DNA of 64,000 nt from Cladophialophora immunda (Eukaryota; Ascomycota; Eurotiomycetes; Chaetothyriales; Herpotrichiellaceae). Shown piece by piece: positions 1 to 64,000 of this stretch (positions are counted from its first letter, which is position 1; the number at the start of each line of letters is the position of its first letter). The notes under the pieces are model-generated. The model was not told the origin of the DNA, did not search any database, and saw only the letters and a program-made list of their open reading frames with translations. The position numbers were made by a program, and so were the translations under genes. The stretch covers positions 620,001-684,000 of the forward strand of contig NW_015622545.1 in assembly GCF_000835495.1 (NCBI RefSeq), in the 5' to 3' direction.

Positions 1-162
1 AGCAAGGACACTCGCTCGATGGGTTCATCCTCTTTGTCAAGGAGACGACGACGACAACGACGACGACGACCGCTACCGCCACCACTATCGAGTTAGGTCT
101 AGGTAGCCTGGTTCCGCTATCAACGCCACGTCGCTACCGGGAGGCACTGCTCACGGGTTCCA

Positions 163-184
163 ACACACACACACACACACACAC
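163..184. repeat. (AC)11 microsatellite
   Basis: Eleven uninterrupted AC dinucleotides. Confidence 0.95.
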
Positions 185-574
185 TAACACCGTTGACGGC
201 CGAGTCCAGCCTGACGGCAAGGTCGGACGGGGACATCTGCAACATCGAGGGACCCCAGATGGACAGAGAGGAGGACTCCTTTCTCTGCAACTGCCTGAAT
301 ACAAAGGGACATACGGAAACGGAGTAGTCGAGGAGTCGAGCAGTCGAGCAGTCACCCCAAATCTGATCGTGTCTCCTTCGCTGGGGTTCAAAAGCAAAGT
401 TGCCGGCATTATTGTGTAGAGTACCTATCAAAAAAAAAAATTCAAAAAAAAAACCACTGGCCCAGTATTCATTTCCCTCGAGATAGCAAGCGTCCTCTGA
501 AAACATAGCACCTCGAGCATCTTCGCCTCGTCCCAAGAAACCTTTTGACCCCAAAATTTCGCCTGGATTCGTTC

Positions 575-613
575 CGCTTGTCGCTTGCCGCTTGCCGCTT
601 GCCGCTTGCCGCG
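575..613. repeat. Tandem CGCTTGC heptamer
   Basis: Five or so head-to-tail copies of a 7-base unit CGCTTGC, one with a single change. It lies immediately 3' of the esterase stop codon, so it would fall in the 3' UTR of that transcript. Confidence 0.9.
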
Positions 614-616
614 CCC

Positions 617-2212
617 TCAATTGGTGTGCTTGCTTGTTCGGAGCCTGATCCAATCGATCATCTCGTCGAGCAAGGCCGTCCCCACGAGACCCTGCATCAA
701 CAAGCCGGTGTGGCCATGGGGAAAGATGCTCAGAGTGGCTTGACAACTCGCCGCCTCCAGGCGGGCCACGAAGTCTTCGCTTTCTCGACGTAAGATGTCG
801 CCGGCCATGGCCACGACCTTGGTCGGGAAGGCCCGGGTGGACTCGATGGTCCGCTGGTCGGCGTAGATGGGACTGGCCCTCCAATTCTCCCTGGACCTGT
901 CCCCGGGGCTCCGGAAGCACCGATCCTGAAAAAACCGCATGGTGGCGGGAGTCAGCCAGGGAGCGTCCCAGTTTGGCCGCCATCGTTCCTCGCACTCGGA
1001 CGTGTTGTCCAAGCTGGGAGCGACGAGGAGCAGGCCCGCTGGAGGGCGTTGTGCCGCCGACCATGCCAATGCGGTGGCAGCGGCCAGATTCCCGCCCCTG
1101 GTGATATCCAAATCAGCAAAGTCGATGTCAAACCCGAGGTCAGCACGCCTTACGATGATACGCCAGCAATGACCACCTCTTTCCTTCCCACTCGATTCTT
1201 GACCCAGTCTGCCATCACCATGGCGTCGTCATGTGGAATGGGGAACTCCTGCCGGCGGTAGGCACCAGTGAAAACTCGGCATCCACAACCTGCAGGAATG
1301 TCATGACACGGACGCGTGCGGGAGGAGGAAAGACTTACGAGCCGCAATCTGACTGAGTACATTGTTGTCTCCCGATATGTCTCCAAGCATCCAACCTCCC
1401 CCCGCGAACCACATAATGACCGGCAAGTCCCGCCGTTCGTGCCTGGGTATGAACTGTCTCACGCATAGACCAGACGGGAGATAGTGGTCGGTGGTGTCTA
1501 CGCCAGAGTGGAAATCCAAGTCTGTGCTAGTGTCGAATGGCGACATGGGCGTGAGACGGTTCTCCCACACACGAGGCGGATACCACTGCACGACTTCTTC
1601 GTGGAAAACTCTGAATGGGCCACACAGTTGTTGTGCAATATATGGCGCCAAAGGAGACAAGGGCACCCCTAGATATCTGGCCATGTTCCCCTCCACCCTA
1701 GGAGCAGACGGGTCCAGCCTGTCCTGCACCTCTCCAGCCGCGCTTGAGAGCATGATGACCCAGCGTGTGATGTGGTATTCGAGGTCCTGGATGGTGAACG
1801 GGATACCGAAGTACTCAGAAAACCATCGAGACATTGCCGCCACTGGCAGCGGCCGAGGCTGCAGACAGTTCCTGGTTATGGGTTGCGAGGTTGCCCCGAC
1901 GTAGATAATGGCCGCGTTCATCAGCCAATTGAAACGTATGGTCCATGATTTGCTGTGGCTGTCCTCGTACTCAGGATCATCAAGGAGCCCGCGGAGGTGA
2001 GAGGCTTGCTGGAAAACTTCAATCCAGCGCAGGTTTCGGCCGACAATGTGCGCATTCAGGGCCTCTTGGATCCATGCGATGTTGAAAGGAGTGATGAATG
2101 CGAATGTCAGGCGGTGCGGCAAGCTATAGGACCTGCCGCGTGCGAAGATCCAGGTCAATAGTACGACGAGGACGCAACGGCTTAAGTATTCGGATCCTGC
2201 GCCGTTAACCAT
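617..2212 (-). CDS. Alpha/beta hydrolase, hormone-sensitive-lipase-like esterase
   Basis: Predicted esterase of the alpha/beta hydrolase fold-3 (HSL) family, 496 aa. I read three exons on the minus strand: 2212-1339, 1289-1154 and 1097-617. The introns are 1290-1338 (GTAAGT..CAG) and 1098-1153 (GTAAGG..CAG), and splicing keeps one frame. The second junction rebuilds the nucleophile elbow GVSSGGN. The acid is probably the Asp of AGDILRRE and the His that of PHGHTGLL. A hydrophobic stretch near residues 12-22 suggests a membrane anchor. The oxyanion-hole motif reads FAGGGW, where the family usually has HGGGW, so the first His is missing. Fungal relatives hydrolyse sterol acetates or short acyl esters, but the substrate cannot be read from sequence. 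The ATG at 2212 opens the first long frame; an upstream exon is not excluded. Confidence 0.85.
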
Positions 2213-5200
2213 GGTATCCTAGGGAGATTAGTGGGACGATCAAATCAGAAATTGTCCTGAGCGAGAGAGGCACCAGAGGGATCCTATCACGCACCTTTGA
2301 CGGTCCAGACGAGTTGGTTTCGCACACAGCCTAGAACGAGACAGGCGAGAAGAATAGCGGACTGGTGATTTGATATTGCAATAGAGACTGGTGATGGGGA
2401 AGAATGCAAGTGGGTATATTGGGGGGAAGACAGACTGGGAAGCACGCAGGCGATGACTGAAGGAAGGGATTGATAGGCTCAGGATGGGAAGCAGGCAAGG
2501 CTCAAGTATGCCAGAGCCCGGTGAGTGAAGTAGAAGCTCCGGCCTTTGCTCCTCTGATCGCTTCTTCCATCTGGCCTCTGACGATGCTGCTCCAACTGCA
2601 TCGTCTGCTTTCGATCTCGTATCCCCTTACACACATACACTGCCTCTCCCTGCCCGTATTCTTTCGGCTAGGACTGGGAATGCTGCACTTGCCGCATAGC
2701 CTTGACATCACCACTCGTCGAGCGTGGTCACCGTCCTCACCGTGCTGGCAGTAGTAAACACAGGCGCAGCTGCAAGCCCCGTTTCTCAACAGGGATCTTG
2801 ACCCTTTCTCTATTTTCCCCCTCCCCCCAAGAACGTGAACCTGCTTTCCTTTTTGCGCCCCTCCAAGTGTCATCCCGCGCAGCTTAGCGTATGCCACACG
2901 TTCGGAAACTGTGAAAGCAATCAAGCACGCTGCACGCTCCCTGCTTTGGCTGGTGTAATGATGATGAATGTGGGGTTTTGGAATCCGAGATGTAAAACAG
3001 TCACAGTGTCAGTCACAGGGATTTCGGCCCTGTTGGGACTTGGACGTGGGAGGCCCATGCGCCTCACTTGCTGGGAAGGTCCAGGGCCAGGATGATCTGG
3101 GGGTCCAGGTGGTTCATTCAGCTCGCCTGGGGCTTTGTCATGGAATGGCCTTGGTTCGGGGTTGGCTCATCAACGTCGTGGATGGGATGCTGTAGGGAGT
3201 AGCGTCAAGGGGATTTGAGGGTTACACAGGGATCAGTTTACCGAGCCGCGTGTCTGGGTTACGATGGGCGAGGCCATCAATTGATCGGGCCTGACAGCCT
3301 CATTCCCCCAGCCACGGTGCTCTTAGTTTGTCAGTGATCATCCGTGCAGAGGATCAACTGCATGGAAGCACATCGTACCATTCAGCCATAGCCTGTCGAG
3401 CTGAGGGCCATCCTCGGTTGTCCCAGCCCTCCCACGGAGCAGCGTGCAGAGAACGTTGGTAGAATGCTTGAAGCAGTTGACAGGATGCCAGGACAACTTT
3501 CAGACTTCCGAACATGATGGTGCAAAACCAATGAGGGCACAGCCCCAACGTCAATTAGGGATGCATAGGCAACGACCGGCGCGCCGCGGAGGCGTTTAGC
3601 GCAGCTTGGCCATTGAGGGCCAGATGCCCGCCCGCTGACCGCTACTTTTATGGTGACAACTTTTGGAATTCTCGTGGAAGTGATTTGCAGGGGCTCAAGG
3701 GCTCTTGTAGTGGAAGGAAAGTCGTGGCGTTTGAATAGGTGGTGGTGGCCTGAACCTAAAGTCGAGCCCATGGTCAAGATGGTGGCGAGAGGAAGAGGAG
3801 GAGGAGGAGGAGGAGGAGGAGGAGAGGAAAGGTCCCGTGCATGGCATAGTCCTAGGCCTGGCGAGGCAGGTGCCTATTACTCGTTGCTCCAGGCGTATTG
3901 AGGCCCTTGGGTACCCAGGTAGGGAGGCTGCTTACCGGCCTGGAGCCTCTTCCGCCCTGGAAGTCCTGGGGCCATCACTGCCTAGCAATTAGCCTCACTC
4001 GCCCTTAGCATTGCCTAACTGCCTCTTACCGACTCGCCACGCGACGCCATGTAACCCTCCACCATTATCACAACTTCGGATCGACTAACAAAATGAATAC
4101 CCGGCATTTTGGCGCACCGCTGAGAGAGCAGATTCAAATTTTACTTGTTTAGGCAATTGTCTCTTCGGATCCCTCCACGCTATCAGGCTGTAGTCTCTCC
4201 CACGGACAACTCCCAAGCACAACTCCCGAGCACAAAGGACCCGGGTGAGAAGAGCGAGACAAGACACTACCCGCTATGGCGCACACACACACACAGGCCA
4301 GCTTCACCCTTTCGCCTTGATGCCTTTGTCAAAGACTGCCTCTCGCGTTAACTATCTCCAACCCTGATTTGATTCTGATGCCACGTGATCTCTATGCCAA
4401 AGATGCCGTGGACGCCTACCACCGTTGTGGTAATAACGCTGGGGCATTTGTAGGAACAACAAGCAATAATGCGCCTCCCATACGCTTATCTTCGCCTGAT
4501 TCGCTTATCTCACAATGCTCTCTGACCTGCCTGCTGATTGTCTGCCCGCTGCTGAGGGCTCGGGTTTCCCCCTGGTGCCTCGATAAACGTTCCCGCATCC
4601 AGGCGACAGTGACGATGAGTTTTTGAACAACTCAGACCTTGCCATTCCTTGGAATAAGCCGAGTCATATCTGTACATACGATATCACTCATATTTGCTCG
4701 TTATGCCGGGGCTAAATGGTCCACTGGGGGGGGGGGGTGCGTAACAGAATCTTGTGCGGGTGAACAAGCAATCTCAATCTAGGATAGCGACACGGCACAC
4801 ACTAGCAATAACGACCCATGGTCCATTGATTGTGTAGAATGCTTCGGGTTTCGTGTGCCCATCACTTACCATACCAGCCCAACCACAGGTGAAGTTGGCC
4901 GTCACCCCAACGAGAACGGGAAAGGGGGAATCTCGCACGCTCGACTGCTAGCGATCCCGCAAAAGACTTGGAAAGCAACCTGATCCCCTTGGCGTAGGGG
5001 ATTCGAGAAGACAAGCGTCTTCATTCCTGTTGTTTCCTTCGTCTTACAGGCATTGCATCCAGTGTGTCCGCCGTATGTTTATCTCCCGCCCCTGATCAAG
5101 GGAACGTAGACTCATAATCGATTGAGTCTTCCTGGAGTTCCGTATCAAGGGTATGATCTTGCGTGACGATCACTCACTGTTCTGTGAACCGGACCAGTAG

Positions 5201-5804
5201 CCTGCTGTCCTTTGGTTCTTTTAGGCTGGTCAATGATCGATCGTGCTTCCCACATTCCTTGACCGAGACACCCACCGCTTCATCCGAAGTTGTGTATATC
5301 CAGCAATGAATTCGCAACATGGTCCCCACTCGTTTGCCTTGATTGGCAAGAGGTACAGTCACCTGTTCGGAAATTTATGACTGAGGGACGGCTAGACTCG
5401 ACTACGTATTTCGATGAAATGCGCTCCTGTATCGCGTCGCGGAAGTCGGTGTGTACTGTCTCTGTCCGGACGAAGTGAGTGCAGCCGCCTAATTGTAGAA
5501 TGTAACTCGAATCTCCACATGTATTTCTCGCTCTTCTTCTCTTTATTCCCATTTGTCAAAAGTCGCGGCCGAGTAGGTTTCATCGATGACCGTTACGGAC
5601 GGTCTAGCGGGAGGGTATTTGGGTAATTTGCTCGATCGCACACACCTGGAGACTTTGAGAGGTCATGGATTGTGTCAGCACCATTGCAAGGCATGGCAAG
5701 GCATTGCTGCTGCTTCACCTCTTACAGCTTCCTGCTACGCGTTTCTGTACGCGTCTAATGTAAACATCACTCTTGAATTGGCCGATCTCTTCTCTCACGG
5801 AGGG
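2213..5804. other. Gene-free stretch
   Basis: No supported gene. All open frames are short, lack recognisable motifs and overlap each other. The stretch includes a GGA-triplet run near 3790-3822 and a run of G near 4726-4737. I see no RNA gene or mobile-element remnant. Confidence 0.5.
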
Positions 5805-6212
5805 TCAGAGTATGGGCATAGGCATCTGCGGCAAAGGGGCTTGGAGACAAGCAGTATATAGGCACGGACCATGATGGGGCTGGCTCGTCGTCGTCGAGGG
5901 TCTTGAGGGTAGTTGAGCAACTTGGAGGGCGGATGTAGTATTCAATTCAAACAGCCCGGAGATTTCAGATATCGAGGCGTCTATCAGCGGAGTGCTGCAG
6001 CCTTTTCCTGCATTGTTGACTAGTATGTCGAGCGAATTGTCTGTCAGTTGGGAAGTGGCCTGAACTGCCGCTTTGACTGAGTCTTCTGAGAGGACGTCAA
6101 GCTGCAGAGGATCGATACCCATGGCTTTGAGAGAGGCCATTTTTGCGGGGTTTCGCGCGGGTGCAATGACACGGTCGCCATTGTTGTGAAAGGCAATGGC
6201 GAGACAGCTCAT
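5805..6212 (-). pseudogene. Short-chain dehydrogenase relic, truncated at both ends
   Basis: The frame encodes the middle of an SDR Rossmann domain. The segment around ARNPAKM matches the second strand after the dinucleotide loop. LDVLSEDSV matches the acidic adenine-contacting region. LVNNAG is the NNAG motif of strand 4. The segment ending FELNTTSALQVAQ is the helix that follows. Missing are the N-terminal TGxxxGxG nucleotide loop and the C-terminal YxxxK active site. Downstream the frame turns into low-complexity residues (PSRPSTTTSQPHH), and a different frame reads more like an SDR tail, which suggests a frameshift. Without the loop and the Tyr-Lys pair the product could not be an active oxidoreductase. 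It resembles the 1-acyl-DHAP-reductase/retinol dehydrogenase-type SDRs. It lies head-to-head with the phosphotransferase gene, about 360 bases away. Confidence 0.6.
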
Positions 6213-6574
6213 GGTGCTTGTCGAGTGGTTAAGAGTCGGAGAAAAGGTTGCCGCTGGTGACCGTGGGTCTGGAGGATCTTGCTAGCAATGGTCAAATTGT
6301 TGCTGAGGTACACTTCATACTCACGAGGTTGTTGCTGCTGCTGCTGTCGCTGGGGGGCTCCAGGAAAGGTGAGCGACTTGGTGCCGGCTGCAACGGCGGT
6401 ACCCGACAGTGTGGGCGGCAAGGACGGGAACCCCCACAAACGGATTGGCGAGAATTGGGACCTGCATCGATTTCTTGTCACATGGACTCGAGGAAGGCCC
6501 CTGTACGAGCATCTCCGGGTCAAACATGGAGTCGATGGGCTTGTGGGCGGTATTGCTGTGTTTCGAGCACACCC

Positions 6575-7588
6575 ATGATGGCCATGATGGAAGCGAGAAG
6601 TCTACCCTCTCGGATTGTCCTGCTGGTGCTGCTCCCTGCGACCCTGCTTCTCCAATTTTGCCGGCGGTCCTCGCACCTCTTCCGACACACCAGTCGCCTA
6701 CGCACCCTCAAGCCTGAGGTTCCACGAGACCAGCCCTTTCCGATATCGATCCCTTACTATGCCTCCGCGACAGAGTTGCCGGCGAAGCTGCCCACGACAC
6801 GAGACATCGAACGAGCCCGGGTTGTCTTGTCAGAGCGCCTCACCGCAAAGGTCGTTACCGTGGGTCCTCATTTTGTGGTCAAATATGGAGAGGGCGTTGA
6901 TCCGGAAGAAGGGCGAATGATGCTATTTGTGCAACAGCATGCCAAAGTGCCAGTCCCCCGTGTTTACGCCATCTATCATGACTGTGGCAAGAACTTCATC
7001 GTCATGGAACGAGTGGATGGTCAGACTCTACACGCATCATGGCCCACTCTCACACCCCCGGAAAAGAAGCTGGTCGCAAATCACCTCAAGGAATGTTTGT
7101 TTCGAATGCGTGCCATCCAATCACCAAATGGATATTGCAGTCTGGACGACAGACCGCTGCGCGACGCCCTGTTTTGGAGTGGTCATGCAGATGAACCGCT
7201 GAGCCGCCGCGGGCCCTTTGCCACGGAATCGGAACTCAACAGCGCAATCGTTAAGAAATGCCGGACTATGAAGGCCATTGAGGGAAAGGCCGGTTTCTAT
7301 CAGGACAGCCTTCCACTGGTATTTCGTGACCACCCTCCGACTCTCACACACGGCGACCTGCAACCCAAGAATGTCATGATCAAAGCCAAGCCAAAGACTG
7401 GAATCGAGATTGTCCTTCTGGACTGGGAGTGTGCAGGTTGGTACCCGAGCTATTGGGAATATGCTCAGGCAATCATGGCGTGTGGGTGGTTTGAGGACGA
7501 CTGGCACCATTGGGTAGGCAAATTCTTGGACCCATATCCGAACGAGTACGCCTGGCTGCTCATGCTGGAAAATGAAATTGGATGGTGA
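6575..7588 (+). CDS. Aminoglycoside-phosphotransferase-fold kinase with N-terminal membrane anchor
   Basis: Member of the fungal APH/choline-kinase-like superfamily, about 337 aa from the ATG at 6575. Visible motifs are VVKYG with the probable ATP-binding Lys near residue 103, the Brenner loop THGDLQPKN with catalytic Asp near 261 and Asn near 266, and LLDWE with the metal-binding Asp near 283. The C-terminal segment AGWYPSYWEYA is typical of the large fungal group. Residues 14-29 (IVLLVLLPATLLLQF) form a hydrophobic segment followed by Arg-rich sequence, a likely signal anchor, unusual for cytosolic APH kinases. The open frame extends upstream to 6248, but that part has Cys-rich, compositionally odd sequence and the ATG cluster at 6575-6587 is preferred. 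The substrate is unknown: these fungal proteins are not established drug kinases. Confidence 0.8.
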   Translation: MMAMMEARSLPSRIVLLVLLPATLLLQFCRRSSHLFRHTSRLRTLKPEVPRDQPFPISIPYYASATELPAKLPTTRDIERARVVLSERLTAKVVTVGPHFVVKYGEGVDPEEGRMMLFVQQHAKVPVPRVYAIYHDCGKNFIVMERVDGQTLHASWPTLTPPEKKLVANHLKECLFRMRAIQSPNGYCSLDDRPLRDALFWSGHADEPLSRRGPFATESELNSAIVKKCRTMKAIEGKAGFYQDSLPLVFRDHPPTLTHGDLQPKNVMIKAKPKTGIEIVLLDWECAGWYPSYWEYAQAIMACGWFEDDWHHWVGKFLDPYPNEYAWLLMLENEIGW

Positions 7589-7641
7589 CAGTTCTCATCG
7601 TCGTTTCACGCCGGGTCCTCGACCACTCCAGTCCGCCACCA

Positions 7642-8016
7642 TCACTTTGTCTGGCCGATCTCCTGGAGAACTCCTGCGGCCCGCAAGTCACCGAGCGCCT
7701 GGTACACCCAATGGCGGCAATCTCGCTCCATTCGCACTCCAGACACTGTTCGGATGCAAGGAATGGGCACATTCTGACAAATCATGTCGACGCGTGGCAG
7801 GTCCTCCCGTGCTACTTTCCCCCTCGGCCACATCTTGTACAAGCTCCTGGACTTCTCGGGCCGCTCGCATCCACATGCTTCGTACCGGAATCCAGCGGTG
7901 TGGGAGCCGACGGCGTGGTACATCAAGCCGCCTTTTTGGTCCCGGTGTATATAGATGGCGGCATGGAAGGCGGGAAGACGCTTGTACTGGACCTCATATA
8001 CCGTCATCATGGCCAT
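7642..8016 (-). CDS. Small fungal-specific protein of unknown function
   Basis: A 124-aa protein converging on the kinase gene, 53 bases beyond its stop. The order of motifs matches a widespread small fungal family (I think annotated DUF6914 or close to it): a first strand VYEVQYKR, an AIYIHRDQ segment, YHAVGSHTAGFRYE, and a C-terminal DCRHWVYQALGDL helix resembling the NCQDW motif of that family. No signal peptide, membrane segment or catalytic site is evident. The ATG at 8016 begins directly at the conserved first strand. The family name is from memory and uncertain; the coding assignment is firmer because the antisense frames show none of this pattern. Confidence 0.6.
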   Translation of the reverse strand: MAMMTVYEVQYKRLPAFHAAIYIHRDQKGGLMYHAVGSHTAGFRYEACGCERPEKSRSLYKMWPRGKVAREDLPRVDMICQNVPIPCIRTVSGVRMERDCRHWVYQALGDLRAAGVLQEIGQTK

Positions 8017-8761
8017 TTTGTGTGATAGGGCGCCTTTTGTGGCCGTTAGGTTTCCTAGAGGAAGAGTCGACTTGAGAAGGGATTAATTATGAGAACTATC
8101 ATCGATCGTACGTGATTGCGAGAAACAACGACAAGCGGCAACGAACAACGGACCAGCCAACAACAAGATTCGATGAAACCCGGCAAAGAAGGGGAAATCC
8201 AGATGGAACGGTGGTTTTCAAGAAGGAAGGGAGGAAGAAGACAAAGATAAAGAGGCTGCTGCGAGAGCTCACAAGCGATGTCAGTCGCATGACGATGATA
8301 AATGATCAGGCTGAGATGGACAACACCGCCAAGGATTCTTGCAAGGTGGATGTCTACCATTGGTGGACGGCGGCCTCACCATTAATTCTACGTCGCTCTG
8401 CAGCTTTTAGCTGGCTGGAGTCGCAACTGTCAAGCGGCCAGCGAGGCTTCATTTTCAATACAGCCAAAGTTGGTCTTCAATGGCTTTGAATGAATCAGCC
8501 CAAGCGATACATCACGGTTTGTTGAGCCAATCTCGTGTCTCGTCGGCTTCCCTCAGAAAGCCACTGTCATCGCACGGGAGGCCGAGAGTTCAGAGAGCCA
8601 CCTCCCTCCATCCATCCATCAATCAGTCCATCCAAGAATCCCCCTCCAATGCTTTGCATCTCTCACAACACGTCGACCTCTTCAGGACTCGACCGGCTTT
8701 GGCTCATGTTTCGCGGCATGAAATCTGGAGCTCACGCCTGACGTTCCTCAACTCCGAATGC
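8017..8761. other. Intergenic stretch
   Basis: No supported gene. Short frames on both strands are Ser/Arg-rich and carry no motif. A short CCAT repeat lies near 8607-8632. Confidence 0.5.
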
Positions 8762-9546
8762 TCAGGCAGTCTGACAGGGCCCGGAAGAGACCTCCTTGGC
8801 TGCAATGTCACACTGCACCGCAACACTTCCACAATTTCCGTCGACAATGCCCGATATTGCTGATGCCTCGGCCTCGGCGATCGCTTCCAGCCGGAGGAAC
8901 TCCAGTTCCGTCCAATTGAAGATATTGTCGTTCTCAAAGACCTGCCGTCCGAAAAAATTGCTGGAGAGTTTTTGCAGGTAGCGATAATCAGGCTGGTGTC
9001 TCTCTTTCGAGCCGTGCACATACCTCATATACTTTGCGAACTCGGCAGGGAGGCCTGCGCAGAGTTCCTCAGCACTGGTCGTTTCCATCAGAAGCAAGAT
9101 ACGCAGGGTCAGGTGGTCGCCCTCCCTTACGCCTTGGGTTCGGATATGTTGCCAGGAGAGTTTCCCCTTTGCAAAATCCACCAACATGTAGCCCAAGGCC
9201 TCTAGTTCATCGCATGCAGATTCTGCTGTCAACCATGTCAGATGGCCTGTGTCCACATGCACGTCCATGACCGAGACGCTTACAACCTCCTTAATGGACG
9301 TTGATACTCGCATATCTCAGGGTGCAAACCACATACGCGCGAGGAACTTTCAGGCTCTGAGGAGCAGGATCCGCACAGCCATCGGATCACGGGCGGTGGA
9401 GAAGCGTCAGACCGAAACCAGTGAGAGGAAGTTTCGGGGAGTGATGCCTGAATGCAGATAATGATGTGAATGGAGCGTTTCGAGTCGCGCAAGGAGGTGG
9501 TCTGCCAGCATCAACGTCGTCTTGAGAGATAATTGGCCGCCGCCAA
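8762..9546 (-). pseudogene. Casein-kinase-I-like pseudogene, C-terminal half
   Basis: Reading the minus strand from 9546, the frame gives GGGQLSLKTTLMLADHLL and continues to SHHYLHSGITPRNFL. This is the CK1 core following the GPSLEDL motif. The catalytic HRD is HSG (codons at 9454-9446), so the catalytic Asp is gone. The frame is then shifted and interrupted by stops around 9310-9420. Beyond that, the 8762-9313 frame matches the CK1 C-lobe: DELEALGYMLVDFAKGKL, then FAKYMRYVHG, then PDYRYLQKL and FNWTELEF. The 5' end of this half coincides exactly with the outer edge of the left terminal inverted repeat. The missing upstream half is found at 18846-19258 on the same strand. It is therefore one kinase gene, already decayed or decaying, split by an insertion. 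Confidence 0.8.
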
Positions 9547-9548
9547 TA

Positions 9549-9591
9549 CAGAACTTCCCGAAACGTACCTACCCCGGCGGACACATTGCAA
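9549..9591 (+). repeat. Left terminal inverted repeat
   Basis: 43 bases identical to the reverse complement of 18801-18843, preceded by TA at 9547-9548. Identity stops abruptly on both sides (9546 and 9592 differ from their partners). No other full copy is seen in the window. Confidence 0.9.
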
Positions 9592-9928
9592 CTTTCTGGA
9601 CAAAAGCCAAGGAAAGAATGGGTCACGCTTTACCTACGAGAGCATGGTCACATTTTTGTTCAGTTGGCGAATCATAGCTCGAACTTGTTCCTCACCGTAT
9701 TTGCGATACCGTAAAATCTGAGTGCTCTTTCTCGTGACATGACAATATGCTTACGGAACAACAATTGACTTTGAAGTGAAGGGTTGGTCACAGCTGCAAG
9801 ACGAATCACACTAGCCATGTTTTATAGCAGTGCAGTCGTGCGTTTCAAATCTGCTCAAGCCTTATACAGCATATGATAAAATCCGCGACGACGCTCATAC
9901 TCAACAATCACCTCTACCCTCTACCACA
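9592..9928. other. Left arm of the insertion
   Basis: Non-coding stretch between the left repeat and the 3' end of the NLR gene. A CGAATCA word about 120 bases in from the repeat has a counterpart at a similar distance in the right arm, which is weak evidence for subterminal motifs. Confidence 0.4.
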
Positions 9929-12900
9929 TCATTCGACCCATGCTCCTGGCATACGGTGAGCACTTTGGACCTCTTGATCTAAGCCAGTGTCACTGCCCGT
10001 GCTTAGCCATGCCACCAGAGTATTCGCTGCGCTTTGGGTGTCAGGGTGCGAAGGACCGAGTACCTTTCCCATTGTTTCCATGCAGGAAGTCATCAACTGT
10101 GTAGCTTCGTCATCGCGGTTTTGGTCTTTTAGCGTGTAGGCTAGGTTGGCCATGCTGGTCAGCGTGTCAGGATGCTCCGCCCCCAGCACCCTCGTCCTCG
10201 TCTCCATCACTTGCACCTCCAGCTCTTCCGCCTCCTTCCATCGACCTTGATTCCGGTACGTCGACGCCAGGTTAGCAATGCTGGTCAGCGTGTCGGGATG
10301 CTCCGCCCCCAGCACCCTCGTCCTCGTCTCTATCACTTGCACATCTAGCTCTTCCGCCTCCTTCCATCGACCTTGATCCCAAAACGTCAACGCTAGGTTA
10401 GCAATGCTAGTTAGCGTCGAGGGATGCTCCGCCCCTAGCACTCTCGTCCTCGTCTCCATCACTTGCACCTCCAGCTCTTCTGCCTCCTTCCATCGACCTT
10501 GATCCCAAAACGTCGACGCTAGGTTAGCAATGCTGGTTAGCGTCGAGGGATGCTCCGCCCCTAGCACCCTCGTCGAAGTCTCCATCACTTGCACCTCCAG
10601 CTCTTCCGCCTCCTTCCATCGACCTTGATNNNNNNNNNNNNNNNNNNNNNNNNNNNNNNNNNNNNNNNNNNNNNNNNNNNNNNNNNNNNNNNNNNNNNNN
10701 NNNNNNNNNNNNNNNNNNNNNNNNNNNNNAGCGTCGAGGGATGCTCCGCCCCTAGCACCCTCGTCGAAGTCTCCATCACTTGCACCTCCAGCTCTTCCGC
10801 CTCCTTCCATCGACCTTGATCCCAAAACGTCGACGCTAGGTTAGCCATGCTGGTCAGCGTCGAGGGATGCTCCGCCCCTAGCACCCTCGAACATATGTCT
10901 AACTCTTTAGCCTGTAGTTCTTCCGCCTCCTTCCATCGACCTTGATTCCAAAACGTTGACGCTAGGTTAGCCATGCTGGTCAGCGTCGAGGGATGCTCCG
11001 CCCCCAGCACCCTCGTCGAAGTCTCCATCACTTGCACCTCCAGCTCTTCCGCCTCCTTCCATCGACCTTGATTCCGGTACGTCGACGCCAGGTTGGCAAT
11101 GCTGGTCAGCGTCGAGGGATGCTCCGCTCCAACGACGTCCCTCTGTCTCTGAAAAGCCTGCTGAAAGTGCTTCTCTGCCGCACGGTGATCACCCTTCCAG
11201 TTCAATGCCTCGCCAAGGTTGTTGTAGGCCCGTAATGTCTCCTCATCGGACATTCCCAACTTGCTCTCCCTCCAGTGCACCACTGCCATTTGTGCCTCCA
11301 CAGCTTCACCGTACTTCCCATCGGCAAAGAGACACAGACCCATCTTTTCGAGAAGCCGGGACCGCTCAGGAAGATCTTCAATCACGTCATCTTCACAAAG
11401 TCTCTGAGCGTGCGGTAAATAAACCGTCCAAACATCTTTGGACTGATGGTCTCCGGAAGGGAATAGCTGGGCGAGTCGTGCAATACTGGCCCTCTTCCAA
11501 TCACCAAGCGTACCTTCCTTCCTGAGCCAATTTCGTGCAGCAAGATGAACCAGTCGATGCATGTCATACAATGCCTCATGGTTTGTCCCACCTTCGTTCC
11601 CCATCTGCTCCGTCACAAAGGAGTATCCCTTCAGCGTGGCAAGGGCATCCACAGCATCCTTCTTGGATCCGACTTCCGGCAGCAGAGACTTTGGAATACT
11701 TTTTTCACGAAGGCAAGCCATCGAGCTGAGAAACTGCGCAGCTAATGGATGATATTGGCGAATTTGATTGAACGAGACAAGCCAGGTGGTGGCGACCGGA
11801 TTATGGGCACTGGAATATCGAGATCGGTCGCCAAAATCCTCACTCAATAACCTGATCACTTCATCTTCAGGTTCATCCATGAGTTCCAGGTAAGTCTTCA
11901 AAGGCTCTTGAGTCATGTTCATATAAGAGGCAGCCTGGATTATGGCCAGCGGGAGATAGGTCAACCTGTCAAGCAAGATGGACGTTACGTTCTTGTCCGC
12001 AGCCATCTCAGGCTTCTCCAAGGCGTTCGTGAACATTGTTCTGGCTTCATCCAGTGACATCTCCAGCAATTCGGTCACCTCTCTTCCAGCGAGATGGCTA
12101 GCTACACGGCGTGATCGGGTGGTGATGATGATGGCGCCATTACTTGAGCTTGGCAACCACTCCACGAGTGTGGACTTCCCATCGGTGGGATCCAATCTCT
12201 TTACCCAGATCGCCTCATCATCAACGTTATCGAGGATCAAGAGCCATCGGCCCTCTGAAGAATGGGTGAGCCGTTCCTTAACTAGCGTTTTGACGTCTGC
12301 TTTGTCGTCTTCAATCCCCGGAATTCCAAGCTGCTTCCCGATCTCGAGCATATCCCTTTCAAATGTTAATCTATCTGTGGCTTCGATCCAGAAGTGTGAG
12401 TACTGTGGGTGTTCCGACCGGATTTGGTAGACTAGCTCTAACGCCAAGCGACTTTTGCCTACACCTCCTAAACCGAGTATAGATACGATTTGGCTGCGAC
12501 CGAATTCCTCAACCTTTTGTTTGAGATGTTGAAGCTGATATGTGCGGCCAACAAATTCTGATGTTTGGCTAAAAGGGATATGCCAGACCGGGCGAGCATC
12601 TCGGGCTCTGGGTACCTTGTTCGAGTCGACCTTACTCCCTGAGAGCTTATCGATCTCGCTTTGGAGCCGAATGAATGCGTTCTCCCCTTCACCGTACATT
12701 GGAGGCATGAACACGTTAAAAATCCCCAGGAGGCAGTACGCCTTGTCTTCCTTTCTTTTGGTGTTCCGTTTTGCTGTCCATCGCATCCGCTCCTCCACGC
12801 TGAACGTAAGCAAAGGGACGCCGCGGAGTGCCGTGAGGGGAATCTCGGTCGTCTTGTGGATCAACCGCTGCAGTGTATGCTTATCACCAAGCCATGCTCC

Positions 12901-13374
12901 TCCTCGGGCAAAGAACTCCACTGACTTAGGAGCAAGGAGTTCTTGAAGTGTCCAGCCCCGTGTGAACCACCGGCTCTTCCGAAACTCTGCTTCCCATATC
13001 TGCTCGGGCTGGCGGTTCTTGTCAACGACCCCTACCGAAACATCCGAGAGGTATACATAACACTTTTCGGCATCACGATACCAGGCATACATCGAGATGA
13101 TAGCCTCTGCGAGTTCGGCATGGTTAGCTTTGTCGATGCAGCATGTGTCCACCCAGAAGTATTCTAGTTTGTCTTTCCGAGCTTGCTCTCCACAGAACCG
13201 AATCTTTTCGTACCCAGCCTTCCTCTTGCCAGATCCATCTTTCAGATCGTTGAAGGTCACTTCTTCATCATCTGCTCCCCACGTATGGGAGAGGATCGCG
13301 TAGTGTGGAATGTCATCGATCAAGTCTTTGGTCAGGCTCAGCTGACCATCACCGTCGAATTTCAAAAGTCGCAT
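9929..13374 (-). CDS. HET-NB-ARC-TPR NLR-type receptor (gap inside)
   Basis: Fungal NOD-like receptor of the STAND class, probably a heterokaryon-incompatibility or innate-immunity type regulator. Residues 1-240 are a HET effector domain: AILSHTWG, then FWVDTCCIDK, then SRWFTRGWTLQELLAP. Residues about 275-520 are NB-ARC, with Walker A GLGGVGKS (301-308), Walker B LLILDNVDD (about 378-386), an IIITTRS sensor near 417 and a LPLAII motif. A helical linker leads to kinesin-light-chain-like TPRs from about residue 715, in 42-aa units such as HPSTLTSIANLASTY. A non-repeat tail ends at the stop at 9929. The ATG at 13374 starts right at the HET domain (MRLLKFDGDG). The frame is open except across the 100-N gap, where it shifts by one because the gap length is a placeholder. 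It is carried inside the 9.3-kb insertion and, unlike its neighbours there, shows no nonsense mutations. Confidence 0.9.
10130..11160. repeat. 126-bp tandem repeats encoding TPRs
   Basis: Near-identical 126-base units (42 codons) in the NLR gene. The word CGAGGGATGCTCC recurs at 10418 and 10544 and again at 10735, 10861, 10987 and 11113, always 126 bases apart on each side of the gap. At least eight units are visible. Most differences fall at the YRN/FWN/FWD position and a few neighbouring residues. The last unit towards the C-terminus is diverged. Such arrays change copy number easily, and short reads do not span them. Confidence 0.9.
10630..10729. other. Assembly gap (100 N)
   Basis: Exactly 100 N inside the 126-bp array, the usual placeholder for unknown length. 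Repeat units are in the same orientation on both sides, and the split kinase halves outside agree, so the join itself looks right. The number of TPRs is unknown. Confidence 0.95.
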
Positions 13375-14772
13375 CGCGTGAAACTCAGGTATCAGGATAC
13401 GTCGAAAGGCATCTGGTGTGCAGAGAGGAGCATCATCGAGCGCATTGCTGATGAATCCTTATTGCTTGTTGAGACGTGTATCCTGCCACGTAGAGTATAT
13501 GAGGTTCAGGAGGCTGTCGCGCGTATGGCGAAGTTCGATCAGGAGAGGGTCCCCGGCCGAGTGGTTGCCTGCTAGTTGGGTGGAAAGAGGACACTCGTGA
13601 GTCTGCCGCCGAGACACAGTAGGTAGTTCAAGCCATGGCCACAGGAACCCAATTGCATATGGGGAGAACACGTTGAAGAGTGTTCGATCAGGCTGAAGAG
13701 CTGCTTGGAGTAAATTTGCAGGCAGGCATCCGCTTCACTGAACGGGCGTTCCGATGGAACACGTGATTAAATTGTCGAGCAGAATGTGTGATTGAAGGGC
13801 CAGCGGAGGGAATTCTAGGCCTACCTCTGCCGTTGGCATTGCCACGTGAAGTACGCCATAACCCTCCACGCTCTCCCACACGGGCCACGCGGATCGTGGG
13901 GTTGTGTTGACTTCGCCGGCGATCCTTCGTAAAGCGGGGTTCAACCCGACGCAACGGGGCCCGTTAGCCGGATTGATCCGCGCCAGAGGTGCTCGAGCTT
14001 CCAGCCATGATTTTGGTAGGAAGATCGTGTGCCAGCCTCTTTGCAACATATTGACAGACCGAGCTCAAATCGCAGCAGAGAGACGTGGGTCCTGCCTGTT
14101 TGTGCGGCTCACGTGGGCTGCGAGCGAAAGTACTTGCCTCTCAGCGAGCGCTACGATATCCCGATATCGAACTGCCCGAGCGTCATCTCTGCGCAGCCTC
14201 GCTTTGCGTCTTGTCCTCGAGCTATCCTCTGCTTTGCGAAGGCGATCTTTGAAAGGTCTGATGAACCAGACAAGCTCGAGCAGAAGCGCTGCAACGAACG
14301 ATGAAGCTGTTCATGGACACCCAGATGCTCGGGTACTCTCACCGGCCGATACGGGATTTGATCAGAAAGATCTTGAATATTCGGCACCTATCCCAGAAAC
14401 CCCTCCTCACGCATGTCGTTGATAGATCTTGTGAGATTCATTGTGGAAGATAGAAGAGAAGGCTACAACGGAGGCAATGTTGATTGATTACGTGCTAGCA
14501 GTACAGTATGGCTGCGGTACTTTCTCCGATCCTAGGACTGCTGCACATTCCTCTCGTCGACATTCCTATATGAAGAATGACACTGGGTAGATAATTCTGT
14601 ACAAAATCTGTCCGCATGGTGTTGCACTGCCCAAAACCAATGTGGGATAAATGCTCGCTGGTGGCTAGGTGCGGGTATGATCGCCTGCGGAATGTTCGAG
14701 ATAATCCGCAGGACTCGCAACTTCCTCACAGTCAGAGCACGACTAACCTACTGCCCTGCACGCCAACCACAG
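13375..14772. other. Spacer inside the insertion
   Basis: Stretch between the NLR start (transcribed leftward) and the transposase start (transcribed rightward). It presumably holds the NLR promoter. Frames on both strands are short and Arg/Ser-rich with no motif. I found no second pair of inverted repeats that would bound a smaller Tc1 element around the transposase. Confidence 0.4.
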
Positions 14773-15769
14773 ATGGCGCCAAAACTCCCAGCCTCAACAC
14801 ACGCACGCATTCGGTGCATGATTGAGAATGGTAGCTTCACAAATCGTCAGATTGCGACGATGAAGGGGGTGAAGTGCAGCATCAACGCCGTCAAAGCCAT
14901 CAAGCGAAACCTTCGTGATTTCGGCAGCACCACGAGACCTGGCCGTGGCGGGCGACCGACCCTCACCGATCACCCCCTCAATGCGCGATGCTCTTTTTGC
15001 CCATCTCGATGAACATCCTGAGTTATACCTTGAAGAGATGGTAGAATGGCTGTGGGACGAATTTGGAGTGGCTGTCACTAAATCCACTGTTAGTAGGACA
15101 TTGCACTCTGCAGGGCGGTCGAAGAAGAAGTTTCGTCGTAAGGCCGCCGAGCAGAATCCCGACCTAGTCGACTACTACCTCCACAGTATTTCCTCCTTCC
15201 ACTCCTACCAGTTTGTGTACGTGGACGAATCTGGGTGCGACATAAGAGATGGGCTTAGGAGCAATGGGTGGTCTCCACGAGGTGTGACCCCTATTCAAAC
15301 TAGAAAGTTCCCCCGAGGATAGCGGTATCAAATTTTGCCGGCGTACTCCCAGGATAGCATTCTCCTTTTACGGGTGTACCGAGGCACTACCGACACCGCT
15401 GTGTTTAAGGACTTTATCGAACAGCTCCTTCACCACTGTGGAAGATTCCCCGAGCCGAAGTCAATCCTAGTTATGGACAATGCGTCATATCATCGTAGTG
15501 AGCGGATCACGCAAATGTGCGATGCGGCAGGAGTGAAGCTGTTTTATTTGCCTCCATACTCACCCCGGCTGAATCCCATTGAAGAGTTTTTTGCCGAATT
15601 AAAGGCGTCCATCAAGAAAAACTGGAAGGTGTACGAACAGAACCCTGGACCGGGCTTTAGGGTATTTCTCGAATGGTGTGTCGACGTGGTGGGAAGAAGG
15701 GAAGAGAGTGCCAAAGGCCATTTTAGGTACGCAGGATGGACCATTGAAGAGCCAGGAACATCTCTATAG
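14773..15769 (+). pseudogene. Tc1/mariner DD34E transposase, broken
   Basis: Transposase of the common fungal Tc1-like group. The ATG at 14773 opens an N-terminal helix-turn-helix part (SFTNRQIATMKG) and a GRGGRPTLT linker. The frame then shifts by one near 14965-14985, in a run of C, into LDEHPELYLEEMVEWLWDEFG. The catalytic triad is present: Asp in YVDESGCD, Asp in VMDNASYHR, and Glu in NPIEEFFAELK with 34 residues between the last two, so DD34E. An in-frame TAG at about 15320-15322 interrupts RG*RYQILPAYSQD; relatives have Gln there, so CAG became TAG. With a frameshift and a nonsense codon it cannot act in cis now. It lies roughly two thirds of the way into the TIR-bounded insertion and is the best candidate source of its mobility. 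Confidence 0.85.
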
Positions 15770-15875
15770 ATTCAGCACCGATATTCTAGAATGTAGGTCA
15801 TTCGCCAGTACCCCATTGAATCATTGGTGTTATACAGCCTAGATATCATGCATGCCACCAATCGAATCTGACCAG

Positions 15876-17275
15876 TCAACTTCCGTCGTCGCCTCCGTCC
15901 AGTCTCATACGTTTGTTGCCGTAATAAAAGTTTTCAATATCCTTACGGCGACAGAAATACCAAGCAACGCCCCCCGGCACACCTTTATGAATAAAGACAC
16001 TAGGATTTGGTTCTTCGTAGATGGATTCCAAAAAAAGACCCTCCTTCAACGCTACATCGTAAGCTTTTTCGAAGCCAGCTTTAACCAAAGGATCCCGGAC
16101 CCTCGATTGCTGCCAGGTGGCGTATTCTCGTAACGCATCATCGCGAAGCCCAGGAAATTCCAGTTGCTGGAGTCCTGCTGCGTCTGAATGATACCTAGAC
16201 GTCAACTGACCGTTCTCACCTTCGACATGTGACATGTGCTGAGGCTGGCTAGGCAATACGTTAGTGATGTTGATGGGCGCCATACGAGAACTAGACATCG
16301 ACGCCTGTTTCCCTCTGCGCTCGTGCTTCTGCCGGTCCGCAATCAATTTTCGCTGAAGCTCCAGGGGTATATCATTATACGTTGCCGGCATCCCGTGCGC
16401 GGCAATGTGCGCTTCGAATATGCGAAAGTATTCCTGTGTCATCTTGTGATGGTTCCCCTCCGAGTCTACCTAACAGTGTGGACCCAATTCGCACGACTTC
16501 GGACAGCGAAAGAATGCGTACATGTCAGGCTAAATGGGCCGCCGTCCTGACTCTTCTTGTTCTGTGGCGATATCTTAGTCTCGTTCCGCGAGTATACGAC
16601 TACTGGTTGATGTTCGTCCACGTTTGTCGACTCTTCTCGCCGACCGGCTGGCGGACTGCGAATTAGCTTCCATAAAGTTGAAGAAGAGGCTGACCTGAAG
16701 TCTCTTGCCCTTCTGGAAATATGGGCTCCAGTCGAGCAGTTATTTGTCTGCAATGGCCTAATCAATCTCGGTGCCGTCATATTCCCTCGTCAGGGCTGGT
16801 TGCGAACGCTCTGTGACGGAGACCACCACCTTCGTGTGCTCGTGCCGCAGTCGTCGGTTCCCAGGAAACCTTCGGCGCACCACTTGCTTGAACCGGCCTT
16901 GTAAGACCAATCGCTAGTAGTAGGCGAGAGAAACCACCACGTTGGGCTCAGATTGACTAGAGACCGCCTTGTTGTTCAATCTCACCTTCCACTCGATTAA
17001 ATAATGGAAACGGCCTCCGTCATATGTCTGGTGTGGATCCTAATCCTTCTCGTTTAAAAATGACGATTTCTCTTGATGTGAGGATAGATTCTGGCTGGGC
17101 GCGTGTGGGGTTCCGTTCGATCTGCCGCGAGAAACGACGGGTTCAGGAAGGGGTGAGGGTAAATCTCCCTCTTCAGAGGGCGTGACCGTGTCTGGCAATT
17201 GTGAAGGACCTTGTGAAGCATCCTGAGATGGGCATTGCAAATGAAATATTTGTCTAAATCAGGATACTCGGCCAT
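15876..17275 (-). pseudogene. Fungal dispersed-family gene with seven RIP-type stops
   Basis: One continuous minus-strand frame from about 17240 to 15876 reads as an unnamed family scattered through Pezizomycotina genomes. Its marks are GRFHYLIEWKVRLNN, then TKVVVSVTERSQ, a CELGPHC motif, INITNVLPSQ, and a C-terminal domain with FPGLRDDALREYATWQQ and FIHKGVPGGVAWYF. Seven stops interrupt it at 17040, 16914, 16758, 16740, 16575, 16530 and 16470 (lowest coordinate of each). Five are TAG and two TAA, none TGA. At several of them relatives have Trp or Gln, so TGG to TAG and CAA to TAA fit CpA-to-TpA change. Only the last 188 codons remain open. It ends 106 bases from the end of the transposase, tail to tail. 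The 5' end is unclear: MAEYPDLDKYF at about 17275 is in another frame. The family's function is unknown to me. Confidence 0.8.
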
Positions 17276-18800
17276 GGCGTCGGCGGACGCCTGGGCGGGT
17301 ACGGGTGGGATGAGTTGATGTCGAAGGGAGTCGAAGGTGTCCGGTCCCCAAGAGGTCTCCTGCGGTCAGCAAGTGAACACCTTCGCATCCTGAGCCCATC
17401 TCACACTAGTACCTCTCTTTTCACGCACAATAACTCTTGCCCATGCATCCAGACCAGCGTGTAAAACAGATATTTGTCATGTAAGCACTGTTACTCCCAG
17501 CATGCTAAAATCAATAGAACCAACGCCAGTCGCAGGACGTTTCTCCTGCCAGGGCTTGGTGTTCTATTTCTCTTGCCCCTCCCTCTTAACAACGCCGCAC
17601 ATCACCACAACGTCTGGCAGAGTGCATCTCGCATCTTCAACTAGCGTAGCTTCAATTGATATCATTTCACTCCATGTCTGATCATCTAACTCTTCTGACT
17701 AATTTTCAGTGGAAGGGTCGACGGAAAGTTATGCAACATCGCGGGCGCCTTGTGGCAATGGTAATGCCTCACGATGGAGGAGAATTAGGCTCGACCAGCT
17801 CCTCATATTCAAGTTTGGCTCGTTTGAACTCGAAGAAGTCGTAAGGTCGTCGAAGACAGCAACCTCAAATACTGAAGCGTGAAGGGGCCAGTGTCAACAG
17901 GCAACCAAGCTCAGGTGCACATGGATAGAGAACGCGTTCCGCACATTAGGAATAGCTCAAGTATGAAGGAATCAAATTTAAATGTCGAATGAACCGTATC
18001 TCGAATGTTAGTTCTAAACAAAATCTGCACCAGCTCGAGGAGGGTGCGCGCCCAGAAAAGTGTACGGCTGAAGCTGCCCCTAACCATTGCCGCGGATCAA
18101 CCCCGCCATTTCTGATGGTGGCGTGCATCAATCCACCTAACGACAGATCGTCGCCCTATCTTCCTTTCCCGCATCGCACGTAGCTGCAGGCACCAAGGTA
18201 GGGGTTATCTTAGCTTCGCAGCTCGTTAAGATAGGTGTGACTGGAACTGCGGCTCGGCAGACCGCCTGACATACTCGCAAGGCTGGCGCACGCAACTCAC
18301 GCCAAAATATGGAAAGCCTGACGAGCTGTGGTAGAATCGTCTCTCTTTTCCAGATATCGCGGGAGTTTATTTGGATACCGTTTCCAGGATGGAGAACAGC
18401 ATCATGGCTGGTTAGCTAGATTTTCGAGAGTAGATATTTAGTTCAATCCTCCTCAGCAGTATGGCCGTAAAGTGTGGTGGCGGCTTCATTCTGATATGGA
18501 CAATCAGCACTGTGCAGATCGAAGGGTCAAGGTCACCCTGGTCGAACAAAAGTTGAAGGTACTGCGCGATGTCCTTGATACCGTGGTTGAACTCAATTGC
18601 CCCTCTCATAGCTGTGGTAAATAGTGTACAGATTGGTAAAGTGCGCCCTTTCCGGTCTGACAAAATATGGAAATCTTACAAAGATCTGGTACAGATAAAA
18701 CGAGATTTTGCCAAGAATGTGTCCCGTCGTGATTCGTTGCTCTAATACAACATCTAGACAAAATCCAGGAAAGCGTCTTGGCTAGCGGAATCGGAAATAA
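17276..18800. other. Right arm of the insertion
   Basis: No supported gene. Short frames only, with local AT-rich patches near 17460-17720. The kinase-like frame crossing the right repeat becomes nonsense as soon as it enters this arm. Confidence 0.4.
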
Positions 18801-18843
18801 TTGCAATGTGTCCGCCGGGGTAGGTACGTTTCGGGAAGTTCTG
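18801..18843 (-). repeat. Right terminal inverted repeat
   Basis: 43 bases, the exact reverse complement of 9549-9591, followed by TA at 18844-18845 and then by the N-terminal kinase half. Confidence 0.9.
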
Positions 18844-18845
18844 TA

Positions 18846-19258
18846 ATATCGAAGCAAGTCTTCCAAGCTGGGTCCGAGAAGCTCAAGGAGGATCTTGAAC
18901 TCGTCCGGCTCGCCGTGCCAGTGTACGCGGGGAAAGCCAGGCTTACGGGCGAATTCTTGGTACACGCTGACCTCGTTCATGAGAAGCGGTGGCTGACATA
19001 CAATGCTCGATTATGATGGCGCTCTCTTTGCCCGTGTCAACACCACGCCCTGGAGAACTATCAGTGAGATAGGTCCATCAAGTTCCAGTTGAAGCACTCT
19101 ACCTTACCTAAATAGACCCCACCAAAACCGCCGACGCCCAGTTTCTGCGCCAACTGGTATTTGTCCCCTATCCGGATCTCTTGAATCCGCCTCACAAAAG
19201 GGTCGCTGCCGCTGCCGCTGCCGCTGCCGTTGCTCATTTCGTCGGTGGCCAGTGCCAT
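18846..19258 (-). pseudogene. Casein-kinase-I-like pseudogene, N-terminal half
   Basis: The frame starts with a Gly-Ser repeat (from GCTGCC units at about 19204-19231) and RIGDKYQLAQKLGVGGFGGVYLG, the CK1 glycine-rich loop. An intron follows (GTAAGG, ending CCAG near 19050). The next exon gives VDTGKESAIIIEHC, where the ATP-anchoring Lys of AIKLEHC is Ile. A 1-base frameshift then leads to NEVSVYQEFARKPGFPRVHWHGEPDEFKILLELLGPSLEDLLRY, written here as the CK1 segment up to GPSLEDLL. That segment stops at the TA beside the right terminal repeat. The continuation (QLSLKTTLML) is at 9546 on the same strand. Loss of the Lys, the HRD motif and the frame shows a pseudogene. The start at 19258 (MALATDEMSNG) is the most upstream plausible ATG in frame. 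Confidence 0.8.
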
Positions 19259-19581
19259 CTTCAACCACGCAGTTCCTCTTCGACCTGTTTTCCCTCGTTG
19301 CTTTCGCTGGATGTGTCACTCGTTGGGTGGTAGCTGGTTTGGTTCGAATCTGGCGGGGATCAACTTGCACCTTGAACCAGAGAATCTGGGTGCACAGGCA
19401 GATGATCCCCGGAGCATGCTCGGCTAGGTGACCCTGCCGCCTTCTGAGATTCACTGCTGAAGATTACCTTGACTCTCGCCTCTCTAAAGGAGTATGGCCG
19501 CCGGGTTCATAAGGAGAAGGGCCGGCTACCGGTTTGCAACCCTACACCCAACATTGAACATCCTGGAGGACAAGCTCAACA

Positions 19582-20642
19582 ATGTCTCAAGGGTTTTGCT
19601 CGCCGTGGAGGCCCTGGCCTATCACATCTGAGAGGAGTACGTCTTTACTATTCCGGTGTAACCCAGCTGTGACTGACCAGAAACGGGAACAATTTTCCGA
19701 CGACCACGAGCAGCTTGACGATATAGAGTCAACCACATCTTCCGGTTATATTCGAATGAGGAATCTTGAGAGCAAACTAAGTGAAAATGGCGAGTATCTG
19801 CCATCGCACCGCTACCCTGAGTCGCTCATTTTGCTCGACATCCAAACCAGACTTGCTTCGCGGCGATCGTCCCAGGCAACATCTCAATTTGATGTTGAAG
19901 AGTTTTTCGATATCAGGGAATAAACGGAATTGTCAAACACGGACACCACAGCGATGAGCAAATTCATCCCAATCATCACCGGCAAAGAAACCACCACGCA
20001 CCGGTCGGGATGTGAGAGCCGCTTCAGTAACTTCGAATCATTCATCAAAGACATGTCTGCTGCACAGCCTGCCCTGTACCATGGAGCGAAGCCATCTGCG
20101 ATCCACCAGCACGTCCGGAGTGACCTCAACCGACACGTTATTCCCACCAGCTCGGGTATTCGTCCTGCTGCGCCTCATTTCTTCATGGAGCTCAAGGGTA
20201 AGGATGGACTTATTGCCGAGTCGGAAGTCCAGGTCATCCAAGATGGAGAACCTGGAGCCGTTGCTATCGACAGGCTACAGAACTACTGCACCGTGGCGCT
20301 CACCTACGACAACATTGGATACACCCTTACTACAACCTATGAAGCCGCAAACGGCACGCTCAGCATCTTTGCCGTGCAGGCGAGCCTGTATACCATACGA
20401 CTCTCGTGAACGATTATGCCATGAGAGGAAACGTCCGCAACTTCCGAGAAGGACTCACCGCCTATCGGAACACTCGCGACCTGACTAAGACCTATCGGGA
20501 CTGTTTCATCAACCAAGCAAACCAGGTTGCTGCTGTCCTCTTGCCTGGCTCCGAGCCTCCCGCAACAACCTCCAAGCGCGGTCAACCACATGATGAGTCG
20601 AATGCCTTCGAAGAAGACGAGCAAGCTCACGACGAGGAGTAG
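19582..20642 (+). pseudogene. DUF7924-like fungal gene, interrupted
   Basis: Parts match a large fungal family of unknown function (I believe DUF7924), whose core has a FFLEAKGPDG segment, a YDGALGAR-type segment, and a YRNARDWAKEQRD tail. Here the equivalents are HFFMELKGKDGLIAESEV, then AVAIDRLQNYCTVALTYDN, then VRNFREGLTAYRNTRDL. The gene is broken twice. An in-frame TAA at 19921 separates VEEFFDIRE from the following TELSNTD and may be a former Gln codon. Between LSIFAVQ and GEPVYHTTLVNDYAMRG (about 20375-20385) the frame shifts. The 20406-20642 segment then runs to a stop after an acidic tail (FEEDEQAHDEE). It is divergent from the kinase pseudogene. The 5' part before 19700 is not recognisable. 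Confidence 0.6.
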
Positions 20643-22904
20643 AGGGCTAGAGCGAATCTCCCCAAACCCAACCCAGCCCGGAGTAAACGCGGTCAGGGAA
20701 CGGCTACCATACCTTGTGCGAGTATGCAATCTTCCACGGTCCAGACAAGTCTTCAACCACAGACGTCTGCTCGCAAACAACCGCGGCGACGAAGACGGGG
20801 TGGACCGCCCGCGTTGATTTGTCGACGAAAGAAAAGGGCCCAAGGTTTTCCGGCAAGAGAGAGTGTGTGTGGCATGCATGTTGTGGGTGACTGCTCGCCG
20901 CTTGTGCAAGCCCAGCTCACTGAAGGACTGTCTCAACATCATCTCGAGGGCGGATTTGTGCGTGTACGACAAGAAGTCGCCTGCCCTGCAAGACGACTCG
21001 TCGGTTTGCCTCTCGGCCGCTGTCCTTCCACAACACGTTGCAGCTGGGGACACGTATGCTCGGTGGACACGACCGCAAAGGGTATTGGGTTTGACACTTC
21101 TCTTTCTTCAACGGGACTTCATGTCGTTCTTTGGTCGTCGAAGAACGAGGGCCACATTTCGATGTTACATCTGATTGGTTCTTGAAATAGAGGTGCAGTG
21201 CAACCTTGTCTTTCTCGAGGATGGAGGCTTAGAGAACCAAAGAAGTGGCTAGTCTTGGTCATTGCTACATGTTATGTTAACTTTGCACGCAATACAAGCT
21301 TGTTCCGTCTCCGCGTCTGCAATGAGCGATCTAATAAAGACCCATCTACGAACATGATAGCATATGACGCTGGGATGATTCATAAACAGCCAATGTCCGC
21401 TGTACAGCTTGCGGTGAGTCTTTGCCTGGATGAATGGCCTCTGTCTCTCCTTTCCGGGGGCACAGCCTTGCAAACAGCATCCACGTGATATTGAATGTCA
21501 TGTGCTCTGCGCTTGGCTGGGCGTGAGAGAACGCAGCAAGACCGGGGGAGGCAGAGAAGAAGGAGAAGGCGGTGTCTCCTGGGGTGGGGGAGGCTTCGTT
21601 GTCCCAGGTCTGCTTCCGAAGCGTGCTCCCTTCCTCGACTGACATCAAGACGACCTCTGTCACGCGGCCAGCCAGTGACCATTTGATGGCCGCACCACCT
21701 TTCCATGACTCGTCGCTGCTCCAAGTTGGTCCTACGAGTCCGGGCTAGCTAGAGTGGGCCCCCCAGACGGCACGGAATGAAGTTCCCAGGAGCTAGTCGC
21801 AGGCTAGGGAGAACAGCTCGTCCGTTCTGATTTGTTGGGAATGCGAGTGGCCACCACGGCCTTCCGCATTTGGAGAAGGGCCGTGAGACACAGCGTCAAG
21901 GGCGTCAACGTCGGTAGTGCCATAGGGAGGTTGTTGGGGTGACACAACGTTGGCGTACGATAAGCTGGCCAGAGGGCGGTTTGTATTTTCCACCCTGTCC
22001 TCCCCTCCTCCCCGGATTATTCTGTCTTCTTTTCGAGCCGTGACGACGGCAGGCGTGCAAGTGGCGGTCGGGGTCGCCAGTCAGGGCCTTGTGAAGGCCG
22101 CCTTAGCCTCTGGAGTGGAGACACACCCCCCGGGATGTGCGTGAAGGGTGCTTCGTTCTGATCGCTGCTGGCAGCAAAGTGGTCTTTCCCCTCCCCTTGC
22201 CTGGTCCTGGCCCCTGCCGGGTATGCAGATCTCGACATGTGTGTCTGGACATCCAGGGAATCAGGAGTCAATGCGGGAGCATCATCCAGCTTCCAGCTAC
22301 CGAGCGGAGAAATTCTGGTGGTGGTAGGTGGACAGGGCGTTGAGTAAGACTGCGTCGCTAGTGAGGTCCAAGTGTTCGCCGAAGCAGGGCAGGACAGGGC
22401 CTGCAATCAGGTGGCAGCAAAATGCCAATGGAGACAGAGGAGGAGAGGGCGGTGCAGATGCAGACGCAAATGCAAATGCAGACGCGGGCTGCAGCAATAC
22501 AGAATGTCGAGTGCATGGATGGGGGTGAAGTGAAAGTGAGTGAAAGAATGTTGATGTGGCACATCACAGAGCCGCCAAGGATTCAGCCGCCTGGTTTGAG
22601 CCCCCAGTATGTCTTCCAGTGTCTCGACTCTGGAGGCCTTTGTACCGAGTATTTCTACCTCCCATTCCCCCTTCCCCCAGCTCCCCCTCCTCGTCTTCAA
22701 CCTCATCTACCTCTCGCTAAGTCCTCCTGGTTCCTTACAAACCCCATCCCAAGCATCTTTTCCCTCGCTGTGTTCCCATCATCTCCTTGGCTCCCTTCAT
22801 CTGCCCTTCTTCTCTTCAGCTCCTTGCTCCCCTCGTTGTCGTTCGTTCCTCTCCTTCTTCCCTTCGAATTTGTGCAGCCTCTTACCCATCCCAAGTCTGC
22901 TCCA
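20643..22904. other. Gene-free stretch
   Basis: No supported gene. Frames are short or low in complexity. The 238-aa minus-strand frame at 20337-21053 is antisense to the DUF7924-like relic and lacks motifs. The last 300 bases before 22905 are C/T-rich, as in a fungal 5' leader. Confidence 0.45.
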
Positions 22905-23836
22905 ATGAATATTGTGTCTACGGGCCCAGTGGCCTACTTTCAAGGCCGCATTGATCACATGCTGCACTGCTCATTTCTATACGATCGTTTTGCCCGGAGG
23001 CTTCTAGCCTCCTTGGACGCCATCGACCCCCGAAAGAATCATGTCGTGGTCGTGCAGACCCGGTCTCTCACGCGCATAGATAGTGGGGGCTGGCATGATT
23101 GCGGAGTGGCTGATACTGGGTTTCATCACTTCGACCGGCCTCTCGAGCTGGCAGGCAACGGGCCGGTGTCGGTTCGGCTGGCCTATATGAAAGGCCTTCT
23201 CTTCATGGCGATGGAGTATCCCGACCCAGATCGAGGAAAAAATCCTTTCGAAGACGAGTCTATCACCAGAGCCTATGGGGTAACGTCTATTTCCTCCCTT
23301 CCTCAAGAAAGCCTCGATAGGAGCCACTGCTAACTCTCCAATGTCCTTCAAAGCCCTCACTGGCGATGCTGCTGTTGCAAAGGATGTGGGATACATACGA
23401 TTCTCTCAGTCTCCTGTTGTGGCTTTACCCAGCGGATCTCCCACCTGAATTGCCGCCGGATGAGCTGTTGACTTCTTGGGCAAAACAGTTGGCCGCCGTC
23501 AATGGTGCCTTGCGTGGGCTGATAGCAACCACGGGTGCCGAATACATCCACCGGCGAGACATGGAAGCGGGCGGTCAAGATGACCACCTTGACGACATGT
23601 ACGGAGTGCATGGTCTTCTTCACGATACTGATAGGCTTCTGGACGAACTACAGAGCCAACGAGATGACAAGAAGCTCAGCACCTGGGCTTCGTACCGGGA
23701 CCACCTGGACTTCATACGCAACAAACTGGAGAGTACCATGTATTTCATCAAAACTGGCATGGAGATAGCTGAGAACGAGACGACGGGGATGACTGAAATC
23801 CGCGGAGAAAATGGAACAAGGGGATGGCGGTTTTGA
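22905..23836 (+). CDS. Two-exon protein of unknown function
   Basis: I read exons 22905-23279 and 23354-23836, with an intron 23280-23353 (GTAACG, a GCTAAC branch-like site, CAAAG end). Splicing is in phase and yields 285 aa. The first exon begins MNIVSTGPVAYFQGRIDHML and contains a possible strand NHVVVVQTRSL. The second carries a helical region LLLQRMWDTYDSLSLLLWLYP and a charged C-terminal helix region (STWASYRDHLDFIRNKLE). No signal peptide or convincing membrane segment is seen. The pyrimidine-rich leader, clean splice signals and balanced codon use support a real gene. I do not recognise the family. The frame upstream of 22905 is C/T-rich leader, not protein. Confidence 0.6.
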
Positions 23837-26800
23837 CACGGAATGGTCTTCAAGCTGGTGGTGCGCTTGACTTTCGGGTTTTCTACCTTCTTTTCACGAT
23901 TTTGAGGGGTTCAGGGCCAGAGAAACGTGGTGTGGAACAGATACCTTCGGTTGGTGATCGGGAGTTGGTTTGGTTTGTCCCGCTAGCTGTGTGCTGAATG
24001 TTCGTTAGTTGTGCCACGGTCTGATTTGGACTCGTGAAAAGTTCATCTTTTGGAAAACACGCGTGTTTTTGGCATTAGCTTTGCGACGCAACTTGGGGGA
24101 CGAAAAGCCAACTGACTGACGAGCCGGCATCACCTCTCTCTATCCCTCCCCCTCCCCCTTCTACTCGATGATGGTGAACTGATGGTCGTAGCACCTGTTG
24201 CGAGGTTGAGCGTTAGTGTTGCAGGTGGCTGCCAATCAGGGGGAATACACCTGGCCAGCTCTGGCTAAGTCACCAGCTACCGCTCGAGCTCTTCCGCTTC
24301 ACTTGAAGCACCCTCCTTTGTGGTTTAGTCTCGCGGCCTACCCCTCCCTCCCTCCCTCCCTCCCTCTCTCTCTCTGTATCGCCTTAGTTTGATGGTTCGG
24401 TTGGGTGAACTTGGCCTCTGGCACCACTAATGCGATCAAACCCCTGGAGAAGGCGGCAAAGACTTTGGTTTGCCTTGGCTTGGTTGCTTGCTTGGTCGCC
24501 TTCGCAGCTCATTGGCCTTGCCCACCTTTGTGAGGAGAAATCGGGCCAAAAGGAAAGTTCTGGCTGGAATCATGAATCATCAATGTCCAGATATGCACCA
24601 GGTCTAGTCGTGAGTTGCGTGGAGGTGTAGCGTGAGGGTGCATTGGGACCTCGTTAGCAATCGAACAAATTCAAGCAAATCGGCCGATCGAGGCGAAAGC
24701 CATGGCAGGTGTGGGACCCAAAGTTGGTCTTCCTTTCTCCCCGGGAGCGTCCGGGTACTCGAGGTAGTCAAGATACCTTGGATGGTTCTGTAGGTTGGTA
24801 CTTATGTCTGTGCCTTTATCCTTCAACCTAGTTGTAGTTTTCGGATGTCCGCACGCCAGCGTGGCTGAGATTTTGACCTGTCGACATCCCGTAGTCAGCG
24901 ATAGGCCTCACGTTTTTCGACTTCCATATGGTTTCCAATGCAGGATACAGTCCTGATGTCATGCGTGAAAATGCTCAGACGGAACACAAACATAGATCGA
25001 GGCAGCATCCATGGCACACACTATTCCGACGTTGTTTTGGCGGTCAATTCTGTTTGCAAATGCCAAAATGCCCGTGCGTGCATGAATATGAGGCTGGCGG
25101 GCTAATGCCCAACAAGTCAGTCTCTTTCGCAACAAGAGGTCAGGCAGAGGGAATGGAGTGTCACTTGGTGCTGCTCACTGGATCCTGCCTGCGTCCCCTG
25201 CCTGGCCTGAGCGTAGAAGGGCTCTGAGAACCGGAGTCTTCCATCTTGTAAAGTTGAGAAGTGTGTGGATGGGCTTGCGTCCCTCGCTTACACCGATCAA
25301 TGGTTCGCAAATGAGAAACCTCGAAGGGACAAGGTGGCAACTGTCACCACCACCCTCTTCCTCTCCAACCCTGCCCTCCATCTGGTTTATTGGCTCGGCC
25401 CGCGCCATTCGGGTGAGCTCCCTGTCCAACCCACCGACCTTCGCAAGGTCCGAGCAAAGCATACAGAAAATGACATGGAACACAAGAGCCCCCATGCATC
25501 AGGGCCAATGGAGCTCTCAGGCCGACCTCCCTTGTTGAGCACCACCTACGCCGGGGGCAGGTGGGCGTGCCTGGCAAAACAGGGCGAAACAAGGCGAAGA
25601 CACGGGCAGCACTCCTCTGCTCGGCAACTCGAGACCATGTTTGGTAGTCTAAGGTTCGCGTGCAGATAGACGTAGGGTCCAAATGAAAGACATAGAATGC
25701 AATGAAGTTGGACTGCAGTCTGGAGGTGTTTGATTGTGTGAAGGGCGGTAGATAGTTGGGTGCAGTTGGTGGTAAGGAGGGTGGGGGTTTGTAGGCGCAG
25801 GCGCAGGCAGTAGTAGTGGGCGAGAGGCCGATTTGCTGATCTGCCCTCCATCCCTCTCTCCCATTCCCTTCCCCCGCTCCCTCACCCTCTACTCTGCCCC
25901 TCCCGCTATGTTATACACACTCACGATTTCCTCCTCTCACAATCACGATGGCTCTTGCTCCCCGCGCCGTACTCGCCGACGCTGATGCATGCCCAACTAC
26001 CGCCCCAGGATCCCATCAACCCTGGTTCCCCGACTTTGGCCAGTTAGCGACAAACCAAGGGAACTAGTCAATGTCCCCCACTGGCCCAGTCTTGCGCCCA
26101 ACAGAGCAGGTCGAGTGTCTGCCCGACTGTTGGCGTCCATCACTGCCTCTCTGTCTCATTATTGTTGTCGTTGAGTCTCTACCACTCGCCCCGCTGGCCT
26201 AGGCTTCATGGACCATCGCTGGCCTCCAAGTACAACACTGCCGATCCAACAACCTCCTCAACACGCCTGTCACTTTCATCCACCCTGTAGGCAGCTTGCC
26301 TCCTAGGTTCGCTCTCCTTCGTCCTCTGCACTCCGTTCCTGTCTTCACCCAGTTGGGTCGGGATAGGAAAAAGGAAGTTCACTCCAGGGGTGCCCAAAAG
26401 TGAGGCGGAGGCTTGCAGGATGCAAGTGCAAATGCAAAATCCAGATGCAGCGTAGCCAACACATTTTGTCTCAATTCCAAGATGGACTTTTCGGGCTGGG
26501 AATAGCATCCAATTGGTTACATTCTCCCAGGCCACTCATTCTGGGTTGGCACTTGCTTGTTTGCTGCTCCTACGCCTCTGGCTGTCGGCAAAGTCCTTTT
26601 GTTTGCTATGATTTTGCTTCGCTCACACTTCGTGACTGCACATGGTGCAAATGACAAAGGCTTTGCACCTACCAATAGCTATGGGGTGCCCTAAAAGGGG
26701 CCCTGCTCCGGGCAATTGTCACTAGGCTGGTGCTGGGAGTGTTAAGTGGGTGGCAAGCCGCAGAGGGGTGTCTGGAGCGAGAGCCTGAGGACGTTCGAGT

Positions 26801-28723
26801 CCTGACTGCTGAGTGCCCCTAATTGCTCTATACCTCCAACAAGTGACCAGGGCCAAAGATATCATAGACAACGAGCTGCTCCAGGGTGCGAGGAAAGCCG
26901 CCAGTGGCCGCTGAGGGAGACAGCGTTAGTACCGCAGAGCACGTCACGTGTAGCAACTCGGTACTGAGGCACGATATTCTACGGTAAAGTACATATCATT
27001 GCCGACGTTGCTAGAGCGGCACCCGTCAGTGCCGTCCTCGCCGAGTTCTCGCCCCCCTTTCCGCCTGGAGCCTTGTGGCTCCCTCTCGCAAGGCTGAGCA
27101 ACCTCTCCCACAATGATTAGTTACACCGGCCTTCAACCGGCGACTTTCCTTCTTTCCGTTTGTTTGTCTGACATATCCGGGGAGGCCACTAAGGATTTCG
27201 AGTAACATACCCATATTGGGTAGTTCATAAGACTTTCTCCACCTGCTCTTTCCGCCATAATCGCGTAGATCAGGCGCTTGTCGTTTCTCTCGTCCTCCCC
27301 TATTTCAACCTCACATCCTCCTGGGGCCCCAGATCATGCTCACTGAAGACCATGGAGACATCTCCAACATATGCCATGAGGTCAATATCTTGGGCTCCCA
27401 ATGATCCGCGGACGTGACCTTCTTGGGAAAGCAAGCTTCATCCTAGTCGTCGGCGTGCCATGGCAGACCGTGCACGACCATCTCCCGGTCACAGGATTGT
27501 ATCTTGCAGTGCAGCTTTTGTGATTGGATCGGCTATGTCAGACAGACTGATAGCGTGGGTGATGACCCGTATACACCTCGACGAATCCTATTGGCCCTCA
27601 ACAGAGCTCACGTCTGATAAGCGCAGCTCTTGTATCGACGCCTTGGTCAGCAAGGCTCCGAATGCCGACATAAAGGAGGAATGCTTATGCCTTGTAGATT
27701 TTCTGGTGATCACGGTATCAGGTATGCCTTCTGATTGTTGGATGTGGAGCAAATGCAATTGCCTCCGCCAACGAGGTGTGCCTCGGCCCTCTATCTAGCG
27801 GCAAGGCTTCATCGCTGCAGTATCTCTTCACTAGAAGGACTGGTGGGAGCCTCAGATATCTGAAATCAAGGGCAGTAAGGCTGTGGCGGCCGGGCCACGT
27901 CGGAGGGAGGAGGTCAGGCTTCAAAAAGGGTTGCCAGGGTGCCCAGGAGTCGCAGAGCAAGAATGAGAGGCGCAGTTGGCAGAGGTATTGAGGTAGCCAG
28001 GATGGTCACAGAGGCCAAATAGGTCAAGGAGAAGAGGGCGGTGAAGGCGGTGATGCGGTGGCTTGCGGTGACCCTGCGACTTGACACAGGCGCAGGCAGG
28101 TCGAAGGCCAACGCAGCCGCCGCTCAGTGACCGCAGTTGAAGGTTCACTGAGAATGTGAACGGTGATCTGACGCCATCTCTCTTCCTTACTTATCCCCTT
28201 CCTCCCCGTTTCACTTCTTCCTCCAAGATCGGCCGCCTTCTCTGTCTTCGCTATCCTCCTTACTCGGCCTGGCTGATTCCTGCCCCGTTCCAGTATAGAG
28301 TGCACTTATCAGGCAAGTGGTTGCGAATCATATGCGCGCTCTGGGATGACTGAAGCTTGGTAGACATCTCCCTTCTTTCGCAAATTGCAACTCCCACCTC
28401 ACGCCCTTGGACCCCTATCATCCCTCACAACCCCTACAACCCGAGCATCTCGCCAGAATCTAGTGGTTGTTGTGCCAGATTTACCTCTCTCCACTTTCCC
28501 AGCTCATCGTTACCCTTCGGATCAATCTCGACATCCTCTAAAACTACCATCCCACCCCAAGTGTTTGCCATCAGTATTGCCTTTCTATCTCATCAACCTT
28601 CTCTTTGTACTCAGCTGCAATATTCCATTGCCTAAGCTGGCTCACTTCCACACCACTCTGTTGCAACAAAGAGATCACTGCCACGGGATACTCTATTCTT
28701 GAGCCGAAATTTCACTCAACCCC
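23837..28723. other. Gene-poor stretch of 4.9 kb
   Basis: No gene I can support on either strand. Present are a CCCT/CT tract near 24339-24375, C/T-rich leader-like sequence near 25840-25940 and 28190-28620, and a pair of competing hairpins near 27067-27094. The leader-like stretch before 28724 fits the next gene. Confidence 0.45.
27067..27094. other. Two mutually exclusive hairpins
   Basis: GGAGCC (27067-27072) pairs with GGCTCC (27077-27082) around a TTGT loop. GCCTTG (27070-27075), overlapping the first arm, pairs with CAAGGC (27089-27094). Only one of the two stems can form at a time. No coding frame explains it. It could be chance. Confidence 0.3.
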
Positions 28724-29508
28724 ATGGCAACCTCACCCACAGAAAGTACTCCTGTCTCAGGTACATAAGTGAGGTCAGCTACACCAGCTACGGACTTTCA
28801 AACTCTCGCCATTGAAAGATGGACTCCCACCAACACCGTCACCTTCTACCCATCCTCTGAACGCCCCCAGTTGACATTCTTCATCTCGACCCACTGTCTG
28901 ATGGTGAATGCCAACGATGACAGAGTCAATCAAGATCTTGAGCTCCACCATTCTGGCGAGCAGGAGGACCGCAGCCGAACCTGGCCCTTCGCGAGTGTTG
29001 TATCCGCCGTGAGAGACCCGGTCTGCCACTTGTCCAAACTGTCAGGCTTGCAAGATCTGGTCAACACCCTCTTCCAAATGGACCTGCAACGCCTGCACCA
29101 CCCCGCCGCCCTCCTGAAAATCCAGACCGGCAGACTCGGCTAAGAGATCCAGGTGAGCCGGTTCTTTTTGCTGGTATTTCACCGAAGCGAGGCAGCAGAA
29201 AGAGTCAGCGCCCCACAGACGGTGATCTTACCTCGATTGTGCCAGGCAAAATCCTGAGTGTCCGAATGAGCATGGGTGACGACGGTGTGCCGGCAATGGA
29301 GATTTTCCACCTCTACAGGCTCAACAAGGAGACGGAAGATTCAACCGAGTTCTATCATTCATTGCAGGAATTCAATGAGCACATCTGGTTCCAAGAGGCA
29401 GATGCTAGTCACCCCTGCGGGGAGATGATGGATTACGCTTGTGACTACAACTGGACCGAGCAATGGACGGACACCTGGTTGGAGAGGCAGGGGCTCCAGC
29501 CGAACTGA
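28724..29508 (+). pseudogene. Two-exon gene with two in-frame TAA stops
   Basis: From the ATG at 28724 (MATSPTESTPVSG) one frame runs to 29152. There a GTGAGC donor and a TCAG acceptor at 29208 join it in phase to 29209-29508, giving about 243 codons. Exon 2 reads smoothly from IVPGKILSVRMSMGDDG to CDYNWTEQWTDTW. Two TAA codons interrupt exon 1, at 28766 and 29141, the second only nine bases before the donor. Both would be restored by a single CpA-to-TpA reversal (CAA to TAA), so RIP is a possible cause. A pyrimidine-rich leader precedes the ATG. I do not recognise the family. If the stops are real it is a pseudogene; if the exon reading is wrong, only the exon 2 part may be coding. Confidence 0.45.
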
Positions 29509-31789
29509 CCGGTGGGGCAGCCTTGGGACGGAAGCAGGACTTTTACACTGCCTAGCGAGAGGCAATTGGAAAGTGGATTTTGATAGGCATGGACTACCCT
29601 GAAAGTGCGAATTTCTCTTGCCAACACGAAGCCATCGAACAGCACTCGGTTGCTCTCGTGTCAGTCCCAGAATCTGCCAGTTCCTAGAGCGGCCAACATC
29701 TCCAGCTGGCCGAATTAAACGAGCGGTTGGTTGGACGAAAGACCTCACCTTCAGCCGTGACCAGGATTCCTCTGCGACCCATCTGCACATGGTGGCTTCA
29801 TGACGCCAAGTCCTCTTGGTGTAATGGTCTCTTTACCTAATAGCAACAGAGGTTACTCGCAGCCTATAGGCTGACAATAGTTTGTTGCAGAGTTGAGACA
29901 GGTGCCTCGACAATTTGCTTTCTGTCCCCCCTCGAACCGCCTTTATGCTTCATCTGGACCTTTGCTCGACTCGACTAGGATGCTTGCTGGAGAATAGACT
30001 GGGAATCAACTGTGCAAAGACCTTGGGACATGCCAACCTGTCAGAAACGGGCTGCAGGGCCAAGAGAGGACGTCTGTCTACCTGGGGACCTTGTATTTTG
30101 CCTTGCCGATGCCAATTCTCCTTCGCTTTTCCCAGGATGGTCTCTTGGGCCATATCAACAGGTTCACCAACTTGAAGGACAACAAAGTCATCTTTCAGTA
30201 GCGTCCGAATGGCCACTCCATCCGCATACCATGCCTCCGATGTCTCACTTTGCCGCCCTCTGGGGTGCCGACAACCCCGACTTGGACCACAAACTGGCGA
30301 GTCGTCTCCATAGTTTGTTGGGCCGCCAACGCCAGGCTAGGCTTCTTGCTCCGTCTCTACCACCGGGTGGCTGCGGTCTACATACACGCACATTACGGTC
30401 TAGATTATTGCGTGATAATCGATGCTAGCCTCAGGATCCTACATAGGTTGCTTTCATCGATTTACCACCGACCTGGACTTATCTGGCGAGGGGCACGCGA
30501 GATAGACGACAGGTGAAGAGGAAAGGGCTGAGAAGTGTCTGCTGCCTGGCTTTCTTACATGGAATAAATGCCTGGACCATGGTGAGGCAACCTGCGTGCC
30601 TGTGTCGATACGGTCAGGGAGGGATTGCGGCGTGGACTTGCGAATGAGCGTCTCGATTGATTCAATGAGCAATGATTCTCGCCCAAGGGCAGCTGCTGGA
30701 CATTCGGCCCTTGCATCGACCGGACTGTCCAGAAGGACGCCACAGCGTCTCTGGTATCCTGGATGTTTGAGATATGACCTCTCATTCTTGACGGGTGGAA
30801 CTCCACACCCACGCATTAGAACGGGTTTCTCATTGGTGCCGAGCGACACCCTAAACCATTGATAAACGAAGCTGGGGCGCTTGAGAATGTCGATCGGGGC
30901 AGGGTGCGGGTGGCCATTGGCCCCAAATTCTCTTTTGCTCGGGGTTGGAAGGAATCCAAGACATTTGACGCTTCAGGCTACACCGGCAAGGCGGCAGCTT
31001 TCAGCTACGACCTGGAGAATACGAGGAATTGCAGGCGTGGAGATGGGGTCACGCATGACTTACGACTCAGTTGACCAGTTTCTACAGTCACCGGCATTCT
31101 CGGCTCTGGCCTGCTACGCCGTCCTCTGCTTCAGCCTCAGCCCACGAATGTGGCGATTGATAGCAAAGAGCTGAGAGTCAATAGTGGGGACGAACCAACC
31201 GTTTCCTGGGTCTCAAGAATCTCCCATGGCGCTTTGAAGCTCGGTTTCATTGAGTAGGGAAGAGCTGTGCCAGGCTCAGGCTGTCTCATCACTTGCACCA
31301 CCCTGGCCGAGGCAGAGAAAGTGCCCTTTTGGCGTGGCCAGATCTTCCCCAGGATAGAAGTCGACTTGGGCAACCCAGCAGTACCAATAAGGAGCATGCT
31401 CATGGTGGCCACCCACCCTCTTCAAAGTCACGCCAAGCGCCAATGGCAGACTGAACCCCGCGCTGAGAGAAGTGATCTAGCAAGTCGGAGCGAGGAGGAC
31501 CTGCTGCTCTTTGAAGGCGTCAAGAGATCCCGTCCTCGCCGATTCCATGTGAGAGAGAGAGAGTCGAATTTCGCACCCACCAGCCCACCAAGATCACTAG
31601 TACTGCTAAAGGGGTGTGGGCCATACGAGCATGCCGTAAAAACCCCAATGTTCGCAGAGTTTCACGTCGATCAGGCTCGATCTCCAACCTCCCTCCATTG
31701 CCTCACAGAGCAGCAAATACCAAACGTAACGGATGGCCCTCTCTGGCACAGGCCGCTTGACTACAGAACCCCGACAACATAGCCCCAGG
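29509..31789. other. Gene-free stretch
   Basis: No supported gene. Frames are short, mutually overlapping and without motifs. Confidence 0.45.
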
Positions 31790-32005
31790 ATGGAGGACGA
31801 AATTCTGGCCCAGCGGAGCCGACTTTCTTGGGCTTGCGAGAAAACCGCAGCGGTTCTCATCATCCTCCTGGGCCCATTCGTCGGGCTGATCGGTGGAGCC
31901 TGCTTGCCGCTAATCTGGATATACTTCCGCGTCAAACTGGTCGTCCAGTATCTACGGTCAAGGAGCCCCATACAAGAGAAGGACTCCATACTCAAAATGG
32001 TCTAG
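31790..32005 (+). CDS. Possible small single-pass membrane protein
   Basis: A 71-codon frame from the ATG at 31790. A charged N-terminus (MEDEILAQRSRL) is followed by about 28 hydrophobic residues (AAVLIILLGPFVGLIGGACL and onward to WIYF) and a basic C-terminus (RVKLVVQYLRSR). The charge pattern fits a membrane protein. There is no family match, and the reading rests only on composition, so it may be chance. Confidence 0.3.
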   Translation: MEDEILAQRSRLSWACEKTAAVLIILLGPFVGLIGGACLPLIWIYFRVKLVVQYLRSRSPIQEKDSILKMV

Positions 32006-32576
32006 AAAGCGTGAAAGGTAAGCCACCAAAGACTTTGGCATGGAGATATTTGGTCTCTGACCGGGTTGAAGTGGCATGCCGCTCGCAGAGGAGGGGATAA
32101 GGAGATCGGCCGTCGTGGAGACCATCTGAAAGATGAGATTAGGGGGCCAGGAAAGCGATCGGGAAGCCGTGGCAGACATCAATCCTCAGGTCAAGGTCGA
32201 GATAGCGGGGGCCACACAGCCTCTTCGATGGCATGACAGCACCATGGATTCCCAGGAGAGATATAAAGTCGGCCGCACTAGTTGGGGCCGTGCCCTCTCA
32301 CCTTCCTCTCTCCCATTGATCCCATGTGAGAACTGTTTAAGAGCTTCCCAGTGTCCTAGGTCTCTCTTCCACCCAGACCCCAAAACCTTTATATCGGTGG
32401 AAAGACTTCCACACCCAGTGCGACGTCTCTTGCAAACGTTTCCCAAACCCTCCTCCGATCTAGCACATCGCAGATCATATCCGCAGAGTCCCGCTCTGAA
32501 GGTTGAACACCCGTTCATCACCATTGTTTTGTCTTTACTTGGAGGTCTATATTGAAGCCATCCCACTCTCCAAGCC
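32006..32576. other. Intergenic stretch
   Basis: No supported gene. The 215-aa minus-strand frame at 32186-32833 overlaps the next gene in antisense, is Ser/Arg-rich and has no motif. Confidence 0.4.
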
Positions 32577-33889
32577 ATGTCGGCGTCCTCCCCGAACCGC
32601 TCGCTTGCTGCTGTCTTGTCAGCGGAGTTCTTGGAAATGCTCCTGGCCACGCACGGGGTTTCTTCAACCAACCCTATTGCAGAGGCTGGTGTTACCGTGC
32701 CGCCTCGTCTGCCTCCGCGAGGGAGCGAGCTGGAAATGCCGATCAACCTTGACTTTCGCCTCCAGGTCTTGCGCGTTGTCCAGGACAGAGCTGACAAGCA
32801 GCTCGAAAAGCTACGGGCAGAGGAGGAGGACATCCGGAGGCATCGGGCCCAAGCGTGTCCCAGTCACGAGCGAGTTCGTTGAGCACGTGAAGAAGTCTTG
32901 TTCGATCGGTTCCGTCACGGCGTTGCGACGGAGGAAAGGGTACGCTTCGAATGCCAGGCGGCCCGGGCCCGGTGATACTGATGATGCCACGATAGATCGT
33001 GACCGCGAAAATCGAGCCTCTAGAGGAGCAGCTGCAGCGGTCGACGTGCCCTCCCCTACAATACAGGTGCATCCTACACAGGCATCCGTTGTGTCACACC
33101 CGGGAGGATGCCCCGCTGACTGCTCCTCCTTCTCCGGGTTCTCCGATGACGAGTGTCGCATCAACACCGAGCCCTCCCAGCGAAGCCTCTTTTGTTCGCG
33201 AGCAAAGCGATGAGCAGGACGATGCTTCCACGATCAAGGTGGAAATGGAAGATACCCCAGAGACAGAGGCTACGGCAGAGGCGTCAGATGGCGCCGAAGA
33301 AGGTAGTTGGAAGACAGAGACGACAACAGCGGCAGCGGCAGCGGCAGAAAGCGTGCGGCCATTTCCAAGGCCAGGGAGTGCACGCATTCCGTCGTCTGCA
33401 AAGTCACGTATGCCGTCGTGTCCCTTCTCAATGTCACTCAGGTCTATGCACCCTTGTGTTGCTGCCGCTGTTCGTCGACTCCGAAGTCCCGGGGACGATG
33501 CCCAACAGCGCGGCTCGAGGCGTCCACAGAGCAAAAAGCCCAGGCTCCCTCGTGCCAAATACGTGACCGTTGCGGGACGGCGGATTTCGGTCATCTTGCC
33601 TACCTTGTTCGTCAACATTGCGCATGCACACATCTACCGTGAATCCGGCAACAGATTACCCCGGGGTCAAAAGCACTTCGCCACCAAGGTCTCCAAGAGG
33701 GGATCCAGATACTACGACGGTTATGTATCGCTGGACCAAGCCGTCGCCACTTGCCGCATCAGGGGATTGCATCGAGTCGTCACAGAGCTGGAGCAATTGC
33801 GGGCTCTGCACCGTCCAGACCGCGAGCCAGCCATGACTGCATCAACACCTTCGACCGCCTCCGCAGTCAAGGAACAGACACCGTGGTGA
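32577..33889 (+). CDS. Probable gene of unresolved structure, unknown function
   Basis: Two frames on the plus strand look coding. The first, 32577-32882, gives MSASSPNRSLAAVLSAEFLE and a coiled-coil-like helix RLQVLRVVQDRADKQLEKL; its frame reads plausibly past the TGA at 32880 as AREEVLFDRFRHGVATEERV. The second, 32999-33889, has an acidic Thr/Glu-rich stretch (KVEMEDTPETEATAE), an Ala run, and a basic C-terminal region with AKYVTVAGRRISVILPTLFV and HFATKVSKRGSRYYDGY. I cannot find a splice pair that joins them cleanly, so there is either an unrecognised intron or a break near 32880-32995. A nuclear protein would fit the composition, but no domain is recognised. Confidence 0.35.
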
Positions 33890-34224
33890 CATGGGTGCCA
33901 TCGCCGACTCTTCTGGGTTTCGCCTGGAGCGGTGCTGGCGCTCGCACTGACTTGTGGCTTCATCGTCATGCTGCTGGTGTTTCGAGGGCGTCGCCCTTGC
34001 GCAGCCGGAAGATTGTTGTTCCATGCCTTCATCCACCAATCTCCATGTCCGAGGTCGAACTGCTCAATGCTCACTGCTGGCTCTCCCCCTCCTTCCTTTC
34101 TGTCTACGGCAACACAATGACTGGGTAAGAAGACACACCTCCTTACAGCTGATCAAGTAGGCGTCTACAGAAAGAGAAGCACACGACAAGGCTGTCTGCG
34201 TCCACCACAGGCTACTCCGCCGCG
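33890..34224. other. Upstream region of the ester hydrolase gene
   Basis: No supported gene. A GTAAGA..TACAG pair near 34125-34149 could be an intron in the 5' UTR of the next gene. Confidence 0.3.
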
Positions 34225-35310
34225 ATGACTTCGTCCAACCCATGGCCGGTCAGGAAGGTTGCGCTGTCGCCGCCATCCCTCACGTCCCTCGCCGACGCCA
34301 TCGCTGCTGGCCTTGCGTCCAACTTCGCCGTCTCGTCTTGTACGGTGGCCACGCCTCCAGACCTGACGGCGGCGCCTTACCACCTCGCCGGACCTGGACT
34401 GACCGGGTCTCCTCGCATCGTCGACGTGGGCGGGCCGCCGCACCTCTCGCCGACGCCCAACCTGGCTAAGCGCTACGACCTGGCCGCCATCGCGCAGCAA
34501 GTCGACATGTCTCCGTCCACGGGCTTCATGCTCGGCGCGGGCGCTGGGCCCTTTTACGTCCTGGGGCAGAACTCGGAGCTCATGCCTAACTTTGCGTACG
34601 GCACCGCCGCCGGCAGCCAGGGCGAGAGCTCGGTCCGCAACCGCACGCACTACGCCAAGATCACCGCCGCGGACACGGTGTGCTGCGCCCCCGTCCCCCA
34701 GGGCAGCACGGGCTTCGCGTTCATGTGCAACCTGTTCTGCTCCGACGGGGTGCCCGGCGCGTGCCTGCACGTCAAGGCGCGGTCGCGCACAGGGCCCCTC
34801 AACCTGACCGCGACGATCCAGCGCGCCCTCACCGCCGCGTTCGGGGAGGACACGCTGGTCTCGCTGGGCGGCGTGTTCCTGATCAAGCACGGCACCGCCA
34901 AGCTCCACGTCATGCCCGACTTCCCGCCTCGGCCGTTCGGCTCCAGGGCCGACGTCGACCGCTGGCTGCGCTACTTTGACATGTCCTTCGCGCCCGGACC
35001 CGACGGGGACGGGGACGGAGAGAGCGCCAGAAGCAGCCACCAGGAAGGCACTGCTACGGGCCCCCTGGTGTGTCTGAGCGTGCTGCACTCGGGCCACGAC
35101 GGCGGGCTGGCGTTGAGGATGGAGCACACGCACTGCTTCACCGTTTCTTCTCCCGGCGCGGATGGGGGTGGGAGCTCAGGTGCCGACAGAGAGACCACCA
35201 AGGGCGGCCATTATCACTACGACCTGGACGAGACGAGGGATGAGATCGATTACGAGGGCTGGTTCAATGTCGCCGAGTTCCTGTACCGGATCGACCAGCC
35301 TGGCAGTTGA
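34225..35310 (+). CDS. C11orf54/PTD012-like ester hydrolase (DUF1907)
   Basis: Single-exon protein of 361 aa; the human homologue has about 315. Family members form a zinc site from three His residues and show ester hydrolase activity. The signature is clear here. NFAYGTAAGS and the AKITAADTVCCAP segment belong to the core. EHTHCFTV gives the His-x-His pair and GGHYHYDLDETRDEIDYEG the later His, close to the family's GGHYHYD. The C-terminus WFNVAEFLYRID matches the conserved tail. A Gly/Asp-rich insert near residues 258-275 explains part of the extra length. The ATG at 34225 gives the expected N-terminus. The gene is strikingly GC-rich at third positions compared with its surroundings, which creates a 322-aa antisense frame. 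The physiological substrate is not known. Confidence 0.85.
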   Translation: MTSSNPWPVRKVALSPPSLTSLADAIAAGLASNFAVSSCTVATPPDLTAAPYHLAGPGLTGSPRIVDVGGPPHLSPTPNLAKRYDLAAIAQQVDMSPSTGFMLGAGAGPFYVLGQNSELMPNFAYGTAAGSQGESSVRNRTHYAKITAADTVCCAPVPQGSTGFAFMCNLFCSDGVPGACLHVKARSRTGPLNLTATIQRALTAAFGEDTLVSLGGVFLIKHGTAKLHVMPDFPPRPFGSRADVDRWLRYFDMSFAPGPDGDGDGESARSSHQEGTATGPLVCLSVLHSGHDGGLALRMEHTHCFTVSSPGADGGGSSGADRETTKGGHYHYDLDETRDEIDYEGWFNVAEFLYRIDQPGS

Positions 35311-38300
35311 TGAGCTATAACGAATTTCATTGTGTTTGTCAGGTTTTGTTTCCATTTCGATTTGTTATCGAACGTAGTTAGGTAGTAAAGGGTTAGTTAG
35401 GGTACTCATTCGCTAAAACCCCCCCATTGATTTAGGGATCATTGGGCGAGGAGGCGTCTAAAATATAGACTCAGTGAGCCCCAGTAGGCCCGCCAATTAT
35501 ACACCTGGGGGCCCGAGCTAGTGCCTAGGTAAATACCCAGTCCCCAAAGGAAGTGCCTAACTCAACTCCCTCGGGGCGGTTCGTGTGGGTGTTTACGCTG
35601 AAGACGCGCCCAGATGATTCACCCACTGTGTCATCGACTCTTCCCAGAAACACCAGTATATATTTGCATCCAACTCGGCTCAGCTGGATATGACCATCGC
35701 TCTAAGGAAAGCAGCAGCCTTGGTCACCCGTCGGCTCCCCCTTCAACTCTTCGACAGATCTCTCGTTGTGGCTCTTTCGCTTGCGCGTGACTCCTAGCGC
35801 CACCGAATCAGAGGGTCGGGAACACCTTGGACGACGAAGCGTCCTTGGCTGACGGCCGGACGAACCGACACCTTGCAGCAGACACTGAACATTGTTTCCA
35901 GCACGCCTCTTCCGCAAGGCTGCTTGATGGGTTGAAGCTGCTAGGTTATCCCCCTTGTTCAATCCGGCTATATCTCTGTGGTCACTCACACTTGAGAGCC
36001 TGTACGTTGACATGTCCAAGGTGGTCCTCCTTGGAAGCGAAGCCTGGTCGCCACGAACCGTGGTCGTGGATTGATATTCGAAGGCGTGCCGACTGAAGGA
36101 CGTCTGGGATTCCGCGAGCTTCGCGCCAGGAGCCAAAGCCGCCCGCAGTTGACGGAGAACGTGTGCTCGTTTGGGAGTCGGGAACAGGAAGTTTTCAAAC
36201 GCTCAGACTTTTGATTCAAGATCCATCCACGACGAACCCAATGGCAGACTCTCCATGATCGTTGCGTGCACTGATGATAGCTTTGTATAGCCAGAACAGC
36301 CTAGCCGAATTGGAAAGTCCTCTCGAGGAATACCAACGCGGATTGAGCAATAACAGACCAGCTCTCAAACACAAGCGTGTGCGGAATCCAAGACTCGGCG
36401 AAACCGCTCTCACACCCTTCTGCCGCTGCGCACACCGCCGACAGCATCTATCTCTCTGTGAGCGACTCATCTACGCAACGCCGTAAATGGCGCAGGCTTG
36501 ATTTCTTCGAATGCAGGCCGCCCTCACACGCGCCTCCCAGCAGCAAAGCCCGGCAGGCCCATATCTGCCTCGAAGCCATGTTGTGATCTGCCTGACACGA
36601 TCAGAGTGTTGAAAGAGACGGAACACGGATCCTCGGGCTGGATATCTGATGACTTGCGTGGAGGAGAGAGACGTTAGGCTCCTGCTCGATCAGGATACCA
36701 ACCATGGGGCCAAATGAAATGGGATGAGGTGGAGGAATGGGTTCGTGCTCGTTCTCGGCGGATTCCCTCTCGATAGCTTCCTGTCATCCAGCCGTCGCTT
36801 TGGCGGAAGGACGTACAATCAGAGGACCGGCCTGTCACAGCGCAACCTAGAGCAGGAGGAATCGCTGTCAAGGGTGCAATTATTCTGACATCAGCTCTGA
36901 GACGAAGGAGTCTAACTAGTGTTGCGGCGAAAGCACGAAAGAACAAGTGCGCGCGCAGCCTTGTGCGGAATACTCAGCCTCGTGAGGGGGAACCCATCAC
37001 GCCAGACCCGCAGGCTGTGATACGGCCTAAACTTCATTGAAATGGTGTTCACGGCCGCTTCGATCATGTGCAGGGTCGTCTAGGTTGGAACGAAGGAAGA
37101 TGAAGCCAAAGACCGTCCTCGCACAGCTTCTATCACCGACCTCTTCTTGCTATCGACCGGGCGAAAGGCTAATTTGAACACAGGCACAACATCAACGCCG
37201 ATTGTCCAACCACCTGCGGGTGCTCCATGGCAGGTGCTGGACGCCCGCATCAGCGACGTGATTGTGCCATTCACCTCATGACAGAAGGCACACTGTATGA
37301 TGGATGCGGACAGGCGGCATTTTCTGGGAGGTCAATGGCCTTGCGCTGGCATCCAATCCGTCGGGGATGCATGCCAGCGGAAACCCGGGCCAGAAGCACA
37401 CTGGGGCGTTTGATACACGGCTGGTGTTGATCGAGGGTAGAAGAATTCCTGCCACGACGGGAGGGGCAGCACCTTTCCAGGTGAATGAACTTGCCATATT
37501 CGCCCCGGAGCGTATGAAGCAGGCCCGAAACGATGTTTTATGGAAGTCGCTTCATATGCCGTGCGTTGGTGATCGTACAACAAGAGATGCAAACAAACAA
37601 TGAGACCGACTATAGCTCGGTACCGATCGAATCATTGCCCGGATGCTGAGCAGGCCAGGCGCCACAATCGCCTATGACAAAGTTGTGATTCTCCTTCAGA
37701 TTCGACATGCAAAGACCGGGTCTTCACGAGTGCTGGCAGTGGGTACCAGAGGAACCGTGACAGGTTGCTCTCTTCTTTGCGACAATGTTTCCGACCAGAC
37801 GATTGGCATATCCAACACAGGCTGCTGGAGTCGAGCAATCGATGATTGTTGTTTGCGGGTGGCTGACGAAGAGAGACGATGAGGCATGTCGAGAAGCAAG
37901 CAGATTGTGGCCGACGGCGATGCTCGACAGATCCCAAACCCCGTCTTGATGGGCTAGCCTAGCCTGCTGCTGTGAACTAAATTGGCCAGGCAATTACAAT
38001 GCTGGTCTTTCCCCGCTATGGACATGAGTCCAGGAGGACAGCTGTGCAACCTGCTGACGTTCAACTAACTCAGCTGCGAGCGTTGGTCTTCCTCTTGCAG
38101 GGTGCTCACTTTGCAGCTCTGACAGGCCCCTTGTCCCAACAGCATCCGAGCATCCACTGTTCCCGCCTTTTGGAGCACGTTCTTCCGACACCCATCTGGC
38201 ATGCCCCAGAGGTTTTGCAGCGAATATCTGTGCCATACTCGAGGATGTCTTCATTATCCTGCGAAAGTGATCGGTTGTCGTGAAAGCAATGCGGCATGAA

Positions 38301-40200
38301 GGACCGGACTTGGTGCGAGGGAGTGCCGTCAAGACGTCTCGCGATTTGGATTGCGATTTGAAGGGAGAATCAAGCAGATCGGTGAGTAGCGGTATAGCTT
38401 GGTCTCAAGGTGTCGTCAACAAGGATAGCCCATTTCCTCTGCTTGCCTTAGGGGCAGGCTTTCTGTTCTTATCCGTGCAGTATATAAGCGCTTTGGGCTC
38501 GGGAAAGGCAGATGCTCTCAATTCGAGCTTGAGAGCGGCTAGTTTCATCGCACAGGTGGCTACGCCAATAATCAATCTTTTAGCACCTTCACCACATCTC
38601 CGCCTATTGGGCAAAACCTCCCTCGGCGGATGGCACCAAGTTCGCGAGCCTCCTTTGCGACATTCGCCAACACCAGTGAAGAAATTGGGGGAACGTCTCT
38701 CGAAGCTGCAAGATGAGAACGAAAGGATGTCCAGGCAATCGGCTCCGAATATATCATTCCCTCCCATTCGAATGTACACGGGCCCGAAACCGAACGTCAA
38801 TCTCGGTGAAAATCTGTTCCAAGTCTAGGGTCTGCGTCTTTCGAAGCGTAGTCTTTCCTCCGCTGGTCAAGGAACTGCCCGCGCCACTCTCCATTTTATA
38901 CCTCACAGTTTTGTTTGCAGCGTGTACCAAGGGCCGGCAGAGGGGTTTGGCTCTCACGCGCCCGACGATTTCTCCAAGGGTTCTAATCTTCCCCGGGTTG
39001 TCATTCCGAGAACAGGACCTGGCTGTTTCCCTATATGTTTCGAGTGACGCTGTTTCGAGTGACGCTAGAATCTCGGCCAGTGGAAGGGGCGATTGGTACA
39101 CTTTGAATGGTCGACCGTTGCCACTGCCATCTTGGCTTCAATCTATAATTTGGAGCGTGGGTTCGCTATATAGACACACCAGGGTCGAATAAGACAGAGA
39201 CAGTATGACAAGCATATGCTTGCGAACATGGGCGGTAGGTGCCTCGAAACCGGACGGGATTCTCTATACTACCAGTTCAACGCCCCAACCGAGGGATCAA
39301 ATTGGCGTGTTCGTCATAACAGCCGCAATTGAGATTCATGTCCAAACTTCTGAACCGTCGAAACAGGCCCGCGTTACTCGAGGTGTAGATGATCAGGAAC
39401 CCTCTTTGCATTTTTCTGGAAAGCTTGAAGCTACAGACCTGTTTAATGCTGGGACGGTGCTCTGGTGGCTTGAGCGATTGAGAGGTACACTTCTATGGTG
39501 TAGCCAATCGGCCCCAAAATCCCCCAAGCCTCGAGACCAGTTCTTGTAAGGGCGATCGATCAGATCTCTGGTGTAAATGTGGTCCATTTCTGGGAGGTTG
39601 AGTCGGCGGGAGGTAGGATGAATGGACGATGTTTCCAGGGTCGAGCCGGAATGATATCAAACTTAGCACGAGATCTTGGACCATACCGACTGACCCCAGT
39701 CTGATGCGTGGCTGCGATGCCTGCAGCTGTGGCCTGCTCGTCTGGACTGCGCCGAACAAGTCGAGCTCGACCACCTTGGGCCTTCGTAAAGCTGTCGGCA
39801 AGATTCTGGGCCAAGGTCAGCGTGCGGCAGTCGACAATGACACATGCCTGTGTTTGAGAGCAAGGTCGACGTGGCGACAGATACAGGGCAGAGGAGAATG
39901 TGAATCATGCCACTGTTGTTGTGTGGGATGTTGTGCAATACGGAAGAGCTCCTGAGAGAATGTCTGCTATCAAGAACACTACACAATAAGACAGGGTCAT
40001 TCGAACCCATCTCAGAATGGCAGATACGGAGGAACTCAGCCAAAACCAAAGCAAAGCAAAATGAATGTTCTTCATCTGGTTCCTCGACGCTTTACCCTCA
40101 AGGAGGACGGTGGATGTGGGACGGCTTGAGGTAGCGGTAGGGATAAAGGGCATTGGGCTTTCCAAATGCAGAGACGTGAGCCAGGAGGCTGGCAGGCCCA
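35311..40200. other. Gene-poor stretch of 4.9 kb
   Basis: No supported gene. The composition is not obviously AT-rich, so this is not a RIP-melted repeat block by eye. Many short frames, none with a motif. Confidence 0.4.
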
Positions 40201-40539
40201 TCAATACCTAAGGTGCCACTCCAATGGGGGCTCCGGGTCTTCAGCTTCTTGGCCAAGCAACGGCAAATATATGGACAAGTATGCGGGAAGGTAGCCCAGG
40301 GCAGAGAACGTCGAAAACTGGGCGTCTGAGAGAGAAGGCAAGCTCGCCCAATAAGACGTGGGCGCAGACAACGGGTACAGTATTGGGAAGGTGAAGAGGT
40401 GAGGGTAGTGAGTCGGGCTGGAGGCAGAGAACTTGATGGAGGAATAGAAAAGTTGGAGAGAATACAGGTCGACGTAGACGGAGGGCACGAGGGTTCTTAC
40501 GCCGACGCAGCAGTCGAAGATGAGACAGTCTGTGCTTGG
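40201..40539 (-). CDS. Possible terminal exon of an unknown gene
   Basis: A minus-strand open frame of about 112 codons with no ATG at its start. It begins after a TAG at 40540, which could be a splice acceptor, and contains CVGVRTLVPSVYVDLYSLQLF and a C-terminal AYLSIYLPLLGQEAEDPEP. A hydrophobic helix upstream (LGLEVTALTLVISSTL, about 40610-40660) might be part of the preceding exon of a membrane protein. No family is recognised and the splice model is untested. Confidence 0.25.
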   Translation of the reverse strand, partial: PSTDCLIFDCCVGVRTLVPSVYVDLYSLQLFYSSIKFSASSPTHYPHLFTFPILYPLSAPTSYWASLPSLSDAQFSTFSALGYLPAYLSIYLPLLGQEAEDPEPPLEWHLRY

Positions 40540-42766
40540 CTACACCATCGCACGGATATGTCATGAATGGTGATGTCTGTGATGCCTAGCAAAGGAGGCC
40601 GAGTACAATGTTGAAGAGATGACCAGCGTGAGGGCTGTAACCTCGAGCCCAAGTCGTACGCAGTTGATCTGCCGTAGAGTGATTTCACGTGATATCGGCA
40701 CGTGATGCAGCAAAGCCTCGCTAGCAAGGCTGGGCGTCCTTGGGAAGCGAATGCTACCCACGCTGCTCTTTTTCTTGCAACCATGAGAGACAAAGATGTA
40801 GCCAACGCGTGTCTCTCCCAGGACTGCCGGCGGTATCGAGTCAATCGGCCCAAAACTCTCCCTCATGGCTGGCTGAATACCTCTACGAGCCCGAAACACC
40901 CGTGAGGTGCGTGCTGGTCGTCCGGTCACCACTCGCGATGGTGTTGCCTTTCGAGCCCGGCCATGAAGGCTTCGTCAGTGAGTATTTGCCGGTAAGAAAA
41001 TCCCGAAAGGAGTCTCCTTGAACCAAAAAAAGGGGGAGAGATTTTCTCCGTATCTGTGCCTCATCCTTCACAGTCCGGTCTCGATAGCATGCGGAGTTGC
41101 CTTGCAGCGGCAGAATGTCACTCACAGCACCCTACCTCTCCTTCTTATCGCCAAGTCCCCCCAAGGCCGGATTCTCCCCATCGATGCTCCTTCGTCGAGA
41201 CGAACAGGTGTTCGGTTGTCAGGGCGTTTGCGAGGCTACATGCGCTTTTGGATATACCTGCAAAGACTGGCGAAATCTTTTCGTCCCACGTCTGAGGCGG
41301 GGATGCAAAGCGGCCGAGGAGGAAAACAGAAGCACGCGGAGAAAAAAGGAGGAGCTCTGGATAAAGGCAGGAGGTCAAGAATGGACCGTCTGCTGACGCC
41401 GTTGATGGTCGGAGGACAAGGACACACACTCTCGAGGTGTTACTGCGGAGACGTCCGTCAGGAAAGGTGCTGCCTCATGGTGCATGGCGATGCTGGAGTG
41501 TCCACGAGAGTGCATAGCAGAAATACAGGGAGTGTGTCTCGATATTCACGCGAGCTGTACTGCTACTATACACGACTTCTCACTCAGCTCAACTCTCCCA
41601 TGACTTCAAGTTTTGCTGATCGACAATGACGTCTGCAGCTGCACCTGGCTAGGATCGCATACAAGTGCAGGAACATGCTCCCTATTTCTGGAACCCCGTA
41701 AGCGAGTGTCGCCATCCTCATCCCTTCGAATGTCCTCTCTGTCCGTAATACGGACTCTCCTCACTGTGCAAACGTCAAGGGTGTCCTTTCTTGCGACCCC
41801 ATACAACCTTCCCGCAACCAGCGAATGCTGACCATTTTACAAGCTCCTCCTTGAACGGCCTCCACAGTGTCGACATGTCCTTGGTATCCTGGTATCTCAA
41901 CAGCCAACACAATCCTTTGAGAGACGAGTTGGGAAGGACAAGGTTTTGATAGATTTTCTTTCCATAGACTTCTTCGCTGGCAGAACTCTGAGATTGAGTT
42001 GTCCTGAGATATTACAGCAAAGAGGAAGGGGAGGTTTCACGCTTTTTCCTTCTCCTTGAAGCTCTGACCGTGACTGGGGTGGTTGACGGAACACGAGATC
42101 TCTCACTCAGCCAAAAGGCACCCAGATTCAGCCTTGCCGTCAATCGCCCTTGTCAAACCTTCGGAGGTTTTGTCCAATTGGGCAGTTAGAACAGTGAACC
42201 CGGCACCCTGGACCAGTTGAGAGTTGACAATGCCATGCTTCCAAACGGGGGCGAGTCCAACGGAAACCCTTGCGGTCTCAGAGGAGTTAGTGAGAAGTCT
42301 ACCTAGATGTCAACGTGGAAGCGAGATAGTATCTGAATATTAGTACAGCACTCCGCAGGCAAAAGGAAATTTTCGGATGCTTCGACCTGCGGCACAGGAC
42401 CTTCAGGAGCACCGGAAAAGATCGATCCCTGTGGACTTACGAAGGTATGAGGCCTTTCATACAGCCGCCAACGACACCTGCGAGGCTGTCATTAGCAGCG
42501 AAACTTTTCTCCTCCCCGAAGCAATCCTATGACTTCAGAACTGGCCAGTATTATGTTTGCATGGAAACCCGCAGAGTAGAGTGCCTCTTTTCTAGTGTTT
42601 TGCGTCCATTGTCCTCTCTTTCTTAGGTTCGTCCACTGAGGCTTATGCTAATACCTCGACCCGATGCCTCATCCGTCGTTTGGATGCCTCGTGGGCCTCC
42701 CAACTGGGCGTAGGTGGATGGATGGTGGAGAGGGGTCACTCGACATATCAGTGACCTGGTACTGAC
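40540..42766. other. Gene-free stretch
   Basis: No supported gene beyond the possible upstream helix near 40610-40660. Confidence 0.4.
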
Positions 42767-43950
42767 ATGACGATTGCTCTGCCTTTGGAATACCATATTG
42801 GCTTCGCCCGTTCGCCAAATCAACGAGGCACTCTCGACATACTCGGGTCCTGTCTCTTCACCGTCTTTATCCGAACCTGGATCGTAGTGCACCCCAACAT
42901 TCCCCGACCGAGATATCCATGGTGGCACAGAGTTGTCGACATAGCCAGTGGATTCGCATCCGGGGCGTTGATGCTGGCGTTGATCCTCGCTGTTGCGGCC
43001 AGGGGAATGGTTGGATGCCAGAGAGTCAGCCAAGGCGCTGCTAGACTCTGAAGCTAAAGCGACCAGAGAGCGCAAATCAAGGCCTGGGTATCAAAGAAAG
43101 GGAATTGTGACGGTATTTTAGGTGTTGAAGGGTGGGATGCAGGTCCACTATTGCCCAGCGACCCTTCCTCCTGATATCAAGCAGACTCCTGTCAGCAGAG
43201 GCGACCAGCCAGAACAGATGCTAGAAGGCTATCTCGCCGCATTGGATCTCGAGGAGCACCTATTACTGGACGCAATCAGCGAATCAGAAATGAGAGACAA
43301 AGGCAAGGCATACAACTTGGTGAAAGGACTGCTGGCATTTCAGGTCCTTCGGCTTGCGACACAGTGCACCGCCCGTACAGCAGAAGACCTGCCCATCACA
43401 CCCTTGGAGATAAGTCCTGTCGCACATGTGCTTTTCATGCTGCTCTCCATGTTCTTTTGTTGGAGGAAGACATACAATGTCGAAAAGCCGGCGATGGTAG
43501 ATGCGAGCTTGTTCTCAGATCAAGGGCTGGATTTGGTTACCAAGTATCTTGACCCAAGGGCGGAGCCCCTGGTTACAAGCCCACCCATGACCAATCGTTC
43601 GGAGAGGCAAAAGAGTATTCGAAGGCTATTGGGCAGGCAATATACGCACCTACTCCAGTCGGAGGTGTCGCGGTTGGGTTTTCTTCGTCGTCAGAGGTCT
43701 CTATGGCTCAGCATGGAACCCTTATTTTCCCGAAGCCAACAGAGCAGTTTCTCCGGTGGTTGAGTTCATTGGCGGTTGCCACGATCATCCCTTTTTTTGG
43801 CTTGTCAGCTTTATGTACTGGCACCTTTACCGAGTGCTCATAGAGGCGACAGGGAGAAGGCTGAAGATCGAGAGAGTGACACAAATCTTGCGCTGGTATG
43901 AGGCAAGTCCGGAACTCTTGTACTCCCAGCGGTCCTCGCTTGTGTGGTGA
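42767..43950 (+). pseudogene. Decayed fungal integral-membrane protein gene
   Basis: Segments match a large Pezizomycotina family of multi-pass proteins of unknown function. Their N-terminal mark is a RGTxDIxWSCLxTI helix. Here it reads SPNQRGTLDILGSCLFTVFI, followed by a short-spaced WIVVHPNIP. The 43122-43763 frame gives ISESEMRDKGKAYNLVKGLL, then FQVLRLATQCTARTAEDLPI and FMLLSMFFCWRKTYNVEKP, which match the family's conserved middle. The C-terminal part is scattered over three frames: YGSAWNPYFP, then EQFLRWLSSLAVATIIPFF, then WLVSFMYWHLYRVLIEATG. One of the shifts is at a T run near 43791-43798. Several frameshifts without splice signals point to a pseudogene. The stretch 43052-43121 could hold a genuine intron. 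Confidence 0.55.
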
Positions 43951-46562
43951 TGGGTCCTGAGAGCTTGTGCTTTTTTGTATGCCATTGCTCGGCTGAGTCT
44001 TATTTTTTTGATCTTCATGGGCTTGATGTCGCTGCCGGAAAGGTGTTCCCGTACTGTGGATTGGCTGATACTCATTCCCCATGTTCTGTGAGAGTGTAGG
44101 AAGCACCGAATGAGAGATCTCGACGCAATACCGAGCTCGATACGAGAGGCAAAATCGACCGTGGCTTCCTACGGAGGACTTGTCAACAACGGAGGGTGTC
44201 CGGTCCTTTCCATCCCACTTCCCTGAAACGCAAGGGCTGTCATACCCTTCCTGATGGTATATCGGTGTTGTGCAAGGCCACTGACGGATGTGATCGCCCG
44301 TCCGCCATTGTGAGCGAGGTCATCATGACTGGCATCACCCTAGTCCCGGCAATGGGGTGAGCTGTGTGTCGATTTATCTCCTCTCAGTGGACTTGCCCTC
44401 TGGTTTTGTGCCTCCATCTCTTTTTGGGTGTGGTCTTCCAGCCCTCATCATGTCGAGTCAAGAGGCAGGTTGATCGTAGAGGTCACGACACCACTGAGAG
44501 GAAAGCTCCATCGTTGTGAGGCAATCCATCTAGCATCCGTGACAAGGATGCGAGAGCAGGGCTGGATTGGGCACAATTGAGAGGTAGAAGGTCACCGCTG
44601 CAAAGAACACGTATACAGCTGCTGTCGGATGTAAGGGAACATTACCACTTACACACATTGATGCCAACTCCCTCGTATGTTGCCGCCAAAGAGAGATGTC
44701 TTTTCCAGATTGGAGCAGGCCTGGGCAGACACATTACTCTTATCATGCCCATGTCCACCCTCTGGAAATCTTGTATCACCAGTATGGCCGGTCGCATTGA
44801 GCCAAAGAAACAGCTTCTCCATGATGAGAGATAACCTCATGCGGTCTTGACGAGCCATGTACATGAAGCTATTCTGCGTCTTTCGGCCCTGAGGTATATG
44901 AAACCCCGGCAGTTGTGTTGCAGTCTCCGTCTGTAGTCCGCTTCACAAGGTGGAATCCGAAATGTCTGTGTTCGCGTCCGCTCAATCTCTTAACCATGCA
45001 TTGTTGAGTATTCCATAGCCCTGACTGCAACATTCTTTCTGTTACTTGGGGGCATGAGACTCGGATGTACTCGACTCGAAGGAGGAGTCAGTGCATTGCT
45101 CGGAAAACAAGCAGTGGGGTTGGTTGATGCGACGAGGGGACGTCGGTGCTGGGATCGACGGAGGCGACGTTTCGAACTGGCCATTGCTGGCAAGCTATCA
45201 GGCGGCACACAATCAAGAATTGGGAATACGAGGTCTCCGCAAAGCTAAAGAGGGACTGTCGAAAGGCTTGAGAGGGGATGCATTCCTTGCCTGCGCCTTG
45301 TCGTTGGTGACTGCGGCGTGTTCGCTCTGCCCAATTGGCTCCATGGAAACTCAGCTAGCTGTATCAAGACTAACTCCCAGTTTAGTGCTTGAACTGCCGC
45401 CTCTAATTCTCCGCTTAACTCGCTCAAGCTTCCGTTTGAGGTTCTTCTCTCAAGCGCTCCCTTCATCTGTACATTTGTACTCGGTATACTCCGTATATGG
45501 CTGTCTACTACCTTGCCCTGTACCTTGCCGGCCATGCAGTATTGTCTGCGAGGCTGCCACTGGTAGCAGTGTCTCATCACCTGGGAGTCCCCTTTGCTGT
45601 GATCACAATTTGTCGAAATATGTCTTGTGCTACCCTCTCGCTCTCGAATCTTATACCCACGTTCTTTGGTGTATCTGCCATCAGTCCGCGGAGAGATTCT
45701 TCTATTCCTGTATCTGAAACTTCAAACCTTACCAGCGAGAACGCGAAAATGGCCCTGGAGTTAGCCTTTGCAAGAAGACGCCGCTGAATTTCACGGACAT
45801 GTTCGTTGCTGAGAGACATTCCCAAATCGCTCTTGGCGGCAGTCCCTGATATGGGAAGTTTACAAATGCGCTTCCGTTCGATGGTAAAGATGCCTGAGCG
45901 GATGAGTCCAGGCAAGCAACCACGAGGCAAATTGATTGCGCATCCACATTTCGATACCGGCCCCCTTCCACGTGGGAAAATCCGCGAGCCATTGCCTATC
46001 AACACTGGTGGAATCTGGGCTCCTCGCCAGGATATCTAACTGATATCAAGTCACGAGAGGAGATTGCGGTGCAGAACAGCTCCTTTCTCACGTCAATTGC
46101 CGGGAACGGTAAGTATGTCCCATAGATAAGCCGCGATAATGACCTCGATGCGCAATATAGCCTTACCAATTGCAGTATAATTGCCCAGACTTGGCAGGAG
46201 GCCGAGACCAGCTGGAATGCAACCATGTGGACGATCACCATAGCGCGTCGCGGTCTCAGTATTGTTCTATCCAAACTTCTCCGGATCGGACGTCACTAGG
46301 CTGGAACAGCAAAACGGGGATGCCGTGGACTGAGTTTGCAGAGCCACGAAGAGGAGCTTCAGATGGCCTCCACAGAGCCTAGCCTTTCCTGTTCATTGCA
46401 CGTTTCCGTCGCCTCGCGGTGGCCAGGGGACTAGAATCCCACAGGGTGAAGATCCTGGTCACATCGTGGAGATGCCCGCAACTGCCACTGCTCGGTTTGC
46501 AACGGCGATTCGGCAGTCAACATGAACGACTATACCGTCTGTGGTTCTTATCTATGGTCGCA
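43951..46562. other. Gene-free stretch upstream of the permease
   Basis: No supported gene. The 142-aa minus-strand frame at 45577-46005 has no reliable family match. Confidence 0.4.
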
Positions 46563-46570
46563 TATATAAG
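46563..46570 (+). promoter_or_regulatory. TATA box of the permease gene
   Basis: TATATAAG lies 61-68 bases before the ATG at 46631, a suitable place for a core promoter element with a short leader. Confidence 0.5.
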
Positions 46571-46630
46571 GTACCTCGCAGGTCCCGGTCCGAAATCGAC
46601 CCCCATCAGCACATACCCAACCTGACCGCG

Positions 46631-48445
46631 ATGGACACCAAGACGGACAGCAAGCAGATCCGTGAGGGTGAGGCGGTCGTCGTCTCCGAAGCGCCGCAAG
46701 AGGGCGACCTTTATGAGCGGCGACTATCTGTTACAGAATGGGCGAAATACCGTCAGACAAAGCGAGGTCTCACGCCTCGGTGAGTGTGTCCCCAGGCTTG
46801 TTCCAACGGTGCCAGGGACGGTCCAGTGCTGACTGTACGATAGTCATGTTCAATTGATGGCGATCGGTGGGAGTATAGGTACCGCGCTTTTCGTGGGTAT
46901 CGGTGGCAGTCTGAAAAACGCTGGCCCACTTTCACTTGTATTGGGCTACCTCTTCTGGGGCCTCCTCTTCATCTGGCCATCCTACCTACTCGTCGCCGAG
47001 ATGCTTGCATGGCTACCTGTCCGAGGCACCATTTTCGAGCTTGCTGGTCGATACGTGGACCCTGCCCTAGGATTCGCCATGGGCTGGACCTACTTCTTCG
47101 CCGGGGCAATGCTTGTGTGCACTGAGTACGCCTCTGTCGCCACAGTCATGACATACTGGAACACCAGCGTCAATGCCGCGGTGTGGGTGACCATGGCGCT
47201 GGTGGTCTGCGTCTTCTTCAATCTCGTGGCTGTCAGGTACGTTCTTCTGCGCGCCGGCTTTGGCTGCCCTGCAGGCTCTAATTCTGGCATGACAGATGGT
47301 ACGGCGAATCGGAATTCATCATGGCCTCCACCAAAATCCTCCTTCTGATGGGGTTGATCCTCCTTACGTTCATCACCATGGTCGGCGGGAATCCGAAACA
47401 TGATGCCTACGGCTTCCGCTACTGGAAACACGGGTTGGCCATGCACCCATACTACACCACCGGTGCCACGGGACGCTTTCTCGGCTTCTGGAGTGTTGTT
47501 CGATATGCCGCGTTCACCATCTCCGGCCCGGACTTGATCTCTCTCGCAGCAGGCGAGATCCAAAATCCGCGGAGGACCATCCCCCGTGCCGCTCGGCTCG
47601 TCTTCTACCGGCTGGTGGGCTTCTACGTGGTGGGTGTCCTCTGCGTCGGGATCATCTGCTCGTCCCGAGATGCTCGATTGATCAGCGCCATCAACGACGG
47701 GAAAGCCGGTTCGGCCGCCTCGCCATGGGTGCTGGGGATCCAGAACTTGGGCATCACGGGCCTGCCCAGCTTCATCAACGCCCTCATTCTTCTGTCCGGC
47801 CTCTCGTGCGGCAACGCTTATCTTTACTCCACCAGCCGGACGCTCTACTCGCTTGCCCGGGACGGCCAGGCGCCCAAGTTCTTGATGAAGTGCACCAAAT
47901 CGGGGATCCCGACTTACTGTGTCCTCGTGGTGACGGTCATCTCGTTGATCACCTACCTGGTCGCCTCCAACGCGGCGGTGACGGTCTTCTACTGGTTCAT
48001 CTGGCTGTGCACGATTGCGTTTGTCCTCACCTACACATGCATGCTGTGGACCTACCTGGGCTGGTACCGCGCGCTCAAGGCCCAAGGAGTCGACCGCAAC
48101 ACGCTTCCGTACAAGGCGCCCTTCGCCCCGTACACGGCGTACATGGCCATCGTCGTCGGCTGCGTCGTCATGCTGTTCATCGGCTTCGACTGCTTCGTGC
48201 CGTGGAGCACGCAGGGTTTTATCACCAACTACTTTGGCCTCGCCTACGGCATCTTCATGTACTTCTTCTGGAAGGTGATCAAGCGCACCAAGTTCGTGGA
48301 CCCCAAGACGTGCGACATCTGGAGCGGTAAGGCGGAGATCGACGAGGAGTGCAAGATCTGGGAGGAGGGCGGATTCGAGGAGGTCGAGAAGGCCCGGCTG
48401 GCGCAGATGAACATCTTCCGGAGGACCTGGGAGAAGATTTGGTGA
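46631..48445 (+). CDS. DIP5-like amino acid permease (YAT family)
   Basis: Plasma-membrane amino acid/proton symporter of the APC superfamily, 563 aa. Three exons: 46631-46779, 46844-47236 and 47296-48445. The introns are GTGAGT..TAG (46780-46843) and GTACGT..CAG (47237-47295), and all junctions keep frame. After a hydrophilic N-terminus, the first helix has GGSIGTALFVGIGGSLKNAG, the YAT substrate-binding loop. The second junction restores VRWYGESEFI, the conserved WxGExEF motif. About twelve hydrophobic segments follow, including GFWSVVRYAAFTISGPDLISL written here in parts as AAFTISGPD and ISLAAGEIQNPRRTIP, and CGNAYLYSTSRTLYSLA. The motif set is closest to acidic (Glu/Asp) permeases of the DIP5 type, but the substrate is an inference. 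A 331-aa antisense frame across exons 2-3 is a shadow. Confidence 0.9.
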
Positions 48446-49501
48446 GAGGGGAGCGAGCCGCGGGCCGATTTTCCTACCAGCCTTCCTTTTTCGTTCGAGA
48501 AATGCAAAAATGTATTACCTCGTATGTGGCGAGTCAATCTGCTGCCGTAAGGGTGGTCAACCCTTTCAACTCATACGTGGACATCACATTGTTACTGCTC
48601 TTAAATTCTTTTGTCATTAATCGCATACACTACGGCAAATCCTCCGCTGGACAGGTATTCTCGTCTCTCGTATAGGGACGCGGAGTCTGTTTGCAAGGTG
48701 TAGCATGTTTGGTTCGATGGTTGTTCGAGGGAGATACACCGAGCCCTGGCGTTGATCACAGTAGCGAGAAAGCAACGTTGAAACCGGGCCAAACGGGTCC
48801 TAGAAAGCGGGCAAAAGAGCCAATCGCCGAGTCCAGAATACAGCTTATTCATGTCCTTCACTATTAATAACAAAGGCAACCCAATGAGGGGGAAGGTGCG
48901 GCGAGATGGATATTAATCCGTTATACCGAGCAAGTCGACACCTCTGCGATGTTCAATCCGACACCCAGGTATCTGAGAGACTGGGTGAGAGCAACACAAA
49001 CTCTGCGGCTGGAAAGATGTGGTGCAAGTAACTTCATGACTGCTAAGGGGTTCTTGGGGACTTGGTACGCCTATTAGTGAGCTTTTCTCCATCCTCTTCA
49101 CCTGGGATACAAAGACACGGAATTTGATGGATAATGATCGACCAGCGGATTATTTCCCTCGACTGGGACTGCTTTAGAATGGATGAATGCCCACCCTCCA
49201 GCATTGCATTTCCACGACCTCGAGCTCAACGGGTTCGTCCAACCACCCCCCTTGCTCGGCTGTGGAACCACGTGTGACCGAAGCTGTTGCGATTGTATCC
49301 AACGACATCTCCCACTTCCCACAACCAGCAAGGACAATGCTTGAACACAACTCTATCAGGCACATGGGTGCGGTGTCCGACCAAACATGGTTGGGTCCAC
49401 CGTGAATCCTCCATACCGACGGGGGGCAGGACACCTTCTTCCGTGCCAGAGAGGCGAGAAAGGCCAAACGCCTTCCAAACACCCAACCGACCCAAGTTCG
49501 A
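48446..49501. other. Intergenic stretch between convergent genes
   Basis: No supported gene. It holds the 3' ends of the permease (+) and of the coiled-coil protein gene (-). Confidence 0.45.
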
Positions 49502-50690
49502 TCAGTCCATGCGCAACATGACATCTCGCTCCTTGTCCAACTCGTCTGCCGTGGCGACAAGGTGGTCTGGAGCACGATCGAAGCCAGTGCCGAAACGCGC
49601 GCCGAAGTCAGCGTCCACAGCACCGTGCCCAGCCGCCGGCAGTACACTGAGCGGGATGTCGAGCCCTAGCTCTATCCCCTGTGCCGTACCCCCTTGGTGG
49701 TGCCGTGCGGCCTGAAATCCAACGTCAAAATCGCGACCGCCGACAAAGCCATACTGCACGGCCCCTCCGTCGTCGCCGATGTTGTCCTGCGTTGCCGCTC
49801 CCGCTTGCGCCTTCCAGTATTCCAGCTCCATACACAATCCTTTCTCGCGACGTGCCCATTCCAATCCACAGCTCCAATACATTCGCCTCTCTTCTTCGGA
49901 TTGCGCAAGCTTGCGTTCCAACACGTCCACTTCATGGCGCAGATCGCTGTTGTCCTTTGCGGATTGGATGAGGTCGGCACGTAAGTCTCCGAGTTGCTCT
50001 GCTGAGATGAGCGTGAGCTTGCCAGGTTGTTGCGTACGCCCTCGCTTCGGGGGTCCGTGTGCGCTTTTAGCTCTCGCTGGTCTCTGTGCATGCTCAGCAG
50101 TACGGCCATCAGTGGTGGCGGCTGCTTCGTCCTTGTTATTGACGTGGCCGCTGGCGGTGGCTGTGCTTTCTTTGTTGGGTTTTTGGGCGTTGGTTGAGGA
50201 GGGCGCAGATGCAGGCGCAGGGGCAAGTGGAGCTGTGACCGACTGAACCGACCGCGGTGACTCTGTCTGCCGTTGGGTTTTGCGTTTGCGCGCCCCTGCT
50301 TTCTTCTGAGGAAGATTGGACATGACGACGGGCACGCCAAACTTGTCCCGCGCGACAGGTGTCAAGCCGGTGCGCTTGCGGGGGAGTTCCAGGCCTATGT
50401 CTGTTTCATGGAGGATTTGTCCCAGTCGCAGAGGTTGGATCAGTGCAGTCCTATCAAGTGATCCTCCAGCCGGGATCTGTTGCTGCTGAGGTTGTATATC
50501 ATTGTTAGCCTTGAGCGTGTCAAGCGGAGGGACAGATGTAGCATGGTCCACTGCGGCGTGTCCGCGCCCAATTCTCAACCAACGCCGCTGAACAGCGTGG
50601 TGTCGCAAAGCGCAGGCAGGGATGGAATGCAGAATGGCTTACCTCGTCCTGATTGATAGTCGCGCCTCCTGCCATGTTTGAAGAATTCAT
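49502..50690 (-). CDS. Coiled-coil protein of unknown function
   Basis: Two exons on the minus strand: 50690-50643 (MNSSNMAGGATINQDE) and 50587-49502, joined in phase across a GTAAGC..CAG intron (50588-50642). The product has 377 aa. The N-terminal half is disordered, with Gln runs and Ala/Pro/Ser-rich sequence plus basic clusters (KKAGARKRKTQ, PPKRGRT) that could be nuclear signals. Residues about 215-300 are a heptad-rich coiled coil: DLRADLIQSAKDNSDLRHEV and ERKLAQSEEERRMYW. The C-terminal part is Gly/Ala/Asp-rich. The long exon lacks an ATG at its own 5' edge, which is why the small first exon is needed. I do not recognise the family. Confidence 0.65.
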
Positions 50691-51123
50691 GATGATAAGA
50701 GCCTGAAAGATGAAATGGAAGATGGAAGACAGAAACGGAGATGACGGCGTTTGTCTGCTTGAGAAGTGACTCTGTTGCGGGACCGGCAGGAAGGCGGCGG
50801 TGGGCTCTGACATGTGGGCGACAAGGTGCGGCAATGTGATGGTGCCAGTGACAATCCTTTCAAGTTCTCTCTCTTCCTATGTTGACTTCATTAACATTCA
50901 TTACCTATCTTACATCTGAAGGGCCAAAGCAAAAAGGTTTCCTATTTCCATACATGTCGAAAGCATATACTGAAACAAGGCTGCGTATATCTGTTGCCCA
51001 GAAAGGATTTGAAATGGAAGAATGCACAATATCAGCACACTGGCCGCCCAAAGATGCACAAGTCTGGCTCATATCACAGTCGTAAGAAATGTTCATCGTC
51101 CATGTATGTGGTCGTGGCGCCCC
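50691..51123. other. Intergenic stretch
   Basis: Upstream region of the coiled-coil protein gene and 3' region of VPS13. No supported gene. Confidence 0.5.
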
Positions 51124-54100
51124 TCATCCTTTTGCGTTATACTTGTCATTAAATGCGTTCACGGCTGGTAACGATGATTGTCAGCATTATCTCTGCCTCC
51201 TTTCCGGCGTCAAAAATGTCCACTTACCAATGGCAATTTGTTTGTACAGCCAATTCCTGCTCCCCTCATCCGCCACGGGAATGAAGGGGCCGTTTGCTCC
51301 TCCTTTCAAACCAATACTCATCCCCGTCCTCTCCTTGCTGATGGTCTGCACGTCCGTCAGTTTGATGTCCCACTCCATGCGCAGCTTTTTGGTTCGGATC
51401 ATCAAGATGCGGTCGTAGGTGATCATGACCATCATGTCGCCGCCCTCGAGCTCTAAGTGGGCAATGTATTCTTCGTTGAAGTACCGGCCATCGTCGCAAG
51501 TCTTGAGCCAGAATTGTCCCAGGGCCTCGCGTTGTGAGTAGGGCCGTACGATTCCATCCATCCCGATAAACCGAGTCAGGCGAACGCGGTCGAGACCCTC
51601 GGAATCAAAGACCGTCGTCGTGTTGCGGACCCCTTCGGCCACGTTGGAGGCGAGATCGAAGGCGCCGATGGCAGGCTTGGTGGCCAGACCAAGAAAGCCC
51701 TTTCCGACACCTTTGACGAAACCCAAAGCACCTTCCTTCTCTGCTCCTTCCAGAGGGTGGCGAGCGAGGCCCCCAATACCGCTGGCCATACTAGCGGCAA
51801 AGGCGTTGCCTCCAGCAGTGACGCCGTATAGGGCATGTTTGGGTCGATTCCGGCTCTTTGACATGCGCCTCTGATCTTGGAACTCTTTGTCCATGGTGGC
51901 GGCCGCAAGGCCCTTGGAAATGGAACCACTGAACTTGGCCATACTGTCACTGAAGCCGAACACGGACTTCTTGACGAAACTGCTAGCTCCTTTGGCGATG
52001 CCAATGCCGAGCTCTTGTGGCCTGTCGGTCATCACAAGGCCTTGGTAAGGCTCGTAGAAGATGTCGGCAACACCAGAGCTGATGTTGTTGAACAATCCTA
52101 CAGGGTTGCCGAGGAAGTCGGCCGATCCGAGAATGATATGGACCTGGCGGAGCACTTCTTGGGTGTAGTGGTTCTGGACGTTGGCGATCAACGCTGGAAC
52201 GGATATCCTGGCGTTTTCGAGCATCAACGCATTGAGCCGGATGGGCGCGTCGTTGACGTTCCCTATTGACATCGTCATGACATTGACGAAAAACATCAGC
52301 GGACTATTGACAAAGGTATCCTCGGCGTTGATGCGCTCCGTTCTGACGAAGGAGAGATCAAGCTGGATGGGTTGCAGGTGCAGCAGCTCAAAGTAGACGT
52401 CCTGCCCCTGTTCTTCTCGCGTCGGCTCAGGTACGTCGAGACTCTCGTCGCACAGTTTCCCTTCCTTTTCTTCCGACCACGACGCCCCGGGCACTTTCAC
52501 GAAGTCAAGCATTGCAAAGATGAAGTCTTCGTCAAGTTCGACCGTGATCTGCTGCAGGAGCAAGGTGGCGTATTTGATGTAGAGCACACCATATGAATCG
52601 TCCTTGACCCTCGTAACCATCGTATGGAATATGGGATGGGCCTCCATTTCCTTGCCTGTTTTGGGCACCACGCTCGGGTACAACAAGATCGGGAAGATGC
52701 CGCCATACAGTTGATTGTCGATCTGGATCCATTTGACCGTGAAGTTCAATGTTTGGTAGAGTTTGGAATCTCCATACTTGAGCTCCATCTCCCGGAAGGT
52801 GAGATACATGAGTTCCTTCATCTTGCTGTTGACAAGGGAGATTCCAATCCCAGCCAATCGCAGCTCGGCCTTGAAGTTGACGTCCGATTCGATCTGCTTG
52901 ACTTCAAATCCTTGGTTGAGGCTGGTCTGTGACGTGGTCGTCATACCCGTCTTCTGTCGGTATAGCGACCGGGACGGTTTGTAGTTGGACAATACCAGAG
53001 TCTGTGTTGGTCCGTCGGCAACAATGTTGATGTCGATCACTTTCATGAGTCCGCCTCGGTCATCCGGTGGCAGCTTAATCGGGATCAAGTTGCCTATTTC
53101 CGCCAATTTGACATACCTCTCCCTTCCCCTAGCTGTAAGGACAAGCTCTTTGTTCTTTGAAGCGGGATAGTCCCAAGCATAAGGCATAATACTTCGTGGA
53201 GGGAGCCTGTACCGAATCGGCTTCCAGCCGCTCCCTTTGTCTTCTTCTTCGTCTTCACCAAGGTTGGGGTTCGCCTGGAAGAACAAGAATTCGGTGTCAC
53301 TCTCGTTTCTCATCGAGAACGGCCAATGTTTCGTCTCAATGCTGAAGTGTAAGAACAAGGTAGCGTCCTCGAGGATGATCTCCACGCGGACGAGCCTTTG
53401 TCTTTGGCCATGTTTGGCGAGCTTGACATGGGTCATGCCGACGTTTGCCATATTGAACGGGGATGACCATTGGTTGTTGACTCCCGGAAAGCACAGGCAG
53501 AGCTGCTTCTCGGGCGACTGTCGCATGAAGTACATAGGCAAGAGGTCATTGTTCTTCATCTTCCACACTTCTGACGAACCAGGTTCTCGGAGCTCAATGT
53601 CCTCGCCGATTTTGTTCTTGAGGACAAAGCGCGGCGCCATGGTGACAACTTTCGTCAAGCTGTATTTGCCCTCGCCTTCTGCCACAGATACCCCAACATG
53701 CATCTCAGATTTGCCCGACGCGGCAGGCAAGACGACCTCGTACGAACTTCCGATGGCGTCGAAACTTTGTGGCTTGCTCCACATTGAATCGCCGATCTTG
53801 AGAAGAGAGCGATTCTTACGGTCATCGGCACCGTACGAATACAACATTGGAAGAGCTGTCCCTTCTCCGGAGCTCGTTCGGGCTCCCTGAGGCGATGAAG
53901 CTTTCGTAGAAGACCCGAAAAATGCCTTGCTCTGAACGCTCATGTCAAGCCCAGTCTTGTTCAGAAGGACGTAGGGGCTGTACACCGATACTCTGAAGGC
54001 TCCTCCGCTGTCTTTGATATTCGTGTAGTGAAGCTTTAGTCTCAGCTGGGCACCTTTGTCGTCCTTCAACTGCACTACTTTCTCCCGGCGGAATCCTTCT

Positions 54101-57100
54101 TGGGTGTCGCTGTTGATGATCGCAAAGTCGCTCTGTTTGAAGGGCGCATCCTCCACCTCAACGCTCAGTAGCAGAAGGTGAGATAGCTCCACGACATGAA
54201 CCGGGCTTACGCCACCCTTGCGTAGGAAGTTGGTCCAGTCCTTTTTCGTGTTCTTATCATAGATGCGATATTTGAAGTCGTACGGTAGCAGGTTCTGGAT
54301 CTCGACAGGTGCCGAAACTTGGATTCTCATGTACGGATAGACCTTTGTGATCGGGTCTTTGTCGTCGTAGGACGCGTGCATCTGGAAAAAGAAAGGTGGT
54401 GATTCGTCCCTGCCTTCTGACTCGCAGGTGAGGGCCCTGGTTTGTCGTTTCAGGAGGTCTTTCCAGAACAGTCGTTCGTTCGACCAGCCATACCCAAATC
54501 CCTGGTCGGGCCGTATAACCAGTGAGTGGACAAATGCTGCTCCAACGGGAGCAGGTTTGCCTTCGCCAGGGGGAATTTTCTCTATCTTGAGGAGATGGCC
54601 TTCGTCTGGACTATAGACGCCAACCTCGATTGGTATCTGGGTCTTGTTCTCAACGAGGAGGGGTGAGCGGAACGTGATGTACTTGACATTGTCGGACCCC
54701 AGTCGCACCTCGACAAGCATACGGTGCTGGACGCCGTCCTTCCTCGGCTTGAGGTTATACAGGGTTTCTCCTTCGCGGATGACGGGGATGCGAACGACGC
54801 TGTCAAACCCACTTCCCTCAAGCCTGACACCCACGAGACCAGCATTGCCTTCAGGCGAGAGACTCTCACGCATGGAAGTTGCGTCCTCGAATCGCCAGGC
54901 GTATTCCTCGCCGTCGGTGAGTTTGGCTGCAGCTGCACTATCGCTCTTCTCATCCGCCCAAACGCTAAGATCAAATCCAGTGTAATTGCGGATCCGATAC
55001 GGCGCATCTGCCACCCGCGGCTTCGACAGGATATCTTCATCTGTTGAGAGAAAGTTGAAGGACTTGGATGCAAGTGCAATTGTGGCGGACGTGACTGTCA
55101 ATTCCATGTTCTTGTGCGAATATAGCTCCATAGACAGCACCTCAGGGTGGAGCTGTTTGGACATGTGGAATCCCAAGGTCCAAGGCTCGATCAAAGGCTC
55201 CCACGCGGACTTTGAGAAATTGTATACGTTGATGAAAGTATCGATCTTGGTGTCGGCTGTTAAGGAACTGGTCCAGTCGCGAACGTCAACATCAAATTTC
55301 TTCACACTCCAGTCCAACAGGGGAAGCTCGTGCATGTCTCCAATCAATATAATCCGGATACCTTCGATTTGCGCGACCATCTCTTCCCGACTCATGACCA
55401 CCGACTTCGAAGACTGCTGCTGTGATACAGATTTAGTCGACTTGGAGATTGATTTTGATCTTTTAGATCTCTGTGCCGTAGTTGACTGCGCTGCTATGGA
55501 TTTGCGCTTCGTCGAAGGCGCCTTGGAAGACGCTTTCACGTCTTTGAGCTTCTTTGGCTCTGTGTCTTCTTGCATCTTCGTTTGTGGGGTCGCAGATGAA
55601 GCCTTGCTGACAATCTGCATCGCCAGCAAGATGTCGCGAAGCGACAGACGGAGAACGAGAGGCTCTATTCCAATGTGAATTGACGTCAAGGAGGAATCTT
55701 TGCCTTGGCTTCGGCTATCCATGGACATCTGGATGCTGAAGTCGTCGAGTATTCGAAGTCGACTTGTTTCGAAGCGATCCATTCGGCACAAAAACATGCC
55801 GATCTTACTGACCTGCAACGTCATCGCGTTTTGTTTTGACACAAGTACTTCCTTAGTACCAAGCACAATGGCCTCAGTGTTGGATATGGTGGGATTTGCG
55901 ATGAGGATGACCTGTGCATCCACGATGTTGAGCCGAAACGACACAGTCATTGATGGATGGCCCGCTGATTCGGCCTCTCGGGCGCTCTCTTCTATCTGGC
56001 CTTGCTCATCTTCGATGCTTGTATCACTGCTTTCGGTTAAATCGTCCACTTCGGCAATAGGTGACGGCACGTCGGACTGTAGAGCCGTATTTGCGAAAGC
56101 CTGAAGGGCAAAAATGTAATCCAGAGCGACAATAACCCGGGGGCTGTCAATGGTAAGCATTACAATCATGTGGCGTTCTTCTCCACCTGTAATGGACAGA
56201 CTCGCCATGAATTGTTGCTGCACATCGTTGTTGATCAAAGACATTATCTTCCGGAATTTGTTTGTTTCTCTCGTGCGACTGTCGCGGACAGTGAAAGAGT
56301 GGATCACAAGCTCAGCCTCCATAGCGCCATCACTGATCATCCTCAGTTTGACATTTGTCTCGTTGATGGAAAATTTCGAGAGGCTGGCTGCTTCGAGGTT
56401 CTCAATTGGCTCGTCTTCATCTGCGAGGATCAATTCCAGGGCCACCATTGGTGCCTTGAACACCAAATTCATCTTGGTCCATGTTTCTGCACCCGTTCCA
56501 AGCTCGGGACCCTGGTAAGAGGGTTTACTTGGCGATTCGGACGTTGTCGTCTCAGGTTCGGCGGCCTTCGCGCTTTCTGTGGTGGATGATGGCAATTCCT
56601 CGGCAATGTCTTCTTCACTTTCGTCTTCGGTTGCAAAAGCTGCCGGAATGGTCTTTGACAATTCCATCAGAAACTTGAATTGAGTATGGGAAACCCTCAG
56701 ATTTATCGGCGACATGGACCCATCGATTTCAAGATCCGGTCTCTCAATCCCCGCCTGGTGCTCAAGGTAACGGATTTTGAAGTCAAGATCAACTTTGTCA
56801 ATCATTTCCAGCTCCTGGGACCTGCCGTCGCTGTAGTGGAATTCGCTGGTCAAGCGGATGTGCCTGATGCCGGCTGTGAGCTTGTTGATGAGAGGACCGC
56901 CCTTTTGGCCCTGGACACCGACGAATTTGTTGTTTGCATATATCTCGCCTAGATGGGCTGTGAGAAGATCACGAGGACGGTCTTCGACCATGGCTCGGGG
57001 GAAAACGACGATCGGTGTCTTTATGATGACATCGAAGTGCATCTTCTGCGCACTTTCTTGTACCTGTGTAGCTTGGTTCGCTGCTGCCTGTCTGGCCGCA

Positions 57101-60100
57101 TTGAAGATGGCTTGCATCTTCCCAAACTTGACTCCGAACTCCATGATCTTCCGGAACGGCTCTTCCAGGAAGTTGACTTTGATGGAACCTGATCGAAGAT
57201 AGATTCCTGAATCATATCCAGGGTAGTCCTTGCGGGAAGAGTCGAAGGTCTGGTATTTGAAATCTGCCAGATCATCTCCTTCAATGGCAATCAACCGGCG
57301 CAGTGGTGAGTCTTCAGGTGCACCCTGGTTGATATCGTCGACTAGCGACAGACTCCCTAATCTCGCCTTGACCTGCATTGTGCCTGCGTCCAGGAAGACT
57401 CCAACGTCACCAGAGTTCAATGACAGTGTCGCAAGACGCACACCATCGTTGTTCAAAATAAGCGCAATGCTGGTCAACTGGGCTTTGATTCTAATCTTGT
57501 CTGCCTGCGGCTTTGTCGGTTGAGGATCTTTGGCTCCCTCGTCCGGGTCGTCCGGATCTTCGTGCACCGGCTGTTGATCCCCAGGATTGGTGAATGTTGT
57601 AAGGACAAAATCCAGCAGGGTCAGAAGCGTCCTTCTCGTGACAATTATGTTGATGGTAGACACGGCGACGTCAAGATTGGTGGCGATACCCTCGTAAGTA
57701 GATTGGAATTCTGGCGATTCAGGATTGACCTTGACAAATTTGACGTTGAGCAAATCCTTTCCTTCTTCTGCGTTGAAGCCTTTAGAAGATATTATCTGCT
57801 TGAATTCGGGTAGGGGTTCCTGTTCAATGTGGTCGTCGACGCTGAGTGATCGCAGTAGCACTTCAGCCACCATATCGTAGGGCCGAAGGTAGAAGTCGAA
57901 ATAGAAGCGCTCCGCCACGAGTTCCACCAACAGCTGGTCCGGCTTCTTGCCGTCCGGATCTGCCCTGTACAATGAAGCCTGCAATTTTTCGACCGTGAAG
58001 TTGATTTCAAAATTGCGCTGGTGTATGTTGGCAGGTGTCTCGGGCTTCTTCGGCCGGTCCTTTTCGGGAGAAGCATCTTCTGAATCTGAATCGTGTTCAA
58101 TGATAGGCATATCTTTGGCTTCGAGCAGTTGTACGGATTTCCTCTTTGATCCTGGGTCCTCGCTGGCTTTTTGAGGCCGCGACTCAGCAGCATTGCCGTT
58201 TGCTTCCGTTGCTGGACTGTCAAATTTTGGCACCGCAACCTCTATGAGCCTCATAAGATTTTTGTATTTCTTGTCTGATATGGAGGCGTGGAGAACAGGC
58301 AGCGTGCCGGAAATGCGAACCTTTGTGATGTCTGGTGCTTTCGGTATAATGGAGTTTTCCAGGAGGAAGGCCATGTTTATGCGGTCGATGATGTGCATGT
58401 TCTGTGAGTCGTCTTCTGCTTCGAGCTGCGCCCTCGTCTCTTCGATGCCCGGTCCAATCAATACCTGTGTTGATTCGAGCTTCAAGTGGAACTTGTCATA
58501 CATCAAGCCCTCGAGTTGTCTGTAATCTTCTTCGGTATATTTCTGCTTTTGCTTCCCGTGAATATCCCGCATTGTCTCCTTGTCCACGAGTTCGCTGTTG
58601 ACGCTGACATGACCAGCATCAAGGATCATGCAGAGGGTGCTCTTTTCTGTGATGCTCTCAGGAATGATGAATATGGGTGCGTGGATGTCCAGATTTGCAT
58701 TGATGGTTTTGTGCTCTTCCAAAGCAAACTCAAGGCCTGCGCGCGTTTGCTGACGAATCTCTTCCACCGTTGCACCTGCAGTCTCGAGCAGAGCGCCAAT
58801 GGATTCCATTTGGCGTTCCGGAGGCTTGAAAAACTTGACGATCTCGACCACGAACTTGGGATTATGGATGAACTCAAGACTTTTGAGTTTCAGATCGACT
58901 TTTGTGTCGGCGCTTTCATCGAGGGGATTGTTTTCGAACACAAGGTGGAATAAGCTGTCTTCTTCCTGCTCTTCTTTCTCGCCGGTCGCATCTTCTGCCT
59001 CTGTTTCGTCGTCCAAGCTTTCATTGTCATCATGTTTCACTTCATCTTTGGGCTGATTTTCGACCCCTTTGACCTTGACGATCTGTGGGAACAGCGTGCC
59101 CTCTGTCGTACCGTCGTAGACACGAAAGCCACCTAGTGCGAGTTCAGCCAAGAAAGAGTCAGGTCGTTGAAGTGCCTTTGCCCTAAAGTTGTCGAAGACC
59201 AGTTTGAGAACCTCTCTCTCTTGACCATGAGGGTCTCGTTTCAAGGTGAAGCTTCCGGTTCTGAGACTCGATTCCACCTCGAGTTTGACACTCTCTCTGG
59301 GCAGATCGACACTCTCGGCGATTGCCTTTTTCTCGTCCCAGTCAATGGCATCGTAGAGCTCCTTGCGCTGTTGTTCAGTCATGCCGGCCTCTTCGTCGTC
59401 ATCTGGAGTCTGTTCAGCCTTGGCGCCCCAGATCCAAGCTGACCATGTCTGCTTTTGCGGGGGCTGCTTGACACCGACATTCTCCTTCCGCAACTGGGTA
59501 CGAGCAAGCGACCGCCAGAATCGTAGATCTTCATAGCTCAGATCATGCTCCAGCTGGGTCATTTCCTTTGTTTCTTCCTCGGTGAACTTTTGCTCCTTCT
59601 TCTTTTTCTTGAAGAGTTCAATGTATCTGCGTCGGGTGTCCCTGCGTTCCTTGAAATACTCCCAAGTCCACTTCCTGTTCCGCTCATGGATCTTGGTCAG
59701 AACGGCGTTTCCGGCGAACTTAAGCCAGGCTCGGGGGTTCTCCTTTGGGCTCTCCTTTGGCGCGTCCTTCTTGTACTCATGATGGCGGACGAAGTAGTGC
59801 ATCAGGTCCACAAGCATCAGCGCATCACGGTATTGGTCGTCGTCGATGATGAATCCGAGCTCCTGGAAAAGCAGACGCGCTTTGGTCTTTGGTTTGTCTG
59901 TCCGACCCGTCTTGTCCATCTCAATCCCAGCCCGACCGCTGACGGGCTTCAGCAGATATTGTGAGTGGCCAGTATCCTCTATGCCTTCTCGGAAGCGGCG
60001 TATCAGTTCGTCCTTGTCAATTTCTTGTGCCTCAGCGCCAACATCACCGCCTTTGCCAGTGCCAAAAAGATCTGCGTCACTGTTCCAATAGAGAGCCAGC

Positions 60101-60732
60101 GAGTTCAAAACCGCCAATTTATGAGTGGTTCCTGAGGTGGATTGGATAAAGGTTGGCTGCCAGTCAGCATCGGTTGAGACGGCGCTCATTTCCTTGAGTG
60201 TGAGGCCCACAGCGAACGGGTGGCCAGGCGTTGCGATGGAGTCTTCATATCGGATGTGGACGTTTTTGATGCTGACCTGAAGGTTGTCGACGATGGCTGT
60301 GACAAAGCTCTGAGTGAAACTTTGACTCTTCTGCTGTTCTTCTGGGCTCATGGACTCGGTGTTGCGCTCCTTGAGCAGCTCGGCACTCTCCAGCTTTTCC
60401 AGCTTCACGGCCACCGCCCGCCTGTCCTCCTCCTCAGCGTCGTAGTCGTCTTCCTCTTTGGGCGCCGCGAGCAGAAAGACGTCTTCGATGTTGACTTTGA
60501 CGGGCTTTCCTCTCAGGTTGGACCATGGTATTGACAAGGTCAATTCACCCAAGTGGCCTTCTACCACATTGATTGGCAAGTGCAGTTGATCAAGGGCTTC
60601 TCTCCTGAGCGCGAGATTGCGCAGCTTCACATCGCCCGACCAGATGCCTACGTTGAGCTGCTTGGGGTCGAAATTCTTGACGTACATGCCCAAGAATCGA
60701 TTGAGCAGATTGGCAACTAGGCTTTCCAACAT
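51124..60732 (-). CDS. VPS13: VPS13, bridge-type lipid transfer protein
   Basis: Orthologue of yeast Vps13, which moves phospholipids between membranes at contact sites (vacuole, mitochondria, endosome, prospore). I read exon 60732-51228, an intron 51165-51227 (GTAAGT..CCAG) and a 41-base last exon 51124-51164, giving 3181 aa, the usual length. Residues 1-115 are the chorein domain (MLESLVANLLNRFLGMYVKN). The hydrophobic-groove repeats follow. A Lys/Ser-rich disordered insert lies near 1720-1777. The VAB/SHR-BD adaptor region is at about 1900-2500 (IRNYTGFDLSVW, FRSPLLVENKTQIPIEVGVY). The APT1-like part is near 2620-2700 and the ATG2-C region near 2885-2960 (FYEPYQGLVMTDRPQELG). A PH-like C-terminus ends with the spliced tail AVNAFNDKYNAK. 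Without that splice the frame runs on into intron sequence and ends FLTPERRQR, which is not a VPS13 tail. Confidence 0.95.
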
Positions 60733-61596
60733 CTTGGGCGAGTTGGCCGTTACCCAGGCCGGGATGAACTAGGAGTCTTATCTGTACAAACGGGACATGT
60801 GGTATGGATGAGATCCTTTGTTGGTGATGATGCAGAAAGGCAGAGAAGGAACCAGGACAACAGAGTTCAGGAGTTCTCCAGGTCTTCGGGCAATTGCGAA
60901 GTTGAAAATATGGCACAGCCACTCAACTGTGGCGGGGCAGACCAAGTTGTACCAGAAGGCGAAGGGGACAATTCAATGCTAGCACCCAAAGAACGAGCTC
61001 GGACGCCGGGCTGCAGCAAAACCCAAAGTGAAGCAAAGGAGGGACTGGAATTCTGCTCTCGCGGCTCTTCTTCAGCTTGATGCAATGATTGCTGGTGGAA
61101 GAATGTGAAGAGACTGAGTCGGGGAACTTGAATGATGGATGAACTGGCTGCGCCTGGCGATTCATTACGTCAGAGGAGTGGCAAGCGCAGGCTGGAGACA
61201 CGCGACGATGGCGGCACGCTGGTGGCACGGGGATCATGCCTAGGTACCTCGCAGATAGCTATCTGTGTAGATACTCGTGGGTACACTCTTTCGTGAGTCC
61301 CAAATAAACACTGCACCATCGTCACAGTACCGCTGGCTGTCACCGCTGTCACCACCTGTACCATTGGCGCCGAGAAGAAGAGGTCGACCTCATCGTCCGA
61401 CTCCCGGCTCCATTCGCTCAACTGTGCGACACTTGCGCTTGAAGCCCTTTGTTTTCTCATCTTGTCACTCACTCTTTCACTTGCTACTACGGTGCAATCC
61501 CGTCGCTCATTTCAGCTCGATTTCCCTCAATTCTCCCTCACCTACCCCTCACCGCTACCGACGATGAGGCGGCGACGCCTTCAATAGCCTGCAGAT
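60733..61596. promoter_or_regulatory. Shared VPS13-APN2 divergent promoter region
   Basis: 864 bases between two divergent starts with no gene of its own. C/T-rich leader sequence precedes the APN2 ATG (about 61450-61560). I see no clear TATA box for either gene. Confidence 0.5.
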
Positions 61597-63458
61597 ATGG
61601 GGATTCGCATCACCACGTGGAATGTCAATGGTATACGAAACCCATTTGGATACCAACCATGGAGAGACAAGAGGACGTTTGAGGGCATGTTTGACATTCT
61701 CGAGGCGGACATGGTCATCTTTCAAGAAACCAAAATTCAGAGGAAAGATCTCCGCGACGACATGGTGTTGGTACCGGGCTGGGACAACTACTGGAGTCTG
61801 CCTAAGCACAAGAAAGGTTGCGGCTTACCGTTTCTGTTGCTTCGGCCACGCTGACATTCTCAGGATACTCTGGCGTGGTCATTTACACGCGCAATGCGAC
61901 CTGCGCCCCCATCAGAGCCGAAGAAGGCATCACCGGCATTCTGACCCCTCCGAATTCCTCTACCAGTTTCCGAGACCTACCCGACGAGGAACAAATTGGA
62001 GGATATCCAAACGCTGAGCAGTTGTCCGAGGCAGACTATGACCCGGCCACTCTCGACTCCGAGGGAAGATGTGTCATTCTCGAATTTCCCGCCTTTGTCC
62101 TAATCGGCACCTACTGTCCGGCCGAGCGCGACGAGACGCGAACTCACTATCGCACGAGCTATCTTCGTGTCCTCGACGCACGAATACGAAACCTCGTGAA
62201 AATGGGTAAGAGAGTGGTCTGGGCGGGCGATCTCAACATATCCAGGGAGGAGATTGACACTGCTGCAGCACAAGAGAGCATGCGAAAGAACGGGATTGAC
62301 CCAGTCCAGTGGATCTCCACCCCTGCACGGAAGATGTTCAACCAGCTGCTCGTCGGTGGCAAAGTCCACGGTGAGAGGGAAGAGGGGAGAGAGACACCCA
62401 TCATGTGGGATATCTGTCGGGCCTTCCACGAAGGTCGCAAAGGCATGTACACCTGCTGGGAGACTAAAGTCAATGCTCGACCAGGTAATTATGGATCAAG
62501 GATCGACTATGTGGTGTGCAGCCATGACATGAAAGACTGGTTCAGTGATGCGAACATCCAGGAAGGGCTGATGGGATCTGATCACTGCCCAGTCTACGCT
62601 GTGTTGAAGGATACTGTGTTCGCTGATGGTGTCGAGCGACACACGCTAGACATAGTCAACCCGCCGGGCATGTTCGTGAATGGCGTGCGCAAACAGGAGT
62701 GGAGCAACAAATGCTTGCTGCCCATGTCGGGTAAGCTGATACAAGAATTTGACAAGCGGCAAAGCATCCGGGACATGTTCACCCGGAAGCCATCGCTCCC
62801 CAAGGCGAAGAGCAGCATCGGCGACACAGACACCAATGGTGCAGCTGTGGATGCAGCTGTGACGATGGCGGCTGTCGCGGGTGCTGATGCCCCGACTCCT
62901 TCTGAAGCGGACGATTTTAGTGCCCTTACGAAAACAGCATCGAATGTCTCTACCAACATCAAAGGCATCAGCGGGAAGAGGTCAGGAAGGGCAACTGAAG
63001 CGCCGACAGCTGCGAAACGCAGCAAGACAGCACCTCAGGCGACCTCCAACGGCATTGGTAAGGGCCAGCAGAGTCTTAGAGGTTTCTTTGCCTCCAAATC
63101 ATCGACTGCTCCAGCTCCCAGAGTAGACGAACCTTTGATTGAAGCGAAAATCGAAAAAGCGCCCCAAGACCCGCCGATACCTAAAGCCGCTCCGTCGCTC
63201 GAAGACGAAGCCGCCAGTTTCTCCGCCAGGCAAACATGGGGTAAATTGTTCTCAAAGCCCGTGGCACCGAAATGCGAGCACGGCGAACCATGCAAAACCA
63301 TGCAGACCAAGAAACCGGGCGCTAATTGCGGAAGATCTTTCTGGATGTGCGCGCGACCACTGGGTCCCAGCGGAAAGCAGGAGAAAGGGACTCAATGGAG
63401 GTGTAATACCTTTATCTGGGCTAGCGATTGGGACGCACATGCTGCTGAGCCGGGCTAA
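61597..63458 (+). CDS. APN2: AP endonuclease 2 (APN2)
   Basis: Class II AP endonuclease of the exonuclease III family, a nuclear base-excision-repair enzyme that cuts at abasic sites and trims 3' blocks. Two exons, 61597-61816 and 61864-63458, joined across a 47-base intron (GTTGCG..CAG) that restores HKKGYSGVVIYTR; 604 aa. Catalytic motifs are TTWNVNGIR near residue 6, the metal-binding Glu in FQETK near 44, AGDLNI, SRIDYV, and the His of GSDHCPV. The C-terminal third is linker, then QQSLRGFF near 475, which fits a PCNA-interacting box, then a zf-GRF zinc finger at about 544-600 (CEHGEPCKTM, a later NCGRSFWMC, then WRCNTFIW). Those two C-terminal modules separate Apn2/APEX2 from Apn1/APEX1 types. 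It is divergent from VPS13. Confidence 0.95.
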
Positions 63459-64000
63459 GTCAAGAAGCGAGTGTTATTACTACACACCTCGCGCCGCTAC
63501 GATCTTTCACAAGTCCCATCTCGGCATTGACTCAATTTTGGGCGATTCCACAAGGCTTACCGTCCCCTTTCGGACCACAAAGAAATCGTTCGAAGGAGAT
63601 TGATCTAAACAATGTGGTCCATAGAGAGTAGAAGATCTGGCATCCACCGGCATCGGCGGAGAGAAGCGATTCAGCAACTTGGGCAAGACCTCTCGACTCG
63701 GTGTCGAGTGCAAGAGGGGGAATAGTGCGGGCTTCCAGCAAGCGGATTGCCACATTCTGCCCATCGCGGTTCCTCTAGCGCTGGGAGGGATGAGAATGAT
63801 AGATTCGACGCAAACAGGGATATTGGGCTGGTAGCAGGTGGCGGGACTTCCTCTGAGTCGACATGCTTTCGCGCCATCGAAGAGGTGAATGCCGAAGGGA
63901 GATGGCGCAAGACAGTCAGCCTTTCATGTTGTGACGAGGAGCATAGTGACTGTGTACACAATGCAATATTTCCGTCCACCCGTGACACTGCTTGAGATGC
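63459..64000. other. Region downstream of APN2 to the window end
   Basis: No supported gene. I see neither an HMG-box nor an alpha-box frame, nor a COX13-like frame. Frames on the minus strand are low-complexity. Confidence 0.45.

Follow-up and report, generated by a model that had tools for sequence, protein, structure and literature searches.

Positions 9549-18843 of the window (the whole 64,000-nucleotide stretch analysed here, from the black fungus Cladophialophora immunda, Herpotrichiellaceae, Chaetothyriales) hold a large Tc1/mariner-type insertion with an NLR gene inside it, and this element is one of a few related ones in which NLRs recur. We consider it probable that the segment arose by a single insertion of a large, NLR-carrying transposon of the Tc1/mariner kind into a casein-kinase-I-like (CK1-like) gene or pseudogene, and that the family to which it belongs repeatedly carries NLRs. 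The evidence consists of the ends and their TA flanks, a split host gene, the element's transposase and ORF2 (a transposase companion gene), and NLRs found between related ends at several loci (Table 1). C-numbers (C1, C2, C3 and so on) denote contigs of the same genome, and the window sits on C5.

Table 1. Features of the window, followed by the six TA-flanked TIR pairs read in the genome and what lies between them
Feature	Position	Strand	Evidence or content
3' half of casein-kinase-I-like pseudogene, in-frame stops	8762..9546	-	CK1 matches 99-136 and 190 to about 298-308
TA, target-site duplication, left copy	9547..9548	.	read in sequence
Left TIR, 43 bp	9549..9591	+	perfect complement of right arm
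NLR gene, HET + NB-ARC + TPR repeats (cargo)	9929..13374	-	HET E 5.8e-12, NB-ARC E 1.2e-13, TPR_10 E 7.4e-52
100-N assembly gap in NLR TPR repeats	10631..10730	.	read in sequence
Tc1/mariner-type transposase, one frameshift and one stop	14773..15769	+	HTH_33 E 7.1e-11, DDE_3 E 3.2e-24
ORF2, transposase companion gene, one frame, 7 stops	15879..17252	-	61% identity to C21 ORF2
Right TIR, 43 bp	18801..18843	-	perfect complement of left arm
TA, target-site duplication, right copy	18844..18845	.	read in sequence
5' half of casein-kinase-I-like pseudogene, two ORF pieces (19064-19315 and 18609-19010)	18609..19315	-	CK1 match of 18609-19010
Window element, 9,295 bp	9549-18843		HET-NB-ARC-TPR NLR, decayed transposase and ORF2
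TIR pair, 8,155 bp, 100 N	C5:726959-735113		NPHP3_N/NACHT and WD40 ORFs on one strand, DUF6601 gene
TIR pair, 7,445 bp, 401 N	C2:4879094-4886538		PNP_UDP and TPR pieces, stop-ridden NB-ARC-like middle, ORF2 remnant
TIR pair, 9,923 bp, gap-free	C2:4494193-4504115		CHAT ORF and ankyrin ORF
TIR pair, 3,728 bp	C3:363915-367642		no NLR; Zn2Cys6-like regulator (by eye)
TIR pair, 6,400 bp	C21:1352-7751		transposase, ORF2, 308-aa ORF without Pfam match; no NLR

Ends of the element and the split kinase gene

The segment measures 9,295 bp from TIR to TIR and has a TA at each side. A perfect 43-bp inverted repeat bordered by TA had been described from the sequence alone, and this was borne out: the two arms are complementary at 43/43 positions (45 bp counting the flanking TA), and inward of both arms the similarity falls off at once. 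The same reading had regarded the event as recent, for which we find no support, as both the kinase host and the mobility genes have decayed. Identity between TIRs gives no insertion date for a DNA transposon, since its two TIRs do not derive from one template upon insertion, and dating on this basis was dropped. No second insertion of the window unit was found in the genome.

Outside the ends lie the two halves of one CK1-like gene, collinear on a single strand as had been claimed. The minus-strand ORF at 18609-19010, which extends into the element, matches CK1 residues of about 45-95 (best E 1.7e-5). The match resumes directly left of the element with residues 99-136 of CK1-delta (most CK1-delta chains giving E about 5e-7), and 8765-9316 on the same strand aligns to CK1 from residue 190 to about 298-308 (best E 1.5e-20). 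The other piece of the 5' half, 19064-19315, had no Pfam match and was assigned to the kinase gene by position and by eye. A paralog at C6:2993905-2994177, with 63% identity to residues 6-97 of a 102-residue query built from both halves, crosses the junction in a single open frame, uninterrupted in both the protein match and the DNA alignment. When the window flanks are joined across one TA, the reading frames of the kinase halves differ by one nucleotide, and the junction has 4 extra nucleotides relative to this paralog. Because of this frame difference and the in-frame stops in the left half, the host gene is dead regardless of the insert.

The NLR gene inside the element

The gene nearest the left end has the plan of an NLR, with an N-terminal effector-type domain, a nucleotide-binding domain and C-terminal repeats, the assembly gap falling within the repeats. 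Its start codon was taken as the Met of MRLLKFD, and P0156-P0158 start alike. The sequence-only reading had called this HET-NB-ARC-TPR gene intact. The domains were confirmed, but we do not affirm its intactness, since the reading frame, open in the part that could be read, breaks at the 100-N gap and resumes in a different frame. The window NLR presumably serves as a receptor in incompatibility or defence. It shares its domain order and near-identical repeats with fungal NLRs (HET, PNP, NACHT or NB-ARC with TPR, WD40 or ankyrin), and the NLRs in C. immunda elements differ from fungal NLRs generally in sitting between transposon ends.

The gap raises the question of whether the assembly joined two separate loci through it. 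We consider this highly improbable. The TPR units flanking the gap are near-identical 42-residue repeats that match on both sides, and near-identical repeats often break assemblies. The side of the element with the transposase and ORF2 has no gap, and the same arrangement of TA and TIRs is seen in the pair C2:4494193-4504115, which has no gap.

The window NLR shows 83% identity to Exophiala spinifera and 82% to Fonsecaea erecta, and horizontal transfer was not concluded from these identities alone. A second C. immunda record has, on an 82.6-kb contig, a partial NLR that is 99% identical, so the window NLR is not private to the sequenced strain. N gaps lie within or beside NLR repeats at four loci (C5:726959-735113, C2:4879094-4886538, L040 and the window).

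A decayed transposase and its companion gene

The earlier reading overlooked the element's own transposase and ORF2, which converge on each other. A related element on C21, with related TA-flanked TIRs, has both genes open (355 aa for the transposase and 473 aa for ORF2). The C21 transposase has HTH_33 and DDE_3 domains, with D174, D258 and E293 at DD34E spacing (34 residues between the last two). Compared with these open copies, the window transposase is 80% identical over residues 80-350 and 70% over residues 26-87, and the window ORF2 is 61% identical across 458 residues. Since its own transposase and ORF2 are decayed, the window element could now be moved only by a related transposase.

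We also considered RIP as the source of the decay, which was not shown. Between the window and C21 there is a mild excess of C:G to T:A changes in ORF2 (129 vs. 93 in the opposite direction, with no CpA preference) and little in the transposase (67 vs. 59, with a CpA preference that is slight at most).

A search of the genome with the transposase returned 13 matches at ten loci, the window among them. ORF2 also adjoins the transposase at two C6 loci, on C26 and on C18, and it was not detected near the copies on C24, C3, C16 and C7 in the stretches fetched. The TIR of the window lineage was not found in the stretches fetched around C6:2816250, C6:3040408, C26, C24, C3:1053075 and C16. In a collection of 5.8 billion proteins, ORF2 has 35 homologs, of which all organism-named ones are fungal, and the transposase has 828 matches. 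Among the matches listed, which for the transposase are the best 120 of the 828, relatives of the two genes come from contigs of equal length in two cases (5,392 and 287,071 bases), which suggests that they lie on the same contigs. ORF2 represents a protein family without a Pfam name, in which C257, C261, C267 and H275 are nearly invariant across 30 aligned sequences and possibly form a metal site.

At C6:2808012-2820622, a transposase and ORF2 pair lies between two inverted NLR-type copies of about 2.7 kb that are 82% identical, with NB-ARC matches on both sides of the pair; no TIR of the window lineage was found there. At C3:1051204-1053613, a long open frame contains an NPHP3_N (NACHT-type) match, and a copy of the lineage transposase is about 1.4 kb away from this match. 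C7:1727832-1731393 is a TA-flanked element of another kind, 3,562 bp long, whose first 24 bp are identical at both ends (CAGTGGCGAG...) and which spans a distant transposase relative.

Related ends across the genome and what lies between them

In the genome, the first 21 bp of the window TIR are found unaltered only at the two ends of the window element. A genome-wide search for the 43-bp repeat, as suggested in the sequence-only reading, therefore gave the exact repeat here only, together with diverged relatives elsewhere. TIRs of the lineage begin with CAGNNNTTCCCGAAAC or a close variant. The sequence TACAGNNNTTCCCGAAAC occurs 13 times without mismatch in 42.2 Mb, where 0.08 would be expected (by arithmetic); ten of the 13 form five convergent pairs, and C21 adds a sixth. 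With up to two mismatches there are 97 matches vs. 170 for the reversed control, so that loose matches to TACAGNNNTTCCCGAAAC alone are uninformative. A longer end pattern at up to three mismatches gave 18 matches (5 in the control), a third pattern at up to two mismatches gave 14 (6 in the control), and a fourth at up to three gave 41 (47 in the control). Although TA belonged to the search pattern for the five non-window pairs, it precedes 13 of the 14 listed sites with CAGNNNTTCCCGAAAC intact. In length the six pairs range from 3.7 to 9.9 kb, and the agreement between their two ends over the first 43 positions is 43 in the window element, 40 in C3, 34 in C5:726959, 30 in C2:4879094, 23 in C2:4494193 and 22 in C21. 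For six single ends (C1:1085386, C1:4956122, C1:622742, C6:3141861, C6:2872493 and C15:954), no partner was found at up to two mismatches in 15 bases.

Three of the six pairs hold NLRs of differing architecture, one holds CHAT and ankyrin genes, and two are without an NLR. In C5:726959-735113, the N-terminal part, which by eye we take to be hydrolase-like from its motifs, had no Pfam match. The NLR of C2:4879094-4886538 is a decayed PNP-NB-ARC-TPR gene, the NB-ARC-like middle of which matches the window NLR (E 6e-5), and the ORF2 remnant beside it has 44% identity over 136 residues. C2:4494193-4504115 had no Pfam nucleotide-binding match, and the Zn2Cys6-like reading in C3:363915-367642 had no Pfam match in the pieces tested. 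Pairs about 9-10 kb apart with NLRs between them had been proposed as a check. Two more NLR pairs were found, with spans of 8,155 and 7,445 bp, and the pair of 9,923 bp has no nucleotide-binding match. Among the unpaired ends, C1:1085386 has an NPHP3_N match 2 kb inward, C1:4956122 has an NB-ARC match inward and an ORF, stopping about 0.5 kb from the end, whose repeats look TPR-like by eye, and C18:279 has a transposase and ORF2 inward. No transposase was detectable in the three other cargo pairs (the two on C2 and C5:726959-735113). As other types of NLR lie between related ends where no transposase was detected, the family appears to act repeatedly as an NLR carrier.

These contents bear on whether the NLR traveled with the element at all. 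An ordinary transposon of about 6 kb, made up of TIRs, transposase and ORF2, could have hit the kinase gene, with the NLR entering later and independently rather than as cargo. The C21 element has a transposase and ORF2 yet no NLR, and the window NLR sits to one side of the mobility genes, as such a history would have it. However, NLRs of other architectures occur at two other TIR pairs and inside two single ends, so the same accident would be needed several times, and we consider this history unlikely. We infer instead that the NLR was within the element before insertion and moved with these ends.

Counting NLRs between the ends

Genome searches gave at least 17 matches for NB-ARC and at least 111 for NPHP3_N, which merged at 3 kb into 115 loci. 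These were compared with 11 TIR units, made up of five pairs, three single ends with an exact match and three more at two mismatches, each single end being given a 9-kb inward span of our choosing. The count did not include C21 (which has no NLR), C18, C2:3845803, C3:1994599 or other weaker ends. NB-ARC or NPHP3_N occurs in 4 of the 11 units, where 0.25 would be expected (Poisson P 1.4e-4, from small numbers and a model that treats NLRs as randomly scattered). A stricter set gave 3/8 vs. 0.18 expected (P 8e-4), and the five pairs alone gave 2/5 vs. 0.1 expected (P 0.005). Without the window, which prompted the count, the figure is 3/10, with about 0.23 expected (by arithmetic). Both C2 pairs were scored as misses because their nucleotide-binding part yields no match. 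The outward flanks of 9 kb have an NLR match in 1 of 16.

Such an enrichment could reflect survival rather than capture or spread, if the insertion is old and immobile and NLRs were merely retained while useless insertions decayed away. This would fit the decayed transposase and ORF2 of the window, their absence or remnant state in the other NLR-bearing pairs, the uniqueness of the exact 43-bp TIR and the near-identical NLR of the second C. immunda record. Different NLR types at several loci would still require several acquisitions, and in C2:4879094-4886538 the TIRs are still there although the NLR has decayed. We therefore think survival a rather remote explanation. The preferred reading, insertion of a transposon with an NLR as cargo, has its own difficulties: the window transposase and ORF2 are broken, the C3 pair and C21 are without an NLR, six single ends are without a partner, and several transposase loci are without a TIR of the lineage.

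If the NLR is cargo, the transposase would bind the ends and shift the intervening DNA into TA sites by cut-and-paste, presumably moving the whole unit, and this unit could include the NLR. Copies without a working transposase would rely on one supplied in trans, for which the open gene on C21 is a candidate. The NLR may persist through a role in nonself recognition or defence while the mobility genes decay. A bolder proposal, which we find doubtful, is that this two-gene Tc1/mariner-type lineage is a dedicated NLR carrier that repeatedly acquires NLRs with varied effector and repeat domains and disseminates them as mobile cassettes for immunity or incompatibility, perhaps because an NLR harmful to cells or competitors without the element favors the element's persistence.

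Comparison with known mobile elements

The sequence-only reading had proposed one Tc1/mariner-type insertion at a TA site, which is supported here and strengthened by the internal transposase and ORF2, the related C21 element and the NLR-bearing relatives. The TA duplication, the TIRs and an HTH plus DDE transposase were all found, and fungal Tc1/mariner (IS630-Tc1-mariner) elements share the TIRs, the TA flanks, HTH with DDE_3, and the DD34E of the open C21 copy. According to PMC4188875, fungal Tc1/mariner elements are usually 1.3-2.4 kb with a single ORF. This usual but non-defining trait is not seen in the six pairs, as most members here are 6-10 kb with a second gene and cargo. By the same measure, the 9,295-bp window element is several-fold larger than normal Tc1, as had been claimed.

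The element had also been called distinct from Starships, and this agrees with our search. Starships are far larger and are defined by a tyrosine-recombinase captain (DUF3435), whereas the window element has TIRs, TA and a DDE transposase. DUF3435 has four matches in the genome at two places, C5:1294616 and C3:377034-378279; no captain lies inside any of the six TIR pairs, and the match nearest the window element on the same contig is about 656 kb off. What the two have in common is that Starships are likewise fungal mobile elements bearing NLR genes, as stated in PMC9815663 and PMC12134995. Other fungal DNA transposons are also described, in PMC6737239, PMC12506042 and PMC12730594, as carrying a non-transposase gene (ToxhAT with ToxA, and carriers of TET/JBP), and these are other kinds of transposon with other cargo. 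The main text of PMC12730594 mentions neither NLR nor NACHT nor mariner, and in the literature available to us, mostly non-subscription, we found no account of a TIR/TA family that recurrently carries NLRs.

Related elements with differing NLRs may be one way in which fungi scatter genes of the immune-receptor type. If so, a small cut-and-paste NLR carrier would be a concrete dispersal route for allorecognition and defence genes, separate from Starships, and also a route to presence/absence polymorphism and perhaps to horizontal spread. The DUF3435 gene of the Starship-captain type at C3:377034-378279 lies about 9.4 kb from the NLR-free pair C3:363915-367642.
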